A program made the translations under genes and the position numbers. Below are positions 1 to 64,000 of a stretch of 64,000 nucleotides of DNA, in pieces (position 1 is the first letter of the stretch; each line of letters starts with the position of its first letter). The notes under the pieces are model-generated. The model was not told where the DNA came from, did no database searches, and worked only from the letters and a program-made list of their open reading frames with translations. The stretch spans positions 2,604,001 through 2,668,000 of the forward strand of contig NC_016599.1 of assembly GCF_000236705.1 (NCBI RefSeq), in the 5' to 3' direction. This DNA is from Owenweeksia hongkongensis DSM 17368 (GTDB taxonomy: Bacteria; Bacteroidota; Bacteroidia; Flavobacteriales; Schleiferiaceae).

Positions 1-1
1 A

Positions 2-400
2 GATTTGAGACACACCAGTAGAAACCTTCAAAAGCAATACGGAGTATCTGTATTGTTGAGCATATTGTTGGGAGAAAATAGCAGTCAGCTAGAGCAAATT
101 GCCGGACAACTAGCAGGTAATTTGGCAGGACTTCAGTTTAGCCGTGCGTATGAAACCGAGTCGGATGAGCGTTCTGTTGAATATTTGGCACAAACCGAGT
201 ACGCATGTGATGGAGCTAAGATTTTCTTTCAGGAATTGGAAAATAGTGGGCAGGGAGGAACTACACCTGAGTTTTTGAGCACGCATCCAAACCCGGTTAA
301 TAGGATAGAGAACATTGAAGAAAAGGCAGATGAACTAGGTTGCGATACTAGCTTATCAATGGATAGTGGGTATGTGGCGTTTCAGAATGCCTTACCATAA
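2..400 (+). CDS. M48 family metalloprotease, C-terminal part (5' end outside window)
   Basis: This is the last 132 codons of a peptidase whose start lies before the window; the reading frame is open to the window edge. The visible part begins just after the expected HExxH region with a DLRHTSRN segment. It then shows the acidic third-zinc-ligand helix (ETESDE...YLAQTEYACDG) and the STHPNPVNRI motif near the end, both typical of bacterial M48 (LoiP/YggG-like) zinc proteases, which act in the periplasm on misfolded proteins. The catalytic HExxH itself cannot be seen. A strong terminator follows 26 bases after the stop. Family assignment is confident; substrate and localisation are inferred. Confidence 0.8.
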   Translation, partial: DLRHTSRNLQKQYGVSVLLSILLGENSSQLEQIAGQLAGNLAGLQFSRAYETESDERSVEYLAQTEYACDGAKIFFQELENSGQGGTTPEFLSTHPNPVNRIENIEEKADELGCDTSLSMDSGYVAFQNALP

Positions 401-425
401 CGGTTTATTAATATAGATTTAATGA

Positions 426-457
426 AAACCCATTGTGTAGTGCAATGGGTTTTTTTA
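426..457 (+). terminator. Rho-independent terminator after the M48 peptidase gene
   Basis: A perfect 10-bp stem (426-435 with 443-452) encloses a 7-base loop and runs into a T-rich tail. It separates the peptidase gene from the iron permease gene. Confidence 0.85.
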
Positions 458-494
458 GTATTTGATGGTCCCGATAGCTAATATTTATGGATAG

Positions 495-527
495 ATATGC
501 CCAGTTGGAGTGGGTATATTATATTTG
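495..527 (+). promoter_or_regulatory. Putative promoter and operator palindrome of the FTR1 gene
   Basis: A Bacteroidota-type -7 element TAtaTTTG lies at 520-527. Immediately upstream, 495-503 and 511-519 form an inverted repeat (ATATGCCCA, 7-base gap, TGGGTATAT; 8 of 9 positions complementary). A repressor bound there would cover the space between the -33 and -7 elements. It does not match the classical Fur box. Regulation by a metal sensor is only a suggestion from the iron permease downstream. Confidence 0.4.
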
Positions 528-560
528 CGTTTTATTTTTAACTGGTCTAAATAAATCACC

Positions 561-2531
561 TTGAAGTATTTAAGTATTTGGCGCTTGTATTTGGCAGCTA
601 TCGTAATGATGGCAGGGTTTGGAAAAGCATCGGCACAGGGAGAAGACGCTCGTATGATGGTTCACTTGCTGGATTACATAGCTGTGGACTACGGTATGGC
701 CGTGCAAAATGGTAAAGTAATCAGCCAGGCGGAGTATACCGAAATGCAAGAGTTTGCCGCCACGGTAAATGACCTTGGAAAAAAAGCTCCAGCCGAGTTG
801 CAATCTGACATTATGCTGATCAAAAGGTTGGTGGATGAAAAGGCCAGTCAGGAAAAAATAAACAGTGTTGCTTCTAACTTGAAGCAAGAAGTTATCAGTC
901 TTTACAATCTGGAAATTGCTCCAAAACGTTGGCCAGAGCTTAAAAGTGGAAAAGCATTATTTGCAGTGCATTGCCAAAGTTGTCACGGAGAAGATGGCCG
1001 AGGAGACGGCCCTTTATCTGCAGGTTTAGAGCCAGCCCCTACTAATTTTCATAGTCCGGATAAAGCCAATGGTTTGTCACCATTCCAAGCGTATAACACT
1101 ATTCGTTTGGGTGTGGAAGGAACAGGAATGCGTGGTTTCAATGAATTGAATGATGATGAGGTTTGGGATCTGGCATTTTATGCTTTGAGCTTATCGCAAA
1201 TAGGAAAAGAAACTAGTGTAGATGCTGCACAAAAAGTAGATGCTGAAATTGATTTAGAGAGATTGGCTTCTTCGAGCAATGAAGAGTTAAAACTAGATTT
1301 GGCCATAGCTCCGGAGCATCATGAAGAAGTAATTGCTGCTTTGAGACTGTACCCAAAAGAGGTAGCCGAAAAGAGTCAGGGTGATTATTTACAAAAGGCC
1401 AAAAGACTATTGAACCTATCTGTTGAAGCTTATAAAGAGGGCAGAAGAGATGAAGCTCGCAACTTGGCGCTTACAGCCTATTTGGAAGGTGTAGAACCTG
1501 TGGAAGCTCAACTAAGAGCTAATGACGCGAGTTTTTCAGTGGGGATAGAAAATCAACTGGCAAAGTTTAGAAGTGCAATTGAAAAAGATGCCGATGCTAG
1601 CGAGGTGGAAGCCATAGGTGTGGCAAGCGTAGACATGATAAACGATGCGCAGGTAATGCTTTCGGAAAAGGAGTTTTCGGCATGGTTGGCGTTTTTAATG
1701 TCTTTCTCCATCATCCTTAGAGAAGGTCTTGAGGCCTTTCTGGTAATCGTTACCATCCTTGGGATTATTCGCTCGCTAAAGCTGCCTAATGCGGCCGTAT
1801 GGGTACATTCAGGTTGGGTTGCTGCCATTGTTGTTGGCTTTTTACTTTGGCTGGCAGCCGATAGACTTTTCACTTTTTCAGGTGCGCAGCGAGAGGTAAT
1901 GGAAGGCGCCATCGCCATCTTTGCGGTGGGAGTGCTGCTCTATGTAGGGTTTTGGATGCACAGCAAATCAGAAGCTGGAAAATGGCAGGCTTATGTAAAG
2001 AGCAAAATTCAGGTTTTGGCCCGTAAGGAAAACATGCTTGGCCTTGCTTTTTTATCCTTCATGGTGGTGTTTAGAGAAGCTTTTGAATCGGTACTTTTCC
2101 TTTCAGCTTTAAACATGGAAGTAGGAGAAGATCATCAGTTTTCATTTGTAATGGGGATTGTAGTAGCCTTTGCCATTCTGTTGGTTATCTCAGTTCTTCT
2201 ATTGCGTTATTCTAAAAAGATTCCGATCACGCAACTGTTCAAATATTCGGCTATGATTATTTCTTTCTTGGCTGTAGTCCTTATCGGGAAAGGTGTGCAC
2301 TCTATTCAGGAAGCTGGAATAATAAGTATAAGCTTAATGCCAATAGACCTTCGCTGGAGCTTAATCGGATTGTATCCTACTTGGGAAACATTCCTTAGCC
2401 AGGTGTTTATTGTGGGCTTGATTATTTTCCTTTGGAACCTCGGAAACAAGGTGATGAAAAAGCCAATTTGTGAAACCGAGAAGGAAAAAATTGACGTTAA
2501 AAAGAAAAGCTTGGAAGCTGAAAAGGTATAA
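561..2531 (+). CDS. Cytochrome c / FTR1-family iron permease fusion
   Basis: A 656-residue exported membrane protein. An N-terminal signal peptide ends near residue 26. A periplasmic region holds a c-type heme motif CQSCH at residues 138-142. The C-terminal half is a multi-helix FTR1 permease with the two signature iron-binding motifs REGLE (387-391) and REAFE (505-509). FTR1/EfeU proteins import iron coupled to oxidation of Fe(II); here the heme domain may be the electron acceptor, which is inferred. The start is TTG at 561; the first ATG downstream (606) would cut the signal peptide. It is a single-gene unit between two terminators with a palindrome in its promoter. Confidence 0.88.
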   Translation: MKYLSIWRLYLAAIVMMAGFGKASAQGEDARMMVHLLDYIAVDYGMAVQNGKVISQAEYTEMQEFAATVNDLGKKAPAELQSDIMLIKRLVDEKASQEKINSVASNLKQEVISLYNLEIAPKRWPELKSGKALFAVHCQSCHGEDGRGDGPLSAGLEPAPTNFHSPDKANGLSPFQAYNTIRLGVEGTGMRGFNELNDDEVWDLAFYALSLSQIGKETSVDAAQKVDAEIDLERLASSSNEELKLDLAIAPEHHEEVIAALRLYPKEVAEKSQGDYLQKAKRLLNLSVEAYKEGRRDEARNLALTAYLEGVEPVEAQLRANDASFSVGIENQLAKFRSAIEKDADASEVEAIGVASVDMINDAQVMLSEKEFSAWLAFLMSFSIILREGLEAFLVIVTILGIIRSLKLPNAAVWVHSGWVAAIVVGFLLWLAADRLFTFSGAQREVMEGAIAIFAVGVLLYVGFWMHSKSEAGKWQAYVKSKIQVLARKENMLGLAFLSFMVVFREAFESVLFLSALNMEVGEDHQFSFVMGIVVAFAILLVISVLLLRYSKKIPITQLFKYSAMIISFLAVVLIGKGVHSIQEAGIISISLMPIDLRWSLIGLYPTWETFLSQVFIVGLIIFLWNLGNKVMKKPICETEKEKIDVKKKSLEAEKV

Positions 2532-2555
2532 GTTACAAGCAACGAAATGATAAAG

Positions 2556-2597
2556 ATTCGCATCTTTGGTAATACACCAAGGATGCGAATTTTTTGT
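2556..2597 (+). terminator. Rho-independent terminator after the FTR1 gene
   Basis: A 15-bp stem with one G-T pair (2556-2570 with 2576-2590), a 5-base loop and a T run. An open reading frame covers it in frame with the next gene, but the hairpin and the signal peptide at 2649 show that the next protein starts downstream of it. Confidence 0.9.
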
Positions 2598-2648
2598 TTT
2601 AGGCAACTAATCACAAAAGCCTACTCTAATATTCTAAAGACGTTTATC

Positions 2649-4652
2649 ATGAAAGCTATCACCATTTTTCTTGCGGCATTAATACCTCTGTTTTCTTTTG
2701 GTAATGATGAAAAGTTGATCAAATCAAAAATCAATGAGGTTACCATTTTTACCATTGGGGCCCAGGTGAGCCGTGATGTAAAAATGACTTTGGTAAAAGG
2801 CGAAAACACTTTGGCTTTTGAAGGACTTTCGCCTGGGTTAGATGAAAAATCAATCCAGTTTTTTGCCGAAGGAGATATCAGTATTTTGTCTTTAAATTAT
2901 GAAATACGCTACGATGAAGGTACCCAGGCACGCAAGCTTGAGGCTCAAACTTTGAGTTCCAAACTGAAGTCGTTGCAGGAAGATATTAGAACTCAAAATG
3001 ATGTTTTGGTAATTTCTAAAAGGGAAGAGGAGGTACTTCTTTCCAACACCGATTTTGATGTATGGGAAGGAATAAACACAGTAGAGCTGAAGCAAGGACT
3101 GGATTTGGTAAGAACCCGGTTGACGGATATAAAACAGCGTCAGCGTAAAGCAAAAGAGCAAATAGATGCACTGAATATTGAGCGCCAAAAAACACTAAAT
3201 AGCCTTTCGGAAATGCGAATTGAAGACGCTACTCCAAATGGTGTTTTGGTGGTAAAAGTGGATGCCGCAGCAGCGGGAAATTCAAAAGGAAACATTAGTT
3301 ATGTGGTGGCCGATGCAGGCTGGGAGCCCTATTATGATTTACGTGTAGAAGATATTAGTAAGCCATTGAAAATAGAGTACAAAGCCAAAGTGTACCAAAA
3401 AACGGGTGAGGACTGGGGCGATGTGAAAATCACATTAAGCACAGGAAACCCTTATGAAAGTGGACGTTTACCGGAATTGGATCCTTGGTATTTGAACTTT
3501 GTAAACCCAGGATATTATCAGCAACAAACAAGACCTACCACACCCCAAAAAGGAGGCGTAACCGGAGAGTTTAATGGTGTGGTGCTGGATGCAAAAACCG
3601 CGGAGTCTATTCCTTTTGCCAATGTGGTATTGCTGGACAATTACAGGAGGGTGATAAGTGGAGCAACTACTGATATTGATGGGAAGTTTAAGGTAAGCGC
3701 CAACTCAGCTGTGAGCCTGATGGAGGTGAGCTATGTGGGGTATAACAAATACACAACGGGGCTAAATGACCGCAACCGTTTTCAGACTATCCGATTAAGC
3801 GAAAGCGCCAGCCAGCTGGAAGAAGTGGTGATAACCTATGAGGCACCGCTTATGGATAGAGAGTACACAAGCGAGGAGACAATAATGGAAAGACGAGAGA
3901 TTTCAATGGCTCCAAATAGTGTGAATGCAAACGGTGGAACAAATATTCGTGGAGCTAGGGGGGAGGTACATTTTATTGATGGAGTAAAGGTGAGAGGCAG
4001 TGCGGATATTCCAAGTACTGCTAAGTTTCAGATCTCTCAAAACCCTGTTAACCTGAAGTTTGATGTAAAAACACCTTATGACATTCCATCGGATGGTGAG
4101 CCATACAAAGTGGCCATTACGGAATACGAGAAAGAAGCGGATTATTTGTACAAGGCTGTTCCAAAACTAAATGAGCATGCATTTCTTACGGCAAGTATTA
4201 CAGATTGGGAAGAGCTTAACCTGATGAATGGTAGTGCATGTATTTATTTTGAAGGAACCTATTTGGGCGAAACCGCTCTTAATCCAAAAGAGGCTGGGGA
4301 TACTCTGAGCATTTCTTTGGGTAAAGATGAAAACATAATTGTACAGCGAGAGGCGGTGGTTTCAAAAGAAGGAAGCCGAGTTTGGAGCAACAGGAAAGAA
4401 GAGAAATTCCACTATGAAATAAAAGTGCGCAACAACAAAACTGCATCGCTCAACTTAGAAATCATGGATCAATTCCCAATTTCGGGTAATGATGAAATTA
4501 CTGTGGAACGTGTAGAAAGTAGTGAAGGAGTTGTGGATGATAAGTCAGGCAAGATTGTTTGGAAATTTAAGCTGGAACCAAAAGAAGAAAAGAAGCTAGA
4601 CCTGAAGTATAATGTGCGTTACCCGAAAGGGAGAACCGTTAATATTAGGTAG
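2649..4652 (+). CDS. MuiA-like DUF4140/DUF4139 protein with a CarboxypepD-reg and plug-like insertion
   Basis: A 667-residue exported protein. The ATG at 2649 was chosen because it begins a clear signal peptide (MKAITIFLAALIPLFSFG); in-frame codons upstream cross the preceding terminator. Residues about 25-120 resemble DUF4140, then comes a coiled-coil stretch, and the DUF4139 beta domain begins near 210. DUF4139 is interrupted at about 300-450 by a carboxypeptidase-regulatory-like beta sandwich, an LEEVVITY linker and a segment NIRGARGEVHFIDGVKVRG (431-449) resembling the start of a TonB-receptor plug. DUF4139 then resumes to the end. The family is named after the mucoidy inhibitor A protein; its biochemical role is unknown. 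It probably sits at the cell surface. Confidence 0.75.
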   Translation: MKAITIFLAALIPLFSFGNDEKLIKSKINEVTIFTIGAQVSRDVKMTLVKGENTLAFEGLSPGLDEKSIQFFAEGDISILSLNYEIRYDEGTQARKLEAQTLSSKLKSLQEDIRTQNDVLVISKREEEVLLSNTDFDVWEGINTVELKQGLDLVRTRLTDIKQRQRKAKEQIDALNIERQKTLNSLSEMRIEDATPNGVLVVKVDAAAAGNSKGNISYVVADAGWEPYYDLRVEDISKPLKIEYKAKVYQKTGEDWGDVKITLSTGNPYESGRLPELDPWYLNFVNPGYYQQQTRPTTPQKGGVTGEFNGVVLDAKTAESIPFANVVLLDNYRRVISGATTDIDGKFKVSANSAVSLMEVSYVGYNKYTTGLNDRNRFQTIRLSESASQLEEVVITYEAPLMDREYTSEETIMERREISMAPNSVNANGGTNIRGARGEVHFIDGVKVRGSADIPSTAKFQISQNPVNLKFDVKTPYDIPSDGEPYKVAITEYEKEADYLYKAVPKLNEHAFLTASITDWEELNLMNGSACIYFEGTYLGETALNPKEAGDTLSISLGKDENIIVQREAVVSKEGSRVWSNRKEEKFHYEIKVRNNKTASLNLEIMDQFPISGNDEITVERVESSEGVVDDKSGKIVWKFKLEPKEEKKLDLKYNVRYPKGRTVNIR

Positions 4653-4667
4653 TAACAACAATTCTGA

Positions 4668-4753
4668 AATACGATCAGAGTGGATAGCCCATCTGGAGGG
4701 GGTGGCCGCAGGACGTGGGAGGATTGTCCTATTATCCAAATTCATGTCGTATT
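4668..4753 (+). ncRNA. Candidate structured RNA element in intergenic region
   Basis: The gap between the MuiA-like gene and the next small gene holds nested helices. A 7-bp outer stem (4668-4674 with 4747-4753) encloses a 6-bp stem (4681-4686 with 4733-4738). Inside that are a short G-C rich arm near 4687-4706 and a 5-bp hairpin (4710-4714 with 4726-4730). There is no T-run after the outer stem, so it is not a simple terminator, and no reading frame is visible. I do not recognise a known riboswitch or ribozyme core. It could be a leader element of the downstream gene or a small RNA. Confidence 0.3.
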
Positions 4754-4783
4754 AATAAGTAGAAACGAAACTAACATCAGCAT

Positions 4784-5077
4784 ATGAGCTTTGGAAATAA
4801 CAGGACAGTGTCTTCGCGTAAGCCCAAAAAACCCTATGCTTATCTAAAGCAGCTATATGGTGAACAGTTAGAAAAACACTTGAACACGACTAGTATTTTA
4901 TCTACTGCTGATAGGAAGTTTACCGCAGCCGAATGGAAAAAATTTCGAAGAGAAGTAAGGGAAAAAGCGAAGGAAGAGGATCGTCAAAAAGTGTTAAGAA
5001 TGCTTTTGTCAATGGTATTAACGATTGCCGCTCTATTTCTTATTGTGGTTTTTTTTCGCACCTGGTTTGATTTCTAG
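4784..5077 (+). CDS. Small membrane protein of unknown function
   Basis: A 97-residue protein that I do not recognise. The first 70 residues are hydrophilic and rich in lysine, arginine and glutamate (for example [18 protein letters not shown]). One membrane-spanning helix at about 72-90 ends the protein with a short aromatic tail (FFRTWFDF). The layout predicts a tail-anchored inner-membrane protein with a cytoplasmic basic domain. It lies alone between the possible structured RNA and the aldehyde dehydrogenase gene. Codon use and clean boundaries support it as a real gene; no function can be given. Confidence 0.7.
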
Positions 5078-5154
5078 AGGCATATTTTAAGATAAATGCT
5101 TCATCATTTTATCCCCTCGCACTTTCTTTTAACTTCGCCTTAAAATTATTGAGC

Positions 5155-6693
5155 ATGAGCGATTTTAAGATAGAAGATATATTAAATGAACTTGGTGTAA
5201 AAGCCGAGAATTCAGGAACATCAACCGGTCAGAAGAATTTTGGAAGTGGTGAAGTTATCGAATCAAAATCACCAGTAGATGGCAAGCTGATAGCTAAGGT
5301 TACTACCACTACAAAGGAAGAATATGATGAGGTAATCAAAACTTCACAAGAGGCTTTTAAAACTTGGAGAATGATGCCAGCTCCTCAACGTGGCGAAATA
5401 GTTCGTCAGTTTGGAGATAAGCTACGTGAGAAAAAAGATGCCCTTGGAAAACTTGTTTCCTATGAAATGGGAAAATCCCTGCAAGAAGGCTGGGGAGAAG
5501 TTCAGGAGATGATCGATATCTGTGACTTTGCAGTAGGGCTTAGCCGCCAACTTTATGGGCTTACCATGCACTCGGAGCGTCCTAAGCACAGAATGTACGA
5601 GCAATGGCACCCAATGGGAACAGTAGGAATTATTTCTGCATTTAACTTCCCTGTGGCTGTTTGGAGCTGGAACACGGCACTAGCTTGGGCCTGTGGCGAT
5701 GTTTGCGTTTGGAAACCATCCGAGAAAACTCCAATTACAGGTGTTGCCTGCCAAAATATAATGGCCGAGGTACTTAAAGAAAACAATCTTCCGGAAGGAA
5801 TTTCCTGTCTTATAAATGGTGGTCGCGAGATTGGAGAGTACATGAGTAATGATGGAAGGATTCCTTTGGTATCAGCCACCGGTAGCACCCGTATGGGGCG
5901 CGAAGTAGGTACAGCTGTAGCTAAAAGACTAGGAAAATCTCTGTTGGAATTAGGTGGAAACAATGCCATCATCATTACCGAAAATGCTGATTTAGATGCA
6001 ACTTTGGTAGGAGCCGTATTTGGGGCTGTAGGTACAGCTGGTCAGCGTTGTACTTCTACACGTAGATTAATCATCCATGAAAGCATGTACGATGAAGTAA
6101 AGACAAAACTGAAGAAAGCTTATAGCCAATTGCGCATTGGTGATCCTCTGGATATGAATAATCACGTAGGTCCACTTATTGACACCATGGCGGCTGATAT
6201 GTATGAAGATGCAATCAAGAAAGCAAAGGAAGAAGGTGGAACCGTGCTTGTAGAAGGTGGTCGATTAGAAGGTGCAGGATACGAAAGTGGCTGCTATGTG
6301 AAGCCTTGCATCATTGAAGTGGAAAGCCATTACAAAATTGTTTGTACTGAGACTTTTGCTCCAATTTTGTACATCATGAAATACAAAGATTTGGATGAAG
6401 CAATTGCCATTCAAAACAATGTACCGCAAGGATTATCATCTGCAATAATGACTACCAATATGCGTGAGTCAGAAAGATTCCTTTCGGCAGAAGGTAGCGA
6501 TTGCGGAATTGCAAACGTAAACATTGGTACTAGCGGTGCTGAAATTGGCGGTGCTTTTGGTGGCGAAAAAGAAACTGGCGGTGGACGCGAATCTGGCTCT
6601 GATGCCTGGAAAGCCTACATGAGGCGTCAGACAAATACAATCAACTATTCTACGGAAGTGCCACTAGCACAAGGTATCAAGTTTGATTTGTAG
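5155..6693 (+). CDS. ALDH7-type aldehyde dehydrogenase (aminoadipate semialdehyde dehydrogenase-like)
   Basis: A 512-residue cytosolic NAD(P)-dependent aldehyde dehydrogenase. The catalytic cysteine is Cys299 (GQRCTSTRR) and the general base Glu265 (ELGGNNA). The length and the C-terminal [19 protein letters not shown] segment match the antiquitin/ALDH7 subfamily, which oxidises L-2-aminoadipate 6-semialdehyde in lysine breakdown. The start ATG at 5155 is preferred over a TTG two codons upstream. A terminator follows, so it is transcribed alone. The subfamily is a strong match; the physiological substrate is inferred. Confidence 0.88.
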
Positions 6694-6719
6694 GATATAA
6701 ATTAAATAGAGACTTTAGG

Positions 6720-6747
6720 AGCCTCGGCATTATGTCGGGGCTTTTTT
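6720..6747 (+). terminator. Rho-independent terminator after the aldehyde dehydrogenase gene
   Basis: An 8-bp G-C rich stem with two G-T pairs (6720-6727 with 6735-6742), a 7-base loop and a run of T. Confidence 0.85.
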
Positions 6748-6769
6748 ATGAAAGCCCGTATAAAGTATA

Positions 6770-8407
6770 ATGCAAACAATTAAGTATTTGAAAAAGAATA
6801 AACTAGGTGCATTAGCCATTATCATGGTGGTAATTGGATTGCTTATTTATAGCAAGCGCAAGCCTAGGGAATATTTCCATTTTAAGGGAGAGCTTTGGGC
6901 TGACCAGGCAGGCTATTATATGTATTTGCCGGGTGCATTTATTTATGATTTTGACGGGAGTGAAATGCCTGATACGTTACTAAAAAGTATTGGGCATGGC
7001 TTTCATGTAGACACCACCAGCGGAAAAATGATTACTAAATATGCGGTGGGAGTAGCCATGTTACAAGCTCCTTTTTTCGGCTTGGTCCATCTTCACACCA
7101 AAATTACCGGAGGACGCATAGATGGCTTTTCAGGTAATTATCACAATGTTCCCAACTGCGCGGCTTGGTTTTATGCGAGCATAGGGCTGTGGCTATTTTA
7201 TTTATTTCTAATAGAGCGGGTACAGCGCAAAATAGCCTGGGTCATTATCAGTGTTATTTTCTTCGGAACAAGTACCTATTATTACGGAGTGGATAATACG
7301 GGAATGAGCCACATCTACTCGTTTTTCCTTTTTAGTGCGTTTATTTATGTTTTTAATAGAGTATGTAGAAATGGACTAAATTGGATAAACCTCGTTGCTG
7401 TTGGGGCAATTTGTGGGCTTATAGTTGCAGTAAGACCAATTAACTTACTCTTCATTCCGATGGCCGTGTTTTACCTTCTTTTCCTTTATAAAAGAGATTG
7501 GCATTGGGCAAAGAGGCAACTAAGTATATCCAAAGTAATGGTGGGAATTACCATGGCCGTATTAATGCTAGCACCACAGTTTTTGTATTGGAAATATACT
7601 TCTGGTAGCGCCATTCATTACTCTTACGGCAATGAAGGTTTTAGCAATTGGAAGAGTCCAATGCTCATCGAGTTTTGGTTTGCGCCATTGGCGGGTTTGT
7701 TTTTGTATTCACCAGCTTATTTGCTTGCTATTGTAGCAATTTTTAGAAAGATAAAACAAAGGGAAAACCAAGTATTAATAATAGGATTCTTAGGTTTTTG
7801 CTACCTAATGGCCTCCTGGCATGTTTACTTTTTTGGTTGCTCATTTGGGAGCAGAAACCTTGTAGAGTTTAGTGTATTGTTTTTTATACCTCTGGCGCTG
7901 TGGCTAAATGAATTAAAAAGGGTAAAGCTTATGAGAGGTTTACTAATTACTTCAATGATGTTTACTCTTAGTCTGGCCCATAGTTTTGGAGGTTGCTACA
8001 CTTTTGGGGTTTGGAACTGGAAGGAATTTGTAGGTATGGCAACGAGAGGCGTGCATTATCAAAGCATTTCCAATAAGGAGGTTTTACCTAATCAAATGTT
8101 TTTGGGTGTTAATAGTGATGCCCACCGCTTTTTTACTATTAGTAATTATCATGCAGCCGATGTTTGCTTAAAAGTGGAGGGGTATGGCCCCAAAACGGAA
8201 CTTGCATTTGAAGTTTATAAGGATAGTGTTCTTGCATTTGCCAGCTTTAATGTAGCGAAGGAAATGGAGAGAGATGGTGGAAATGAGGCAAATTATACCT
8301 TCTTGTTACCAAAAGATTATCCTAAAGATGCCAGTATCAAAGCATACCTTTTTAATGTAGGGCAAGATACTTTGAAGTTAGAGAAACTTTCTATTTGGCT
8401 TAGATGA
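6770..8407 (+). CDS. Multi-pass membrane protein, GT-C glycosyltransferase-like
   Basis: A 545-residue integral membrane protein with about ten hydrophobic helices. An N-terminal helix (residues 12-28) is followed by an extracytoplasmic loop carrying acidic residues (GELWADQAGYYMYLPG), an arrangement seen in GT-C enzymes that use lipid-linked sugars (ArnT/PMT fold). The last 110 residues form a soluble beta-rich domain. I cannot assign a named family or donor substrate. It is flanked by a terminator upstream and a 76-base gap downstream, so it appears to be expressed alone. Similar orphan proteins are common in Bacteroidota surface-glycan biology; a role here is inference. Confidence 0.6.
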   Translation: MQTIKYLKKNKLGALAIIMVVIGLLIYSKRKPREYFHFKGELWADQAGYYMYLPGAFIYDFDGSEMPDTLLKSIGHGFHVDTTSGKMITKYAVGVAMLQAPFFGLVHLHTKITGGRIDGFSGNYHNVPNCAAWFYASIGLWLFYLFLIERVQRKIAWVIISVIFFGTSTYYYGVDNTGMSHIYSFFLFSAFIYVFNRVCRNGLNWINLVAVGAICGLIVAVRPINLLFIPMAVFYLLFLYKRDWHWAKRQLSISKVMVGITMAVLMLAPQFLYWKYTSGSAIHYSYGNEGFSNWKSPMLIEFWFAPLAGLFLYSPAYLLAIVAIFRKIKQRENQVLIIGFLGFCYLMASWHVYFFGCSFGSRNLVEFSVLFFIPLALWLNELKRVKLMRGLLITSMMFTLSLAHSFGGCYTFGVWNWKEFVGMATRGVHYQSISNKEVLPNQMFLGVNSDAHRFFTISNYHAADVCLKVEGYGPKTELAFEVYKDSVLAFASFNVAKEMERDGGNEANYTFLLPKDYPKDASIKAYLFNVGQDTLKLEKLSIWLR

Positions 8408-8483
8408 TAATGAAACAATAAAGGTGATGGATACCATTTTTTGGAATAAGCCTTTACCTTTAATTTTATAAAAAGCGCACTCT

Positions 8484-9227
8484 ATGCCTACAATGCCTCA
8501 TCATCAGGAAGATAAAATTCACGGAAGCAAACATTCACTCATAAACCGTTTCCAGGATTACCTGGGGGAGTTTGTGTATGGCGGAATAGATGGAAGTGTA
8601 ACCACTTTTGCGGTGGTGGCGGGTGCCGCTGGTGCTCAATTGGATAGCAAGGTGGTTATCATTTTAGGGTTTGCCAATCTTATTGCTGATGGTTTTGCGA
8701 TGTCTGTAGGTAGCTATTTATCTACCAAAAGTGAAAAGGAGAATTACAATAAACACAAGGCTGTGGAATATTGGGAAGTAGATAACCTTCCCGACAAGGA
8801 AAGAGCTGAGGTACGTGAGATATACGAGGCCAAAGGCTTTGAAGGCGAATTGCTGGAGCAAGTTGTAGATGTAATTACTGAAGACCGCCACCGCTGGGTA
8901 GATGTAATGATGAAGGAGGAGCTGGAAATGATGGAAGAAAGTAAATCTCCTCTGGCAATGGGCGGGGTTACCTTTTTAAGTTTTCAGCTTTTTGGGCTTA
9001 TTCCTTTGCTGGCTTACGTTGTAGATTATTTCGGAGATGTAGACTCAGATTTATTCGTAATTTCTTCAACCCTTACCGCTCTGACTTTTGCGCTAATTGG
9101 AGGGCTCAAAGCCATAGTTACTCAGACCAAAATTTTGCGAAGTATTCTCGAAACCTTATTTCTTGGTGGAGCTGCAGCCACGCTGGCGTATTTTGTAGGA
9201 GATGTATTGGAGAAGGCTTTTGTGTAG
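8484..9227 (+). CDS. VIT1/CCC1-family Fe2+/Mn2+ transporter
   Basis: A 247-residue membrane protein. Residues 25-80 carry the hallmark EFVYGGIDGSVTTFAVVAGAAGA followed by NLIADGFAMSVGSYLS, the first two helices of the VIT1/CCC1 family. A charged cytoplasmic region (85-155, rich in Glu and His, metal-binding in characterised members) separates them from three C-terminal helices. The family exports or sequesters Fe(II) and Mn(II). Two ATG codons (8484 and 8493) could serve as start. Together with the FTR1 permease 6 kb upstream it points to active iron management, though the genes are not in one operon. Confidence 0.88.
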   Translation: MPTMPHHQEDKIHGSKHSLINRFQDYLGEFVYGGIDGSVTTFAVVAGAAGAQLDSKVVIILGFANLIADGFAMSVGSYLSTKSEKENYNKHKAVEYWEVDNLPDKERAEVREIYEAKGFEGELLEQVVDVITEDRHRWVDVMMKEELEMMEESKSPLAMGGVTFLSFQLFGLIPLLAYVVDYFGDVDSDLFVISSTLTALTFALIGGLKAIVTQTKILRSILETLFLGGAAATLAYFVGDVLEKAFV

Positions 9228-9240
9228 AAATTTGACCGCG

Positions 9241-9256
9241 TGCCAACTATTTGGCA
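9241..9256. promoter_or_regulatory. Perfect 6-bp inverted repeat before the SDR gene
   Basis: TGCCAA, 4 bases, TTGGCA lies 20 bases before the ATG of the SDR gene and 13 bases after the transporter stop. It could be an operator half-site pair or an mRNA hairpin; there is no T run, so it is not a terminator. Confidence 0.25.
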
Positions 9257-9275
9257 ATATGTGGGTTATACCTGC

Positions 9276-10745
9276 ATGAAAATACTTCTTACAGGAGCCA
9301 ATGGATATATCGGAATGCGCCTGCTTCCGGTACTTGTGGAGGCTGGTCATCATGTGATATGTACGGTTCGTGATAGTAGTCGCTTTGAAATAAAAAAGTC
9401 AATTAGAGAGAAGGTTGAAGTTGTAGAAATTGACTTTTTGGAAGAGCCTGAAAAAGAAACTCTTCCAACCGACATTGATGCGGCTTACTACTTAATTCAC
9501 TCAATGAGCAAGGCTGGAGATTTTGCTGAAAAGGAGGAGCGAAGTGCAAAGAATTTCCTGAAACATTTAGAGAAATCAAAGTGCAAGCAAGTAATTTATC
9601 TAAGTGGAATTGTAAATAATGAAGAGCTCTCTGCACATCTTAGCTCAAGGTTAAAAGTGGAAGAGGTATTGAAAGAATCTCAATTATCCACCACAGTTTT
9701 AAGAGCTGGAATTATCGTTGGGTCTGGCTCAGCATCCTTTGAAATCATTCGAGATTTGGTGGAGAAATTACCCGTAATGGTGGCTCCTAAATGGATAAAC
9801 ACCAAATGTCAGCCTATTGCTATTCGTAACGTGGTGGGTTACTTGAACGGTGTTCTTTTAAAAGAAGAATGTTACGACAAGGTATTTGATATTGGCGGGC
9901 CAGATGTACTTACGTATAGAGAAATGCTAATGGATTTTGCCAAAGTACGGGGTTTGAAACGAAGCATAATTAGTGTGCCCGTAATGACACCGAGGCTCAG
10001 CAGTTACTGGCTCTACTTTGTAACCGCTACAAGTTATAGTTTGGCAACAAATCTGGTAGACAGTATGAAGGTAGATGTGGTGGTGAAACGGGAGGGTATA
10101 AAGGAGATTATCCCAATGGAGCTACTGAGCTATAAGGAAGCTGTAGAGCTGGCTTTTACCAAAATAGAGCAGCACATGGTGGTAAGCAGTTGGAAGGATG
10201 CCATGGTGGCTGGCCGTGGCTTTATCAATAGGAGCGAGTTTGTAGAGGTGCCCAAAAATGGTGTTTTTCAAGACTGTAAATCCTTGAAAATAGAAAGGCC
10301 AGTAGAGGATGTGGCAAAGAATATTTTTGCAATAGGTGGTAGCCGTGGCTGGTATTACGGGAGCTTTCTGTGGAAAATAAGGGGCATCATGGATAAGTTT
10401 GTAGGAGGTGTTGGTTTAAGGCGCGGCAGGACAAATTCTGATAGAGTATATGTAGGCGATGCCCTTGATTTTTGGCGAGTGATAGTTGCAGATACTAAAG
10501 AGTCAAGATTATTGCTTTACGCAGAAATGAAACTTCCTGGTGAAGCTTGGTTGGAGTTCAAAATTGATAAAGAACAGTCACCACCTGTGTTATATCAAAC
10601 AGCTACATTCAGACCCCATGGGCTTTTTGGACGATTGTATTGGTATGCAGTTTTACCTTTTCACTATTTTGTATTCAATGGTATGATAAGGAATTTGGCA
10701 AAGTATGAAGAGAAGGGTTCTCCTAAAGCTTACTCACCCAAATAG
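9276..10745 (+). CDS. SDR-family NAD(P)-binding oxidoreductase with C-terminal DUF2867
   Basis: A 489-residue cytosolic protein. The start ATG at 9276 places the Rossmann motif TGANGYIG right at the N terminus (residues 5-12); a GTG 12 codons upstream is less likely. Residues 1-300 are an extended/atypical short-chain dehydrogenase domain (NmrA-like). Residues about 325-480 match DUF2867, seen here as IERPVEDVAKNIFAIGG and the C-terminal ATFRPHGLFGRLYWYAVLPFH region. This fusion is frequent in bacteria but its substrate is unknown. The 3' end overlaps the convergent DNA glycosylase gene by 23 bases. Confidence 0.82.
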   Translation: MKILLTGANGYIGMRLLPVLVEAGHHVICTVRDSSRFEIKKSIREKVEVVEIDFLEEPEKETLPTDIDAAYYLIHSMSKAGDFAEKEERSAKNFLKHLEKSKCKQVIYLSGIVNNEELSAHLSSRLKVEEVLKESQLSTTVLRAGIIVGSGSASFEIIRDLVEKLPVMVAPKWINTKCQPIAIRNVVGYLNGVLLKEECYDKVFDIGGPDVLTYREMLMDFAKVRGLKRSIISVPVMTPRLSSYWLYFVTATSYSLATNLVDSMKVDVVVKREGIKEIIPMELLSYKEAVELAFTKIEQHMVVSSWKDAMVAGRGFINRSEFVEVPKNGVFQDCKSLKIERPVEDVAKNIFAIGGSRGWYYGSFLWKIRGIMDKFVGGVGLRRGRTNSDRVYVGDALDFWRVIVADTKESRLLLYAEMKLPGEAWLEFKIDKEQSPPVLYQTATFRPHGLFGRLYWYAVLPFHYFVFNGMIRNLAKYEEKGSPKAYSPK

Positions 10746-11322
10746 AATTCTTAATATAAAATCGCCACGGGCGTAAGGCATCCTCACCGGCATAATCTAC
10801 TCCAATGCGTGTAGATTCAACAATTTCTGAGTGTGCAATTTTAGTTGTAGAATTTTCAATCCAAATATCGTGGCCTGTTAAATCTAGCCCATAAAAGTTA
10901 CGGTCAATTCCAAGAGCTTGACTTAGGGTTCCTGGTCCGGACGACAGGGTTTTGTCCAGCTTGCTTTTATTTCGTCTCTCAAGCATTATTTCTATTCCGT
11001 CTACCGGTTGTATAGCTCGTACCAAAATAGCGTCTGCCAAGCCGTTTACATTGCTCGTAACGTTAAAGAGATTGTGAATGCCATAGCACAGGTAGACGTA
11101 AGCTTTGCCCCCCTCCTGAAACATGATCTCAGTGCGCTTGGTCCGTTTTCCATTATTAGCATGGCAGGCTTTATCATTTCGCCCACAGTAAGCTTCCGTT
11201 TCGGTAATTATACCAGAGGTAAATTGCCCATTTATGTTGGTGCAAAGCTTTTTGCCTAAAAGGTCTTTGGCCAAAAAAACCACATCATCATTTTGATAGT
11301 ATGAAAGGGGAAGAGGCTGCAC
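10723..11322 (-). CDS. 3-methyladenine DNA glycosylase (AAG/MPG family)
   Basis: A 199-residue DNA repair enzyme that removes alkylated purines such as 3-methyladenine from DNA. The active-site motif ITETEAY holds the general base Glu43 and pocket Tyr45, followed by CHANNG with His54. The YVYLCYGIHNLFNVTS block (about 75-90) and LSSGPGTLSQALGI (residues 126-139) are family hallmarks. Length matches bacterial homologs. It lies 2 bases downstream of the aldo/keto reductase gene, probably in the same transcript. Its last 23 bases overlap the end of the opposing SDR gene. Confidence 0.93.
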   Translation of the reverse strand: MQPLPLSYYQNDDVVFLAKDLLGKKLCTNINGQFTSGIITETEAYCGRNDKACHANNGKRTKRTEIMFQEGGKAYVYLCYGIHNLFNVTSNVNGLADAILVRAIQPVDGIEIMLERRNKSKLDKTLSSGPGTLSQALGIDRNFYGLDLTGHDIWIENSTTKIAHSEIVESTRIGVDYAGEDALRPWRFYIKNSIWVSKL

Positions 11323-11324
11323 GG

Positions 11325-12146
11325 CTACTTATCCCACACAGGAGCAAAATTAGGGTCTATCAACCGCATATTTCTGCTTCGTAGCTTTTCAATTTCCGTA
11401 ATTTCTTCTGGCTCAAGATGAAAATTGAACACATCAAAGTTTTGCTTAATGCGAATAAGCTGGCTGGACTTTGGAATGGCAACCACATCTTCCTGTTCTA
11501 CAAGATACCTCAGAGCCACTTGGGTTGCGGTTACGTTATGTCTTCTGGCAATTTTTTGGAGAATCGGTTCATCAGCAACCTGACCTTTCGCAATAGGAGC
11601 ATAAGCAGTAGCGAAACAGCCCATTTCTCGTGTCTTATTCAGCAAAGCTCTCTGATCTAGAAAAACGTGATTCTCAAACTGGTTGCAGTGAATTTTAATA
11701 CCGGACCTCTCAACTTCCTCAAGTAATTCAATATTGAAATTACTCACACCAATAAGTTTGCAGTAGCCTTTTTCGCGGGCTTCTGCTAATTGCTCAAGTG
11801 ATTCCTGTAAATCAATTTCCTTGTTAGGCCAATGGATTAGGAGCAGATCGATGTAATCTTGTTTTAAGCTTTTTAAGCTGTTTTCTACAGAAGGCAGAAA
11901 TTTATCCTTGGACATGTTAGTATGCCAGACCTTGGTGGTGACAAACAGCCTTTCTCTTGGTATGGAAGTATTGCCAATTACCTTTCCAATTTGATCCTCA
12001 TTTTCATACATCTGTGCAGTATCAAAATGACGATATCCTACGTCTAGAGCGAACTCAAGAATACCAAGGGCTTGTCTTCCGGTAAGGTTAAAAGTACCGA
12101 AGCCTAATTTGGGAATCCACTCTCCTTCTCGCTTTATATACTCCAT
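11325..12146 (-). CDS. Aldo/keto reductase
   Basis: A 273-residue NADPH-dependent oxidoreductase with the TIM-barrel aldo/keto reductase fold. The catalytic tetrad is visible as Asp42, Tyr47 (HFDTAQMYENE), Lys72 (VTTKVWH) and His105 (LLLIHWP). GVSNF and IPKSS, which line the active site and the cofactor site, are also present. It resembles AKR5-type 2,5-diketo-gluconate reductases and methylglyoxal reductases, but the substrate cannot be read from sequence. It is the first gene of a two-gene unit with the DNA glycosylase. Confidence 0.9.
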   Translation of the reverse strand: MEYIKREGEWIPKLGFGTFNLTGRQALGILEFALDVGYRHFDTAQMYENEDQIGKVIGNTSIPRERLFVTTKVWHTNMSKDKFLPSVENSLKSLKQDYIDLLLIHWPNKEIDLQESLEQLAEAREKGYCKLIGVSNFNIELLEEVERSGIKIHCNQFENHVFLDQRALLNKTREMGCFATAYAPIAKGQVADEPILQKIARRHNVTATQVALRYLVEQEDVVAIPKSSQLIRIKQNFDVFNFHLEPEEITEIEKLRSRNMRLIDPNFAPVWDK

Positions 12147-12340
12147 GGCTTCTAGGGTCTAAGAATTATATATCAATATTACATAAAGGATTGGGGTAAG
12201 GAAAATGTTTGCCACATAAATTTGAGGAAACTGGCAAAGAGAATATGCTCATTGAGAAAAGCAGAAACCCTAGGCATTTGTGATAAATGATAGAAGGGAG
12301 TAGCAGCTAGACTGGATAAGAAGTATTTTAGATAGGCTGG

Positions 12341-12376
12341 AAACAAAAAAGGGTCTGGCGAAAGCCAAACCCTTGT
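12341..12376 (-). terminator. Rho-independent terminator of tRNA-Cys
   Basis: On the minus strand an 11-bp stem with one G-T pair (12374-12364 with 12359-12349) closes a 4-base loop and ends in a run of six T. It begins 5 bases after the tRNA 3' end. The 200 bases between this hairpin and the aldo/keto reductase start show no other recognisable feature. Confidence 0.85.
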
Positions 12377-12378
12377 TG

Positions 12379-12449
12379 AGGTTCCGAGCGGATTCGAACC
12401 GCTGTAGATGGTTTTGCAGACCACTGCCTAGCCACTCGGCCACGGAACC
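12379..12449 (-). tRNA. tRNA-Cys (anticodon GCA)
   Basis: A 71-base cloverleaf on the minus strand. The acceptor stem GGTTCCG/CGGAACC is perfect, the T arm GCGGTTCGAATCCGC is complete, the anticodon loop reads CTGCAAA with anticodon GCA (plus-strand 12415-12417), and the discriminator base is U, as required for cysteine tRNA. The CCA end is not encoded. A -7 promoter element lies 13 bases upstream and a terminator directly downstream, so it is a stand-alone unit. Confidence 0.97.
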
Positions 12450-12461
12450 ATATGCAGGGTG

Positions 12462-12469
12462 CAAAAATA
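12462..12469 (-). promoter_or_regulatory. -7 promoter element of tRNA-Cys
   Basis: Minus-strand TATTTTTG matches the Bacteroidota -7 consensus TAnnTTTG and ends 13 bases before the tRNA 5' end. A clear -33 TTTG was not found at the expected distance. Confidence 0.5.
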
Positions 12470-12550
12470 GAAAAATATACAGGATTGAAAGAGATAATTT
12501 GAAATATGTAAATTCAATAGATTAATACCAACCTTAACCTTTTCAGTATC

Positions 12551-13480
12551 ATGAATATCGAAGCTTTAGAAAACCTTGGGAAAATTGCTGGAATAGCGGG
12601 GATTTCCATCGGTGCACTGGTTCTTATTTTCGGTAGCGTTATCCGCAAAAATATCTTCCCGGGCCTTACCAAAGAGCAGGGCTACACGGTTATTCGGATG
12701 ATGATAATCGGGGCGTGTGTGCTGGCCTTGGTAGGAATTGCTGCCTGGATTTATGTTGATGTCCAGAAGAATCAGAGAGACAAGGAGGCTATTTTGGTTT
12801 CAAAATATATTACTGGACATGTAAAAGATGCAGAGGGAAAACCTGTGGTGAGTGCCGAGGTAGAAGTAGCTCAATACCCTGAAGCTTTTGATCGAACCGA
12901 TGGCTCAGGAAAATTTGCCGTGAGACTAAATGGAAAAGGAAGTAAATACCTGGATGTGGTGCTAAAGCACAAAAACTATAAGCTCATTCGCCAAAAGGTA
13001 AAAGTGAATTTTGATGAAGAAGGTGACGATATTTTAATAGACCAGATTGTGATGGAAACGGCATATCCACCGGATCCAGTAAGGGAGGATGTGGTTGACG
13101 ATAATGATTACCACCAGGGTAAAAGTAATGACCCGGGATACGACAAAGATTATAGCAAGCCAGTTTCAAACAACCTGGTGAGTGCTAATCTCATTTACAT
13201 GGGAGATATGTACAATTGTATTTTGGACATTACTGTAAACATTGCCGGTCAGACCATTCAACCCACAGGAAACCGGTTGTTGATGCAGAATTTGCGAACA
13301 GGGAATCAAACCTATTCTATAAACGGATTAATTGGCTGTGGAACTGAACGCTGCCAGGCAACAGGAACGGGAGAGGTTTTTATACAACAAGGAGCCAACT
13401 ACTATGTAATGTGGAATTACAATACTTGCGTAGTCGGCATTTATGATGAAGTAACTTACAATGCACTTAGCGGCTTGTAG
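12551..13480 (+). CDS. Membrane-anchored protein with CarboxypepD-reg-like domain
   Basis: A 309-residue protein I do not recognise as a named family. Two membrane helices span about 9-30 and 46-70. A carboxypeptidase-regulatory-like beta sandwich follows (about 86-165, starting YITGHVKDAEGKPVVSAEVEV). An acidic linker leads to a C-terminal beta-rich region with three cysteines (CGTERC and NTC) that might form disulfides. The CarboxypepD-reg fold is a frequent surface module in Bacteroidota. The gene sits alone and its last 14 bases overlap the end of the opposing folB gene. Confidence 0.6.
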   Translation: MNIEALENLGKIAGIAGISIGALVLIFGSVIRKNIFPGLTKEQGYTVIRMMIIGACVLALVGIAAWIYVDVQKNQRDKEAILVSKYITGHVKDAEGKPVVSAEVEVAQYPEAFDRTDGSGKFAVRLNGKGSKYLDVVLKHKNYKLIRQKVKVNFDEEGDDILIDQIVMETAYPPDPVREDVVDDNDYHQGKSNDPGYDKDYSKPVSNNLVSANLIYMGDMYNCILDITVNIAGQTIQPTGNRLLMQNLRTGNQTYSINGLIGCGTERCQATGTGEVFIQQGANYYVMWNYNTCVVGIYDEVTYNALSGL

Positions 13481-13823
13481 CCATCACCACACTTACACTT
13501 TCTACATCACCATTTATGGGCGGCTGTAGTTTGCTTAGTTTAATCTCTGCTTTTTGCACCAAAGGCATTTCGGCCATAAGGCCATCCAAAATGCGCTGCG
13601 CCACGTGCTCAATAAGTTTGGAGCGAACGGCCATTTCCTGCTTTACTACGCGATTGATGATAACATAATCAAGCGTATCTTTCAGTTCGTCAGTTTGTGC
13701 AGGGCGATGTAAATCGCCCCACACAGTTACATTAACTCTATAATCGGTGCCAATCTTGCCTTCTTCGTCAAGGCAGCCATGGTAGCCAAAAAGTTTTATT
13801 CCTTCTACTTCAATTCTGTCCAT
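13467..13823 (-). CDS. folB: Dihydroneopterin aldolase
   Basis: A 118-residue enzyme of folate synthesis that splits dihydroneopterin to 6-hydroxymethyl-dihydropterin and glycolaldehyde. The N-terminal IEVEGIKLFGYHGCLDEE is the family signature, and LIEHVAQRILDGLM with the final KLSKLQPPINGDVESVSV holds the substrate-binding and catalytic residues. The ATG at 13823 overlaps the gltX stop by one base (TAATG), suggesting translational coupling. The gene end overlaps the convergent membrane-protein gene by 14 bases. Confidence 0.93.
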   Translation of the reverse strand: MDRIEVEGIKLFGYHGCLDEEGKIGTDYRVNVTVWGDLHRPAQTDELKDTLDYVIINRVVKQEMAVRSKLIEHVAQRILDGLMAEMPLVQKAEIKLSKLQPPINGDVESVSVVMATSR

Positions 13824-15355
13824 TAGGCAGGTAGTTTTTCCAAAGCGGTGCGCATGCGTGCCACGGTTTCTTGCTTGCCAAGAATGGCGCAAATGTCAAA
13901 CATAGAAGCACCCATTCCTTGACCCGTAACGGCAAGTCTAAACCCTGGACCTACTTTACCAAATCCTGTTTCTTTTTCAGTAAGGTAATCTTTGAAGTTT
14001 TTCTCCAAAGTTTCTGAATCAAAGTACTCTAAAGCTTCAAAACGGTGAAGCAGATTTTCTACGTGCATACGAGATTCTGCGTTCCATTTTTTGGCCAAAG
14101 TCTTTTCATCGTAATTGATAGGAGGCTCAAAAAAGTACATGCCTTCATCAAGAATATCGGTAACAAAGTAAGCGCGTTCTTTCATTATAGAAGCTACTTT
14201 TCCTGCATATTCAGCATCGGTGTGAATACCTTTTGCATCAAGGTAAGGAAGAAGCAGTTCTCCTAATTCTTTGTCACTGTGCTTGCGCAAATATTGTTGG
14301 TTGAACCACTTAGTTTTTTCGTGGTCAAATTTAGCTCCAGCCTTATTTACACGCTCTAAAGTAAAGGCGTCAATTAGCTCTTGCATGGTAAATAATTCCT
14401 GCTCAGTACCTGGGTTCCATCCCAAAAAGGCCAGCATATTTATAAAGGCTTCAGAGAAATACCCTTGCTCGCGGTAACCCGAAGAAATATTATCTGTTTC
14501 AGGGTCTTTCCACTGTAGTGGGAAAACCGGGAAGCCAAGTCGATCGCCATCACGCTTGCTGAGTTTACCATTTCCATCAGGCTTAAGCAATAGCGGTAGG
14601 TGAGCAAATTGTGGGCGGGTTTCTTCCCAACCTAAATATCTGTAAAGTAAAATGTGCAACGGGGCAGAAGGCAACCACTCTTCACCACGAATTACGTGAG
14701 TGATTTCCATCAAATGGTCATCCACAATGTTTGCCAAGTGATAAGTAGGCATTCCGTCAGATTTAAAAAGCACTTTATCGTCCATGTTGTTGGTGTTTAC
14801 AGAAACCCAACCACGGATGATATCTTCAAATTTCACTTCCTCATTTCGCGGAAGCTTAATACGAATTACATAAGGCTCGCCAGCATCCAATCGCTCCTGA
14901 ACTTCCTGTGCAGAAAGTGTGATGGAGTTTTTCATGTGGCTGCGGGTTACGTGATTGTACTGCCAGTTTGCAGTTCCGGCTTGTTTTGCCAGTTCACGCA
15001 TTTTGTCCAGATCTTCTGAAGTATCAAAAGCATAGTATGCGTGTCCGCTTTCAATTAGCTGATCTGCATACGCACGATATAAGTGTTTGCGTTCTGACTG
15101 ACGATACGGTCCATAATTTCCGCCTACGCTTTGTCCTTCATCAGGTATGATTTTTGACCAAGTCAAAGCCTGGATAATGTAATCTTCGGCACCAGGAACG
15201 TATCGGGTTTGATCCGTATCCTCAATTCGAAGAATAAAATCGCCACCGTGTTTCTTGGCAAACAGGTAGTTATAAAGGGCTGTGCGCACACCACCCATGT
15301 GCAAAGGGCCAGTGGGACTGGGGGCAAAACGTACTCGTACTTTTCTTTCGCTCAT
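13823..15355 (-). CDS. gltX: Glutamyl-tRNA synthetase
   Basis: A 510-residue class I aminoacyl-tRNA synthetase that charges tRNA-Glu (and in many bacteria tRNA-Gln). The HIGH-type motif appears as PTGPLHMGG near residue 14 and the KMSKS-type loop as GKLSKRDG. The C-terminal helical anticodon-binding domain is complete. It is translationally coupled to folB. Its promoter region is shared back-to-back with the DUF4175 gene; a minus-strand -7 element TATCTTTG lies 23 bases upstream. Confidence 0.97.
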   Translation of the reverse strand: MSERKVRVRFAPSPTGPLHMGGVRTALYNYLFAKKHGGDFILRIEDTDQTRYVPGAEDYIIQALTWSKIIPDEGQSVGGNYGPYRQSERKHLYRAYADQLIESGHAYYAFDTSEDLDKMRELAKQAGTANWQYNHVTRSHMKNSITLSAQEVQERLDAGEPYVIRIKLPRNEEVKFEDIIRGWVSVNTNNMDDKVLFKSDGMPTYHLANIVDDHLMEITHVIRGEEWLPSAPLHILLYRYLGWEETRPQFAHLPLLLKPDGNGKLSKRDGDRLGFPVFPLQWKDPETDNISSGYREQGYFSEAFINMLAFLGWNPGTEQELFTMQELIDAFTLERVNKAGAKFDHEKTKWFNQQYLRKHSDKELGELLLPYLDAKGIHTDAEYAGKVASIMKERAYFVTDILDEGMYFFEPPINYDEKTLAKKWNAESRMHVENLLHRFEALEYFDSETLEKNFKDYLTEKETGFGKVGPGFRLAVTGQGMGASMFDICAILGKQETVARMRTALEKLPA

Positions 15356-15377
15356 TTGATCTTTTACTTTGAGGCGG

Positions 15378-15412
15378 CAAAGATAATTATCTTAACAGGG
15401 TTTGTACCTTTG
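15378..15412. promoter_or_regulatory. Divergent promoters around a 14-bp palindrome
   Basis: A perfect palindrome AAGATAATTATCTT occupies 15380-15393. It overlaps a minus-strand -7 element (TATCTTTG, 15385-15378) for gltX. A plus-strand -7 element TACCTTTG at 15405-15412 could serve the DUF4175 gene. No regulator is known for this site; the palindrome may be fortuitous in an A/T-rich region. Confidence 0.35.
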
Positions 15413-15470
15413 AACAACAGCAATTGACTGTATAAATTGACGTTGATTTGTAAAGCGTCATTACGAGACT

Positions 15471-18400
15471 ATGGCAAAAAGTGAAATTTTACGGAAAAGA
15501 CTGGAAGTTTTTATCAGCAAGTATTACAAAAATCAGCTGATAAAGGGTGCTATCTATGGCGTCAGTCTGAGCGCTATGTATTTTTTCTTTCTCGCTGTAG
15601 CGGAATATTTTGGTCGCTTTGGCAGCGGAACTCGACTCACACTTCTTATTGGTCTTATCGCTGGTCTTCTTGCAATCCTTGGCTATTACATTTTGTATCC
15701 GCTGAGTAAATTACTCAAAGTTGGAAAAAGGATTAGTTACCAAAAAGCGGCTCAAATTATTGGTAAGCATTTTCCTGAAGTTGACGATAAACTACTGAAC
15801 GCTATTCAGTTAGAAACGGTTTCGGGTGCGCAAAGTGATTTGATTCAAGCCAGTATTGATCAAAAGATCGAAAACTTGTCGCCTGTTCCGTTTACTCGGG
15901 CAGTAGATTTTAGTGAAAACAAAAAGTACTGGCCGATTCTTGTTATTCCTGCTCTTATTTTTATTGGTGTTTTCCTTAGCGGTGAATGGACTAATCTTAC
16001 CGAAAGTGGAAGAAGGATAGCTGAGTTTAATCGTGAATTTGTTCCAGCAGCTCCTTTCCAGTTTGTGCTTCTGAATGATGAAAATACCTTAGAAGAGGGA
16101 CAGAGTGTAACTATTAAGCTACAGCTTGAAGGAGACAAGATACCTGCCGAAGCTAGTTTGATATTGGGCGATGAAGAAATTCGGATGAATAGAGGTGAAG
16201 GTTCTGAGTTTTCACTTACGATTCCAGAGGCCAGGGCAAACTTTGATCTGCGTTTTAAAGCCGCAGGTTTTCTCAGCAAAACTTATCATTTTGAAGTATT
16301 GCCGGTGCCTCAACTGCAGAATGTCCGCATAAAAATCATCCCACCTTCATATACGGGTTTGGCACCATCAGAAGAAGAGTTACGCATGGTTCACGATGTT
16401 CCCGAGGGAAGTCAGGTGATCTGGGTGCTGGGTTCAAGGCAAGCTGAGAAAGCTTGGTTTGTGGGTGATACATCAAGCCAGCCGTTCGAGAAACTAAACA
16501 CTGATAATTTTAAGTATGAAAAGCGAACTACTGCAGATTTGGAATATGCAATTGATGTAGAGAATAATGCGCTTAAAAAGAGAGGTTTAAGTGGAAACAA
16601 GATACATGTTGTAAAAGATGCATTTCCTGATGTGAAAGCAGATTTTGACCAGGATAGCTTGGAGGCAAATGTCTTGTACTATTCGGTGGCGATTTCTGAT
16701 GATTATGGTTTCTCGGGTTTAAGCTTGGTAATTGAGGAGGAAGGAAAGGCTGAGGTTCAAAAGGTGAATTTGAAATCTGGGTTAAACCAAAGATTTGGAA
16801 ATGTATTGGACCTGGACAGCTTGGCTGGAGATGATGGAAAAACAGTAAAGGTATATTTTAAAGTTTCAGATAATGACGGGGTGAATGGGGCAAAAACTAC
16901 AAGCTCACAACCTTTTGTTTTGGACCTTAAAGGAAAAAAAGAACGGGAAGAAGATATAGAGAAGGGGTATAAGCAGTATTTCCAATCAGGTAAACAAGAG
17001 CAGCAGGAGCGTGAGGAGTTGAAAAAATCTTTGGAGGAGATGAGGAGAGCTTTGATGGAAAAGAAATCCCTTTCATTTAAGGAAAAATCTAAGCTTAAGG
17101 ATTTGCTGGAGAAGCAACAGGAATTGCTGAAAAAGCAAGAGCAGAACGAAGAGTTACTTGAAAAACTTAAAAGAGAAGAAGAGAAGCTTGATCTCAAAAA
17201 GGAAGAGCTTAAGGAAGAGGAAAAGAAGATTGACGAGCTAAGTGAAAAGGATAAGGAGATCGAAGACTTGATGAAGGAGATTGAGGACCTGATGGAAAAA
17301 CTGGATACTGATAAGCTTAAGGAGAAGCTTGATGAACTCCAGAAAATGAACAAAAGCAATGAGCGAACTCAGGAAAGAAAGGATGAGTTACTTAAGGACT
17401 TGAAGTTTAAGAAAGACATGTTGGAGAGTGCCGAAAAGCTTAAGAATCTGTCTGAGGAAATGAAGGAGCTCTCTGAGAAAACAGGGGATGAGAAAGAGGA
17501 GTCTGCTAAACAGGATGAGGTCAAAGAGGAATTTGAGAAGGTAGCCGAAAAGTTGGAGGAAATGAAGGAGGAGAATGAAGACTTTAAAAAAGAAAGCGAA
17601 GAACAAGGCTTAGACGAAAGCAAAAAAGAGGCCTCCGAAGAAATGCGGAAATCGTCTGATAAGATGCAAAATCAGGATTCGGAAGGAGCCAATGAGAATC
17701 AAAAGAAGTCTGGTGAAAAAATGCAGGAAATGAGCGAAAGTTTACAAAGCTCTATGATGAATATGCAGTCTCAAAGTAATAAGGAGAATATTGAAACCCT
17801 TCGTCAAATTTTAGAGAACCTAGAAACGGTGTCATTTGGAATAGAAGAACTAGCTAGCCAGAGCCGATCAATTGGTAGAGATGATCCGGGCATTAAGGAC
17901 ATTCTTACTGAACAAAAGCGATTGATGGATGGTGCAAAATTGATTGAAGATAGCTTACTGGCTTTGGCCTCTAGAGCCCCTCAAATTCAGCAATTGGTTT
18001 TTGACGAATTGGATGCGATGAAGGAGAATATGGATGCCGGAATTAAGTATTTGCAAGAGGTGGAATCGGCAAGAGCAGCTTCGCATCAACAGTATGTGAT
18101 GACGGCCGCAAATAACTTGGCACTTATGCTTGAGCAAAGCCTGCAGCAGATGCAGCAAATGCAGGCACAAATGACTCAAGGTCAACAGCAATGCCAGAAA
18201 CCGGGTAGCAAACCGGATGGACAAACCTTGAAGGAAATGCAGGGTCAAATTGGAAAGATGATGGATCGCCTTAAGGAAGGTCAAAAGAAGGGCGAGGGAA
18301 GAAAGATGAGTAGGGAAATGGTGGAAACCATTAGCAAGCAGGAGCAGCTGCGTGAGGCTTTGGAAGAGATGCAGGACAAGGAAGGAAGCAGCGGAAGTAA

Positions 18401-18719
18401 AGGAAACAGGCAGAAGGCTATTGAGGAGCTTAAAAAGATGCAAGACGACCTTATGGATGGTAAGATTGCGGACAATTATAAGGAGCGTTTGAAAGACATT
18501 GAAACAAGATTGTTGGAGTCAGAGAAGGCGGAGCTAAAACAAAAACAGGACGAAAAGAGGGAGTCTACCACAGCGGATAAATTAAAGCAGTTGTATACTG
18601 AAGAACTCGAAAAATATCTGGAGGAGAAGGGGATTGAAGAGGAAACTTTGGATAAGCTGCCTGTTGAGTTTAGGAATTATTACAAGGGACAAACGTCTAA
18701 ATATCTTAGTGTAGAATGA
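15471..18719 (+). CDS. DUF4175 family giant membrane-anchored coiled-coil protein
   Basis: A 1082-residue protein. Three membrane helices lie in the first 180 residues (about 20-45, 52-75, 155-172), then a periplasmic beta-domain region (about 180-490). A very long charged coiled coil rich in Lys/Glu spans about 495-760, followed by further helical, Gln/Met-rich segments (850-920) to the end. It matches the DUF4175 proteins of Bacteroidota, whose role is unknown; the shape suggests an envelope-spanning structural or tethering protein. The stop overlaps the ybeY start (ATGA), so it is co-transcribed with ybeY and probably mnmG. Confidence 0.85.
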   Translation: MAKSEILRKRLEVFISKYYKNQLIKGAIYGVSLSAMYFFFLAVAEYFGRFGSGTRLTLLIGLIAGLLAILGYYILYPLSKLLKVGKRISYQKAAQIIGKHFPEVDDKLLNAIQLETVSGAQSDLIQASIDQKIENLSPVPFTRAVDFSENKKYWPILVIPALIFIGVFLSGEWTNLTESGRRIAEFNREFVPAAPFQFVLLNDENTLEEGQSVTIKLQLEGDKIPAEASLILGDEEIRMNRGEGSEFSLTIPEARANFDLRFKAAGFLSKTYHFEVLPVPQLQNVRIKIIPPSYTGLAPSEEELRMVHDVPEGSQVIWVLGSRQAEKAWFVGDTSSQPFEKLNTDNFKYEKRTTADLEYAIDVENNALKKRGLSGNKIHVVKDAFPDVKADFDQDSLEANVLYYSVAISDDYGFSGLSLVIEEEGKAEVQKVNLKSGLNQRFGNVLDLDSLAGDDGKTVKVYFKVSDNDGVNGAKTTSSQPFVLDLKGKKEREEDIEKGYKQYFQSGKQEQQEREELKKSLEEMRRALMEKKSLSFKEKSKLKDLLEKQQELLKKQEQNEELLEKLKREEEKLDLKKEELKEEEKKIDELSEKDKEIEDLMKEIEDLMEKLDTDKLKEKLDELQKMNKSNERTQERKDELLKDLKFKKDMLESAEKLKNLSEEMKELSEKTGDEKEESAKQDEVKEEFEKVAEKLEEMKEENEDFKKESEEQGLDESKKEASEEMRKSSDKMQNQDSEGANENQKKSGEKMQEMSESLQSSMMNMQSQSNKENIETLRQILENLETVSFGIEELASQSRSIGRDDPGIKDILTEQKRLMDGAKLIEDSLLALASRAPQIQQLVFDELDAMKENMDAGIKYLQEVESARAASHQQYVMTAANNLALMLEQSLQQMQQMQAQMTQGQQQCQKPGSKPDGQTLKEMQGQIGKMMDRLKEGQKKGEGRKMSREMVETISKQEQLREALEEMQDKEGSSGSKGNRQKAIEELKKMQDDLMDGKIADNYKERLKDIETRLLESEKAELKQKQDEKRESTTADKLKQLYTEELEKYLEEKGIEEETLDKLPVEFRNYYKGQTSKYLSVE

Positions 18720-19144
18720 TTCAGTTTTTAGATTTGCCGAATGTATTATTGGGTAGGGAAGAAGATCTTAAAAATTGGCTTAAGGATTGTGCCAAGAGTC
18801 ATGAAAGCAGGATTAAGAATCTAGTGTATCACTTTATAGATAACGAGGAGATCACGGCTAGAAATGTTAGGCATTTGGAGCATAACTATGCCACTGATAT
18901 AATCACCTTCGGTTATTCCGAAGGGAGAAGGGTTAGTGGAGAGGTGTTTATAGGATATGAAACGGTGTTTGAAAATGCAGATGACCGTAGTATTCCAAAA
19001 GAGGATGAGTTGTGCAGAGTGATTGCTCATGGTCTACTGCATTTAATAGGTTTTGACGATCGTAGTGAAGAGGAAAAGGCTGAAATGAGGAGTGAAGAAG
19101 AAAATTGCCTAATTTTGCGCCCCAAAATTTTGAGAAGCAACTAG
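18716..19144 (+). CDS. ybeY: Endoribonuclease YbeY (rRNA maturation factor)
   Basis: A 142-residue metal-dependent RNase for 16S rRNA 3' maturation and ribosome quality control. The metal-binding motif is HGLLHLIGFDD: His105, His109, and Asp115 where proteobacterial enzymes have a third His. An acidic ligand at this position is, as I recall, usual in Bacteroidota, so the enzyme is expected to be active. The start overlaps the DUF4175 stop by four bases. The gene order with mnmG is conserved in the phylum. Confidence 0.93.
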   Translation: MIQFLDLPNVLLGREEDLKNWLKDCAKSHESRIKNLVYHFIDNEEITARNVRHLEHNYATDIITFGYSEGRRVSGEVFIGYETVFENADDRSIPKEDELCRVIAHGLLHLIGFDDRSEEEKAEMRSEEENCLILRPKILRSN

Positions 19145-19151
19145 TTATAGT

Positions 19152-19167
19152 TGTTTCACGTGAAACG
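19152..19167. promoter_or_regulatory. parS-like centromere site upstream of mnmG
   Basis: The 14-bp perfect palindrome GTTTCACGTGAAAC (19153-19166), extended to 16 bases, matches the consensus parS site TGTTTCACGTGAAACA at 15 of 16 positions. parS binds the ParB partition protein and normally lies near the replication origin. It sits in the 33-base gap between ybeY and mnmG. Confidence 0.75.
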
Positions 19168-19177
19168 AATTTAGTTT

Positions 19178-21049
19178 ATGACGAGAGGAGAATATGATGT
19201 AATTGTAGTAGGCGGTGGTCATGCTGGTTGTGAAGCAGCTGCGGCTGCGGCTAAAATGGGCAGTAAGACATTGCTTGTTACTATGAATTTGCAAACAATT
19301 GCGCAGATGTCGTGCAACCCTGCTATGGGAGGTGTTGCGAAAGGTCAGATTCTGAGGGAGGTTGATGCACTGGGTGGAATGAGTGGTATTATCACGGATA
19401 AAACCATGATACAGTTTCGTATGCTTAACAGGAGCAAAGGACCTGCAATGTGGTCTCCTAGAGCACAAAGTGATAGAATGCGTTTTGCGGAAGAATGGAG
19501 ATGGGCTTTGGAGTCCTTGCCTAATCTTGACTTTTTTCAGGATATGGTTACAGGCCTTATTGTTGAAGGAGGCAGGGTTGCCGGTGTTAAGACGGGTATA
19601 GGAGTTGAGATAAAAGCGAAGTCTGTTATTCTAACTAATGGCACATTCCTTAATGGTTTGATCCATTTGGGAGAAAAGCAATTTGGTGGAGGTCGTGCTG
19701 GAGAAAGGGCTTCTACTGGTCTTACACCTGAGCTAGCTGCTTTGGGCTTTGAATATGGAAGAATGAAGACAGGGACGCCTCCTCGTGTGGATGGCCGTTC
19801 TTTGGATTACTCCAAAATGGAAGAGCAGGCTGGCGATGAAAGGCCGGAGAAGTTCAGTTTTAGTAGCCAGACTAAGCCTTTAGAGACTCAGAGAAGTTGT
19901 CATATTACTTATACAAGTAATGAGGTTCATGAAATTTTGAAAGAAGGATTTGATAGGAGTCCAATGTTTAATGGGCAGATAGAAAGCACAGGTCCTAGAT
20001 ATTGTCCAAGTATTGAGGATAAGATCAATAAGTTTGCGGGTAAGGATAGACACCAGATTTTCGTAGAGCCTGAGGGTTGGAAGACTTGTGAGGTTTATGT
20101 TAATGGTTTTAGTACTAGCTTACCTGAGGATATTCAGTTTAAGGCGCTAAAAAGTGTTGCGGGGTTTGAAAACGTTCGCTTCTTTAGGCCTGGATATGCT
20201 ATTGAATACGATTATTTTCCTCCAACGCAGTTGAAATACACTTTAGAGACAAAGTTAATTGATGGCCTTTATTTCGCTGGTCAGATTAACGGTACTACTG
20301 GTTATGAAGAGGCAGCTTGTCAGGGATTAATGGCCGGTATTAATGCGCACAGAAAAGTGCAGGAAGGAGGTGAGTTTGTTCTCGGTCGTGATGAGGCGTA
20401 TATAGGCGTTCTTATAGATGATTTGATTACAAAGGGTACTGAGGAGCCGTATAGGATGTTTACATCCAGAGCGGAGTATAGAATCCTTTTGAGGCAGGAT
20501 AATGCAGACGAACGTCTTACGCGGAAGGGTTTTGATATTGGTTTGGCAGAGGTGTCAAGATTGGCGGAGTTGGAAGGGAAGCAATCAAAGGTTGAGGAAT
20601 TGAATCGCTTTTTGGAGAAACATGGTGTTGAACCTATGGATGTTAATCCTATTCTTGAGAGTAAGGGTTCTAGTTCTATAAAGCAAAAGCTTCGCTTGGA
20701 TGGTATATTATCTCGTCCTCAAATTGAGTTTACAGATTTGATGGAGTATGGTGAGTTGTCCAATTTTGTTTTAGACAATGGAATAACCCGTGAAGAGTGG
20801 GAGCAGGCAGAGATTAAAATTAAGTACCAGGGCTATATTAACAAGGAAAAGGAGAATGCCGAAAAGCTTTCTAGATTGTCGGATATACGCATTCCTGAGG
20901 GGTTTGATTACAAGAGGTTAAAGAGTCTGAGTTATGAGGGTTGTGAGAAGTTGAGCAGAGTTCAGCCTCAAACCATTGAACAAGCGAAGAAAATAAGTGG
21001 TGTAACGCCAAGCGATATTAGCGTATTGCTGGTTTACATGGGAAGATAA
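19178..21049 (+). CDS. mnmG: tRNA uridine-5-carboxymethylaminomethyl(34) synthesis enzyme MnmG (GidA)
   Basis: A 623-residue FAD-dependent enzyme that works with MnmE to modify the wobble uridine of several tRNAs. The FAD-binding GGGHAG is at residues 12-17, the conserved CNPAMGG at 46-52, a second signature GQINGTTGYEEAACQGL lies near 367-383, and the C-terminal helical tRNA/MnmE-binding domain is complete. It is flanked on both sides by parS-like palindromes, fitting the frequent location of gidA near replication origins. It likely shares a transcript with DUF4175 and ybeY. Confidence 0.97.
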   Translation: MTRGEYDVIVVGGGHAGCEAAAAAAKMGSKTLLVTMNLQTIAQMSCNPAMGGVAKGQILREVDALGGMSGIITDKTMIQFRMLNRSKGPAMWSPRAQSDRMRFAEEWRWALESLPNLDFFQDMVTGLIVEGGRVAGVKTGIGVEIKAKSVILTNGTFLNGLIHLGEKQFGGGRAGERASTGLTPELAALGFEYGRMKTGTPPRVDGRSLDYSKMEEQAGDERPEKFSFSSQTKPLETQRSCHITYTSNEVHEILKEGFDRSPMFNGQIESTGPRYCPSIEDKINKFAGKDRHQIFVEPEGWKTCEVYVNGFSTSLPEDIQFKALKSVAGFENVRFFRPGYAIEYDYFPPTQLKYTLETKLIDGLYFAGQINGTTGYEEAACQGLMAGINAHRKVQEGGEFVLGRDEAYIGVLIDDLITKGTEEPYRMFTSRAEYRILLRQDNADERLTRKGFDIGLAEVSRLAELEGKQSKVEELNRFLEKHGVEPMDVNPILESKGSSSIKQKLRLDGILSRPQIEFTDLMEYGELSNFVLDNGITREEWEQAEIKIKYQGYINKEKENAEKLSRLSDIRIPEGFDYKRLKSLSYEGCEKLSRVQPQTIEQAKKISGVTPSDISVLLVYMGR

Positions 21050-21055
21050 ATGACA

Positions 21056-21071
21056 CGTTCCACGTGAAACT
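21056..21071. promoter_or_regulatory. Second parS-like site downstream of mnmG
   Basis: GTTCCACGTGAAAC (21057-21070) lies seven bases after the mnmG stop and seven bases before the methyltransferase start. Over 16 bases it matches the parS consensus at 13 positions, and TTCC in the left arm is a common parS variant. Confidence 0.55.
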
Positions 21072-21077
21072 AAAGTT

Positions 21078-21959
21078 ATGATTGAAGTAAAAAGTTGCCC
21101 CGTTTGCGGGGCGTCTTCTTTTAAAGAGGTGTTTAAAGCGCCTTATTTTAGAGGTGACAATGAGTTGTTTGCAATTCAAGAATGTAATGAATGTAAGTTC
21201 TGGGTAACTAGTCCTCGGCCGGAAGATGCTGATTTGGGTAAGTATTATGACTCCGCTAATTACATTAGTCATAACAATAGTAGCAAAAGTTTAATGGATA
21301 AAGCGTATCAGGTAGTTCGTAATTATTCATTGAAAAAGAAGGTTCAGTTGATTTCCAGAATAGATAATGGCTCAAAGAGCTTGTTAGATTATGGAGCTGG
21401 GACAGGACACTTTTTACTTGAAGCTAAGAAGTCCGGTTGGAACATAGAAGGTGTTGAAATTTCAGGAGACGCTAGAGAGGTTGCTAAAAAGGACAATGCG
21501 CTTGAGCTTCATGATCCTGAGCAATTCGAGGTAGAAGGCGGTAAGTATTCCGTAATTACGCTTTGGCACGTGTTGGAGCATCTACCAAATTTGAATGAAC
21601 ACCTTCAGTCGTTTTACAATGGACTTCAGTCTGGAGGAAAATTGGTGATAGCCGTTCCTAATCACGAATCAAGCGATAGCAAACATTACGGTGAAAATTG
21701 GGCGGCACTTGATGTCCCACTTCATTTATGGCATTTTAAGAAATCAAGTATTCAGGCTCTTGCTAAAAAGCATGGCTTTGTTTTTAAAGAGGCGTTAAAT
21801 ATGCCTTTTGATAGTTTTTATGTTTCGTTGCTGAGTGAAAAGATTGGATCTGCTAAAGGGAGCTCTCTGAAGGCGCTAACTACGGGTTTAAAGAGCAATT
21901 TGAAGGGAAAATCTGACAAAAATATGAGTAGCCTTATTTATATTCTGGAAAGACCATAA
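21078..21959 (+). CDS. Class I SAM-dependent methyltransferase with N-terminal zinc ribbon
   Basis: A 293-residue protein. CPVC (residues 6-9) and CNEC (35-38) form a probable zinc ribbon. A Rossmann methyltransferase core follows with motif I LLDYGAGTGHFL (about 95-106) and the later HVLEHLPN and AVPNHES blocks. The architecture is common in Bacteroidota and in sugar or lipid C-methyltransferases, but the acceptor is unknown. The ATG is seven bases after the second parS-like site. The 108 bases downstream, between this gene and convergent holB, hold only a weak 7-bp stem (21970-21976 with 22029-22035) before a T-run. Confidence 0.82.
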   Translation: MIEVKSCPVCGASSFKEVFKAPYFRGDNELFAIQECNECKFWVTSPRPEDADLGKYYDSANYISHNNSSKSLMDKAYQVVRNYSLKKKVQLISRIDNGSKSLLDYGAGTGHFLLEAKKSGWNIEGVEISGDAREVAKKDNALELHDPEQFEVEGGKYSVITLWHVLEHLPNLNEHLQSFYNGLQSGGKLVIAVPNHESSDSKHYGENWAALDVPLHLWHFKKSSIQALAKKHGFVFKEALNMPFDSFYVSLLSEKIGSAKGSSLKALTTGLKSNLKGKSDKNMSSLIYILERP

Positions 21960-22067
21960 ATAAGGCGCTTAGCTTTGATTTTATGCGTCTGGGGGGTTGT
22001 GTGTCTAAAAGATTGAGAAATGCGCAGAAAAGCTATTTTTTAAAGCCTGTTTGTAGGTGATTGTGTA

Positions 22068-23204
22068 TTAGGGTTTTATACGAAGGTGGCGGGCCATATT
22101 TAGGCTTAAATCAGTCAAAACTATTTTTGGGTTAGCATTTCTTCCAATATCGTAAGCTGCGACATCTAAATCCTGCAAAATTCGTGGGGTGTTTCCAACA
22201 TGTACGAATGGTGCAAATTTTGACAACTCAAAATTCACCTCTTGAAATATCTGGTTAAAGTCTTCAAGGGTTTTGTAGTGAATATTTAAGGAGTCGCGAA
22301 AAGTCTGGCTGCAAAAAGAGAGGAAGTGTTTAATTTTTTCTCTATCAAACTTTCCACATTCTTCAGCCCATCCGATAATCTGTTTTAAATCTGCAGTGAA
22401 ACAACTTCGAACCCAGTGGCTAAAAAGTTTTGCGTAATCACTATAGGTTTCCGCTTTTTCTGCTAGTCTTTTTGCTTGAGCCAAGTTTCCATCAGCCATT
22501 CTAGCGATTACCTGTGCAGGTCCACTTTCAAGGTTTTCTTCTCTTTGAAGAAAAGCATGAGTTTCATTAAAGGTGAATTTTGGAATAAATACCTTTTGAC
22601 AGCGACTAGTAATTGTTTTCAGAAGAGAGTCGGGATCCTCAGAAACAAAGATGAAAAGGGTTTTTTGAGGAGGCTCCTCCAGCAGTTTAAGGAGCTTATT
22701 TGAGGCACTGGCATTCATTCGTTCTGGCATCCATAGAATCATCACTTTATGTTTACCAGAGTAAGATTTTAATTGGAGTTTCCTGAGCATTTGAGCGCTT
22801 TCATCCACGCCAATTTGGGCCTGCTTATTTTGCACACCAAGTGCCTCAAGCCATCCGTATATGCTGAAATACAAGTCTTTTTGAACCATTTGTTTCCAGT
22901 CACTTAAGAAATCAGTACTGAAAACTTTTGAGGTGCTTTTCCCTTGCTTTGCTATAGGGTAGACGAAATGTAAATCCGGGTAATTGAAGGAAGCCATTTG
23001 CTTACAAGAGCTGCATGTTCCACAACTATCTCGCTCCGAAGGGTTTTCGCAAAGAAGATATTGCGCATAAGCTATGGCTAAAGCTAATGCTCCGTTGCCT
23101 TCAGGGCCATAAAAAAGCTGACTATGACTAACCCTATTGTGACGAATAGTATCAATCAATTGTTGCTTTAAAGCTTGGTGCCCTACAATTTCTTCAAACT
23201 TCAT
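22068..23204 (-). CDS. holB: DNA polymerase III delta' subunit
   Basis: A 378-residue clamp-loader subunit. The start ATG at 23204 gives the conserved N terminus MKFEEIVGHQALKQQL; an in-frame ATG 20 codons upstream is less likely. A Walker A-like loop is FYGPEGNGALA, where the usual lysine is replaced, as expected for the non-ATP-binding delta' subunit. A four-cysteine zinc module (CENPSERDSCGTCSSC) and the LLKLLEEPPQKTLFIF segment are typical. It is divergently transcribed from pgk across a 53-base gap. Confidence 0.93.
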   Translation of the reverse strand: MKFEEIVGHQALKQQLIDTIRHNRVSHSQLFYGPEGNGALALAIAYAQYLLCENPSERDSCGTCSSCKQMASFNYPDLHFVYPIAKQGKSTSKVFSTDFLSDWKQMVQKDLYFSIYGWLEALGVQNKQAQIGVDESAQMLRKLQLKSYSGKHKVMILWMPERMNASASNKLLKLLEEPPQKTLFIFVSEDPDSLLKTITSRCQKVFIPKFTFNETHAFLQREENLESGPAQVIARMADGNLAQAKRLAEKAETYSDYAKLFSHWVRSCFTADLKQIIGWAEECGKFDREKIKHFLSFCSQTFRDSLNIHYKTLEDFNQIFQEVNFELSKFAPFVHVGNTPRILQDLDVAAYDIGRNANPKIVLTDLSLNMARHLRIKP

Positions 23205-23229
23205 ATGCTGGAGCTTAATATTAAGAGTG

Positions 23230-23237
23230 TATTTTTG
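23230..23237 (+). promoter_or_regulatory. -7 promoter element of pgk
   Basis: TATTTTTG matches TAnnTTTG and lies 20 bases before the pgk ATG. A good -33 TTTG is not evident. Confidence 0.4.
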
Positions 23238-23257
23238 ACGCCCAAAATTAGCTAAAC

Positions 23258-24448
23258 ATGACAACAGTAGAAGATATTCAATACAACAATGGTAGGGTGC
23301 TTATTCGAGTGGACTTTAATGTGCCACTGAATGATGACCTGAAAGTAACTGATGACAACAGAATCAGAGCTACCATACCAACAATAAAAGCGGTGCTAAA
23401 AAACGGAGGTCGTCCGATATTAATGTCTCATTTAGGTAGGCCTAAAGGTGCATATGACGACAAGTTTAGCCTAAGTAACATAGTTTACAAGCTTGAAGAG
23501 CTGCTTGGTGCAAAAGTGAACTTCGCTTTGGATTGCGTAGGCGATGAAGCTGTAGAAGCCAGCAACAATCTTAAGTCAGGCGAAGTGTTGTTACTGGAAA
23601 ATTTAAGATTTCATGAAGGTGAAACCTCTGGAGATAAAGGATTTGCCCAAGAGCTTGCAAAAAATGGCGATTATTATGTGAATGATGCTTTTGGTACAGC
23701 ACATAGAGCCCACGCCAGCACTGCTGTAATAGCAGAGTTTTTCAAGGGAAAGAAAGCCTTTGGATTGGTGATGGCAGCAGAAATAGAAAACGTAACAAAG
23801 GTGTTAAATAGTACCGAAAAGCCGGTAACAGCAATCGTTGGAGGAGCAAAAGTTTCTTCTAAGATTGCTATTCTTGAGAACTTGGTTTCAAAATTGGATA
23901 ACCTAATTATCGGTGGAGGAATGGCCTATACTTTCCTTAAAGCTCAGGGCGGAAAAGTTGGATCAAGCTTGGTGGAAGATGACTTTTTAGAAACCGCAAG
24001 AGAAATTCTAAAAACAGCGGAAGCCAAAGGAGTTAAGGTTTACCTTCCTGTTGACTCGGTGAATGCTGATAAGTTTGACAATAATGCTGCTAAAGAAACT
24101 ACCCCAGCTGATGAAGTGAAAGATGGCTGGATGGGCCTTGATGTGGGACCGGAAACCGTTACCATGCTTGATGAAGTTTTGGTTAATTCCAAAGTGATTC
24201 TATGGAACGGCCCGATGGGTGTTTTCGAGTTTTCAAACTTTGAATTTGGAACAAGGGAAGTTGCTAAAAGTATTGTGAAGGCTACTGAAGCCGGTGCTTT
24301 TAGTATTGTTGGCGGTGGAGACTCTGTGGCAGCTGTAAAGCAGTTCGGAATGGCTGATCAGGTAAGTTACGTTTCTACGGGGGGCGGAGCAATGCTTGAG
24401 TACCTAGAGGGGAAGGAGCTCCCTGGCATCAAGGCTATCCTTAATTGA
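23258..24448 (+). CDS. pgk: Phosphoglycerate kinase
   Basis: A 396-residue glycolytic enzyme that transfers phosphate from 1,3-bisphosphoglycerate to ADP. The N-terminal domain shows RVDFNVPLND and MSHLGRPKGAYD. The nucleotide domain shows AIVGGAKVSSKI, NGPMGVFEF and the glycine-rich GGGDSVAAV, ending STGGGAMLEYLEGKELPG. Length is normal for the family. The last 45 bases overlap the end of the opposing cvpA gene, the longest antisense overlap in the window. Confidence 0.97.
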   Translation: MTTVEDIQYNNGRVLIRVDFNVPLNDDLKVTDDNRIRATIPTIKAVLKNGGRPILMSHLGRPKGAYDDKFSLSNIVYKLEELLGAKVNFALDCVGDEAVEASNNLKSGEVLLLENLRFHEGETSGDKGFAQELAKNGDYYVNDAFGTAHRAHASTAVIAEFFKGKKAFGLVMAAEIENVTKVLNSTEKPVTAIVGGAKVSSKIAILENLVSKLDNLIIGGGMAYTFLKAQGGKVGSSLVEDDFLETAREILKTAEAKGVKVYLPVDSVNADKFDNNAAKETTPADEVKDGWMGLDVGPETVTMLDEVLVNSKVILWNGPMGVFEFSNFEFGTREVAKSIVKATEAGAFSIVGGGDSVAAVKQFGMADQVSYVSTGGGAMLEYLEGKELPGIKAILN

Positions 24449-24961
24449 TGGCGGAATAAAATCAAAGGGGGATTCTTTCTGGTCAAAATCAGTGGAGAGT
24501 CCTCCTATATAAAGACTTGCGTCCAAAAGGTATTCATATACGATGCTCTTCTTAAGTTGTGGGGAATTTTTTTTCCATTGATTGAACCACGGCTGAGCAA
24601 AGAATATAAACAGACAGAGGAGGAGTAGGCTTTTGAGGAAACCAAAAATTCCGCCAAGAACGCGGTTTACCATACCGAGCATCATAAACTTTAGCATTTT
24701 GGTAAGGATAAATGCGAGAGCATAAAGACCCAATGAAATAACTAGGAATACAGAAATGTAGCCAGCAATTTCTAATGTGGTTTCTGAGGCCTCAAAATGC
24801 TTAGCAAGCCACTTGGACATTTCTGCGGAATAGGTGTAAGCAAAATAGATTCCGAGTATAATAGACAGCACCGAAGCTAACTCGTGTACCAAACCTTTTA
24901 ATAGCCCGCGGACAAGGCCATAGACTAAAGGTAGTAAGAGAAGAATGTCAACAAAATTCAA
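24404..24961 (-). CDS. CvpA family membrane protein
   Basis: A 185-residue inner-membrane protein with four hydrophobic helices. It begins MNFVDILLLLPLVYGLVRGL, matching the start of CvpA (colicin V production) family proteins, whose GLxxG-type first helix and central membrane core are present. The C-terminal 60 residues are hydrophilic. The biochemical role of the family is not settled. The gene end overlaps pgk by 45 bases, so full expression of both genes would give complementary RNA ends. Confidence 0.85.
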   Translation of the reverse strand: MNFVDILLLLPLVYGLVRGLLKGLVHELASVLSIILGIYFAYTYSAEMSKWLAKHFEASETTLEIAGYISVFLVISLGLYALAFILTKMLKFMMLGMVNRVLGGIFGFLKSLLLLCLFIFFAQPWFNQWKKNSPQLKKSIVYEYLLDASLYIGGLSTDFDQKESPFDFIPPSIKDSLDARELLPL

Positions 24962-25002
24962 GATATAGTCCTTTTAGAGGGCTTCAAAAGTATTTTAAAT
25001 AA

Positions 25003-25341
25003 ATGAATAGGGAAGAACTTAAAGTAAAGTGGGAAAAGCTCGTAAAAGACGTTTCTGCTCGTTTTGGAGATGGTGAGGAACTAGATCTTGATGCTATTAT
25101 ATTTTTGGTAGGTGTGCAAGAGCTAGGAATGGGCTTCGGAAAATTCAAGAAGGATGAAAAGCTGAACCTTATGCATATCGCCATTTGCCGTGTACTAGAA
25201 CCTTACGGATATTACGAATATGAAGGACGTGATCCTGACGGATGGCCACATTATAAGGTGATAGAACAGCTGCCATCTCTGAAGCCCGGGGAGCAGAGCC
25301 TACTTATGAAAGAGGCTTTAGTAAGGTATTTTGAAAATTAA
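25003..25341 (+). CDS. Conserved-looking hypothetical protein
   Basis: A 112-residue soluble acidic protein without signal peptide or membrane segment. Residues 28-70 (DAIIFLVGVQELGMGFGKFKKDEKLNLMHIAICRVL) look like a helical core, followed by a tyrosine-rich stretch (GYYEYEGRDPDGWPHYKV). I recall similar unnamed proteins beside pheS/cvpA genes in flavobacteria, but no function is known to me. Its stop overlaps the stop of the convergent lipoprotein gene by four bases. A 41-base gap separates its start from divergent cvpA, so both promoters must overlap there. Confidence 0.7.
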   Translation: MNREELKVKWEKLVKDVSARFGDGEELDLDAIIFLVGVQELGMGFGKFKKDEKLNLMHIAICRVLEPYGYYEYEGRDPDGWPHYKVIEQLPSLKPGEQSLLMKEALVRYFEN

Positions 25342-25724
25342 GGCGAATAAACGCAGCCAGGAACATTAGGGTCATATACTTCCAAATACACAGTTTTGGT
25401 TACCCTTTCATTTGGCTCAAGTCTAATATCAGCGCAGCCCATATAGGCAAAAGGATTAGCTCCTCTTGTGGCGCGGATCAATAAAACTGCGTTCTGATCG
25501 TATGTAAAGCTTACTTTTCCATTTTGGTCAGTTATACCTAACATATCAACCGTATTTCCCTGTACAGGAGTAAATACCTCCACGTTTACGTTTGCCACAG
25601 AAATACTGTCGTCATAAGTTTTTACCACTATAGTAAAGGGGTATTCAGGGTCTAAATCTTCTTTCTTGCATGAGAATATCAAGGCAAGGGAAAGAATAAT
25701 AAGGGGGAAAAATATCTTTTTCAT
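25338..25724 (-). CDS. Tandem lipoprotein 3 (single Ig-like domain)
   Basis: A 128-residue predicted lipoprotein: signal peptide with lipobox IFSC at about 16-19, followed by KKED. The mature part is one beta-sandwich of the carboxypeptidase-regulatory type (TIVVKTYDDSISVANVNVEVFTPVQG, then TDQNGKVSFTY) and ends with a cysteine-containing tail. It is the third of three tandem paralogs and the most divergent at its C terminus. The function is unknown; the fold is common in surface-exposed and adhesive modules of this phylum. Confidence 0.7.
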   Translation of the reverse strand: MKKIFFPLIILSLALIFSCKKEDLDPEYPFTIVVKTYDDSISVANVNVEVFTPVQGNTVDMLGITDQNGKVSFTYDQNAVLLIRATRGANPFAYMGCADIRLEPNERVTKTVYLEVYDPNVPGCVYSP

Positions 25725-25731
25725 AATTAAC

Positions 25732-26079
25732 TTAACATCCGTTGGTAGCTTGTTGGCTAAATGGTTTTAGCTCAATATATATCGTTTTGTGGCCTTTGCT
25801 TATTATCTCCGAAGTACATGAACGGGCACTCCCTTTTGTTATTTCTATTTCGGCATGCGTAGCTTGTTCAAAAATAAAACGAACTTCTCCGTTTTCGTCA
25901 GTTCTACGAAATATACTTGTGCCTCCTGTAGTAGCCTCATATAGATGTACGGATGCATCATTAACTACAGAAGACTCGGTTGAAACCAAAACAGTAAGCT
26001 GGTACAAATCGGCCTCTTTTTTACATGATAAAAAAGACAAAGAAATAATAGAAAGAAATGCTATTAAAACCTTTTTCAT
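25732..26079 (-). CDS. Tandem lipoprotein 2 (single Ig-like domain)
   Basis: A 115-residue lipoprotein paralog: lipobox FLSC near residue 19, then one beta-sandwich (LTVLVSTESSVVNDASVHLYEA, TDENGEVRFIFEQ). The ending TIYIELKPF...NGC is shared with the first paralog, and a mid-domain cysteine (ARSC) could pair with the terminal one. It is separated by six to seven bases from its neighbours and is clearly in the same transcript. Confidence 0.7.
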   Translation of the reverse strand: MKKVLIAFLSIISLSFLSCKKEADLYQLTVLVSTESSVVNDASVHLYEATTGGTSIFRRTDENGEVRFIFEQATHAEIEITKGSARSCTSEIISKGHKTIYIELKPFSQQATNGC

Positions 26080-26085
26080 ACTATT

Positions 26086-26454
26086 CTAGCAGCCGTTATG
26101 TGCTCGATCCACAAATGGTTTTAGGTCAATATAAATAGTGTTTTCACCTCTATTTACTTCTGCAAAGCCGCAAGCCTGAAAAGATCCTTTTGCTACTTCA
26201 ATCTCCACAATCACCTTATTTTCAAAGCTAAACTTAGCCTCGCCTTTATCATCAGTAGTATACCAGTAGTCTATTATTGAATTAGAAACAGGTGCAAATA
26301 AATGAACGTTAGCGTTTTGTACTCTTACAGAGTCGTACGTTGTAATGACCACTGTAAGTTCATAGTCTCGTGTATCTTTTTCACAAGATGTGGTGCTAAT
26401 GGCAACTCCCAAAAGGAGTAATAATGCACCGATAACCGGAAGAAGTCTTTTCAT
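26086..26454 (-). CDS. Tandem lipoprotein 1 (single Ig-like domain)
   Basis: A 122-residue lipoprotein, first gene of the three-paralog operon. The signal peptide ends at a lipobox TTSC (residues 21-24), followed by EKD. The beta-sandwich shows LTVVITTYDSVRVQNANVHLFAP and TDDKGEAKFSFE, with the conserved ending TIYIDLKPF...HNGC. Binding partner unknown. A minus-strand -7 promoter element lies 35 bases upstream. Confidence 0.7.
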   Translation of the reverse strand: MKRLLPVIGALLLLLGVAISTTSCEKDTRDYELTVVITTYDSVRVQNANVHLFAPVSNSIIDYWYTTDDKGEAKFSFENKVIVEIEVAKGSFQACGFAEVNRGENTIYIDLKPFVDRAHNGC

Positions 26455-26488
26455 GAGTGTAGATAATAATTCACATCTTTGCCAAAAG

Positions 26489-26496
26489 CAAATATA
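26489..26496 (-). promoter_or_regulatory. -7 promoter element of the lipoprotein operon
   Basis: Minus-strand TATATTTG fits TAnnTTTG, 35 bases before the first lipoprotein start. It lies in the 76-base gap shared with divergent pheS. Confidence 0.35.
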
Positions 26497-26530
26497 GTAA
26501 TTAACGTATACGATAGGTTTTTCGCCTTTT

Positions 26531-27550
26531 ATGGAAGCTAAAATTAAGGGATATCTTCAAGAAGTAGAAAGCTTCAATGAGTCTGATGGAGCTAAGATAG
26601 AGGAATTTAGGATAAAATTTTTGGGTCGAAAAGGGCTGATACCTGCGCTGTTTGACGAGTTCAAGGCTTTACCCGGTGATCAAAAACGGAATGTGGGGAA
26701 ACCTCTAAATGAGTTAAAGCAAGCTACTTCGGCTAAAGTTGAGGAGCTAAAAGCGAACTCAGGCGCTGGAGAAAGTGTGAAAATGCACTATGATCTCAGC
26801 CGTCCAGGAGGAGAAATTGGCTTAGGAAGCCGCCATCCAGTAAACTTGGTGAAGAATGAAATTATTCAAATTTTTGAAAGGATAGGGTTTAACGTAAGTG
26901 AAGGACCGGAAGTAGAGGACGACTGGCATAATTTCACAGCATTAAATTTTCCGGAGGAGCATCCAGCTCGAGACATGCAGGATACATTCTTTGTAGCAAG
27001 GAATCCAGACTGGGCTCTTCGCACTCATACAAGTAGTGTTCAGGTTCGCACTATGGAAAATCAAAAACCACCAATTCGTACTATTTCGCCAGGAAGAGTA
27101 TTTAGAAATGAGGCAATTTCTTCGCGCTCGCACTGTATCTTTCATCAAGTAGAAGGACTTTATATTGACAAGAATGTGAGTTTTGCAGACCTGAAGCAAA
27201 CACTACTTTACTTTGCTCAGGAATTCTTTGGTAAGGATACAAAGATCCGACTTCGTCCATCATACTTTCCTTTTACCGAGCCGAGTGCCGAGATGGATGT
27301 GTACTGGGGTTTGGAAAATGAAGTGGACTACAGAATGACCAAAGGAACTGGTTGGTTGGAAGTAATGGGTTGCGGAATGGTGGACCCAAATGTGCTGGAA
27401 AACTGTGGAATAGACTCTAAAGAATATAGCGGTTATGCTTTTGGAATGGGCGTAGAACGAATTGCGATGCAACGATTCCAAATCAGTGATATCCGACTTT
27501 TATTTGAAAATGATCAGCGCTTTTTAGAGCAATTCAAATCTGCTCTTTAA
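26531..27550 (+). CDS. pheS: Phenylalanyl-tRNA synthetase alpha subunit
   Basis: A 339-residue class II aminoacyl-tRNA synthetase subunit. An N-terminal coiled-coil tRNA-binding arm (1-90) is followed by the catalytic core with motif 1 near [10 protein letters not shown], motif 2 [15 protein letters not shown], and motif 3 [15 protein letters not shown] at the C terminus. The beta subunit gene pheT is not adjacent; the next gene runs the other way, so the two subunits are encoded apart. The stop overlaps the end of the pterin dehydratase gene by four bases. Confidence 0.96.
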
Positions 27551-27780
27551 GAAAGCCCGTCAATGGCTTTTGCCAAATTAATATCCTTATCTGTCACTTT
27601 AGAACCCGAATCATGGGTAGTGAGAGATAAGGATATTTTATTGTAAACATTATAGATTTCGGGATGGTGATTGTGCTTTTCAGCTAAAATGGCCACACGG
27701 GTGAGAAATGCAAAAGCCTCGCTAAAGTCTTTGAACTTAAAATCTTTTACTAGCTTATTGTCCTTCTCTTCCCAGTTCAT
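27547..27780 (-). CDS. Pterin-4a-carbinolamine dehydratase-like protein
   Basis: A 77-residue protein, shorter than the usual 95-110 residues but containing the active-site block [21 protein letters not shown] (residues 33-53) with the HHP motif and the following LTTHD. The family recycles 4a-hydroxytetrahydrobiopterin in aromatic amino-acid hydroxylation. The missing N-terminal strand is, as I recall, also missing in other Bacteroidota members. It follows pyk by three bases in the same operon. Confidence 0.85.
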
Positions 27781-27783
27781 CTC

Positions 27784-29208
27784 TTAATCTATTTGACTAA
27801 TTTTTAACATATTGGTGGTACCGCTTTCTTCAATTGGCATACTTGCAATTTTTACCACAAGGTCACCCTCATCTACCAAACCATTGTTTTTGGCAATTTG
27901 TTTAATCTCCTTAAAGGTATTGTCGGTACTTTCCATGTTATCATAAAAATACCCTCGCACTCCCCAAACTAAGCTTAGCATGTTCAAAATAGAGCGGTTG
28001 GCTGTAAATACAATGATGTTACTTTTTGGCCTGTGAGAAGAAATTTTATAGCCGGTATAACCACTAAATGACATGGTGAGAATAGAGGAGGCTCCAATCT
28101 GATCCGCAATTTTACTGGCGTTATAACAAATTGAATCTGTGATAAAACGTTCGTTGCGATAGGTTGGTGGGTTTTCAGTTTTGGTAGCTACCTGCCCACT
28201 TTCCTCTACGTGCTCTATAATCTTTGTCATGGCCTCAATTACCTTAATAGGATGTTTTCCCACAGAGGTTTCTCCACTTAGCATTACAGCATCAGCGCCA
28301 TCCAATACACTGTTGGCTACATCATTCACCTCAGCTCTTGTGGGGCTGGCATTTTCTATCATGCTCTCCATCATTTGTGTAGCGATCACTACAGGACGAG
28401 ACATTTTGTGGCACTTGTTCACAATCATCTTTTGGATAAGCGGAACACTTTGCATCGGAACTTCTACACCAAGGTCACCACGAGCTACCATAATAGCTCC
28501 AGTTTCCTCTATAATGCGATCAATCTCAACTACGGCCTCAGGCTTTTCTATTTTAGAGATAACGCGACACGGGGCGTTATTTTCGGCAATAATTTTTTTC
28601 AGTTCTATCACATCATCTGCTGAACGAACAAAAGAAAGACCAATCCACTCTACTTCATGTTCCATGGCAACTTTAAGGTCCGCCAAATCCTTATCCGTAA
28701 GGCAAGGAAGAGAGATTTTAGTGTTAGGAAGGTTTACACCTTTTTTGGACTTAAGTGGGCCGCCATGAATTACTTCGGCTTGTACTTCATCAATGCCGTT
28801 AGTGCGGATGATTTTTAAAAGAATCTTACCATCATCAACGAGTATGCGCTCACCAACTTTTACATCGCGAGGAAACTGCGAGTAGGTCATAAACACCTTT
28901 TTGGCAGTACCCATCTCGTCTACATTAGAAAAGGTAAGAATGTCGCCCTGCTTTATTACAGCTCCCTCTTCTACGTTTCCGATTCGCAACTTAGGACCTT
29001 GAAGGTCGGCAAGAATAGCTACGTTATAGTCGTGTTCAGCATTTAGCTCACGAATTTGCTTTATCATTTGCACCGCATCCTTGTGTGAGCTGTGCGAAAA
29101 GTTGATGCGAAAAACGTTTACCCCGGCCTGTATCATTTTATACATGGTCTCTTTGCTTTCGGTAGCTGGGCCAAGGGTGGCTATAATTTTTGTTTTGTTA
29201 AAAGACAT
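27784..29208 (-). CDS. pyk: Pyruvate kinase
   Basis: A 474-residue glycolytic enzyme converting phosphoenolpyruvate and ADP to pyruvate and ATP. It shows the N-terminal KIIATLGPA, RINFSHS, the active-site ISKIEKPEAV and MVARGDLGVE blocks, and the ATQMMESMI and DGADAVMLSGETSVGKHP motifs. It is in the acpP-fabF-rnc-pyk operon, so glycolysis and fatty-acid synthesis genes share transcription here, an arrangement I recognise from other Flavobacteriales. Confidence 0.97.
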   Translation of the reverse strand: MSFNKTKIIATLGPATESKETMYKMIQAGVNVFRINFSHSSHKDAVQMIKQIRELNAEHDYNVAILADLQGPKLRIGNVEEGAVIKQGDILTFSNVDEMGTAKKVFMTYSQFPRDVKVGERILVDDGKILLKIIRTNGIDEVQAEVIHGGPLKSKKGVNLPNTKISLPCLTDKDLADLKVAMEHEVEWIGLSFVRSADDVIELKKIIAENNAPCRVISKIEKPEAVVEIDRIIEETGAIMVARGDLGVEVPMQSVPLIQKMIVNKCHKMSRPVVIATQMMESMIENASPTRAEVNDVANSVLDGADAVMLSGETSVGKHPIKVIEAMTKIIEHVEESGQVATKTENPPTYRNERFITDSICYNASKIADQIGASSILTMSFSGYTGYKISSHRPKSNIIVFTANRSILNMLSLVWGVRGYFYDNMESTDNTFKEIKQIAKNNGLVDEGDLVVKIASMPIEESGTTNMLKISQID

Positions 29209-29211
29209 ATT

Positions 29212-29703
29212 TTAATACTCTAATAGTAGGTTTTTAATGTGTTTTGAGCTTTCAATGTTAACTTTTTGAAAGGTACGAACATAGCTGAGCTTCTTTAAGT
29301 TTTTATTAATAAAAGCATCAAGACTCGAAGATGACTCGCCATCATACCATAAAAAGAAATCAATCATTTTTAAATCAGATACCAAAGGTACGGCACTGGT
29401 TTCGGAACTGAGAGAATCCAATTGCAGAGTTGCAGAATGCTCTGATTGTTTGATTCTTGCCTTTCTATTTGTGGTAAGTAGCCAGGTTACTTGTTTTTCA
29501 GGGTCGTCAAATTCAAACTCGCTATAAAGAAAAGTTCCTTTTTTGGAGCTAAACTCACGGTCAGCCGGAGCGCGTTTTAGCTTTAAGCTTAAAGCTTCAT
29601 TAAGCATGTAGCAGAGGCGGTAATCGGGAAGCTCGCTTACGATTCCAAAGATGGTAGCTTCTCTAAAGTAAAAGTCTTCGTCAAGCTCAATCTTTTTAGC
29701 CAT
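29212..29703 (-). CDS. IPExxxVDY-family protein
   Basis: A 163-residue soluble protein. The start ATG at 29703 overlaps the rnc stop by eight bases and gives MAKKIELDEDFYF. Position between rnc and pyk and overall pattern match the Bacteroidota IPExxxVDY family; the naming motif is degenerate here as VSDLKMIDF (residues 108-116), followed by the usual FLWYDG. The function is unknown. The constant neighbourhood suggests a link to RNA processing or metabolism, without direct evidence. Confidence 0.75.
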   Translation of the reverse strand: MAKKIELDEDFYFREATIFGIVSELPDYRLCYMLNEALSLKLKRAPADREFSSKKGTFLYSEFEFDDPEKQVTWLLTTNRKARIKQSEHSATLQLDSLSSETSAVPLVSDLKMIDFFLWYDGESSSSLDAFINKNLKKLSYVRTFQKVNIESSKHIKNLLLEY

Positions 29704-30430
29704 TATCGTGTACAAGAATTTTTTTGTAGGCCAGTCTCGAGGCTTCTTCTTCAGCTTTCTTTTTACTGCTTCCACTGCCGGTGCTTATTAGATCACCGTC
29801 AATTTTCATGGAGATTTCATACTTGCGGTTATGGCTTTCACCGTAACAGCCGGTAATCTCAAAGGCGATTTCTTTTTTGTGTTTTTGTCCCCATTCAAGT
29901 ATTGCTCCTTTGTGGCTGGCAATTCTGTTCTCTAGAGTGCTTACATCCACATGTACGTTGATGATTCGGTCGAGCACAAAAGCTTTTGTGTCTTCAAAAC
30001 CACGATCGAGATATACAGCGCCAATCAAAGCTTCAAGGGCATCACCATAAATAGACTTTGCGTTTACCGTGCGCGAGGTTTTCTTTACTACCAGTTTGTT
30101 GAGCCCCATTTTCATACCCAGCTGGTTGAGGTGCCTGCGGCTAACAATTTTGCTGCGCATACTGGTAAGGTATCCTTCGCCACTTTCGGGGTATCTATCG
30201 TACAGAAAATCGGCTACAATAGCTCCAAGAATAGCATCCCCTAAATATTCCAGCCTTTGATTATTAAGACGTGCACCCTGGTTTTCGCGTGAAGCGGAAC
30301 TATGCCTAAAGGCTAATTTATAATGCTCCTCAGTAACGGGGTCAAAGCCCGTGATATTTTTAATTTCAAAAAAAAAGTTCCCGGTATCCTTTCGGAAACG
30401 GGAACTTAATCTTTTTAACCAGTTGATCAT
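29696..30430 (-). CDS. rnc: Ribonuclease III
   Basis: A 244-residue double-strand-specific endoribonuclease for rRNA and mRNA processing. The signature NQRLEYLGDAILG holds Glu61 and Asp65, and the second catalytic site is in IYGDALEALIGAVYLDRG. The C-terminal double-stranded RNA-binding domain spans about 170-240 (GSGSSKKKAEEEASRLAYKKIL). It lies six bases after fabF and overlaps the next gene by eight. Confidence 0.96.
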   Translation of the reverse strand: MINWLKRLSSRFRKDTGNFFFEIKNITGFDPVTEEHYKLAFRHSSASRENQGARLNNQRLEYLGDAILGAIVADFLYDRYPESGEGYLTSMRSKIVSRRHLNQLGMKMGLNKLVVKKTSRTVNAKSIYGDALEALIGAVYLDRGFEDTKAFVLDRIINVHVDVSTLENRIASHKGAILEWGQKHKKEIAFEITGCYGESHNRKYEISMKIDGDLISTGSGSSKKKAEEEASRLAYKKILVHDNG

Positions 30431-30436
30431 GAAGTA

Positions 30437-31690
30437 CTAGATGTGCTTCTTTACGATAACTGATGCGTTGTGTCCACCAAAACCAAAGGTGTTGCTTAGA
30501 GCAACATTTACCTCACGTTCCTGTGCTTTTCCGAAAGTCAAATTGAGTTTCGAATCAATGTTAGGATCGTCAGTAACGTGATTGATAGTAGGAGGAACAA
30601 TATTTTCTTTGACAGCCATTATACAAGCAATTGCCTCTAGAGCACCTGCTGCACCAAGTAAATGACCAGTCATAGATTTTGTAGAACTTATATTGAGATC
30701 ATAGGCATCATCACCAAAAATGGCTTTAATGGCTTTTAGTTCTGCAACATCACCAAGAGGGGTAGAAGTGCCGTGTACGTTAATGTACCCAATTTCCTGA
30801 GCTTTGATACCGGCATCTTTTAGTGCATTCTCCATTACCGCTTTAGCGCCCAACCCTTCGGGGTGAGGAGCGGTGATATGGTGAGCATCAGCAGAAAGGC
30901 CTGCGCCAATTACTTCAGCCAAAATGTTTGCACCTCTTTTCTTAGCGCTTTCGTATTCTTCTAAAATTATACATGCACCGCCCTCGCCCAGTACAAAGCC
31001 ATCTCTATCCTTATCAAAAGGACGGCTGGCCGTTTCGGGGCTATCGTTGCGTGTACTCAAGGCATGCATGGCATTAAAGCCACCCATCCCTGCCTCTGTA
31101 ATCGCAGCCTCGCTACCTCCGGTTACGCAAGCATCCATCATCCCTAAACGAATGTAGTTGAAAGCGTCAATCATAGCATTGGTAGATGATGCACAGGCCG
31201 AAACTGTAGTAAAGTTTGGTCCGCGCAAACCATATTTTATAGAAATATGACCACCAGCGATATCCGCAATCATCTTAGGGATAAAGAAAGGATTAAATCG
31301 AGGAGTGCCGTCACCCTTTCCGAAGGCGATACTTTCTTGCTGAAATGTATCTAACCCTCCAATTCCAGAACCCCAGATCACACCTACACGATCAGGATCA
31401 AAACTTGGATGCTCAATAAGGCCACTATTTTTTAGCGCCTCATCAGCCACTGCAATTGCAAAGTGAGAGAAACGATCCATTTTACGGGCTTCTTTTCTAT
31501 CAAAATACTCAGCAGCGTCAAAGTTTTTTACCTCGCAGGCAAATTGGGTTTTGAATTTGGAAGCATCGAAAAGGGTAATAGGAGCCGCCCCGCTTTTACC
31601 ATTTAGCATATTCTGCCAAGTTTCCTCAGCAGTGTTGCCAATTGGCGAAATGGCTCCTACACCCGTTACTACAACCCTTTTCAATTCCAT
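30437..31690 (-). CDS. fabF: Beta-ketoacyl-ACP synthase II
   Basis: A 417-residue condensing enzyme that extends fatty acids by reacting acyl chains with malonyl-ACP. The catalytic triad is Cys166 (VSACASSTNA), His306 (VHGTSTPLGD) and His343 (TGHLLGAAGA). It follows acpP by 17 bases, so carrier and synthase are made together. Confidence 0.97.
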   Translation of the reverse strand: MELKRVVVTGVGAISPIGNTAEETWQNMLNGKSGAAPITLFDASKFKTQFACEVKNFDAAEYFDRKEARKMDRFSHFAIAVADEALKNSGLIEHPSFDPDRVGVIWGSGIGGLDTFQQESIAFGKGDGTPRFNPFFIPKMIADIAGGHISIKYGLRGPNFTTVSACASSTNAMIDAFNYIRLGMMDACVTGGSEAAITEAGMGGFNAMHALSTRNDSPETASRPFDKDRDGFVLGEGGACIILEEYESAKKRGANILAEVIGAGLSADAHHITAPHPEGLGAKAVMENALKDAGIKAQEIGYINVHGTSTPLGDVAELKAIKAIFGDDAYDLNISSTKSMTGHLLGAAGALEAIACIMAVKENIVPPTINHVTDDPNIDSKLNLTFGKAQEREVNVALSNTFGFGGHNASVIVKKHI

Positions 31691-31707
31691 CTAATTGAAT
31701 TAGAATT

Positions 31708-31944
31708 TTATTTTTTGGCTTCTTCGATGTACGATACTGCTTGTCCTACAGTAGCGATGTTTTCAGCCTGATCGTCTGGAATTTGAATGTCGAATTCTTT
31801 TTCGAATTCCATGATAAGCTCAACTGTATCCAATGAGTCCGCACCTAGATCGTTAGTGAAACTTGCTTCGGTGGTTACTTCATTTTCGTCTACACCCAGT
31901 TTATCAACGATTATTGCTTTTACTTTTGAAGCGATTTCTGACAT
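31708..31944 (-). CDS. acpP: Acyl carrier protein
   Basis: A 78-residue acidic carrier protein. The phosphopantetheine attachment site is Ser37 in [18 protein letters not shown]. The start at 31944 gives the standard N terminus [18 protein letters not shown]; a start 17 codons further up is in frame but unlike other members. First gene of the acpP-fabF-rnc-IPExxxVDY-pyk-dehydratase operon, divergent from purN. Confidence 0.97.
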
Positions 31945-32071
31945 GGTCGATTTTGTTTTGTAATTATTAGGCTGCAAAGAAAGTAAATTTATCAAAAATG
32001 AAACAATAACTTACTTTAGCCGTCTGACATTACAAGGATTAATAAAAAACCAGAATTGAACTTTTGTTAAA

Positions 32072-32641
32072 ATGAAGAGAATTGCAGTGTTTGCCTCGGG
32101 CAACGGCACTAATACTGAGGGTATTGTAAATTATTTTGAAGACAGCGACTTGGCTCGAGTATTCGTTGTTTTTTGCAATCGCAAGAATGCAGGTGTAGTA
32201 GATCGTGCTCGATTATTGGGTGTTCGTTGCATTGTTTTTAGCAAAGAAGGACTTCAAAATGGCGAAGTTTTGGCAAAACTCAAGGAATACAAAATCGACA
32301 TGATTGTTTTGGCAGGTTTCCTTCTCAAAGTTCCTTCTGACATCATCCAACAATTTCCTGATAGGATAATAAACCTACACCCAGCACTGCTGCCTGACTA
32401 TGGTGGTGACGGAATGTACGGGATGCATGTGCACGAAGCGGTGGTAGAAAATGAAGAAGAAGAAACCGGAATCACCATTCATTATGTAAATGATGATTAT
32501 GATGAAGGAGAAATCATTTTTCAGGAAACTGTGGAGGTAGACTATGAGGACACTCCAGAAGACGTTCAATATAAAGTACAACAGCTAGAGCATAAGCATT
32601 ACCCTGAGGTAATAGAATATGTGATAAAGGATTTGGATTGA
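32072..32641 (+). CDS. purN: Phosphoribosylglycinamide formyltransferase
   Basis: A 189-residue enzyme of purine synthesis using 10-formyltetrahydrofolate. Motifs: FASGNGTNTEGI for phosphate binding, catalytic Asn101 and His103 in INLHPALLPDYGG, and Asp144 in NDDYDEGEIIFQ. The stop codon overlaps the TTG start of rnhA (TTGA), implying coupled translation. Confidence 0.95.
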   Translation: MKRIAVFASGNGTNTEGIVNYFEDSDLARVFVVFCNRKNAGVVDRARLLGVRCIVFSKEGLQNGEVLAKLKEYKIDMIVLAGFLLKVPSDIIQQFPDRIINLHPALLPDYGGDGMYGMHVHEAVVENEEEETGITIHYVNDDYDEGEIIFQETVEVDYEDTPEDVQYKVQQLEHKHYPEVIEYVIKDLD

Positions 32642-33093
32642 GAGTAAACATCTATACTGATGGAGGTGCTAGCGGAAACCCAGGGCCGGGTGGTTTTGGG
32701 GTGGTAATGGAAACCGCTAAAAAGCGTAAAGAAATCTCCGAAGGCTTCAGAAATACAACAAATAATAGAATGGAGCTGCTGGCCACAATTGTGGCTATGC
32801 AGGCTCTAAAGCGTGCTGATATTGAAGTGCATATTTACTCAGATAGTAAATATGTAGTGGATGCTGTAAACAAAGGTTGGCTTTTTAATTGGGAAAAGAA
32901 GGGTTTTAAAGACAAGAAGAACCCTGATTTATGGCAAAAGTTTTTGGTGCAATACCGAAAATTTAAACCTACCCTCCATTGGATAAAGGGACATAATAAT
33001 CATCCGCAAAATGAGCGCTGTGATTTTTTGGCTGTAAATGCCTACAAAGAAGGCGTGCTGCAGGTGGATGAAGGGTTTGAGAATAGTTTGTAG
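32638..33093 (+). CDS. rnhA: Ribonuclease HI
   Basis: A 151-residue nuclease that degrades RNA in RNA-DNA hybrids. The DEDD active site is complete: Asp8 (YTDGGASGNPGPGGFG), Glu46 (NNRMELLA), Asp69 (YSDSKYV) and Asp129 (ERCDFLA). The start is a TTG at 32638 overlapping the purN stop; no ATG precedes the first catalytic residue, so the non-ATG start is required. A bidirectional hairpin follows. Confidence 0.95.
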   Translation: MRVNIYTDGGASGNPGPGGFGVVMETAKKRKEISEGFRNTTNNRMELLATIVAMQALKRADIEVHIYSDSKYVVDAVNKGWLFNWEKKGFKDKKNPDLWQKFLVQYRKFKPTLHWIKGHNNHPQNERCDFLAVNAYKEGVLQVDEGFENSL

Positions 33094-33094
33094 C

Positions 33095-33146
33095 TTTTAG
33101 TCCACAGTCCAAAGATGTCTTCTGACTACGGACTTCGGTCTAAAAA
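33095..33146. terminator. Bidirectional hairpin between rnhA and the M23 peptidase gene
   Basis: TTTTAGTCC...AGTCC pairs with GGACT...GGTCTAAAA across about 20 bases, giving an A-rich 5' flank and a T/A-rich 3' flank. It can terminate rnhA on the plus strand; its right arm overlaps the stop codon of the minus-strand gene. Confidence 0.5.
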
Positions 33147-34003
33147 GAAATATAATCTTCCGGATTTACTGGGTGACCATCATACCAAAGCTCAAAATGT
33201 AAGTGTGGACCGGTAGTTAGTTCACCTGAATTACCAATAATGGCAATAGGTTCGCCAGCATTTACATTTTCGCCCTGTTGCTTTAGCAAGGATGAGTTGT
33301 GCTTATAAGCCGATATAAAATTACCCCGATGCTGAATTATTAGGGTGTAACCCGTTTCGGAAGTCCACTCTGAGAAAATAACAATACCCTCTTGGCAGGC
33401 TTTTACTACCTCATTCTTTTTAGCCACAATGTCCACCCCCAAGTGATTTTCCTTTGGATTAAAATCATTGGTAACAAGCCCTTTTACCGGGGTGAAAAAA
33501 GAAATATTCTTTAGTGCCACTTCTCCTCTGTTTCCAGAGTTGATGTTAAACTGCTCTTCTTCCTCTACCATGAGTCTAAGCAAGCTATCTTCTTTGCTTA
33601 TAGACTTATTTATTTCAGCCTGTACTATGCTGTCGCTCATAGCTGTGTCTGCAAAGTTGATGGTGGGTTTTCCTTCTACAATGTTTTTAATGTTCAATAG
33701 GTAGCGCTGATTATAGGTAAGCTGTCGCTCCAATGAATCCGTGGTTAGCGAAAGCTCAAAAGCCTTTCTGCGCAAAGCAGTGCTTGAATACCCTGGAATG
33801 TATTCCCGCAAAGGGGTAAAAGAAATAAGCAATGTGGTGGCCGTAATCAAAAAGATAAATAGAAAACCTGCGAGCACAAACACATTGAGGCGGCTTAGCT
33901 TTAGCGAAAGCTTCTCTTCAAAAGTATCGTCATTAAGAATTACCAAGCGGTACTTATTGCGAAGCTTCTTGCTAATCTTTCTTTGGTTTTTCTCTTTTGC
34001 CAT
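33140..34003 (-). CDS. M23-family peptidoglycan metalloendopeptidase
   Basis: A 287-residue membrane-anchored cell-wall hydrolase. The ATG at 34003 gives a basic cytoplasmic tail, one membrane helix (about 44-66), a coiled-coil segment and a C-terminal LytM domain. Zinc ligands appear as the HLGVD motif and the HLHFELWYDG motif. Such proteins cleave peptide cross-links or act as division-factor regulators. Upstream, 34004-34230 separates it from the divergent type IX cargo gene and shows no gene, only T-rich repeats of ATTT/GATT. Confidence 0.9.
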   Translation of the reverse strand: MAKEKNQRKISKKLRNKYRLVILNDDTFEEKLSLKLSRLNVFVLAGFLFIFLITATTLLISFTPLREYIPGYSSTALRRKAFELSLTTDSLERQLTYNQRYLLNIKNIVEGKPTINFADTAMSDSIVQAEINKSISKEDSLLRLMVEEEEQFNINSGNRGEVALKNISFFTPVKGLVTNDFNPKENHLGVDIVAKKNEVVKACQEGIVIFSEWTSETGYTLIIQHRGNFISAYKHNSSLLKQQGENVNAGEPIAIIGNSGELTTGPHLHFELWYDGHPVNPEDYISF

Positions 34004-34230
34004 AAAGCGCAAATATCGCAAACCTTGCGAAAAAGGGGAAGCAGGGGGTGAAAAGTTAAACGTTAAAAGGACTATTTGCGATTTTTGATTTCGGATTTAC
34101 GATTGATTAGAAAAGAGATTTTTGATTTTGGGCTAAGAGTTTAAACGTTTTGAGCTTTGTTTAGGGTTTAGATTTTCGGGTTTATTATTTCTACTTATTT
34201 TAACCCACGCTAACAGCTTAAAAACTAACA

Positions 34231-36075
34231 ATGAAAAAATTTCTCCTCCTCACACTGGCTATCTCATGCCAGTTATTATTTGCTCAAAATATTATTTATG
34301 TAAACCATGCCGCCACTGGTGCTAATGATGGTAGCTCATGGGCCAACGCTTATGCTGACCTGCAAGATGCCTTGGAGGCTGCTCAGGCCGGAGACGATAT
34401 TTGGGTGGCTCAGGGTACCTATTACCCTTCTAAGGATATAAACTATGATGCCAATGTAGATACCAAACAAATGAGTTTTGCTATGATAGATAGCGTGGGT
34501 ATTTATGGTGGCTTTGCGGGCACCGAAACTATTAGGCAACAAAGAGATTGGCGATTAAACCTCACCAAACTTTCGGGTGACCTAGGGGTGATAGGTGATA
34601 AAACGGATAATAGCCGACATGTAATTTATAACGATTGGGCGTTGAGTAATCAATCTGTTTTAGACGGCTTTACAATTAGGGATGGGTATGCGATGACGGT
34701 AGTAGTCAGCACAGATGATAGGCTAGGAGGTGGTATTTTGAATACAGATTATAGTATAAGTGCCATTTTTAGAAACCTTAAAATTACCAGATGCTCTGCA
34801 TATAATGGAGGTGGAGCAATATTTACTGTGGAGGATAATAGAAGCACATTTTATAATTGCCAAATCATTAATAATTATGGCGCGTTTGTAGGCGGTGCTG
34901 GAATTGTGTGCGTTGGTGATGATACGTTTATTAACTGTGTAATTGGGTCTAATACTGTGAATTCAAATAGTCCTGTTACCGGAGCTGATTTAGCAGACGT
35001 TTTAGTCAATTATGGAACTGTTCGATTTATAGGGTGCACTTTTGCCAATTGCTCTAGCAACCGTGCGATTGCGAGTGCAAACAAGGCAGTCGTTTTTCTT
35101 GTTAATTCAATTATTTCAGATTCTATATTGATTAGGGAGGAAGCTTTTCCATCAAATATTTCTAGCGTGTATGTTTCAAACTCGTTAGTACGTTATTCAG
35201 GAGGAAGTTCTAATTGGGCACATGACGCCACCGATTTAGGTGGAAATATTGACACCAACGCCTATTTCGTTGGGGCAGGGAGTTTTGCTGTACAATCCAT
35301 TTCACCAGCTATCAATGCAGGTCTCAATGATTCCATTCCCATGGATATTCATGATTTGGATGATGACGGTATAACCAATGAGTTATTGCCATTGGATGTG
35401 AACGGCACAATGCGCATAGCAGATGGTCAAGTAGATTTGGGCGCTTACGAATACATTCCTGCCTGGGCGGACACTACCTTTCAAACAATCTGTAATGGAG
35501 ACTCTATAATTTTTGACAGCAGCTATTATGCTGAGGGTGGAGTTTACAAACAAAGCTATGCTCCGGATTCGGCCAAATATTTTTCTTTAAGCATTGACAC
35601 ACCAAATACTGATGTTCAAGCTTGGTTTGGCGGAATATTGGAGGCTAAGGCGGATTCCGTTTCATATCGGTGGGTAGATTGCAATGATTCCACAATAAAC
35701 TTTGGGGTTACTGATAAAATATTCTACCCATCACAACCTGGAAGCTACGCGGTGATTATCATTACTCCCAACGGATGTGTGGATACCTCGGCTTGCTTTC
35801 AGGTGAGTAATATTAGCTTGCCTGAAAATGCCCTTGATAAAGAAATATCGATTTATCCGAATCCTAGTAAAGATGTGCTTCATGTAGTTCTTCCCAAAAA
35901 AATGGTGAGCAAAAACACAGGGCTAAACGTGCTTGATGTAAATGGCAAAATCATTTTGCAAAAGCAGTTGGACACCTCACGGGATAGGGAAATAACGCTT
36001 GATGTGAAGCACTTTTCTAAAGGCATTTACTTTTTGAAAATTGAGGATAGAGTGCTGAGGTTTGTGAAGCAGTGA
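34231..36075 (+). CDS. Secreted beta-helix protein with type IX sorting domain
   Basis: A 614-residue exported protein. A signal peptide ends near LLFAQ (residue 19). Residues about 25-400 look like a right-handed parallel beta-helix of the choice-of-anchor Q/polymorphic outer membrane type (GSSWANAYADLQDALEAA, GGGILNTD). The C-terminal 80 residues (ISIYPNPSKDVLHV... to FVKQ) are a type A sorting domain read by the type IX secretion system. No catalytic residues are recognisable; an adhesin or polysaccharide-binding role is inferred. Confidence 0.85.
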   Translation: MKKFLLLTLAISCQLLFAQNIIYVNHAATGANDGSSWANAYADLQDALEAAQAGDDIWVAQGTYYPSKDINYDANVDTKQMSFAMIDSVGIYGGFAGTETIRQQRDWRLNLTKLSGDLGVIGDKTDNSRHVIYNDWALSNQSVLDGFTIRDGYAMTVVVSTDDRLGGGILNTDYSISAIFRNLKITRCSAYNGGGAIFTVEDNRSTFYNCQIINNYGAFVGGAGIVCVGDDTFINCVIGSNTVNSNSPVTGADLADVLVNYGTVRFIGCTFANCSSNRAIASANKAVVFLVNSIISDSILIREEAFPSNISSVYVSNSLVRYSGGSSNWAHDATDLGGNIDTNAYFVGAGSFAVQSISPAINAGLNDSIPMDIHDLDDDGITNELLPLDVNGTMRIADGQVDLGAYEYIPAWADTTFQTICNGDSIIFDSSYYAEGGVYKQSYAPDSAKYFSLSIDTPNTDVQAWFGGILEAKADSVSYRWVDCNDSTINFGVTDKIFYPSQPGSYAVIIITPNGCVDTSACFQVSNISLPENALDKEISIYPNPSKDVLHVVLPKKMVSKNTGLNVLDVNGKIILQKQLDTSRDREITLDVKHFSKGIYFLKIEDRVLRFVKQ

Positions 36076-36259
36076 TTTAGGATTGTGGTTCACGATTTTT
36101 GCTTTACGATTGACAAATGCTTGAAGGCACGGTTTAGTACTGGAACTGTTCAGCCATTTTATATTTTGTTTCGAGTTTAGTATTTCGGCTTTGTTCTAAC
36201 GAAGCAATCATTTTCAGCTGATCTTTGTTACTTAGGCTATTCAGCAAAGATTAATCTCC

Positions 36260-36994
36260 ATGATTTTCCGCATTTTTCTGTTTGTTATTTCCTTCTTGCC
36301 ATTACTTGGAGTAGCTCAGGGTGTGGGTCACAGAAAGCGTGTTTATCTTATTCCCGGTCAAGGTTCTGATTATCGAATTTTTAAGAATCTAAAACTAGAC
36401 TCTATAAAATATGAAATGTGCTATGTAAACTGGGAAATTCCTGAAGAGGGTGAAACTATGAGTGGGTTTGCACGTCAACTGGCCGCCCAAATTGATACAT
36501 CAAAATCATTTTACCTAGTTGGTGTTTCCCTTGGAGGGATGATAGCTGTGGAGATGAGTAAGTTTTTAAATCCAGAAAAAGTAATTCTTGTGTCGAGTGC
36601 AAAATGCAGAGATGAGTTACCCCTTCAATATCGCTTTCAAAAATCGATTCCTGTTTATAAGGCGGTTCCTTCGGCTTGGGTTAAGCAATTATCATTTGTA
36701 GCACAACCTATTTTTGAGCCAGATAGAAGGTTAGAAAAAGAAACCTGCAATGCCATGCTGGATTCTAAATCTCCAGTGTTTTTGAAGCGAACGATCAACA
36801 TGATTACAAATTGGAGTCAGCCAGATTGTCTTCCCGACAATGTTTTTCACATTCATGGAGATAATGACCACACCATTCCTATAAATAATGTGAATTGTGA
36901 TGTGGTGATTAAAAATGGCTCGCATATGATGATGCTTACACAAACGAGGGCAGTACAAGTGGGCATCGAAATGATACTTGAGGGAACCGATTAA
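36260..36994 (+). CDS. Exported alpha/beta hydrolase
   Basis: A 244-residue protein with a signal peptide (cleavage near GVAQG, residues 17-21). The nucleophile is Ser90 in GVSLGG. An acid in HGDNDHTIP and the histidine of NGSHMMML complete a plausible triad. An oxyanion-loop motif IPGQGSDYRIF is at about 31-41. Substrate unknown. The 184 bases upstream have no gene and no obvious terminator. Confidence 0.8.
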   Translation: MIFRIFLFVISFLPLLGVAQGVGHRKRVYLIPGQGSDYRIFKNLKLDSIKYEMCYVNWEIPEEGETMSGFARQLAAQIDTSKSFYLVGVSLGGMIAVEMSKFLNPEKVILVSSAKCRDELPLQYRFQKSIPVYKAVPSAWVKQLSFVAQPIFEPDRRLEKETCNAMLDSKSPVFLKRTINMITNWSQPDCLPDNVFHIHGDNDHTIPINNVNCDVVIKNGSHMMMLTQTRAVQVGIEMILEGTD

Positions 36995-37057
36995 GGGCTA
37001 AAGGCTTTGTGAGTTTTTTTCAAACATTAAAGAAAGCTACCGGTTTAAAAAACCGAT

Positions 37058-38281
37058 ATGCAGCAATTTTTACAAAAATGGGGAGAAGCCGCCTATACAA
37101 GTGCTGGCTTTTTTTGGATGGCACTATGGGCATTTGCTTTAGGCTACCTCATTAGTAGTATGATTCAAGTTTTTGTTACAGAAGAGCGCATGCAAAAAAC
37201 CATGGGCCAGAAAGAAGGAAAGGGTGTCCTACTAGGTGCTTTTTTTGGGTTTATCAGTAGTTCATGTAGTTTTTCGGCCTTGGCTTCTGCCAAATCACTT
37301 TTTCAAAAAGGGGCAAGTTTTGTTTCTTCTATTTCATTTCTGTTAGCCTCTACCAATCTGGTGGTGGAGTTGGGAATCATCATATCCATTTTTTTAGGGT
37401 GGCAATTTGTAGTGGGTGAATATGTGGGAGGCGTCCTGCTAATATTAATCAGTTGGCTCTTAATTAGAATTATTAACCCAACTAAATTGATAAAACGGGC
37501 CAGAGAAAATTTGAAGTCTGCCGAAGAAGATGAAGAGGCTGAAAAGTCTGATTGGAAGGAGAGCATAAAGAGAGAAAAAAACTGGGCAAAAGTTTCTCGC
37601 CAATACGCCATGGAGTGGAAAATGGTATGGAAGGATGTTACGGTGGGCTTTACCATTGCTGGAATAGTTGCGGCTTTTGTTCCTGACTCATTTTTTCAGA
37701 CATTATTTATAAACTCAGGAAATGGCAACACCGACTTTTCATTTTTTGAGATTCTGGAGCATGTTATTGTTGGGCCGGTTGCGGCCTTTTTAACTTTTAT
37801 CGGATCTATGGGAAATATTCCTTTGGCGGCACTTTTGTTTGGCAAAGGGGTGAGCTTTGCAGGAGTAATGGCATTTATTTTTAGCGACCTGGTGGTGTTT
37901 CCGGTATTGAGAATAAATGCGAAATACTATGGTTGGAAAATGTCATTGTTTATTCTGTTTTTACTTTTTACATCACTTATCGGGACTTCGCTAATGTTGC
38001 ATTATGGTTTTTCCTTAGCGGGAATATTACCAGATCCCTCTCAGGTTACCATCTCCGATTCCAAATATTTTGAACTGAACTATACATTTTACCTGAACCT
38101 TGCCTTTCTCGCTCTTTCTGGATTCCTGATGTGGTTAGGTTTTTCAAAGTTTAAGGGGATGCACTACATGAAGGAAATGGCACCAAAAAGTAAACTGCTG
38201 GAGCAAGTTTTAAAGTATCTGGCCTTACTTTGTTATTTGTGGCTGGCAGGAGGATTGGTGGTGTACTTTTTTTATTCTTAA
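37058..38281 (+). CDS. Permease of the DUF318/ArsP-like family
   Basis: A 407-residue membrane protein with about ten helices and a charged central loop (about 145-185). The first helices show GFISSSCSFSALASAKSLFQKG, containing the conserved cysteine-bearing motif of the family, and a second copy-like region GSMGNIPLAALLFGKGVSFAG appears after the loop. Some relatives export organoarsenicals, but most members have no known substrate, so arsenic transport should not be assumed. A small hairpin (37041-37055) directly precedes the ATG. Confidence 0.78.
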   Translation: MQQFLQKWGEAAYTSAGFFWMALWAFALGYLISSMIQVFVTEERMQKTMGQKEGKGVLLGAFFGFISSSCSFSALASAKSLFQKGASFVSSISFLLASTNLVVELGIIISIFLGWQFVVGEYVGGVLLILISWLLIRIINPTKLIKRARENLKSAEEDEEAEKSDWKESIKREKNWAKVSRQYAMEWKMVWKDVTVGFTIAGIVAAFVPDSFFQTLFINSGNGNTDFSFFEILEHVIVGPVAAFLTFIGSMGNIPLAALLFGKGVSFAGVMAFIFSDLVVFPVLRINAKYYGWKMSLFILFLLFTSLIGTSLMLHYGFSLAGILPDPSQVTISDSKYFELNYTFYLNLAFLALSGFLMWLGFSKFKGMHYMKEMAPKSKLLEQVLKYLALLCYLWLAGGLVVYFFYS

Positions 38282-38350
38282 AAAAAGAGATTGCCTAATT
38301 GCTGAGCAGGATATTAATACACCTTTGCATCAATTAGCAAAAAATTAAAA

Positions 38351-38358
38351 TAATTTTG
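38351..38358 (+). promoter_or_regulatory. -7 promoter element of the porW/sprE-like gene
   Basis: TAATTTTG fits TAnnTTTG; a TTTG at 38324-38327 could be the -33 element, with a spacer of 23 bases, slightly longer than usual. Confidence 0.4.
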
Positions 38359-38402
38359 CTCTTTTGCAGTTACACAAATTGAATCCTTAAAAGGCGATCG
38401 CT

Positions 38403-41036
38403 CTGAAACCATATAAATTACTAATAGTCCTATTCTTTGGACTGGCTCTTGTATTGGCCGGCTGTAAAAAAACGAAAGACACTTTTACGAGCCGTACTTT
38501 TCACCGTATGGTATCCAAGTTTAATCCATTGTATAATGGTCAGCAGGCTATGGTACAGGGCGAGGCCGCACTAAAGCAGGCGCATCGCGATGATTTCAAC
38601 ACTATACTTTCGGTATTTCAGGAGGGTGATAAAGCTGCGGCTTCTAATGTAAAGCCTACAATGGATAAGGCCATTGAAAAAGCGGCCAAGGTCATTCAGG
38701 AGCACTCTATGATGATTCGCAATGACCAAAAGAACACTTATGTGGATGATAGTTATCTGCTTTTGGGAAAAGCCAGATACTACAAACGTGAGTATTTGGA
38801 GGCACTTGAAACATTTAATTATTGTGTGCAGCAATACCCAGATTCAAAAGATTATGAAGAAGCACGCTATTGGGCGGCACGCACCGAAACACGTTTGGGG
38901 AACTTTATCAGTGCTAAGGATAAGTTTGAAAAAATGTATCGAAGTGAGCGACTTCCAAAAAAATTGAAGGGAGATGTTTTTGCGGCTTTTGGCCAATTGG
39001 AGATTGATCAAAAACATTACTCTGTGGCTATACAGCTGCTTACCCAGGCGGTGGATAAAACAAAGGACCGGGATAGTGAAATTCGATGGATGTTTATTAT
39101 CGGTCAGCTGCATTCTGCACTGGGCAATGATTTTGAGGCGAGTGAAATGTTTAAGAAGGTGATCAAAAAAGGCCCTCCTTACGAACTGCTTTTTCAAGCA
39201 CAGCTAAATCGCGCACGTAATTATGACGTAGATCTACAGGATCCGGAAGTTGTGATGGACGACTTGCGAGCTATGCTGAAGGATGATAAAAATTATGATA
39301 ATCGTGATCAGATTTATTATGTGATGGCTGAGGTGCAAGCCAAGCTTGATGAAGACGGCTTGGAAGAAGACTATTTAAAAGAATCAGTTCGCAATAGCAC
39401 CATCAATAATAATCAAAAAGGGATGAGCTATTTGAAGTTGGCCGAAAACAATTTTGATGATAAAATGTACACAGTGGCTTCTGCCTATTACGATAGCTCC
39501 TTTACCAACATTGATAAAGAAAACCCACGCTTTGATGAGGTAAAAAGGAAAAAGGAAAGCTTGGGTGAGTTGGTGAAAAACCTGAACATTATTATTACCC
39601 AAGACAGCCTACAGATGCTAGCCAATATGGGCGAAAAGCAACGCTTGCGCAAAATAGAAGAGATAGTAGAAAAGGAACAAGAAGCTGCTGAAGAAAAAAG
39701 AAGGGAGGACGAAATGCGAAACTCGAATCCTTTTGCACAGGAAGGCTCTATTACAGCAAATAACCAAGGTGCAGTAAAGGGTGGTCAATGGTATTTTTAC
39801 AATCAAAGCTTGCGATCGGTGGGCGTGCGTGATTTTACAAACCAGTTTGGAAACCGAAAGCTGGAAGATAACTGGCGAAGAAGAGATAAGGAAACGATAA
39901 GTGACTTTGACGGAGGCAAAAGTAGCGATGACGATCTTGAAGAAGGAGGCGATGTGACGGCCTCTGCTGAAGAGGAAGCGAACAGTAAAGTGCAGCAGTA
40001 TTTGGCAAATGTTCCACTTACTGAAGAGGCAATGGCCAAAAGCCATGTGATGATAATAGATGCATTCATAAATGTGGGAGCTATTTATAAGGATAACTTT
40101 CAGGATTATCACCAAGCTGAAGTGGAGCTCAAAGAACTCCTAAAACGATACCCGGACTTGGAACTAAAAAGCCGTGTGTGGTATATGCTGTATCGCATAA
40201 ATGTGCTGGCCGAAGATGAAACGGATGCTCAGTATTATAAGAACTTAATTAAACAGGAGTTTCCCGATTCTGAATATGCTCGCCTAGTGGATGGCTTGGT
40301 AGCTGGAGGTGAGCAAGATGCTTCTAAAGCCAAGTTGTATTACATAAAAACCTACAAGTCTTTTAAAGAAAGCGAATACAAAAAGGCGTTAAAGATGTCT
40401 GATTCAGGAGCGGTGGCTTTTGGTAATACAGAGCAAGGCCCACAGTTTTTGATGGTAAAAGCATTGAGCCAGGGAAAGGTAGGAAAAACGGAAAGTATGA
40501 TAGCTACACTTACTGTGGTGAGCAATCAGTATGCAAGTACCGAGCAAGGAAAAGAAGCTGCGCGAATCTTAGCACAAATAGGAAGTGGTAAGGAAGAAGA
40601 GGCTAAGGTCAACGAAAAGCCGGGATCCGTGGCTACAGAACAACCTGAAGAAAAGGAAGAAGAGTCACCTTATAAGGTAACCGATAATGAGCAACACAAG
40701 TATATTTTGGTAGTGCCCAATACCAAAGGTTTAGTGAGTAATATGACCATAGCTATAGCAGATTTTAATAAGAAGTATTTTAAAAACTCTGGCCTGAAAA
40801 CAAAGGCGGTGTATTTAAATCCTTCAGAGCAAATGATATTAGTGAGTGGTCTGGCAGATAAGAAGGAAGCGCTTAGTTATGTGGAGAATATAACGCAGCA
40901 AAAAGTGGCTAGCAAAGGTTTGGGAGGGGCAGCCGTAAAACATTTTGTAATTTCGAACACTAATTTTCAAACCTTCTACAGCACAAAAGATTTTGAAGGG
41001 TACGAGTCATATTATAAGGAGAATTACATAAAGTAA
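38403..41036 (+). CDS. PorW/SprE-like type IX secretion TPR lipoprotein, CTG start
   Basis: An 877-residue lipoprotein with TPR repeats in the first 400 residues, an acidic low-complexity middle and a helical C-terminal region, matching SprE/PorW, a periplasmic-side component of the type IX secretion system needed for secretion and gliding in relatives. The only start giving a signal peptide is CTG at 38403 (KPYKLLIVLFFGLALVLAGC, lipid-bearing Cys21). An in-frame TAA lies five codons upstream and the first TTG (38454) would remove the signal peptide. An AAAGG stretch sits nine bases before the CTG. It is followed closely by the bactofilin and ATP synthase genes. Confidence 0.87.
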   Translation: MKPYKLLIVLFFGLALVLAGCKKTKDTFTSRTFHRMVSKFNPLYNGQQAMVQGEAALKQAHRDDFNTILSVFQEGDKAAASNVKPTMDKAIEKAAKVIQEHSMMIRNDQKNTYVDDSYLLLGKARYYKREYLEALETFNYCVQQYPDSKDYEEARYWAARTETRLGNFISAKDKFEKMYRSERLPKKLKGDVFAAFGQLEIDQKHYSVAIQLLTQAVDKTKDRDSEIRWMFIIGQLHSALGNDFEASEMFKKVIKKGPPYELLFQAQLNRARNYDVDLQDPEVVMDDLRAMLKDDKNYDNRDQIYYVMAEVQAKLDEDGLEEDYLKESVRNSTINNNQKGMSYLKLAENNFDDKMYTVASAYYDSSFTNIDKENPRFDEVKRKKESLGELVKNLNIIITQDSLQMLANMGEKQRLRKIEEIVEKEQEAAEEKRREDEMRNSNPFAQEGSITANNQGAVKGGQWYFYNQSLRSVGVRDFTNQFGNRKLEDNWRRRDKETISDFDGGKSSDDDLEEGGDVTASAEEEANSKVQQYLANVPLTEEAMAKSHVMIIDAFINVGAIYKDNFQDYHQAEVELKELLKRYPDLELKSRVWYMLYRINVLAEDETDAQYYKNLIKQEFPDSEYARLVDGLVAGGEQDASKAKLYYIKTYKSFKESEYKKALKMSDSGAVAFGNTEQGPQFLMVKALSQGKVGKTESMIATLTVVSNQYASTEQGKEAARILAQIGSGKEEEAKVNEKPGSVATEQPEEKEEESPYKVTDNEQHKYILVVPNTKGLVSNMTIAIADFNKKYFKNSGLKTKAVYLNPSEQMILVSGLADKKEALSYVENITQQKVASKGLGGAAVKHFVISNTNFQTFYSTKDFEGYESYYKENYIK

Positions 41037-41043
41037 ATCACAG

Positions 41044-41466
41044 ATGATTAAGAAAAATAGGGACGTAACAGATGCAAACCAAGCAAGCAATCGGATATTG
41101 GCCGGAACCAATATTGAAGGCGAGGTGCATTCAAACGGAGATATTAGAGTAGATGGATCACTAAAAGGAACCATTAGCATTAGCGGAAAATTGGTGATTG
41201 GCGAAAACGGATCTGTAGAAGGTGACATTAAGTGTGCTTACGCCACCGTTTCTGGTAAGCTGAAGGGCAAGGTTGAGGTAAGTGAATTGCTATCACTACA
41301 AGCCACGGCTATAGTAAATGGAGAGGTGCAAACCAATAAACTATCTGTAGAGCCTGGTGCTGAGTTCAGCGGATCATGTAATATGGGATCGGTAGTAAGA
41401 AAGATGAAGAATGATGAATCAGCAGGAAACCGATCAGAAAAATCAAAAGAAGAAGCCTCAGCTTAA
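41044..41466 (+). CDS. Bactofilin (polymer-forming cytoskeletal protein)
   Basis: A 140-residue protein with a central bactofilin beta-helix (about residues 15-115): repeated turns such as GTNIEGEVHSNGDIRVDGSL, GTISISGKLVIGENGSVEGD and KLSVEPGAEFSG. Bactofilins polymerise without nucleotide and scaffold cell-wall or polar complexes. The N-terminal 15 and C-terminal 25 residues are disordered and charged. The last 56 bases overlap the atpZ start, so the tail is encoded by dual-use DNA. It lies seven bases after porW. Confidence 0.92.
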   Translation: MIKKNRDVTDANQASNRILAGTNIEGEVHSNGDIRVDGSLKGTISISGKLVIGENGSVEGDIKCAYATVSGKLKGKVEVSELLSLQATAIVNGEVQTNKLSVEPGAEFSGSCNMGSVVRKMKNDESAGNRSEKSKEEASA

Positions 41467-41650
41467 TTCTTATATAAAATACTCCACTTTGGCATTCCAG
41501 ATGGGGGGTATAATTGTGGCTGGAGTATTGTTGGGCTCTTGGCTAGACAAGCGCAACGCTAATGAAACACCATGGTTTACCATAGGCATTGGATTGTTTT
41601 CAATCTTTGCAGCACTCTATCTCACCCTTCGCGATTTTCTAAAAAAGTAA
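41411..41650 (+). CDS. AtpZ/AtpI-family small membrane protein
   Basis: A 79-residue protein with two helices: IKYSTLAFQMGGIIVAGVLLGSWLD and TIGIGLFSIFAALYLTLRDFL. It matches AtpZ proteins, which precede ATP synthase operons in this phylum and are proposed to help assemble the c-ring or supply Mg2+. The ATG at 41411 (or the next codon at 41414) lies inside the bactofilin gene; the next internal Met would remove the first helix. Confidence 0.85.
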   Translation: MMNQQETDQKNQKKKPQLNSYIKYSTLAFQMGGIIVAGVLLGSWLDKRNANETPWFTIGIGLFSIFAALYLTLRDFLKK

Positions 41651-42055
41651 ATGACGGTACTTAAAGCCTTTTTACAGTTTCTCTTAAAGTTGCTGGTTTT
41701 TTCGCTGGTGGTTGCGGCATTACATTATTTGGTCGCTACTAATATTTCCATGACTTTTCCTATAAAGGAGGTTTACAAAATGCATGTATTTGTGGTGGCG
41801 CTTACCATGCTTGCTTACGCAATGCTCTTGGTGGTGGCAAGGTTGGATGACACCAAGGTGGGGTTCACCTTTGCCGGATTGGTAATTATAAAAATGATCG
41901 TAAGCTTTGCTTATCTGTATCCACTACTGGAGCCACCAGTGTATGATGTAAAGGAAGTTGTTTTCAATTTTTTTGCTATTTACCTTGCATTTTTGTTTTT
42001 CGAAGTACGCGAGGCCTATATTCTTATCCAAAAGAGCCCCTTCGCAGCTGAGTAG
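41651..42055 (+). CDS. Four-helix membrane protein of the ATP synthase operon (DUF6168-like)
   Basis: A 134-residue protein directly abutting atpZ (no gap), with four hydrophobic segments at about 6-28, 43-64, 72-92 and 101-123. I recall flavobacterial proteins of this size between atpZ and atpB under the label DUF6168. The position suggests a role in F0 assembly comparable to AtpI, which is inference. Confidence 0.65.
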   Translation: MTVLKAFLQFLLKLLVFSLVVAALHYLVATNISMTFPIKEVYKMHVFVVALTMLAYAMLLVVARLDDTKVGFTFAGLVIIKMIVSFAYLYPLLEPPVYDVKEVVFNFFAIYLAFLFFEVREAYILIQKSPFAAE

Positions 42056-42108
42056 TAAAAGGCAAAAGTTTTCCTTTTTTTTCCACTATTCGTTCAAATA
42101 TTTATCTC

Positions 42109-42116
42109 TACATTTG
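42109..42116 (+). promoter_or_regulatory. -7 promoter element before atpB
   Basis: TACATTTG fits TAnnTTTG and lies 38 bases before the atpB ATG in a 99-base gap, suggesting an internal promoter that lets the ATP synthase genes be transcribed apart from bactofilin and atpZ. Confidence 0.4.
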
Positions 42117-42154
42117 CCCCGATTTTTAAAAAGGCTAAGTTGACACTTTATACA

Positions 42155-43315
42155 ATGAGTAAATATTTAAAACTCAGTTCTTTAGCAGTTTTTATGCTGT
42201 TGTTAGGGTTCTCCAGTAACTTGCAAGCGCAAGATAAAAATGAGCACAATCTAGAGGATCGTGCCGCTGAAAAAGTGGATTTAGACCACTCACAGCTGGA
42301 TGAGCATCATGAAGAAGCTGCGCACGGTGATGAGGAGGGTGAGTTTGATCCTGCTGAAATGATTTTGCATCATATTGGTGACACTCACGGTTTTCATGTA
42401 TATGGTGAGGGCCATGATGCTGTTTCTGTTGCGTTGCCAGTTATCTTGTGGACAGATAACGGCTTGGTTACTTTCATGTCTTCAGCTTTTCATCATGATA
42501 TAGAAGGTAGAGAAGTGGTAGAGCGCAATGGAATGCGTTTCGTGAATCTTCATGAACACATCTTTATGCTTGAAGAAGGAGCTACTACTCTAGAGTTAGA
42601 TGATGAGCACCATCCGGTAAACGCTAGCGCGCCAGTTGACCTTTCTATTACCAAAAATGTATTCACACTTTTAATGTCAGCTGTTTTTCTTTGCTTGATA
42701 TTTATACCTGTAGGAGGAAAATATAAGAAAGGACATGCGGTGCCAAGTGGACTTGCTTCCTTTATGGAGCCTCTTGTAGTATTTGTACGTGATGAAATCG
42801 CAAGACCTAATATTGGTAAGAAATACGAGAAGTATATGGGTTTCCTACTTACTATTTTCTTCCTTATTTGGATAAACAACCTTATCGGGCTTATTCCTTT
42901 CTTCCCTTTTAGTGCCAACCTTTCTGGTAACATTGCTTTTACTATGACTTTGGCCGCATTTACACTTATTGTAGTAAATATTAATGGTAGTAAGCATTAC
43001 TGGAGCCATATCTTTGCACCACCCACCCACTGGGCTTTGTGGCCAATTATGATTCCTATTGAAGTTATTGGAATACTTACCAAGCCTTTCGCATTGATGA
43101 TTCGTTTGTTTGCAAACATCTCTGCAGGTCACATTATTATTTTGAGTTTGATGTCCTTGATTTTTGTTTTCAAAAATGTGGGAGTAGCAGGAATCTCAGT
43201 GCCATTTGCACTATTTATATCAGTATTAGAGCTGTTGGTAGCAGCATTACAGGCCTTTATCTTCACCATGCTTGCAGCCCTATTTATTGGCCAAGCAGTA
43301 GAGGAAGGTCATTAA
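42155..43315 (+). CDS. atpB: F-type ATP synthase subunit a
   Basis: A 386-residue membrane subunit forming the proton half-channels. The ATG at 42155 starts a signal peptide (MSKYLKLSSLAVFMLLLGF, cleavage near LQAQ). About 140 His/Asp/Glu-rich periplasmic residues come before the standard subunit a core, an extension seen in Bacteroidota. The essential arginine is in the penultimate helix as MIRLFANISAGHIIIL. It heads the atpB-E-F-H-A-G order. Confidence 0.95.
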   Translation: MSKYLKLSSLAVFMLLLGFSSNLQAQDKNEHNLEDRAAEKVDLDHSQLDEHHEEAAHGDEEGEFDPAEMILHHIGDTHGFHVYGEGHDAVSVALPVILWTDNGLVTFMSSAFHHDIEGREVVERNGMRFVNLHEHIFMLEEGATTLELDDEHHPVNASAPVDLSITKNVFTLLMSAVFLCLIFIPVGGKYKKGHAVPSGLASFMEPLVVFVRDEIARPNIGKKYEKYMGFLLTIFFLIWINNLIGLIPFFPFSANLSGNIAFTMTLAAFTLIVVNINGSKHYWSHIFAPPTHWALWPIMIPIEVIGILTKPFALMIRLFANISAGHIIILSLMSLIFVFKNVGVAGISVPFALFISVLELLVAALQAFIFTMLAALFIGQAVEEGH

Positions 43316-43327
43316 GATTTTTTTTAA

Positions 43328-43549
<222 letters not shown>

Positions 43550-43561
43550 TTGAAGAAGACC

Positions 43562-43601
43562 AAACCGAAGCTCAGTAGCGGTTGGCTGCTAGCTTCGGTT
43601 T
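43562..43601 (+). promoter_or_regulatory. Intra-operon mRNA hairpin between atpE and atpF
   Basis: An 11-bp perfect stem (43562-43572 with 43591-43601) continues, after one bulged base, into a 6-bp stem with one G-T pair (43574-43579 with 43585-43590) and a 5-base loop. There is no run of T after it (TTTAATTAAAC), so it is unlikely to terminate fully. It more likely protects the 3' end of atpE mRNA or attenuates transcription into atpF, matching the higher c-subunit copy number. Confidence 0.7.
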
Positions 43602-43654
43602 AATTAAACAAAGAAAACAAGTACTTACATAAAAGAATAAACCAGTTTATTAAT

Positions 43655-44149
43655 ATGGAATTAGTAACGCCCGCAATTGGACTGATCGTTTGGACCACTC
43701 TTACTTTCCTTATCCTACTTTTCCTTTTAGGGAAATTTGCTTGGAAACCGATCTTGAAAGCGGTAAAAGACCGTGAAACATCTATTTCAGATGCATTAAA
43801 ATCTGCGGACAAGGCTCGCGAAGAAATGGAGAAATTGAAGTCTGACAATGAGCAGATTCTCCGTGAAGCAAGAGCTGAAAGAGACGGTATTCTAAAAGAC
43901 GCCCGTGAGATTAGCGAAAAGATGGTAGCTGACGCAAAGGCAAAAGCTACTGCAGAAGGAAATAAAGTTATCGAGCAAGCTCGCGAGCAAATCGAAAACC
44001 AAAAAATGGCGGCTATTGTTGATTTGAAGAATCAGGTAGCTAAAATGTCAATCGACATTGCTGAAAAAATTATCCGCAAGGAACTTTCTGATAAAGCAAA
44101 CCAGGAAGCTCTTGTTGGGGAGCAATTGCAAGATTTCAAATTAAACTAA
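43655..44149 (+). CDS. atpF: F-type ATP synthase subunit b
   Basis: A 164-residue peripheral-stalk subunit. One N-terminal membrane helix (GLIVWTTLTFLILLFLLGKFAWKPI, about 10-34) is followed by a long charged coiled coil. Its 5' untranslated stretch after the hairpin is about 53 bases. Ten bases separate it from atpH. Confidence 0.95.
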   Translation: MELVTPAIGLIVWTTLTFLILLFLLGKFAWKPILKAVKDRETSISDALKSADKAREEMEKLKSDNEQILREARAERDGILKDAREISEKMVADAKAKATAEGNKVIEQAREQIENQKMAAIVDLKNQVAKMSIDIAEKIIRKELSDKANQEALVGEQLQDFKLN

Positions 44150-44159
44150 GGCGCACCTG

Positions 44160-44717
44160 ATGATAGTAACCGCATTAAATCGCAGATACGCAAAGTCTCT
44201 TCTTGATCTTTCTATCGAGCAAAATAAGCTTGAGGAAAGCATGAAGGATATGGACTATGTAATGAAGGTTATTGCTTCTTCAAGAGATTTGCGTGTATTG
44301 TTGAAGAGCCCAATTGTAAATGCTGATAAAAAGGAAGCGATTCTTGTCAACTTGTTTCAAGGACAGATAAGCGACCTTACCTTCAAGTTTATCAACATCA
44401 TTTTGAGCAAAGGGCGTGAGTCTCAGCTTGAAGGTATTGCACACGGCTTTTTGAACCTTTACCGCAAAAATAAAGGTATAGAAGAGGCTGTAGTAACAAG
44501 TGCAGTAGAATTGAGCGAAGCTCAACGAAATGATATCCGCGAAAAGCTGAAAGGCATAACCGGAAACTCTATAGAAATTACAGAGATGATAGATCCATCA
44601 ATTATTGGTGGTGTTAAAATCAGAGTTGGAGACAAGCAATATAACGGTAGCATCGCGTACCAGCTTGACCAGCTTAAGAGACAATTTGAGTCTAACCAGT
44701 ATATAGCAGATTTTTAA
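44160..44717 (+). CDS. atpH: F-type ATP synthase subunit delta
   Basis: A 185-residue soluble stalk protein linking F1 to subunit b (OSCP homolog). The N-terminal helical bundle (VTALNRRYAKSLLDLSIEQNKLEE) and the C-terminal signature IIGGVKIRVGDKQYNGSIAYQLDQL are clear. Confidence 0.95.
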   Translation: MIVTALNRRYAKSLLDLSIEQNKLEESMKDMDYVMKVIASSRDLRVLLKSPIVNADKKEAILVNLFQGQISDLTFKFINIILSKGRESQLEGIAHGFLNLYRKNKGIEEAVVTSAVELSEAQRNDIREKLKGITGNSIEITEMIDPSIIGGVKIRVGDKQYNGSIAYQLDQLKRQFESNQYIADF

Positions 44718-44743
44718 ATAACCATTCATAAAGGTTAATCGAG

Positions 44744-46318
44744 ATGGCAGATGTAAACCCAGCTGAAGTATCAGCAATTTTAAGACAACAACTTGCAGGA
44801 TTCAAATCTGAATCTGAGCTAGAAGAAGTAGGAACTGTATTGCAAGTAGGTGACGGTATTGCCCGCGCCTATGGTTTGGGCAAAGCTCAAGCCGGTGAAT
44901 TGGTTGAATTTGAAAGTGGACTAAGAGGAATCGTACTTAACCTTGAAGAAGATAACGTAGGTATCGTACTATTAGGCCCAGCAGATAATATCAAAGAGGG
45001 TAGCACTGTAAAACGCACCAACCGTATCGCATCACTAAAAGTAGGTGAAGGTATGCTAGGTCGTGTGGTAGACACTCTTGGTAACCCTATTGATGGTAAA
45101 GGACCAATCCAAGGCGAAACTTTTGAAATGCCACTTGAGCGTAAAGCTCCTGGTGTTATCTATCGTCAGCCGGTAACTGAGCCACTTCAAACGGGTATCA
45201 AAGCGATTGACTCTATGATTCCTGTAGGAAGAGGTCAGCGTGAGTTGATTATTGGTGACCGTCAGACTGGTAAGTCTACCGTGGCGATTGATACCATCAT
45301 CAACCAAAAAGAATTTTACGATAAGGGAGAGCCTGTATTCTGTATCTATGTGGCTATTGGCCAAAAAGGATCTACAGTGGCAGGTATTGCTAAAACCCTT
45401 GAAGATAAAGGAGCAATGGCTTACACTGTAATTGTAGCTTCAAATGCTGCTGATCCTGCACCAATGCAGTTTTACGCACCATTTGCCGGAGCTGCTATCG
45501 GTGAGTATTTCCGTGATACAGGTCGTCCTGCTTTGATCGTATTTGATGACTTGTCTAAGCAAGCTGTTGCATACCGTGAGGTATCTCTACTATTGAGACG
45601 TCCTCCAGGTCGTGAGGCTTACCCTGGTGATGTATTTTACCTACACAGCCGCTTATTGGAGCGTGCCGCTAAGGTGATCAATGATGATGAAATCGCATCT
45701 CAGATGAACGATCTTCCAGAGTCATTGAAGGGTAAAGTAAAAGGTGGTGGTTCACTTACCGCTCTTCCAATTATCGAAACTCAGGCGGGTGATGTATCAG
45801 CATATATTCCTACCAACGTAATTTCGATTACTGACGGACAGATCTTCTTGGAATCTGACTTGTTCCTATCAGGTGTGCGTCCTGCAATTAACGTAGGTAT
45901 TTCTGTATCACGTGTAGGAGGTAACGCTCAGATTAAGTCGATGAAGAAAGTATCGGGTACCCTTAAGCTTGACCAAGCTCAGTACCGCGAACTAGAAGCA
46001 TTTGCTAAGTTTGGTTCTGACCTTGATGCTGCCACTATGGGAGTAATCAACAAAGGAAAGCGTAACGTGGAAATCCTTAAGCAAGGTGTAAACAGCCCTG
46101 TGTCTGTAGAAAAGCAAATTGCTATCATTTATGCAGGTACCAAGGGATTGCTTAACAATGTTCCTGTAGAAAAAGTGAAAGCTTTTGAAACTGAGTATAT
46201 CAGCTTTTTGGAAAACAAGCACCAAGACATTTTGGATACTTTGAGAGCTGGAAAACTTACCGATGAAGTTACTGATGTATTGACGAAAGTAGCTAAGGAA
46301 TTATCAGCGAATTACTAG
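44744..46318 (+). CDS. atpA: F-type ATP synthase subunit alpha
   Basis: A 524-residue F1 subunit with the Walker A loop GDRQTGKS and the subunit signature [14 protein letters not shown], matching the regulatory nucleotide-binding alpha chain. A 66-base spacer with a 7-bp hairpin (46344-46350 with 46368-46374) and a tandem CAAACTG repeat precedes atpG; nothing else is seen there. Confidence 0.97.
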
Positions 46319-46384
46319 TTTTCAATTAGCATAAAAGCAGTGGGCAATTTGCAAACTGCAAACTGAAAAATTGCAATCTGAAAG

Positions 46385-47248
46385 ATGGCGAACTTAAAGG
46401 AATTAAGAAATAGAATTACCTCGGTATCATCTACCATGCAGATTACCTCTGCTATGAAGATGGTATCTGCTGCAAAGCTAAAGCGCGCGCAGGATGCTAT
46501 TACCGAGATGCGTCCTTATGCCCAAAAGCTTGAAGAGATATTGGTAAACGTAAGTGCCACTCTTGACGCTAGCGAAGGGGAGTATGCTCGCAAGGCTGAT
46601 AATGTGCAAAAAGTGCTTTTGGTAGCTATATCTTCTAACCGTGGATTGGCCGGAGCATTTAATGCCAACATCATGAAGGCTGTGTCTAACGAGGTGAGCG
46701 CAAACTCTAATGTAGAATACACTGTTTTTTCCATTGGTAAAAAAGTGTTTGAAGCTGCAGGTAGAAGAGGGCTTAACCAGATTGGAGAGCGCAATAGCAT
46801 TTATGATGATCTTACTTTTGAAAATGTAAGTGAGATTGCTGAAATGCTAATGGAGAAATTCCGCAAAGGAGAGTACGATAGAATTGAATTGGTGTATAAC
46901 CAGTTTAAGAATGCAGCTGTACAGCGCGTACAAGTAGAGCAGTTTTTGCCGGTACGCGAAGTAGAAGGTGGCAACAGTACTTCACAAACGGATTACATCT
47001 ATGAGCCTTCAAAAGAAGAAATTCTTGAAGACCTTATTCCTAAGTCATTAAAGACACAACTTTTCAAAGCTTTGCTTGATAGCAATGCTTCTGAGCACGG
47101 GGCACGTATGACGGCTATGCACAAAGCAACCGACAACGCTTCTGACCTTAGAAAGCAATTGAAACTGTCGTACAACCAAGCGCGTCAGGCAGCTATTACC
47201 AACGAAATCCTAGAGATTGTGGGTGGTGCTGAGGCATTGAACGGATAG
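46385..47248 (+). CDS. atpG: F-type ATP synthase subunit gamma
   Basis: A 287-residue rotor shaft. The N-terminal helix (LKELRNRITSVSSTMQITSAMKMVSAAKL) and the C-terminal signature SEHGARMTAMHKATDNASDL are complete. A terminator follows; the beta and epsilon genes (atpD, atpC) are not downstream and must lie elsewhere, an arrangement I recall from other Bacteroidota. Confidence 0.96.
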   Translation: MANLKELRNRITSVSSTMQITSAMKMVSAAKLKRAQDAITEMRPYAQKLEEILVNVSATLDASEGEYARKADNVQKVLLVAISSNRGLAGAFNANIMKAVSNEVSANSNVEYTVFSIGKKVFEAAGRRGLNQIGERNSIYDDLTFENVSEIAEMLMEKFRKGEYDRIELVYNQFKNAAVQRVQVEQFLPVREVEGGNSTSQTDYIYEPSKEEILEDLIPKSLKTQLFKALLDSNASEHGARMTAMHKATDNASDLRKQLKLSYNQARQAAITNEILEIVGGAEALNG

Positions 47249-47297
47249 AATATAGTAGTGGGTACTGGGTAATTGGTATCTGGTATTAAGAATTAAG

Positions 47298-47332
47298 AAA
47301 CCCTGATTGGTGAAAGCTGGTCAGGGTTTTTT
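47298..47332 (+). terminator. Terminator of the ATP synthase operon (GNRA-loop type)
   Basis: A 9-bp stem (47298-47306 with 47321-47329) continues through G-T pairs to a GAAA tetraloop and ends in a T run. A near-identical element lies at 59447-59478. Confidence 0.9.
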
Positions 47333-47383
47333 GTTTGGAAGAATCTCAATTTTAAATCATCTTTACAAAAATCATGAAAACAA

Positions 47384-47923
47384 ATGAAAGGCATTGTATT
47401 TACTGAGTTTCTGCAAATGGTTGAGGACGCTCACGACTATGAGTTGGTGGATCAAATCATAAACGATGTGGACCCGGAATCAGAGGGTGTGTATACCGCG
47501 GTGGGTACCTATAGCCATACTGAGATAGTCGCGTTAGTAGTGGCTTATGCTCAGCGATCTGAGCAAGAGGTTGGTGAAGTACTTAGAAAGTTTGGGCATC
47601 ATCTTCTTATGGTTTTTCACAAGTCCTATCCAGAATTTTTTGAACCCAACCCAACGGCTTTCGATCTCTTTAGCTCAATAGATAATTATATCCATATTGA
47701 GGTTGCTAAGCTTTACCCTGATGCGGAGTTGCCTAGGTTTGAAATCAATAAAAAGACTTCTGGAGAAATGGTGATGACGTATACTTCTGAAAGAAAAATG
47801 TCGGATTTAGCATTGGGACTTATTGAAAAAACCCTCGAGCATTATAAAGAGGATGCTAATATCCAACGCGATTTTTTGAATGAAGACGGTAGCTTAGTGA
47901 GATTTACAATCACTGCACAATAA
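47384..47923 (+). CDS. H-NOX heme nitric oxide sensor
   Basis: A 179-residue cytosolic gas sensor. The proximal heme ligand is His104 (DNYIHIEVAKLYP) and the heme-propionate motif YxSxR is Tyr133-Ser135-Arg137. The N terminus MKGIVFTEFLQMVED is characteristic. The position equivalent, by spacing, to the distal tyrosine of oxygen-binding H-NOX proteins (five residues past the Arg) is Leu142, so selective NO binding without stable O2 binding is inferred. It is followed after six bases by a hybrid histidine kinase, its expected partner. Confidence 0.93.
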   Translation: MKGIVFTEFLQMVEDAHDYELVDQIINDVDPESEGVYTAVGTYSHTEIVALVVAYAQRSEQEVGEVLRKFGHHLLMVFHKSYPEFFEPNPTAFDLFSSIDNYIHIEVAKLYPDAELPRFEINKKTSGEMVMTYTSERKMSDLALGLIEKTLEHYKEDANIQRDFLNEDGSLVRFTITAQ

Positions 47924-47929
47924 TCACCT

Positions 47930-50434
47930 ATGTCTGATCTACTTGAAAGGCGGCTACAGCGAGAGATAAAAGCTAGAAAACAGGCTGAGACAATTTTGGA
48001 GCAAAAAGCTCTTGAGCTTTACCAGAGCAATCTTAAGTTGCAAAAGCTTAATGAACATTTGGAGGCTACCGTTGCTGAGCGCACTAAAGAATTACAGGAA
48101 AGTGAAGCTCGTTTTAAAACACTGGTAGAGTCTGCAGGTGATATTATTTACAATGCTTCGCCCTCAGGTAAGTTTACCTATGCCAACCCGGTTACCGAAC
48201 GCTTGCTTGGCTACACCACCGATGAAATTTTACAAATGCATTATTTGGATCTTGTTCGGGAAGACATGCGAGAGGAAGTGCAGCGCTATTATGGAGAAGC
48301 TGTAAAGAGCATGCGAAAGGCCACATATTATGAGTTTCCGGTAGTAACCAAGGATGGTGAGGTACGCTGGCTTGGCCAGACTGCCCAAATTGACTTTAAA
48401 GGTAAAGACCCGGTTATGATTACGGCTGTAGCCCGGGATATAAGCGCCTTAAAACAAGTGCAAGAAGCTTTGGAAGCAAGTGAGAACAAATACCGGGGGA
48501 TCATTCAAAACATGGAGCTGGGATTGGTAGAGGTAGATCAGCAAGGCAAAGTCATATTTGCTAATAGCTGGTTTTGCGAAATGACGGGTTACTCCGTAGA
48601 AGAACTAAAACAGTCCGACCTTGAAAAACTTTTGCTCACAGCGGAAGGTGTGGAAAAGATGCGAAATAGAAATGAAAAGCGTAAAGATGGTGAAGCCGAA
48701 GTGTATGAAATACAACTAAGGCGAAAGGACGAAAGACTAATATGGGTAACCATTAGCGGAGCACCATTTTATAACCCATCGGGAAAAATGATCGGATCAG
48801 TTGGGATACATCTTGATATAACAAATCAAAAAAAGCTTCAGAATGACCTTCTAAGAGCAAAAGAGGTGGCCGAGAAAGCAAGGCAAGCCGAGAAAGAGTT
48901 TTTAGCGCATATGAGCCATGAAATACGCACACCGCTCAATGCGGTGGTGGGTATGGCTAATCTTTTAGGTACAACTCAGCTTAATGCCGACCAAAGGGAG
49001 TATGTAAACGATATTCAGTATGCCGGTGATATTCTGCATGGATTGATTAGTGAGGTGCTAGATATTTCTAAAATCGAATCTGGTGAAGTGGAAATGGTGC
49101 CCAGTGAACTCAATGTAAATGACGTATTATCTATGGTCTGTAAAACGATGGAACACAGGGCCAAAGAGAGGTTTAATACTATCAATTATAAGGTAGATAA
49201 AAGTGTGCCTGTAAATATTTTGGCAGATCGAAATTTTGTCAATCAGATTTTGCTGAATCTGATTGGTAATGCCGTTAAGTTTACTGAGAATGGCTCAATA
49301 AACGTAGATGTAAGCTATAGGCCAAATAAAGAAGACAAGGGAAGCTTAATAGTAAGTGTAGCAGATACGGGGATAGGTATCGAACAGGCTAAACTTCAGA
49401 AGATTTTTGAGCCCTATAAACAAGAGAAAGACAACTTTACTCAATCCAAACATGGCGGTACGGGCCTTGGTTTAAGTATTGTAAAGCAATTAGTAAAGAT
49501 TCATGGCGGAAGCATTGATGTATTTAGCAAAAAAGGTAAAGGATCAAGTTTTACTTTTAGTCTTAGCATAGGGATGGCCAAAGGTGAATTTCGAGATTGG
49601 AACGATCAGGAGAAAAGTGAAGAAAACTATGCCGAATTAGAGGGCAAACAAATATTGGTAGCAGAGGATAGCTATTTGAATCAAAAGTATATTAAGGGCT
49701 TGTTAAAGCAATGGGGAGTAGAGTGTCAGTTTGCGTCTGACGGGCAGCAAGCCATAGCAGAAGCTAAAAAAACAAAATACGATATCATCTTAATGGATAT
49801 GCAAATGCCTTTAATAAATGGATATGAAGCAACCCAAGAGATTAGAAATAATCAGAAAAACCCCAATTGCAGGACTCCAATTTTAGCGCTCACAGCCTCA
49901 GCCTTATTGGACGAAAAAGAGAAAGCTCTGGGGGTAGGGATGGATGGTCATTTAACTAAACCATTTACACCTGATCAATTATTAAATTATTTGATCTTAC
50001 ACTTAGGTAAATCGAAACGTGGCCTTTCTATGGAAGCCCAAGAGGTTATTTTTTCCACTTTATCATTACCGGATGGAATTGACGCCAATGCTCTGAGTGA
50101 CTTCTATGGAAAGGATATAGAGTATGCGCTAAACATGATTGGGATCTTTTTAAGGTTGCTGGATAAGCAGTACAAAGTAGCTGTGGAATTATTAAAAGAA
50201 AATGACCTTCATGGCCTGAAAAGCTGGTTTCACAAACAATCGCCTGGTTTAAAAATGCTTGGAATAGTGGACCTTTCTAATAAGTATAGCCAGATAGAGC
50301 TAAAAATTAAAGCAGGAAGTATTACTAAAGAGGAACAAAAAGAAATACCGAAATTGGTGCACGAATTTGCACAGCAAGAGGAGAAGCTAAAACAACTGAA
50401 ACAAATACTCTTAAACTATACTGAGAATGATTAA
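47930..50434 (+). CDS. Hybrid histidine kinase (PAS-PAS-HisKA-HATPase-REC-Hpt), H-NOX partner
   Basis: An 834-residue cytosolic kinase without membrane helices. A coiled coil (1-58) leads to two PAS domains (about 59-180 and 182-300). HisKA follows with His330 (MSHEIRTPLNAVVGM), an ATPase domain (NLIGNAVKFTENG, DTGIGIEQ, GGTGLGLSIVKQL), a receiver with Asp623 (IILMDMQMP), and a C-terminal Hpt-like helical domain with His768 (FHKQSPGLKMLG). This gives a complete internal phosphorelay. Gene pairing predicts that NO-bound H-NOX controls its autophosphorylation. The end overlaps the response regulator start by eight bases. Confidence 0.92.
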   Translation: MSDLLERRLQREIKARKQAETILEQKALELYQSNLKLQKLNEHLEATVAERTKELQESEARFKTLVESAGDIIYNASPSGKFTYANPVTERLLGYTTDEILQMHYLDLVREDMREEVQRYYGEAVKSMRKATYYEFPVVTKDGEVRWLGQTAQIDFKGKDPVMITAVARDISALKQVQEALEASENKYRGIIQNMELGLVEVDQQGKVIFANSWFCEMTGYSVEELKQSDLEKLLLTAEGVEKMRNRNEKRKDGEAEVYEIQLRRKDERLIWVTISGAPFYNPSGKMIGSVGIHLDITNQKKLQNDLLRAKEVAEKARQAEKEFLAHMSHEIRTPLNAVVGMANLLGTTQLNADQREYVNDIQYAGDILHGLISEVLDISKIESGEVEMVPSELNVNDVLSMVCKTMEHRAKERFNTINYKVDKSVPVNILADRNFVNQILLNLIGNAVKFTENGSINVDVSYRPNKEDKGSLIVSVADTGIGIEQAKLQKIFEPYKQEKDNFTQSKHGGTGLGLSIVKQLVKIHGGSIDVFSKKGKGSSFTFSLSIGMAKGEFRDWNDQEKSEENYAELEGKQILVAEDSYLNQKYIKGLLKQWGVECQFASDGQQAIAEAKKTKYDIILMDMQMPLINGYEATQEIRNNQKNPNCRTPILALTASALLDEKEKALGVGMDGHLTKPFTPDQLLNYLILHLGKSKRGLSMEAQEVIFSTLSLPDGIDANALSDFYGKDIEYALNMIGIFLRLLDKQYKVAVELLKENDLHGLKSWFHKQSPGLKMLGIVDLSNKYSQIELKIKAGSITKEEQKEIPKLVHEFAQQEEKLKQLKQILLNYTEND

Positions 50435-51101
50435 AGCACTTATTGTAGATGACGAAGAAATGGCGCGCGAATCGCTGAGTTATCTCATTGAAAAAGTGGA
50501 TAATATTGAAGTGGTTGAATCTTTTGAATCGGCCATTGATGCTAAAAAGTATTTAGAGAAAAACCAGGTAGATGTCATCTTTTTGGATGTAGAAATGCCC
50601 GACTTCAGTGGAATGGAGTTTTTAGCTTCTATGGATACTCTGCCTAATATAATTTTGACCACCAACAACCCAGACTATGCCGTACAGGCTTTTGAGTACG
50701 AAGTGCTCGATTTTATTCCAAAGCCAGTAAGCTACGGTCGTTTAGCAAAAGCAGTAGAACGACTGGATAACACAGTGGAAAAACGTGATGACTTCTTTGT
50801 CCGATCAGAAGGCCGATATGTTCGTGTGCCATTTGAAAGCCTTATGTATGTAGAGACGATGGACGACTATCTAAAGCTCCATCTGGAGGATAAAAGCAAG
50901 TGTATTGTACATAGTACGCTTACCAAAATGGAAGAAAAGCTACCTGCTGCTCAGTTTCAAAAAGTACACCGTTCATACATCGTAAACCTGAGCAAAATTG
51001 TGGATATAGAAGAAACAACAATTGTTGTGGGGCAGTCCGTTATTCCTGTGAGTAGGGCTTTCCGGCCAGTGCTCAAAGAACGCCTAAATCTGGGTGGCTA
51101 A
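50427..51101 (+). CDS. LytTR-type response regulator
   Basis: A 224-residue transcription factor. The receiver domain (1-118) has Asp54 (IFLDVEMPDFSGME) and Lys99 (FIPKPVSYGRL). The LytTR DNA-binding domain (about 122-222) shows VRSEGRYVRVPFESLMYVE and FQKVHRSYIVNLSKI. Overlap with the hybrid kinase gene makes it the obvious output of the H-NOX phosphorelay. LytTR proteins bind two direct repeats on one DNA face; such repeats begin two bases after this gene's stop. Confidence 0.93.
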   Translation: MIKALIVDDEEMARESLSYLIEKVDNIEVVESFESAIDAKKYLEKNQVDVIFLDVEMPDFSGMEFLASMDTLPNIILTTNNPDYAVQAFEYEVLDFIPKPVSYGRLAKAVERLDNTVEKRDDFFVRSEGRYVRVPFESLMYVETMDDYLKLHLEDKSKCIVHSTLTKMEEKLPAAQFQKVHRSYIVNLSKIVDIEETTIVVGQSVIPVSRAFRPVLKERLNLGG

Positions 51102-51102
51102 G

Positions 51103-51172
51103 CCAAACTCCGAAGAATAGCTTCCAAACTCCGAAAACTCCCCATTTACACCATCGGCAAAAGTGATTTTTG
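51103..51172 (+). promoter_or_regulatory. Putative LytTR site A and promoter of the receiver-YaiO-HEAT-GT2 operon
   Basis: Two identical 12-mers CCAAACTCCGAA occur at 51103-51114 and 51124-51135, a period of 21 bp. The complementary strand of each reads GGAGTTTGG, agreeing with the AgrA/LytTR consensus [TA][AC][CA]GTTN[AG][TG] at six of its eight constrained positions. A -7-like GATTTTTG begins 30 bp after the second repeat. The identical arrangement precedes glmS. Confidence 0.65.
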
Positions 51173-51190
51173 GTATCAAATTACGATGCC

Positions 51191-51562
51191 ATGAAAGTAT
51201 TAATCGCAGAAGATCACCCATTATTGCTACAAAGTGTGTGCTGGAAAGTACAGAAGGAAGGCTTTGAAGTGCAAGGTGTGGTTGATGGTCAGCAAGCCAA
51301 AGATTTCTTTATTTCTTACCAGCCCGATATAGTAATAACGGATTTTATGATGCCGTTTGTTACCGGACCGGAATTCATTCACTTTATTCGCCATGAGCAA
51401 AATAGTAATGTGCCTATTATGGTGCTTTCGCAAATGGGGCTTGAAGAGGAGAAGGTTCGTTGTTTTGATCTTGGAGCAGACGATTACCTGACAAAACCTT
51501 TTTTGCCGGGAGAGCTTATAGCGCGTCTTAACAGGTTCAAAAGAATGAGGCTGGCGGTATGA
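51191..51562 (+). CDS. Single-domain response regulator (CheY-like receiver)
   Basis: A 123-residue receiver with Asp51 (IVITDFMMPF), acidic Glu7-Asp8 and Lys102 (DYLTKPF), and no output domain. The ATG at 51191 starts MKVLIAEDHP; an upstream in-frame start is unlikely. Being first in an operon with an outer-membrane barrel and a glycosyltransferase, it probably controls their activity by protein contact, perhaps through the HEAT-repeat protein. Its stop overlaps the YaiO start (ATGA). Confidence 0.88.
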   Translation: MKVLIAEDHPLLLQSVCWKVQKEGFEVQGVVDGQQAKDFFISYQPDIVITDFMMPFVTGPEFIHFIRHEQNSNVPIMVLSQMGLEEEKVRCFDLGADDYLTKPFLPGELIARLNRFKRMRLAV

Positions 51563-52446
51563 AGTACCTATTGAACATATCGATTTTGGTGCTTGCTTCA
51601 TTGGCACTTCAGGCACAAAGTAATTTTGAGGCTTTCCGTTTTATGGAAAGTCATTCTTTGCATCAGGCCAAGCTTGCTATTTCTCAGCTCGAAGATGACA
51701 GCCTGAAAGCTATAAGCAAAAAGCAACTGAAACTATGGGCCGTAGAAAACCTGCAAAATGAAGTGATGTTTAAGCACACCCATTCCCTTGTAGATAATAG
51801 CGCACCCTGGACAGAAACTCGCCTTGGCGTAAAGCTGAAAAATGGAGACCACACCAGTGTGGTTAGTGTAGCTCAGGCGCAGCGCTTTCAGCAGTCCGGA
51901 AATCAATTGGACTTGGATCACTATTGGGAAGCCAGTAACAGCTTTTACTTTAATGGCAATTTCAATCTTGGTAGCAACAACCTTTTCCCTGTATGGGGAG
52001 CCGGAGCAGGCATATATTTTACAGGTATAAAGAAGACGGAACTTGGCCTTGGTTATCGTTATTCAAAGTTTTCAAACACCGCGGTACAAATGCGTATTGC
52101 ATCGCTTACCTATTATCCTAAAGGGATGTACATCAACGTAAAGTACTTTAATGTAAAATCCGGAAATGGCATAAGTCACGCTGTGATGGGCGAAGCCAGA
52201 AGTTATTTGCACAATGGTTTTGGTTACCTTTTGCTGCGCGTGGCAGCAGGCACTGAAGTAGACAGATTAGCTAATGCAGCAGGAGCGCTTACCTCAAACA
52301 GCATAGGCGCAGGGATAAATTATAGACTTTCACCAAGGTGGAGTGCTGAGCTTACACTTTCTGCCGAGCAGCAAGCCATAAGTGAGAATCTTTCAAGAAA
52401 TTTAACTACTCTGAATTTGAGTTTAAATTATCATTTTGCAAAGTAG
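51559..52446 (+). CDS. YaiO-family outer membrane beta-barrel protein
   Basis: A 295-residue protein with a signal peptide (MKYLLNISILVLASLALQAQ). Residues about 25-70 are helical. The rest alternates in beta-strand fashion, with GLGYRYSKFSNTAVQMRIASL and a C-terminal LNLSLNYHFAK ending typical of barrels. It resembles YaiO, which in E. coli is paired with a glycosyltransferase gene (yaiP). I infer that it is the outer-membrane exit for the polymer made by the GT2 enzyme three genes on. Confidence 0.75.
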   Translation: MKYLLNISILVLASLALQAQSNFEAFRFMESHSLHQAKLAISQLEDDSLKAISKKQLKLWAVENLQNEVMFKHTHSLVDNSAPWTETRLGVKLKNGDHTSVVSVAQAQRFQQSGNQLDLDHYWEASNSFYFNGNFNLGSNNLFPVWGAGAGIYFTGIKKTELGLGYRYSKFSNTAVQMRIASLTYYPKGMYINVKYFNVKSGNGISHAVMGEARSYLHNGFGYLLLRVAAGTEVDRLANAAGALTSNSIGAGINYRLSPRWSAELTLSAEQQAISENLSRNLTTLNLSLNYHFAK

Positions 52447-52448
52447 AA

Positions 52449-53633
52449 ATGAGCGCTGGGATCACATATAGTCCTTTGCTGCAGGTAAGTGGCCTGGAGC
52501 GTACCGCCCACAGGATGGGCGATATGCGCGATGAAAATATTACAAATCTTGTGCAAGAAGAAACGCTGGTAATGTGGATTACCGGCATCGTAACCTTACT
52601 TTTCACGCTGGCGTTTCTTTTCTTTTTCTTCACCATTTATAGCCGAAACCGTAAAAACAAAAGGGAGGCTCGCGCTGAAGAGCTTCAAAAGAAATACTAC
52701 AATTTTTTATCAGAATTGGTGAGTGGCGAAAGCAGCGGTGGAATGCTCAGCATGCTTTCAGGAGATGGTGAAACTACCCTCACACTTTCTGAAGCGGACA
52801 TAAAAAATGAGTTTAATAGGGCGGTGCTCAAAACCAACCTGATGGATTTACATCGCCTGCTGGCCGGGCCTGAAAAAGGTAAACTCAGAGAAGTGTACTT
52901 AATGCTGGGTTTTGCGGTAAGCGCCCTGAAACAACTCGGAAGCAAAAACCCTTTCAAAAAAAGAGATGCCGTTGACGAGCTTGCTCAGATGGACATTCGC
53001 GATGCGTATGACTCTATTTTTGAATTGATAAATGACAAATCAGAGATCGTGCGAGATGCGGCAATTCAGGCTCGTGCAGAGTTGGATGCCAACCCGCTTA
53101 CAATGCTCAAGGAATTAGAGTTTTCATTTTCACCGTGGCAACAAAGCAAAGTTTTTAAGCAAGTTACCGTTCACTCTCAAATTTCGCATGACAGTCTTCA
53201 ATACTGGCTTTCTACCGAACGAGAAGATATTTCCAGCTTTTTGCTAAAGTTGATTTCACACTTTCATTGGGATGATTCTATTCCTGAGCTTTTACAATAC
53301 TTACAAAGCGGGAAGCAGAGTCTGCGCATGAAGGTAATTGAAGTGCTTGGGGCATTTCCTTCGCAGCGCGTAAAGGATTGTTTGCTGGATGCTCTTGACA
53401 AAACAGAGGGCGAAGAAAACATCATGATAGTGCTAAAGGCATTGAGCGCCATGCTTACCAGCGAAGATCAAAACTGGCTGATAGACCTGATGCAAACGGC
53501 AGAAAAGCGCGTGACAATGTTGGTGGCACACATGCTTCAGCAATCTGTGGATGTACGAGCCATTCCAGTGGCGGATGAAAACAGAAAGCAATGGATACAG
53601 CACGCAATTAACCTTAAAACTGCTAAGCTATGA
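52449..53633 (+). CDS. Membrane-anchored HEAT-repeat protein
   Basis: A 394-residue protein. One membrane helix (about 36-60, WITGIVTLLFTLAFLFFFFTIY) is followed by a basic stretch and a long alpha-solenoid of HEAT-like repeats, for example ISDIRDAYDSIFELINDKSEIVRDAA-type and VKDCLLDALDKTEGEENI units. It could be the adaptor between the receiver protein and the glycosyltransferase. It lies two bases after the barrel gene and overlaps the GT2 start by four. Confidence 0.7.
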   Translation: MSAGITYSPLLQVSGLERTAHRMGDMRDENITNLVQEETLVMWITGIVTLLFTLAFLFFFFTIYSRNRKNKREARAEELQKKYYNFLSELVSGESSGGMLSMLSGDGETTLTLSEADIKNEFNRAVLKTNLMDLHRLLAGPEKGKLREVYLMLGFAVSALKQLGSKNPFKKRDAVDELAQMDIRDAYDSIFELINDKSEIVRDAAIQARAELDANPLTMLKELEFSFSPWQQSKVFKQVTVHSQISHDSLQYWLSTEREDISSFLLKLISHFHWDDSIPELLQYLQSGKQSLRMKVIEVLGAFPSQRVKDCLLDALDKTEGEENIMIVLKALSAMLTSEDQNWLIDLMQTAEKRVTMLVAHMLQQSVDVRAIPVADENRKQWIQHAINLKTAKL

Positions 53634-55066
53634 TTTGGGATATAGTAGATTTTCTGGTTGACTTTTTTGAGTTTGGTGTTTTCTTTTATTGCACAGGCAT
53701 TTTGGTTTCTTACTGGGTTATTTCAGTTGTATCGTACCACGTGGTAAGAGCTTATATTAAGGAAACGGAGAAGGAGCGATTTGATGAGCTTATGGGGTCA
53801 CCATTTTTGCCTTCCATTTCCATCATTGCTCCTGCGTATAATGAATCGGTAACTATAGTGGATAATATCCGTAGTCTTTTGTCTCTGCACTACGGCAAGC
53901 TTGAGGTAATTGTGGTAAACGATGGGTCTAAAGACGATACCCTTCAGAGGGCCATTGATGCCTATGATTTAGAAAAAGTGGATTGGTTTTATGACATGCA
54001 GGTAGATACCAAAAATGTTCGTGGTGTTTATAAATCCAAAAATCCTTCATTCTCTAAACTGATAGTAGTAGACAAGGAAAATGGTGGAAAAGCAGATGCC
54101 ATAAATGTGGGAATAAATGTAAGTAGCTCTACCTATTTTGCTTGTATTGATGTGGACTGCATAATTGAGCAGGATGCATTCTTAAAAATGGTACGGCCGA
54201 TAATGCGAAACACTAAAGAGCGCATTGTAGCCGTAGGCGGTATTGTATGGCTTACCAATGATTCTATTGTAAAGCAGGGAAAATTGATCGACCTGAAAAT
54301 GCCGAAAAAGTTTGTTCCCCGTATGCAGGTGTTAGAATATTTCAGGGCATTTTTATTGGGACGTACCGCCTGGAGTAAGTTCAACGGCTTACTGCTTATC
54401 TCGGGTGCTTTCGGGATTTTTGATAGAGAAATAGTGCTCGAAGCCGGTGGGTATGATCACAAAACGGTGGGCGAGGATATGGAGCTAGTGATGCGTATGC
54501 ACGCTTTGATGCGCGAAAAGAAACGCCCATATCGGGTGAGCTATATTCCTGAGCCTTTGTGCTGGACAGAAGCTCCTGCTGATTACAAGATACTCGGAAG
54601 GCAAAGAAACCGCTGGACCCGTGGAACCATTGAGTGCTTGCTATTTCACAAAAAAATGTTCCTCAACAGAAAATATGGAGTGCTTGGTTTGCTAAGCTAC
54701 CCGTATTGGTTGTTGGCTGAGTGGCTGGCTCCCTTTGTTGAGTTTTTGGGTTTAATATTCTTTTTTATCATGGCGCTATTCGGTTTAGCCAACTGGGAAT
54801 TTTTTTTCTACATGGTTTTACTGGTGTATTCTATGGCCATTTCGATTAGTGCCTTTGCCATTTTTACACAAGAGCGTACTTACAGCAGTTACAAGCGTAT
54901 TGGCGACCTTATGATGATTTTCTATACCGCTATGATAGAGGCAGTGGTGTATCACCCACGCACCGTGCTTTGGTCCCTTAGAGGAAACCGTGATTTTGCC
55001 ACTGGTAGCAACAAAGGCTGGGGCGAAATGACCCGTGCAGGTTTTGCCAAAAAACCGGACGCCTAA
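53630..55066 (+). CDS. Processive family-2 glycosyltransferase (PgaC/BcsA-like)
   Basis: A 478-residue inner-membrane enzyme. One N-terminal helix, then a GT-A catalytic domain with Asp98 (VNDGS), the metal-binding DVD (174-176), the catalytic Glu282-Asp283 (GEDMEL) and QxxRW (325-329), the set found in processive synthases of cellulose, chitin, hyaluronan and poly-GlcNAc. Three to four helices follow to form a channel. The neighbouring glmS, preceded by the same regulatory repeats, hints at an amino-sugar polymer; the exact sugar is not determined. No deacetylase (PgaB-like) or c-di-GMP-binding PilZ domain is present. Confidence 0.85.
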   Translation: MIWDIVDFLVDFFEFGVFFYCTGILVSYWVISVVSYHVVRAYIKETEKERFDELMGSPFLPSISIIAPAYNESVTIVDNIRSLLSLHYGKLEVIVVNDGSKDDTLQRAIDAYDLEKVDWFYDMQVDTKNVRGVYKSKNPSFSKLIVVDKENGGKADAINVGINVSSSTYFACIDVDCIIEQDAFLKMVRPIMRNTKERIVAVGGIVWLTNDSIVKQGKLIDLKMPKKFVPRMQVLEYFRAFLLGRTAWSKFNGLLLISGAFGIFDREIVLEAGGYDHKTVGEDMELVMRMHALMREKKRPYRVSYIPEPLCWTEAPADYKILGRQRNRWTRGTIECLLFHKKMFLNRKYGVLGLLSYPYWLLAEWLAPFVEFLGLIFFFIMALFGLANWEFFFYMVLLVYSMAISISAFAIFTQERTYSSYKRIGDLMMIFYTAMIEAVVYHPRTVLWSLRGNRDFATGSNKGWGEMTRAGFAKKPDA

Positions 55067-55136
55067 CCAAACTCCGAAGCCTCGCTTCCAAACTCCGAAA
55101 ACCTCCCTCATAAGCCTTCCAGCTGAAGTTCATTTG
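55067..55136 (+). promoter_or_regulatory. Putative LytTR site B and promoter of glmS
   Basis: The same 12-mers CCAAACTCCGAA occur at 55067-55078 and 55088-55099, again with a 21-bp period. A -7-like TTCATTTG begins 30 bp after the second repeat (55129-55136). Aligned without gaps to site A over 70 bases, the repeats and the TTTG fall in register, while the spacer at positions 14-17 and the sequence after the repeats differ. Confidence 0.65.
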
Positions 55137-55167
55137 TACCATAATTAATCATCAAAAACGAAAAGTT

Positions 55168-57009
55168 ATGTGTGGAATAGTTGGATACTTAGGACCTAAA
55201 GCTGCTTACCCAATTTTGGTAAACGGACTTAAAAGATTGGAATACCGTGGATATGACAGTGCCGGAATCGCACTGCTTAGCGGTGATGAAATGAACATCT
55301 ATAAAGCAAAAGGCAAGGTGAGTGACCTTGAAGCCGTTTGCGAAGAAAAAGATAAAAATGGAGCTATTGGAATTGGTCATACCCGCTGGGCAACCCACGG
55401 AGAGCCAAATCAAATAAATGCTCACCCTCATACTACAAGCCATGGAAACCTTGCCATGGTGCACAATGGAATCATTGAAAATTATGCAACCTTAAAAGCC
55501 GAGTTGATCGCTCGTGGTCACAGTTTTAAAAGTGAAACCGATAGCGAAGTATTGCTTCACCTTATTGAAGAAATTCAGTTGGCAGGTGAGTATCAGTTGG
55601 AGGATGCAGTGCGCTTGGCTTTGAAAAAGGTAGTAGGCGCGTATGCCATCGTGGTAATGGCGGTGAATGATCCAGAAAAGCTGGTAGCTGCAAGGAAAAG
55701 TAGCCCTTTAGCTATTGGAGTGGCAGATGATAGTTTTTTTATAGGAAGTGATGTTTCTCCCTTTGCCGAGCATACTCAAAGAGTTATCTATTTAAACGAT
55801 TTTGAAATCGCTACAATAAGAGTGAATGGGAGCTTGACTATAAAAACAGTAGAGGATGAGGTAGTTGATCCATTTATTCAGGAGCTGGATATCAACCTTG
55901 AAAATCTAGAAAAGGGAGATTTTGACCACTTCATGCTAAAGGAAATTTATGAGCAACCAGCAGCCATACAAAATTGTCTTCGCGGGAGATTGAATGTGGA
56001 GGATTTAAATCTGGATCTGAGAGCGGTTCGCGAAAACCTGGACACTTTTAAAAACGCAAGCCGTATTATCATAGTAAGCTGCGGAACATCATGGCATGCC
56101 GGATTGGTAGCCGAGTATTGGATTGAAGCAATGGCTGGCATTCCTGTGGAAGTGGAATACGCTTCTGAGTTTCGCTACCGTCAGCCGGTAATAAAACCTA
56201 CGGATGTAGTAATTGCCATTTCACAATCGGGTGAAACTGCCGATACCCTGGCTGCGATGGAACTAGCAAAGAGCAAAGGCGCATTTATCTTCAGCATTTG
56301 TAATGTAGTAGGATCATCAATTTCGCGTGAAGCGCATGCCGGAATGTACACTCATGCCGGCCCGGAAATTGGCGTGGCTTCTACCAAAGCTTTCACCACG
56401 CAGCTTATTTGTCTGTACATGCTTTCGCTGGAGTTGGCTCGTGCCAATAATGAAATGGAAGACTTTACCTATTGGAATAACCTTAGTGAGTTGGCGGTGC
56501 TTGATAAAGCCATCGAGCAGGTGCTTAGCCTTAATGATGAGGTGAAGGAATTGGCTCGCGATTATACGGAGAGTACCAACTTTATGTATCTCGGTCGTGG
56601 TTACAATTTCCCAATTGCCCTGGAGGGAGCCTTGAAGCTAAAAGAAATCAGTTACATACATGCCGAAGGCTATCCTGCTGCAGAAATGAAGCATGGCCCT
56701 ATCGCTTTGATTGACGAGAATATGCCATGTATGGTATTGGCAAACTGCGGGGCTGGTCGTGATAAGATCATCAGCAATATGCAGGAAATCCGCGCCAGAA
56801 AGGGTGAGGTGATTGCCATTGCCTTTGAAGGTGATACAGAAATTGCTGAAAGCGCTTCACATGTGCTGTATATCCCAAAAACAAATGAAATGCTGAGCAC
56901 TATTGTGGCCAACACCATTCTTCAGCTTTTGGCTTACCACATTTCTGTACTGAAGGGTTGTGATGTGGATCAGCCACGCAATTTAGCCAAATCAGTAACT
57001 GTAGAATAA
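55168..57009 (+). CDS. glmS: Glucosamine-6-phosphate synthase (isomerizing)
   Basis: A 613-residue enzyme making glucosamine 6-phosphate from fructose 6-phosphate and glutamine, the entry point to UDP-GlcNAc for peptidoglycan and amino-sugar polysaccharides. Cys2 (MCGIVGYLG) is the glutamine amidotransferase nucleophile. Two SIS domains (CGTSWHAG, SQSGETADT, LGRGYNFPIALEGALKLKE) form the isomerase part, ending in LAKSVTVE. A 31-base leader and no ribozyme motif argue against glmS-riboswitch control; the LytTR-like site suggests induction with the exopolysaccharide operon. Confidence 0.97.
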   Translation: MCGIVGYLGPKAAYPILVNGLKRLEYRGYDSAGIALLSGDEMNIYKAKGKVSDLEAVCEEKDKNGAIGIGHTRWATHGEPNQINAHPHTTSHGNLAMVHNGIIENYATLKAELIARGHSFKSETDSEVLLHLIEEIQLAGEYQLEDAVRLALKKVVGAYAIVVMAVNDPEKLVAARKSSPLAIGVADDSFFIGSDVSPFAEHTQRVIYLNDFEIATIRVNGSLTIKTVEDEVVDPFIQELDINLENLEKGDFDHFMLKEIYEQPAAIQNCLRGRLNVEDLNLDLRAVRENLDTFKNASRIIIVSCGTSWHAGLVAEYWIEAMAGIPVEVEYASEFRYRQPVIKPTDVVIAISQSGETADTLAAMELAKSKGAFIFSICNVVGSSISREAHAGMYTHAGPEIGVASTKAFTTQLICLYMLSLELARANNEMEDFTYWNNLSELAVLDKAIEQVLSLNDEVKELARDYTESTNFMYLGRGYNFPIALEGALKLKEISYIHAEGYPAAEMKHGPIALIDENMPCMVLANCGAGRDKIISNMQEIRARKGEVIAIAFEGDTEIAESASHVLYIPKTNEMLSTIVANTILQLLAYHISVLKGCDVDQPRNLAKSVTVE

Positions 57010-57039
57010 TTAATCCATAAACCTTAAAAATTACGAATC

Positions 57040-59424
57040 ATGAAAAAGTTATACGCACTTGCTCTATTCCTTACGGTAAATGCTTGCCTAAAAGCACAGA
57101 GCTATCAATACCTTGGGAGTTTTAATTCAAATGGCCGCCCAAACTATTTAGATACTCGCGACACAGTTTCTCCAAGTTTGCTAAGCGATATTGACGCAAG
57201 TCTTCCGGAAGGGTATCCGGTGCCTACTTTCAACCCTCAGTACATTGCCAATGGCGTTCCTACGGATATTATTCTTACCGATTCAGCAGATGTGTGGGTG
57301 ACCTTTGTAGGAGAGGGAGCGGGCTACAGAAATGTATTGGGCTACTACACTTATGATATCACGAATCCTTTAATTACCGCGCCCACTCCGGCAGATATCA
57401 AAATAGTTTTCCCAAATGTATCGGCACTTTACTCTGGTGGAGAACTCCTAGTGGGGGATCGAGTGAAAATCGGAACATTCCCTGCAAATACGGGAATTGG
57501 CTGGGTGCTTTTGGCCAACGGATTTCAAAACTCTACCGTAACTTCAGGGAACTGGACGCTTTACTCTGACCCACGTTTTAATCCCGAAAGTGATGTGACT
57601 TTGAGAAATCATAATGTACTACTGAATGATTCAGCAAATGGTTTGGTGGTGTTGGGTTTTGAGGACATCCGTAGAGATTACAGCAGTTGTGACCAGGATT
57701 TTAATGACGCGCTGTTTTATGTGAAGTCAAACCCTATCGAGGCCATTTCTACCACTGGCATGGAAGCCATCACGCCTACCGGGCAGGGTGTTTCCAGTGG
57801 TTTCAATGGCGGACTGGAAAGCCGTGGTGGACTGTCGCAACTAATAGGAAAGCGCAATCTGAATAGGATGCAAAAAGGTGCAAAACCTGCGCAGTTTATC
57901 AATGAGCAATATCGCTATGTAGAGCTTCCTGCTGCAGCCAAGAAGTCAAGCGGAGCGATGAGCCTAGAGCAATTACCACCTGCAGAATTGCTTTGTGCAA
58001 AAGATGCATTTACCACTACACCTTATGATTTGTTGACCATCACCAATGCACAGGAAGTATTAGCTGTGGATTATATGGACGGGGAACAGCGGAAAGCATC
58101 TTTTTTGGCCACCCGTACACAGGGTGATGTGTATGATCATACCAAGACTATTTGTGATCGCCTTACTGGTGCAGAGTTGCTAAATGTGGAGGTTGTTGAG
58201 ATCAACGGGTTTGAGTTTTTGCAAAGCACTATCAAAAGAACAAACGGAGAAGTAGAGTATGCTACTACTTTTTCAGTTTTTGAAGAAGATGGTGTGTATG
58301 ATTTGCAAAGCCTTTGGAACCTTGCCAATTACCGCAAAGGGGATGAGGTGATCAACGTGCAGGTATGGGCTTCTGCGCCAGCATACACCAAAGAGCTGGT
58401 GATGAAGGTAGTTTCTAATCTACCTGACCAAACTACTCAGCAGCAGTTGCCAGAAGTGCCGGAGGTGTATGTGAGCAAAGCTTTTTACAAGGATGGAAAC
58501 ATCCAGGCTGTGTTCAAAAATAGAGGTGGGGCCACCGGGCTGGAAGTAAGCGGTGTTCTGCGTGCCACTGAGGTGGAAAGCGCTTTTGGATATAAAGAAA
58601 GTGTAAGCTTGAGCGGAGAAAAAACGCAAGAGGTAAGTATTGTAACAGGTCATTTGTTTGATGCTGGGCTGGCCTTTTACAGCAATGGTAAAATGGTGGA
58701 CTATGTATATCAGGCGGATGGTAGTTGGGGTCTGGATTACCAGCAAGCATACACTCAGATACAAAGTTTTGAAATTGACGAATCTTCTACCGATGAGGTG
58801 TTGGAAGACGAATATTTAGTGGAGCGTTCGGTTAGAATTGCTGCGGCTACAAATGATTATGTTTCGGTATACCGTTTTCTGAAGGCTGGTGCTATGCCCG
58901 TCAACTTGGAGGAGTATAAAAGTTTGAAGCTTGACTTTGCAGGCCATGAGTCGATGGAAATTTTCCTGATGTTGGAAAACACCAATTGGCAGGATTACCC
59001 TTCAGTAAAAGTGCTACAGGGTGAGGTTTCTGTATCGCTTGAACAATTTGGAGATGTTGATTTCACCAAGGTCACAGGACTCATTTTTGCCTTTTCGCCT
59101 AACGATGACGGAGCTGTTGAAGCCGGCTTGAAGAATGCTCGATTCTCAAAAAAGACAAGTGTATTTGTGGCAGACTCAAATCTCAATACATTGGAGGTTT
59201 ACCCCAATCCCGCTATTGAAAAACTGAACTTTTGGGTGACGGAAGAAATGGGTTCTGAGGGTGTGTTTTCCGTTCAGTCTTTGGACGGTGTAGAGCGGAT
59301 GAATCAGGAAGTTTCAGCGCTGGGCTCAAAAGAAATACGAATTAAAAACCTGCCTACAGGAGTTTACATTGTAAAATACACCACCGCCAAAGGTGAGTGG
59401 ACAGGTAAGATACTGAAGAGATAA
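57040..59424 (+). CDS. Secreted DUF4114 protein with type IX sorting domain
   Basis: A 794-residue exported protein: signal peptide to about residue 20, a DUF4114 calcium-type beta domain (about 100-230) with the typical LGFEDIRRDYSSCDQDFNDALFYV, then a long beta-rich region and a C-terminal type A sorting domain (LEVYPNPAIEKLNFWV ... GKILKR). It is exported through the type IX system and probably anchored to the surface. It lies 30 bases after glmS and may be co-transcribed, so it might belong to the same surface programme. Confidence 0.83.
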   Translation: MKKLYALALFLTVNACLKAQSYQYLGSFNSNGRPNYLDTRDTVSPSLLSDIDASLPEGYPVPTFNPQYIANGVPTDIILTDSADVWVTFVGEGAGYRNVLGYYTYDITNPLITAPTPADIKIVFPNVSALYSGGELLVGDRVKIGTFPANTGIGWVLLANGFQNSTVTSGNWTLYSDPRFNPESDVTLRNHNVLLNDSANGLVVLGFEDIRRDYSSCDQDFNDALFYVKSNPIEAISTTGMEAITPTGQGVSSGFNGGLESRGGLSQLIGKRNLNRMQKGAKPAQFINEQYRYVELPAAAKKSSGAMSLEQLPPAELLCAKDAFTTTPYDLLTITNAQEVLAVDYMDGEQRKASFLATRTQGDVYDHTKTICDRLTGAELLNVEVVEINGFEFLQSTIKRTNGEVEYATTFSVFEEDGVYDLQSLWNLANYRKGDEVINVQVWASAPAYTKELVMKVVSNLPDQTTQQQLPEVPEVYVSKAFYKDGNIQAVFKNRGGATGLEVSGVLRATEVESAFGYKESVSLSGEKTQEVSIVTGHLFDAGLAFYSNGKMVDYVYQADGSWGLDYQQAYTQIQSFEIDESSTDEVLEDEYLVERSVRIAAATNDYVSVYRFLKAGAMPVNLEEYKSLKLDFAGHESMEIFLMLENTNWQDYPSVKVLQGEVSVSLEQFGDVDFTKVTGLIFAFSPNDDGAVEAGLKNARFSKKTSVFVADSNLNTLEVYPNPAIEKLNFWVTEEMGSEGVFSVQSLDGVERMNQEVSALGSKEIRIKNLPTGVYIVKYTTAKGEWTGKILKR

Positions 59425-59446
59425 CATGGAGGGAGTCTCTACTCTG

Positions 59447-59478
59447 ACCCTGATTGGCGTAAGCTGGTCAGGGTTTTT
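59447..59478 (+). terminator. Terminator after the DUF4114 gene (GNRA-loop type)
   Basis: A 7-bp stem (59447-59453 with 59468-59474) extended by G-T and G-C pairs to a GTAA tetraloop, then a T run. It is a near copy of the element after atpG. Confidence 0.88.
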
Positions 59479-59497
59479 TGTTTAGTTTGCGGTTATT

Positions 59498-59776
59498 ATG
59501 CGCGAAAGAATAGCCGGAATTGCGGAAGTTGCTATCTCTCTTTTGTGGTTTTACCGAAACTGGAGAATCATGCAAGACTATCAGATTGAAGGTATATTAT
59601 ATGCTCTCATGATTTCACATTGGGTCCTTGTTATGGAATGCTTAGTTGATGTGATAGGAGTCGTTTTAGGTATTTTGGTTTTTACTAAAAAGATGAGGAT
59701 AAAAATTGGCTTTCTGGCGTTTGCACTTTTTTGGGCTGTAGGTTTCATAATCGAATTTTTAGATATTACTTTTTGA
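59498..59776 (+). CDS. Small three-helix membrane protein
   Basis: A 92-residue hydrophobic protein with three predicted membrane helices (about 6-20, 34-60, 68-90). Charged residues sit at the ends. No recognisable family. Five bases separate its stop from the GNAT gene, suggesting one transcript. Confidence 0.55.
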   Translation: MRERIAGIAEVAISLLWFYRNWRIMQDYQIEGILYALMISHWVLVMECLVDVIGVVLGILVFTKKMRIKIGFLAFALFWAVGFIIEFLDITF

Positions 59777-59781
59777 AAATT

Positions 59782-60285
59782 ATGCCTAAAACACTAATTA
59801 TTAAAAGCCAATCGAAACAAAACTTCCTTCAAATCGAAACCCTTGCCCGTGAAATCTGGGAAGAGCATTATACACCCATTATCGGTGCCGCTCAGGTGGC
59901 CTATATGCTGGATAAGTTTCAAAGTGTGGAGGCCATGCAAAAGCAGGTTTCGGAGGGCTATGAATATTTTAGGATACAGGAAGAGGGGCAGCTTGTAGGC
60001 TATTTGGCTTTTAAAGAAGAGCAGCACGGGCTTTTTCTTAGCAAAGTGTACGTTCACTCTAAGGCACGTGGAAAAGGGCTTGGAAAAGCCGCTATCGAGT
60101 TTGTGAAAACAGAGGTTCAAAAACGTGGGCTTTCACAAATTAGGCTAACCGTAAACAAATACAATCACAACAGTATTGCGGCTTATCTCAAAATGGGTTT
60201 TGCCAAAACTCGCGAGCTGGTGATGGATATTGGGGAAGGCTATGTGATGGATGATTATGAAATGGTTCTTAGAGTTGGTAGTTAG
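59782..60285 (+). CDS. GNAT-family N-acetyltransferase
   Basis: A 168-residue acetyltransferase. The ATG at 59782 gives MPKTLIIKSQSKQN. The acetyl-CoA binding motif is VYVHSKARGKGLGKAAIEFV (about 90-109), followed by IRLTVNKYNHNSIAAYLKMGF. It resembles diamine or peptide N-acetyltransferases, but the substrate is unknown. A 13-bp tandem duplication covers its stop codon. Confidence 0.85.
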   Translation: MPKTLIIKSQSKQNFLQIETLAREIWEEHYTPIIGAAQVAYMLDKFQSVEAMQKQVSEGYEYFRIQEEGQLVGYLAFKEEQHGLFLSKVYVHSKARGKGLGKAAIEFVKTEVQKRGLSQIRLTVNKYNHNSIAAYLKMGFAKTRELVMDIGEGYVMDDYEMVLRVGS

Positions 60286-60296
60286 AGTTGGTAGTC
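60271..60296 (+). repeat. 13-bp tandem duplication at the GNAT gene end
   Basis: AGAGTTGGTAGTT at 60271-60283 is repeated as AGAGTTGGTAGTC at 60284-60296. The first copy spans the last codons and runs into the TAG stop. Confidence 0.8.
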
Positions 60297-60423
60297 GGGA
60301 GTAAGGATTCGGGAATGGTGAGTCCCAACGAACCCATTCTACCATTTAACAAATCAACCGATTAACTTAGCCACCGACTTTGGCTTTAGTTTTGATAAGT
60401 TTAGCCCGACAAAACAATTTTCA

Positions 60424-61869
60424 TTGAAACGTTTCAAGCTTACATTGCGTGCCCGCATCTTTATGTCGATGATTCTTATCATCCTCATTTCCTTTTTTCT
60501 TACGGGTATGATTTACTTCTACCACTTTAAAATGGAAAATGAGCGCTACCACCATGAGCGCTTGCGCAGAAAGGAATTTGCTGTACTGGAGTCTATCAAC
60601 TTCTTACTTCGCGAAGAAACTTCCAGCGTGCATGCCGACTCGCTGGTAGGTATGTTTGACACAGAGATTTGCAAGCTTTCTAAAATCAACACTATGGATA
60701 TAAACATCTTTAGTATGAACGGAGGTTTGCTTATTAGCAGCAATCCTGAACTGTTTGATAAAAATGTACTCAATGATACGCTTCACAAATCTATATTAAG
60801 TTCTATTCAGAGTGCGCATGAGCCACTTTTGGTAAAGTCGGATAATTATGGTACCAAATATCTTTCTACCTACGACTACATTCGGAATAATGAAGGAAAA
60901 GCGATTGCAATAATCAACCTTCCCTATTTTGAAACCGAGGATGTGCATCGTCAGGACACTGAGAACTTCCTGATACGCCTTAGTCAAATTTATCTTTTAC
61001 TGGGAATCGTTTCTACCTTCATTGCTTATTTGCTTTCCAATTATATCACTGGGTCTTTGAATGCTGTAGGGCAAAAGCTGAAAAACATTAAAATCAATGA
61101 ACCCAACCCTCCGCTTAAGTGGAAATTTGATGATGAGATTGGAACCTTGGTAGACGAATATAACCGGATGCTGGCTGCGCTGGAAAAGAGTGCCATAAAA
61201 TTAGCCAAACAAGAACGGGAAAGTGCATGGCAGGAAATGGCCAAGCAGGTGGCGCATGAGATAAAGAACCCGCTGACACCAATGCGCCTTAATGTACAGT
61301 ATTTGGAGAAGACCCTAAAGTGTGAAAACCCTGAAAAGCTGCATGAGTTTACTGAAAGTATGATTAGTCAAATTGATACCTTGAGCAGTATTGCTGAAGC
61401 ATTTTCTAGGTTTGCCAGTATGCCTAAGTTGAACTTTGAGAAATTCCCCGCTAAGGAAATCATACAAAGAACTACAGCCCTTTATCCAGGCTATCAGATA
61501 GAATTTATTTGCGAAGATCAGGAGGTGGAGATTTATGGAGATCAGGATCAACTAGTGCGCGTGATGAATAATCTTATCAATAACGCCATCCAGGCAATAC
61601 CCGAAGGACTGGAGCCAGAACTACATGTGCGCATGGAGCAAAAGGAAAAAGAGGTGCTGATCAGCATAAGCGATAATGGTTGTGGCATTGCTGAAGAGCA
61701 AGGAGAACGAATTTTTGAGCCTCGATTTACCACCAAAACAAATGGAATGGGCCTTGGCTTGGCCATGGTAAAAAACATTATCGAAGGTTTTGGAGGCAGG
61801 GTGTGGTACAATTCGAACCTAGGTGTTGGAAGTACGTTCTACTTCACATTACCTCTTTCTGAACATTAA
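60424..61869 (+). CDS. NtrY-like sensor histidine kinase
   Basis: A 481-residue membrane kinase. The TTG at 60424 is the likely start, giving a basic tail and a first helix (about 13-35). A periplasmic sensing region (36-180), a second helix (184-205), a HAMP linker, and a HisKA domain with His278 (QVAHEIKNPLTPMRLNVQYL) follow. The ATPase domain (NNLINNAIQAIPEG, DNGCGIAEEQ, GMGLGLAMVKNI) completes it. No response regulator gene is adjacent, so its partner lies outside. The next three genes follow closely. Confidence 0.88.
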   Translation: MKRFKLTLRARIFMSMILIILISFFLTGMIYFYHFKMENERYHHERLRRKEFAVLESINFLLREETSSVHADSLVGMFDTEICKLSKINTMDINIFSMNGGLLISSNPELFDKNVLNDTLHKSILSSIQSAHEPLLVKSDNYGTKYLSTYDYIRNNEGKAIAIINLPYFETEDVHRQDTENFLIRLSQIYLLLGIVSTFIAYLLSNYITGSLNAVGQKLKNIKINEPNPPLKWKFDDEIGTLVDEYNRMLAALEKSAIKLAKQERESAWQEMAKQVAHEIKNPLTPMRLNVQYLEKTLKCENPEKLHEFTESMISQIDTLSSIAEAFSRFASMPKLNFEKFPAKEIIQRTTALYPGYQIEFICEDQEVEIYGDQDQLVRVMNNLINNAIQAIPEGLEPELHVRMEQKEKEVLISISDNGCGIAEEQGERIFEPRFTTKTNGMGLGLAMVKNIIEGFGGRVWYNSNLGVGSTFYFTLPLSEH

Positions 61870-61885
61870 TTTAAAACCAAATAAT

Positions 61886-62617
61886 ATGAAACGAAACATG
61901 CTTGGAAGAATAGTTTTTCAATGTATAATGGGCGCTTCACTGCTAATGCCGGCTGCTAATTTGATGGCCCAAGATGAGCCCACCTCCAAAAAAACAAGTG
62001 GAACAATTGCGGTAAGCGGAAGTGCGGACATGAATATTGTGGCGGATCATGTAGCTATACAAATTGTGGCTGACCACACAGATGCAAATGCCCGTGAAGC
62101 TTACAAAATGACGACCGAAGAAATGAGCAAGGCGATTGCTTATTTGAAAAAACGAGATGACATTGAAAATATTAAAACCACACAAGTAATGCTCTACCCT
62201 CGTATTCGAGATTATAAGAGTGGAGCTAAAGAATACAATGCGCGTCAAACATTAAATTTTGAGTTGAAGAAACTGGAGAACTATGACGAGGTAATGCTGA
62301 GCCTTATAGATATGGGCATAAATGGAGTGGGCAATGTGCAGTTTAAAAGTACAGAGGAGGAAAACTACGAAGAAGTATTGATGCGCAAAGCAGTGCAGGA
62401 TGCTCGCAAAAAAGCCGTTATTTTGGCCTCAGAGTTGGGTCAGGAAGTTGGCGCAGCCAAGGTGATTGATGAGCAGGGAAATGCAGGGCCGTATCCAATG
62501 GCGGAGTATAAAATGGCTTTTTCTTCTGATTCATCCGCAGGAGGGGGAGGTCCATCGGTATCTCCGGGAACCTTGAAAATCACCAAAACCGTACAGATAC
62601 AATTTGAACTAAAGTAA
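61886..62617 (+). CDS. SIMPL domain-containing periplasmic protein (DUF541)
   Basis: A 243-residue exported protein. The ATG at 61886 begins a signal peptide cleaved near LMAQ (residue about 29). The SIMPL domain covers about 38-235, with ISVSGS-type start TIAVSGSADM and the KKAVILASELGQEVGAAKVIDE helix near the C terminus. Family members are linked to oxidative stress and outer-membrane assembly, without a defined activity. Confidence 0.85.
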   Translation: MKRNMLGRIVFQCIMGASLLMPAANLMAQDEPTSKKTSGTIAVSGSADMNIVADHVAIQIVADHTDANAREAYKMTTEEMSKAIAYLKKRDDIENIKTTQVMLYPRIRDYKSGAKEYNARQTLNFELKKLENYDEVMLSLIDMGINGVGNVQFKSTEEENYEEVLMRKAVQDARKKAVILASELGQEVGAAKVIDEQGNAGPYPMAEYKMAFSSDSSAGGGGPSVSPGTLKITKTVQIQFELK

Positions 62618-62626
62618 AAGTAAACC

Positions 62627-63400
62627 ATGGCTTACGAAAACGTAGTAGTTAATCACGAGGAGCAGTACTCCATTATTACAATCAACCGCCCCAAGCAGAT
62701 GAATGCGCTGAATAAGCAAACCATCGAAGAGCTTCATGATGCTCTAACTAAGCTTAACGCAGATGAAAATGTGCGTGCAGTAATCATCACCGGAAGTGGA
62801 GAAAAGGCTTTTGTGGCGGGAGCGGATATTAAGGAGTTTGCCAATTTTAACATAAGTGAAGGAACCGAACTAGCTGCCCGCGGACATGAGTTGCTTTTTG
62901 ACTTTGTAGAAAATTTTAACAAGCCTGTGATTGCAGCTGTTAATGGTTTTGCCCTTGGCGGTGGATTAGAATTGGCTATGGCTTGTCATATTCGTGTGGC
63001 TTCGTACAATGCTAAATTAGGTTTGCCAGAAACAGGTCTTGGGCTAATCCCGGGATATGGTGGTACTCAGCGTTTGGCAAGATTGATTGGCCATGGTAGG
63101 GCTATTGAAATGATTACCACAGCACAAATGATTGATGCCGAAAGAGCGCATGAAATGGGCTTGGTAAATCATCTTTACACAGCTGATGAGTTGATGACCG
63201 AGGCTGTGAATTTGGTAAAGAAAATGCTTAAGAATTCGCCTAACGCTTTGAAGAGCGCTATTAGAAGTGTAAATGCCGGCTACCGCACAGGTATTGACGG
63301 CTACAAAGTAGAGATTGAAGAATTTGGAAAGTGCTTTGGCACTAAGGATTTTGTAGAAGGCACCACTGCATTTTTAGAAAAGAGAAAACCCTCTTTTTAA
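62627..63400 (+). CDS. Enoyl-CoA hydratase/isomerase family protein
   Basis: A 257-residue crotonase-fold enzyme. The oxyanion-hole stretch AFVAGADIKEF and the GGGLELAMAC helix are present, with the two catalytic glutamates Glu115 and Glu135 spaced by 20 as in true hydratases, followed by LGLIPGYGGTQRLARLIG. It probably hydrates short-chain enoyl-CoA in beta-oxidation or 3-hydroxybutyryl-CoA metabolism. The stop overlaps the next start by one base (TAATG). Confidence 0.92.
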   Translation: MAYENVVVNHEEQYSIITINRPKQMNALNKQTIEELHDALTKLNADENVRAVIITGSGEKAFVAGADIKEFANFNISEGTELAARGHELLFDFVENFNKPVIAAVNGFALGGGLELAMACHIRVASYNAKLGLPETGLGLIPGYGGTQRLARLIGHGRAIEMITTAQMIDAERAHEMGLVNHLYTADELMTEAVNLVKKMLKNSPNALKSAIRSVNAGYRTGIDGYKVEIEEFGKCFGTKDFVEGTTAFLEKRKPSF

Positions 63401-64000
63401 TGCTTCAGGAACCCCACTACATTACAATACAAAAAACGGCTCGCTATTACCTTAGCGGGCCGTTGTCACATAATTATAAGCACATTTGTTTTGTGCTGCA
63501 CGGCTATGGCCAATTGGTGCCTTATTTTATCCGCCATTTTGAAGAACTGGAAATGAAGGATGTACTTTTTATTGCCCCCGAAGGTTTGCACCGTTTTTAC
63601 CTTAATGGAAGCAAAGGAAGAGTTGGCACAAGCTGGATGACTAAGGAAGATCGGCTGAATGATATTGCCGATTACTGTAAATATCTGGATCAACTTTATG
63701 AGCACTTTGGTGAGCAAATAGCTTCTGCAAAAAGTGTGGGCCTATTCGCTTTTTCGCAAGGTGTGGCTACAGCGTGTAGGTGGCTTACGGCATCTGAGCA
63801 TAAGTTCGATTACTTGGTAAATTATGCCGGGGCATTTCCTCCTGATTTAGATCATAAAAGTGCTATTGCCAAAATGCGAAACATACCTGTGCATATGCTG
63901 GTTGGGGATGCTGATGAATATATATCCTTGGAAAAGTTTGGCGAACATATTAGGCAATTGGAAGCACAAGGTTTTGAGGTGGAACAAGAAACTTTTGAAG
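63400..64000 (+). CDS. Alpha/beta hydrolase (carboxylesterase/phospholipase-like), 3' end outside window
   Basis: Two hundred codons are visible and the frame stays open to the window end. The start MLQEPHYITIQKTARYYL overlaps the enoyl-CoA hydratase stop. CFVLHGYGQ (about residues 34-42) is the oxyanion loop, FSQG holds the probable nucleophile Ser119, and LVGDADEYI supplies the likely acid. The catalytic histidine is expected beyond the window. It looks cytosolic. Substrate unknown. Confidence 0.82.
   Translation, partial: MLQEPHYITIQKTARYYLSGPLSHNYKHICFVLHGYGQLVPYFIRHFEELEMKDVLFIAPEGLHRFYLNGSKGRVGTSWMTKEDRLNDIADYCKYLDQLYEHFGEQIASAKSVGLFAFSQGVATACRWLTASEHKFDYLVNYAGAFPPDLDHKSAIAKMRNIPVHMLVGDADEYISLEKFGEHIRQLEAQGFEVEQETFE

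Follow-up and report, generated by a model that had tools for sequence, protein, structure and literature searches.

It has long been asked how bacteria obtain ten or so c subunits of ATP synthase when the same operon also carries genes for single-copy subunits. In Clostridium cellulolyticum, according to passages of PMC4423207, both ends of the c-subunit gene are processing sites, and its transcript is 3–5 times as abundant as those of its neighbours. The intercistronic hairpin of the puf operon of Rhodobacter is named in passages of PMC8219983 and PMC4423207. In chloroplasts, PPR10 and BFA2 cap the atpH/atpF mRNA, with BFA2 sitting after atpF (PMC6474325, in the passages on these proteins). 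Stabilising hairpins between the genes of an operon are an already known kind of element.

The atpE-atpF hairpin described here resembles the F-ATPase operon of C. cellulolyticum in that uneven demand for the c subunit is met within one operon (passages of PMC4423207 and PMC8219983). A second likeness is to selective RNA processing and stabilisation as a whole, which as a rule has a stem-loop behind the gene that it favours, according to the same passages. C. cellulolyticum, however, belongs to a far phylum, and the passages in PMC4423207 and PMC8219983 describe no fixed loop sequence. Its case rests on transcript measurements, that of the hairpin here on sequence comparison. PPR10 and BFA2 provide a sequence-specific barrier in an atp operon, by which exonucleases are kept from the c-subunit mRNA, but in the passages on them the barrier is a protein on unpaired RNA, and here it would be a hairpin after the c gene. 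Intrinsic terminators share the stable hairpin beyond the stop codon and, in some cases, a T run behind it; in the present case, the T run is not kept, the loop is kept and the gene order continues. The puf hairpin of Rhodobacter also lies between genes and protects the upstream, more needed segment, but it concerns other genes in another phylum and is not known to covary across a class beneath a conserved tip.

We analysed a stretch of 64,000 nt (the window), positions 2604001–2668000 of the single 4,000,057-base contig of the marine bacterium Owenweeksia hongkongensis. The reading frames around the hairpin, named by protein family, are atpB, atpE, atpF, atpH, atpA and atpG. The atpE stop codon ends at 43549 and atpF starts at 43655, leaving a spacer of 105 nt. 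The hairpin begins 12 nt past the stop codon and ends 53 nt ahead of the atpF start. The features are as follows.

43352–43549, + strand: atpE, ATP synthase subunit c (65 aa), open frame
43562–43579, + strand: 5′ arm of the hairpin, with 11 nt (43562–43572), a bulged C (43573) and 6 nt (43574–43579)
43577–43587, + strand: conserved tip AGC-GGUUG-GCU (consensus ARC-GRUUG-GYU), with the pentaloop at 43580–43584
43585–43601, + strand: 3′ arm of the hairpin
43602–43654, + strand: A/U-rich stretch from the hairpin to atpF, mostly unpaired in a short fold
43655–44149, + strand: atpF, ATP synthase subunit b (164 aa), open frame

Ahead of its membrane part, the atpB frame (42140–43315) encodes an N-terminal segment with many His, Glu and Asp residues.

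The preliminary description had claimed a hairpin of 17 bp with one bulge and no T run at 43562–43601, and both the sequence and the predicted fold agreed with it exactly. The 116 nt around the hairpin fold at −28.1 kcal/mol, against a mean of −16.2 (sd 3.0) for 200 shuffles (z −3.92), none of which was as stable. The hairpin stayed intact in a 461-nt fold including atpE and the start of atpF. The folds were also viewed with a leader attenuator or riboswitch in mind, the mark of which is a second, alternative fold with an antiterminator or ligand pocket; one stable fold was seen, in the 461-nt context as well. The sequence 3′ of the stem is AATTAAACAA, and the sole T run is a TTT within the stem base; a check for a T run directly behind the stem gave this TTT, then AATTAAAC. 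A simple terminator scan listed just the inner 6 bp of the hairpin, and the region had 11 matches against 8.7 expected from shuffles. In this respect the operon resembles SRPS-type systems, where a stable hairpin within the operon follows the gene that is favoured.

We examined the corresponding spacer in relatives, calling a hairpin strong when the best one in the spacer reached −10 kcal/mol or lower. This one rule was used for 215 spacers including 80 named loci, and 192 of them passed. The samples comprised 70 of the 78 family genomes with atpE (relatives of atpE are present in 78 of 88; second copies in some were left out), all 21 other genomes that the phylum sample has from the order, 24 of the 28 remaining class genomes (G119, G244 and G272 were left out, and L111 was dropped as atpE was not found there) and 20 of 148 from other classes, picked for spread of families. 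Strong atpE-atpF hairpins were present in 70/70 family, 21/21 other order, 23/24 other class and 10/20 other-class spacers, counts that come from genomes related to one another. The named set overlaps the genome samples in at least two loci, and the two are not summed. Compared with shuffles, 143 of 189 spacers (class and named set) had z below −3, with a median of −4.0. In relatives, the median distance from the atpE stop codon was 9 nt to the stem and 27 nt to the loop, and the hairpin lay a median of 53 nt ahead of the atpF start.

The neighbouring junctions were compared. Among 67 sampled loci with all three junctions measured, a hairpin was found at atpE-atpF in 67 and at atpB-atpE and atpF-atpH in none; the corresponding numbers for 72 named loci were 64, 10 and 12. 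The scarcity at the latter two is partly a matter of room, because their spacers are short (medians of 33 and 7 nt in the sampled set, 43 and 8.5 nt in the named set). Hairpins of −10 kcal/mol or lower with various other loops were seen at atpF-atpH in Pedobacter, Mucilaginibacter and family f4 (L094–L097, L165, L169, L173, L176, L177 and L186). Nine of 15 named Bacteroidales (Prevotella and allies, Muribaculaceae and Dysgonomonadaceae) had no strong atpE-atpF hairpin; in these nine (L202, L209, L211–L213, L216, L218, L224 and L229), the atpE-atpF spacer is short, 4 to 51 nt.

Covariation of the stem in related genomes had been proposed as a check, and the outcome was strongly positive: the stems differ and covary. 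In alignments A3 and A5, each of the ten inner pairs shows changes in both of its bases. Paired cells amounted to 97.0% in A3 (59 distinct sequences) and 96.3% in A5 (41 distinct sequences); shuffles reached 60.8% and 62.7%, and alignments slid out of register no more than 51%. As both were fitted to a model, these values lean towards structure. A further covarying alignment, A1, was hand-picked from near-perfect stems. Independent evidence comes from the unfitted folds of the family, order/class and 215-spacer sets. The paired columns of the model-fitted alignments, with the same leaning, held 54 G-U pairs against 11 A-C mismatches, which is what selection on the sense RNA would be expected to give. 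Comparison of the relatives shows a stem kept by compensatory change, with the sense strand as the pairing strand, and selection on RNA structure is well supported. We read the atpE-atpF hairpin as a cis-acting RNA element carried by the transcript of the large atp operon.

The main feature of the hairpin, which the preliminary description does not mention, is a sequence-conserved pentaloop tip atop a stem of changing sequence. The commonest tip form was ARC-GRUUG-GYU, a pentaloop with G at position 5 and mostly U at position 3, closed by C-G or G-C. We counted as one loop class all loops of 5 nt with G5 and C/G closure, leaving U3 and the purine at position 1 outside the definition; with the class so defined after the family data had been seen, and in genomes related to one another, it was found in 49/70 family, 21/21 order and 20/24 class loci (90/115 within the class overall) and in 0/20 loci of other classes. 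U occupied position 3 in 49 family, 21 order, 15 class and no other-class loci, and CGGUUGG occurred in all 21 spacers from the rest of the order. In the 136 distinct loop-class hairpins, a purine always occupied position 1, and position 3 held either U (129) or A (7). Just before the closing pair there was a purine in 134 hairpins, and the base opposite was a pyrimidine in 134; one base further out on the 5′ side, A occurred in 103.

Within the family, the loop class was present in 49/49 loci outside genera g5 and g16 and in 0/21 inside. These two genera, with genomes of about 1.4–1.8 Mb, kept a strong atpE-atpF hairpin in 21/21 loci (L008–L010, L016, L020, L023, L025, L030–L033, L035–L037, L039–L041, L043–L045 and L052) with the conserved loop in none. 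Hairpin kept and loop gone, they offer a natural contrast for finding a partner that binds the loop. Among the named loci, whose orders were assigned by hand, the loop class was found in 28/30 Flavobacteriales (29 with L157, which was tallied as lacking the loop though its hairpin is present), 11/11 Sphingobacteriales, 7/15 Cytophagales, 4/15 Bacteroidales, 3/4 unplaced loci and 0/5 from other phyla or classes. Since the loop is missing from all 21 g5/g16 loci, 8/15 Cytophagales and 11/15 Bacteroidales, it is not indispensable.

As a control, we collected the strong hairpins at other gene ends of the window and of fifteen stretches of 20 kb. This set of 105 does not contain the atp hairpin, because atpE falls under the gene-length limit. 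They included 47 tetraloops and 11 pentaloops, and none had the loop class. It is possible that the loop is favoured for folding alone, but other hairpins of these genomes should then share it, and none of the 105 does. A conserved tip on a rewritten stem suggests a putative dedicated control element.

We searched genomes with covariance models. The first model found a second place in the own genome level with the atp site (18.6 vs 18.5 bits); this place, L072, lies on the strand opposite a terminator that follows a tRNA-Phe gene and was rejected as a second copy. A second model, R2, ranked the atp site as the best match in the own genome and in 20/21 same-order genomes, with the next match at E 0.02 or worse; G154 gave no R2 match under a stricter filter, although its hairpin is present. 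In the own genome, R2 gave the atp site and one weak match (E 0.33), with no many-copy pattern, and a dispersed repeat of the REP or MITE kind was rejected. R2 was trained mainly on the order, and in 28 class genomes (the atpE position in G119 is not listed) it found the atp site in 6 and other matches elsewhere. We read 13 non-atp matches of R2 in other genomes: 12 overlap a long reading frame on either strand, and no gene recurs. The remaining one, at about 976–999 of L134 (a class genome; reverse strand of the locus) and away from atp, is a terminator-like hairpin with the loop AACGGTTGTT, which has four bases and is related to the atp tip.

We propose, with roughly even confidence, that the hairpin is an intercistronic 3′ barrier that stabilises the c-subunit mRNA, sets atpB-atpE apart from the rest of the operon and has a tip that is probably read by a protein. 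The transcript would be cut, or would decay, in the A/U-rich stretch at 43602–43654 before atpF, which is the proposed site. The hairpin would then stop 3′-to-5′ exonucleases such as PNPase, and the atpB-atpE part would outlive the distal part, giving more c subunit than b, delta, alpha and gamma. The place, the restriction to one junction and the strength of the stem fit such a barrier. All five genomes looked at, the own one and those of four relatives, encode PNPase and an RNase E/G protein and thus have enzymes for decay by cutting and trimming. In this way, the hairpin may contribute to a c-subunit output above that of the other genes in the operon.

A bare barrier needs no fixed loop, and for this reason the constant tip would be read by a protein; such recognition is the simplest candidate cause of its conservation. 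A loop that stays fixed while its stem changes freely points to a recognition partner. More tentatively, and with less than even confidence, we suggest that ARC-GRUUG-GYU after atpE is bound by an RNA-binding protein that occurs across much of the class and would cap the c-subunit mRNA, the tip being its main or only genomic site. Such a cap protein would be the bacterial counterpart of the chloroplast PPR caps. Two other uses of the loop were considered: a CsrA-type site was rejected, as the commonest loop, GGUUG, has no GGA, and antisense pairing via the loop is unlikely, as loop positions 2 and 4 vary.

The main rival to stabilisation is a partial intrinsic terminator, at which a share of RNA polymerases would stop after the hairpin and leave less operon transcribed beyond atpE. 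A T run of 5 or more follows the last G-C pair in 45 of the 136 distinct loop-class hairpins, and the median tail score is no lower than at convergent gene ends (2.87 vs 1.73, p 0.22); however, in 59 of the 136, the one in the window included, the T run is no longer than 3. A terminator also needs no fixed loop, and the loop was absent from the 105 other gene-end hairpins. In addition, the enzyme cannot do without the products of the distal genes, which leaves room for partial termination at most. Since conservation extends to stem and tip but not to the T run, we place stability first, at about an even chance, and regard termination as rather unlikely. The preliminary description had offered differential mRNA stability or partial attenuation. 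The place and uniqueness of the hairpin fit differential expression of the c subunit, while the attenuation part is weakened as a conserved function by T runs ranging from 0 to 7 among the 136 relatives; tail scores, however, are no lower than at other gene ends.

Improbable, in our estimate, is a translation element acting on ribosomes that end atpE or start atpF: the steady distance from the stop codon agrees with it, but the median of 53 nt ahead of the atpF start places the hairpin outside the usual initiation region, and conservation of stem and tip stops short of the start codon. Slightly more doubtful still is a processing site, in which the hairpin itself would be cut by RNase III or a loop-reading endonuclease to split the transcript. 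Its position between genes of unequal need and the long stems in many species speak for this, but stem length varies from 10 to 23 bp; short stems are poor RNase III substrates in E. coli, and bacterial RNase III is not known to require a loop sequence. An ordinary DNA palindrome, repeat or chance fold with no RNA function, which the equal score of L072 under the first model might have favoured, is very improbable given the identity of that place as a reversed tRNA-Phe terminator, the covariation, the excess of G-U over A-C and the clear ranking of the atp site by R2.

We looked for earlier descriptions of the hairpin motif. Term searches found no mention of ATP synthase in the main text of a transcription paper on F. 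psychrophilum (PMC9723704) or of a translation paper on F. johnsoniae (PMC6847099), and searches with atp terms found no atpE motif in the text covered of two candidate-RNA surveys (PMC2864571, PMC8040213). At gathering score, Rfam gave no match in 41000–48000 of the window or in 14 relatives; the best weak match reached 17.8 bits against a cut-off of 94. What appears to be new here is a hairpin specific to atp whose pentaloop is conserved in sequence across much of a bacterial class; none was found in Rfam 15 or among the open-access literature matches listed. As a candidate RNA family it comes with its taxonomic range, control sets and a covariance model, and in Bacteroidota it offers a precise and easily mutated handle on c-subunit excess.

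Beyond the class, several loci from other classes of the phylum (L116, L120, L123, L124, L125 and L128) had atpE-atpF hairpins of −25 to −48 kcal/mol with unrelated loops. Such very stable, unrelated hairpins hint that the same need is met by another structure. In E. coli K-12, taken as an outgroup, the atpE-atpF spacer folds moderately (z −1.97), with 7 of 200 shuffles as stable.
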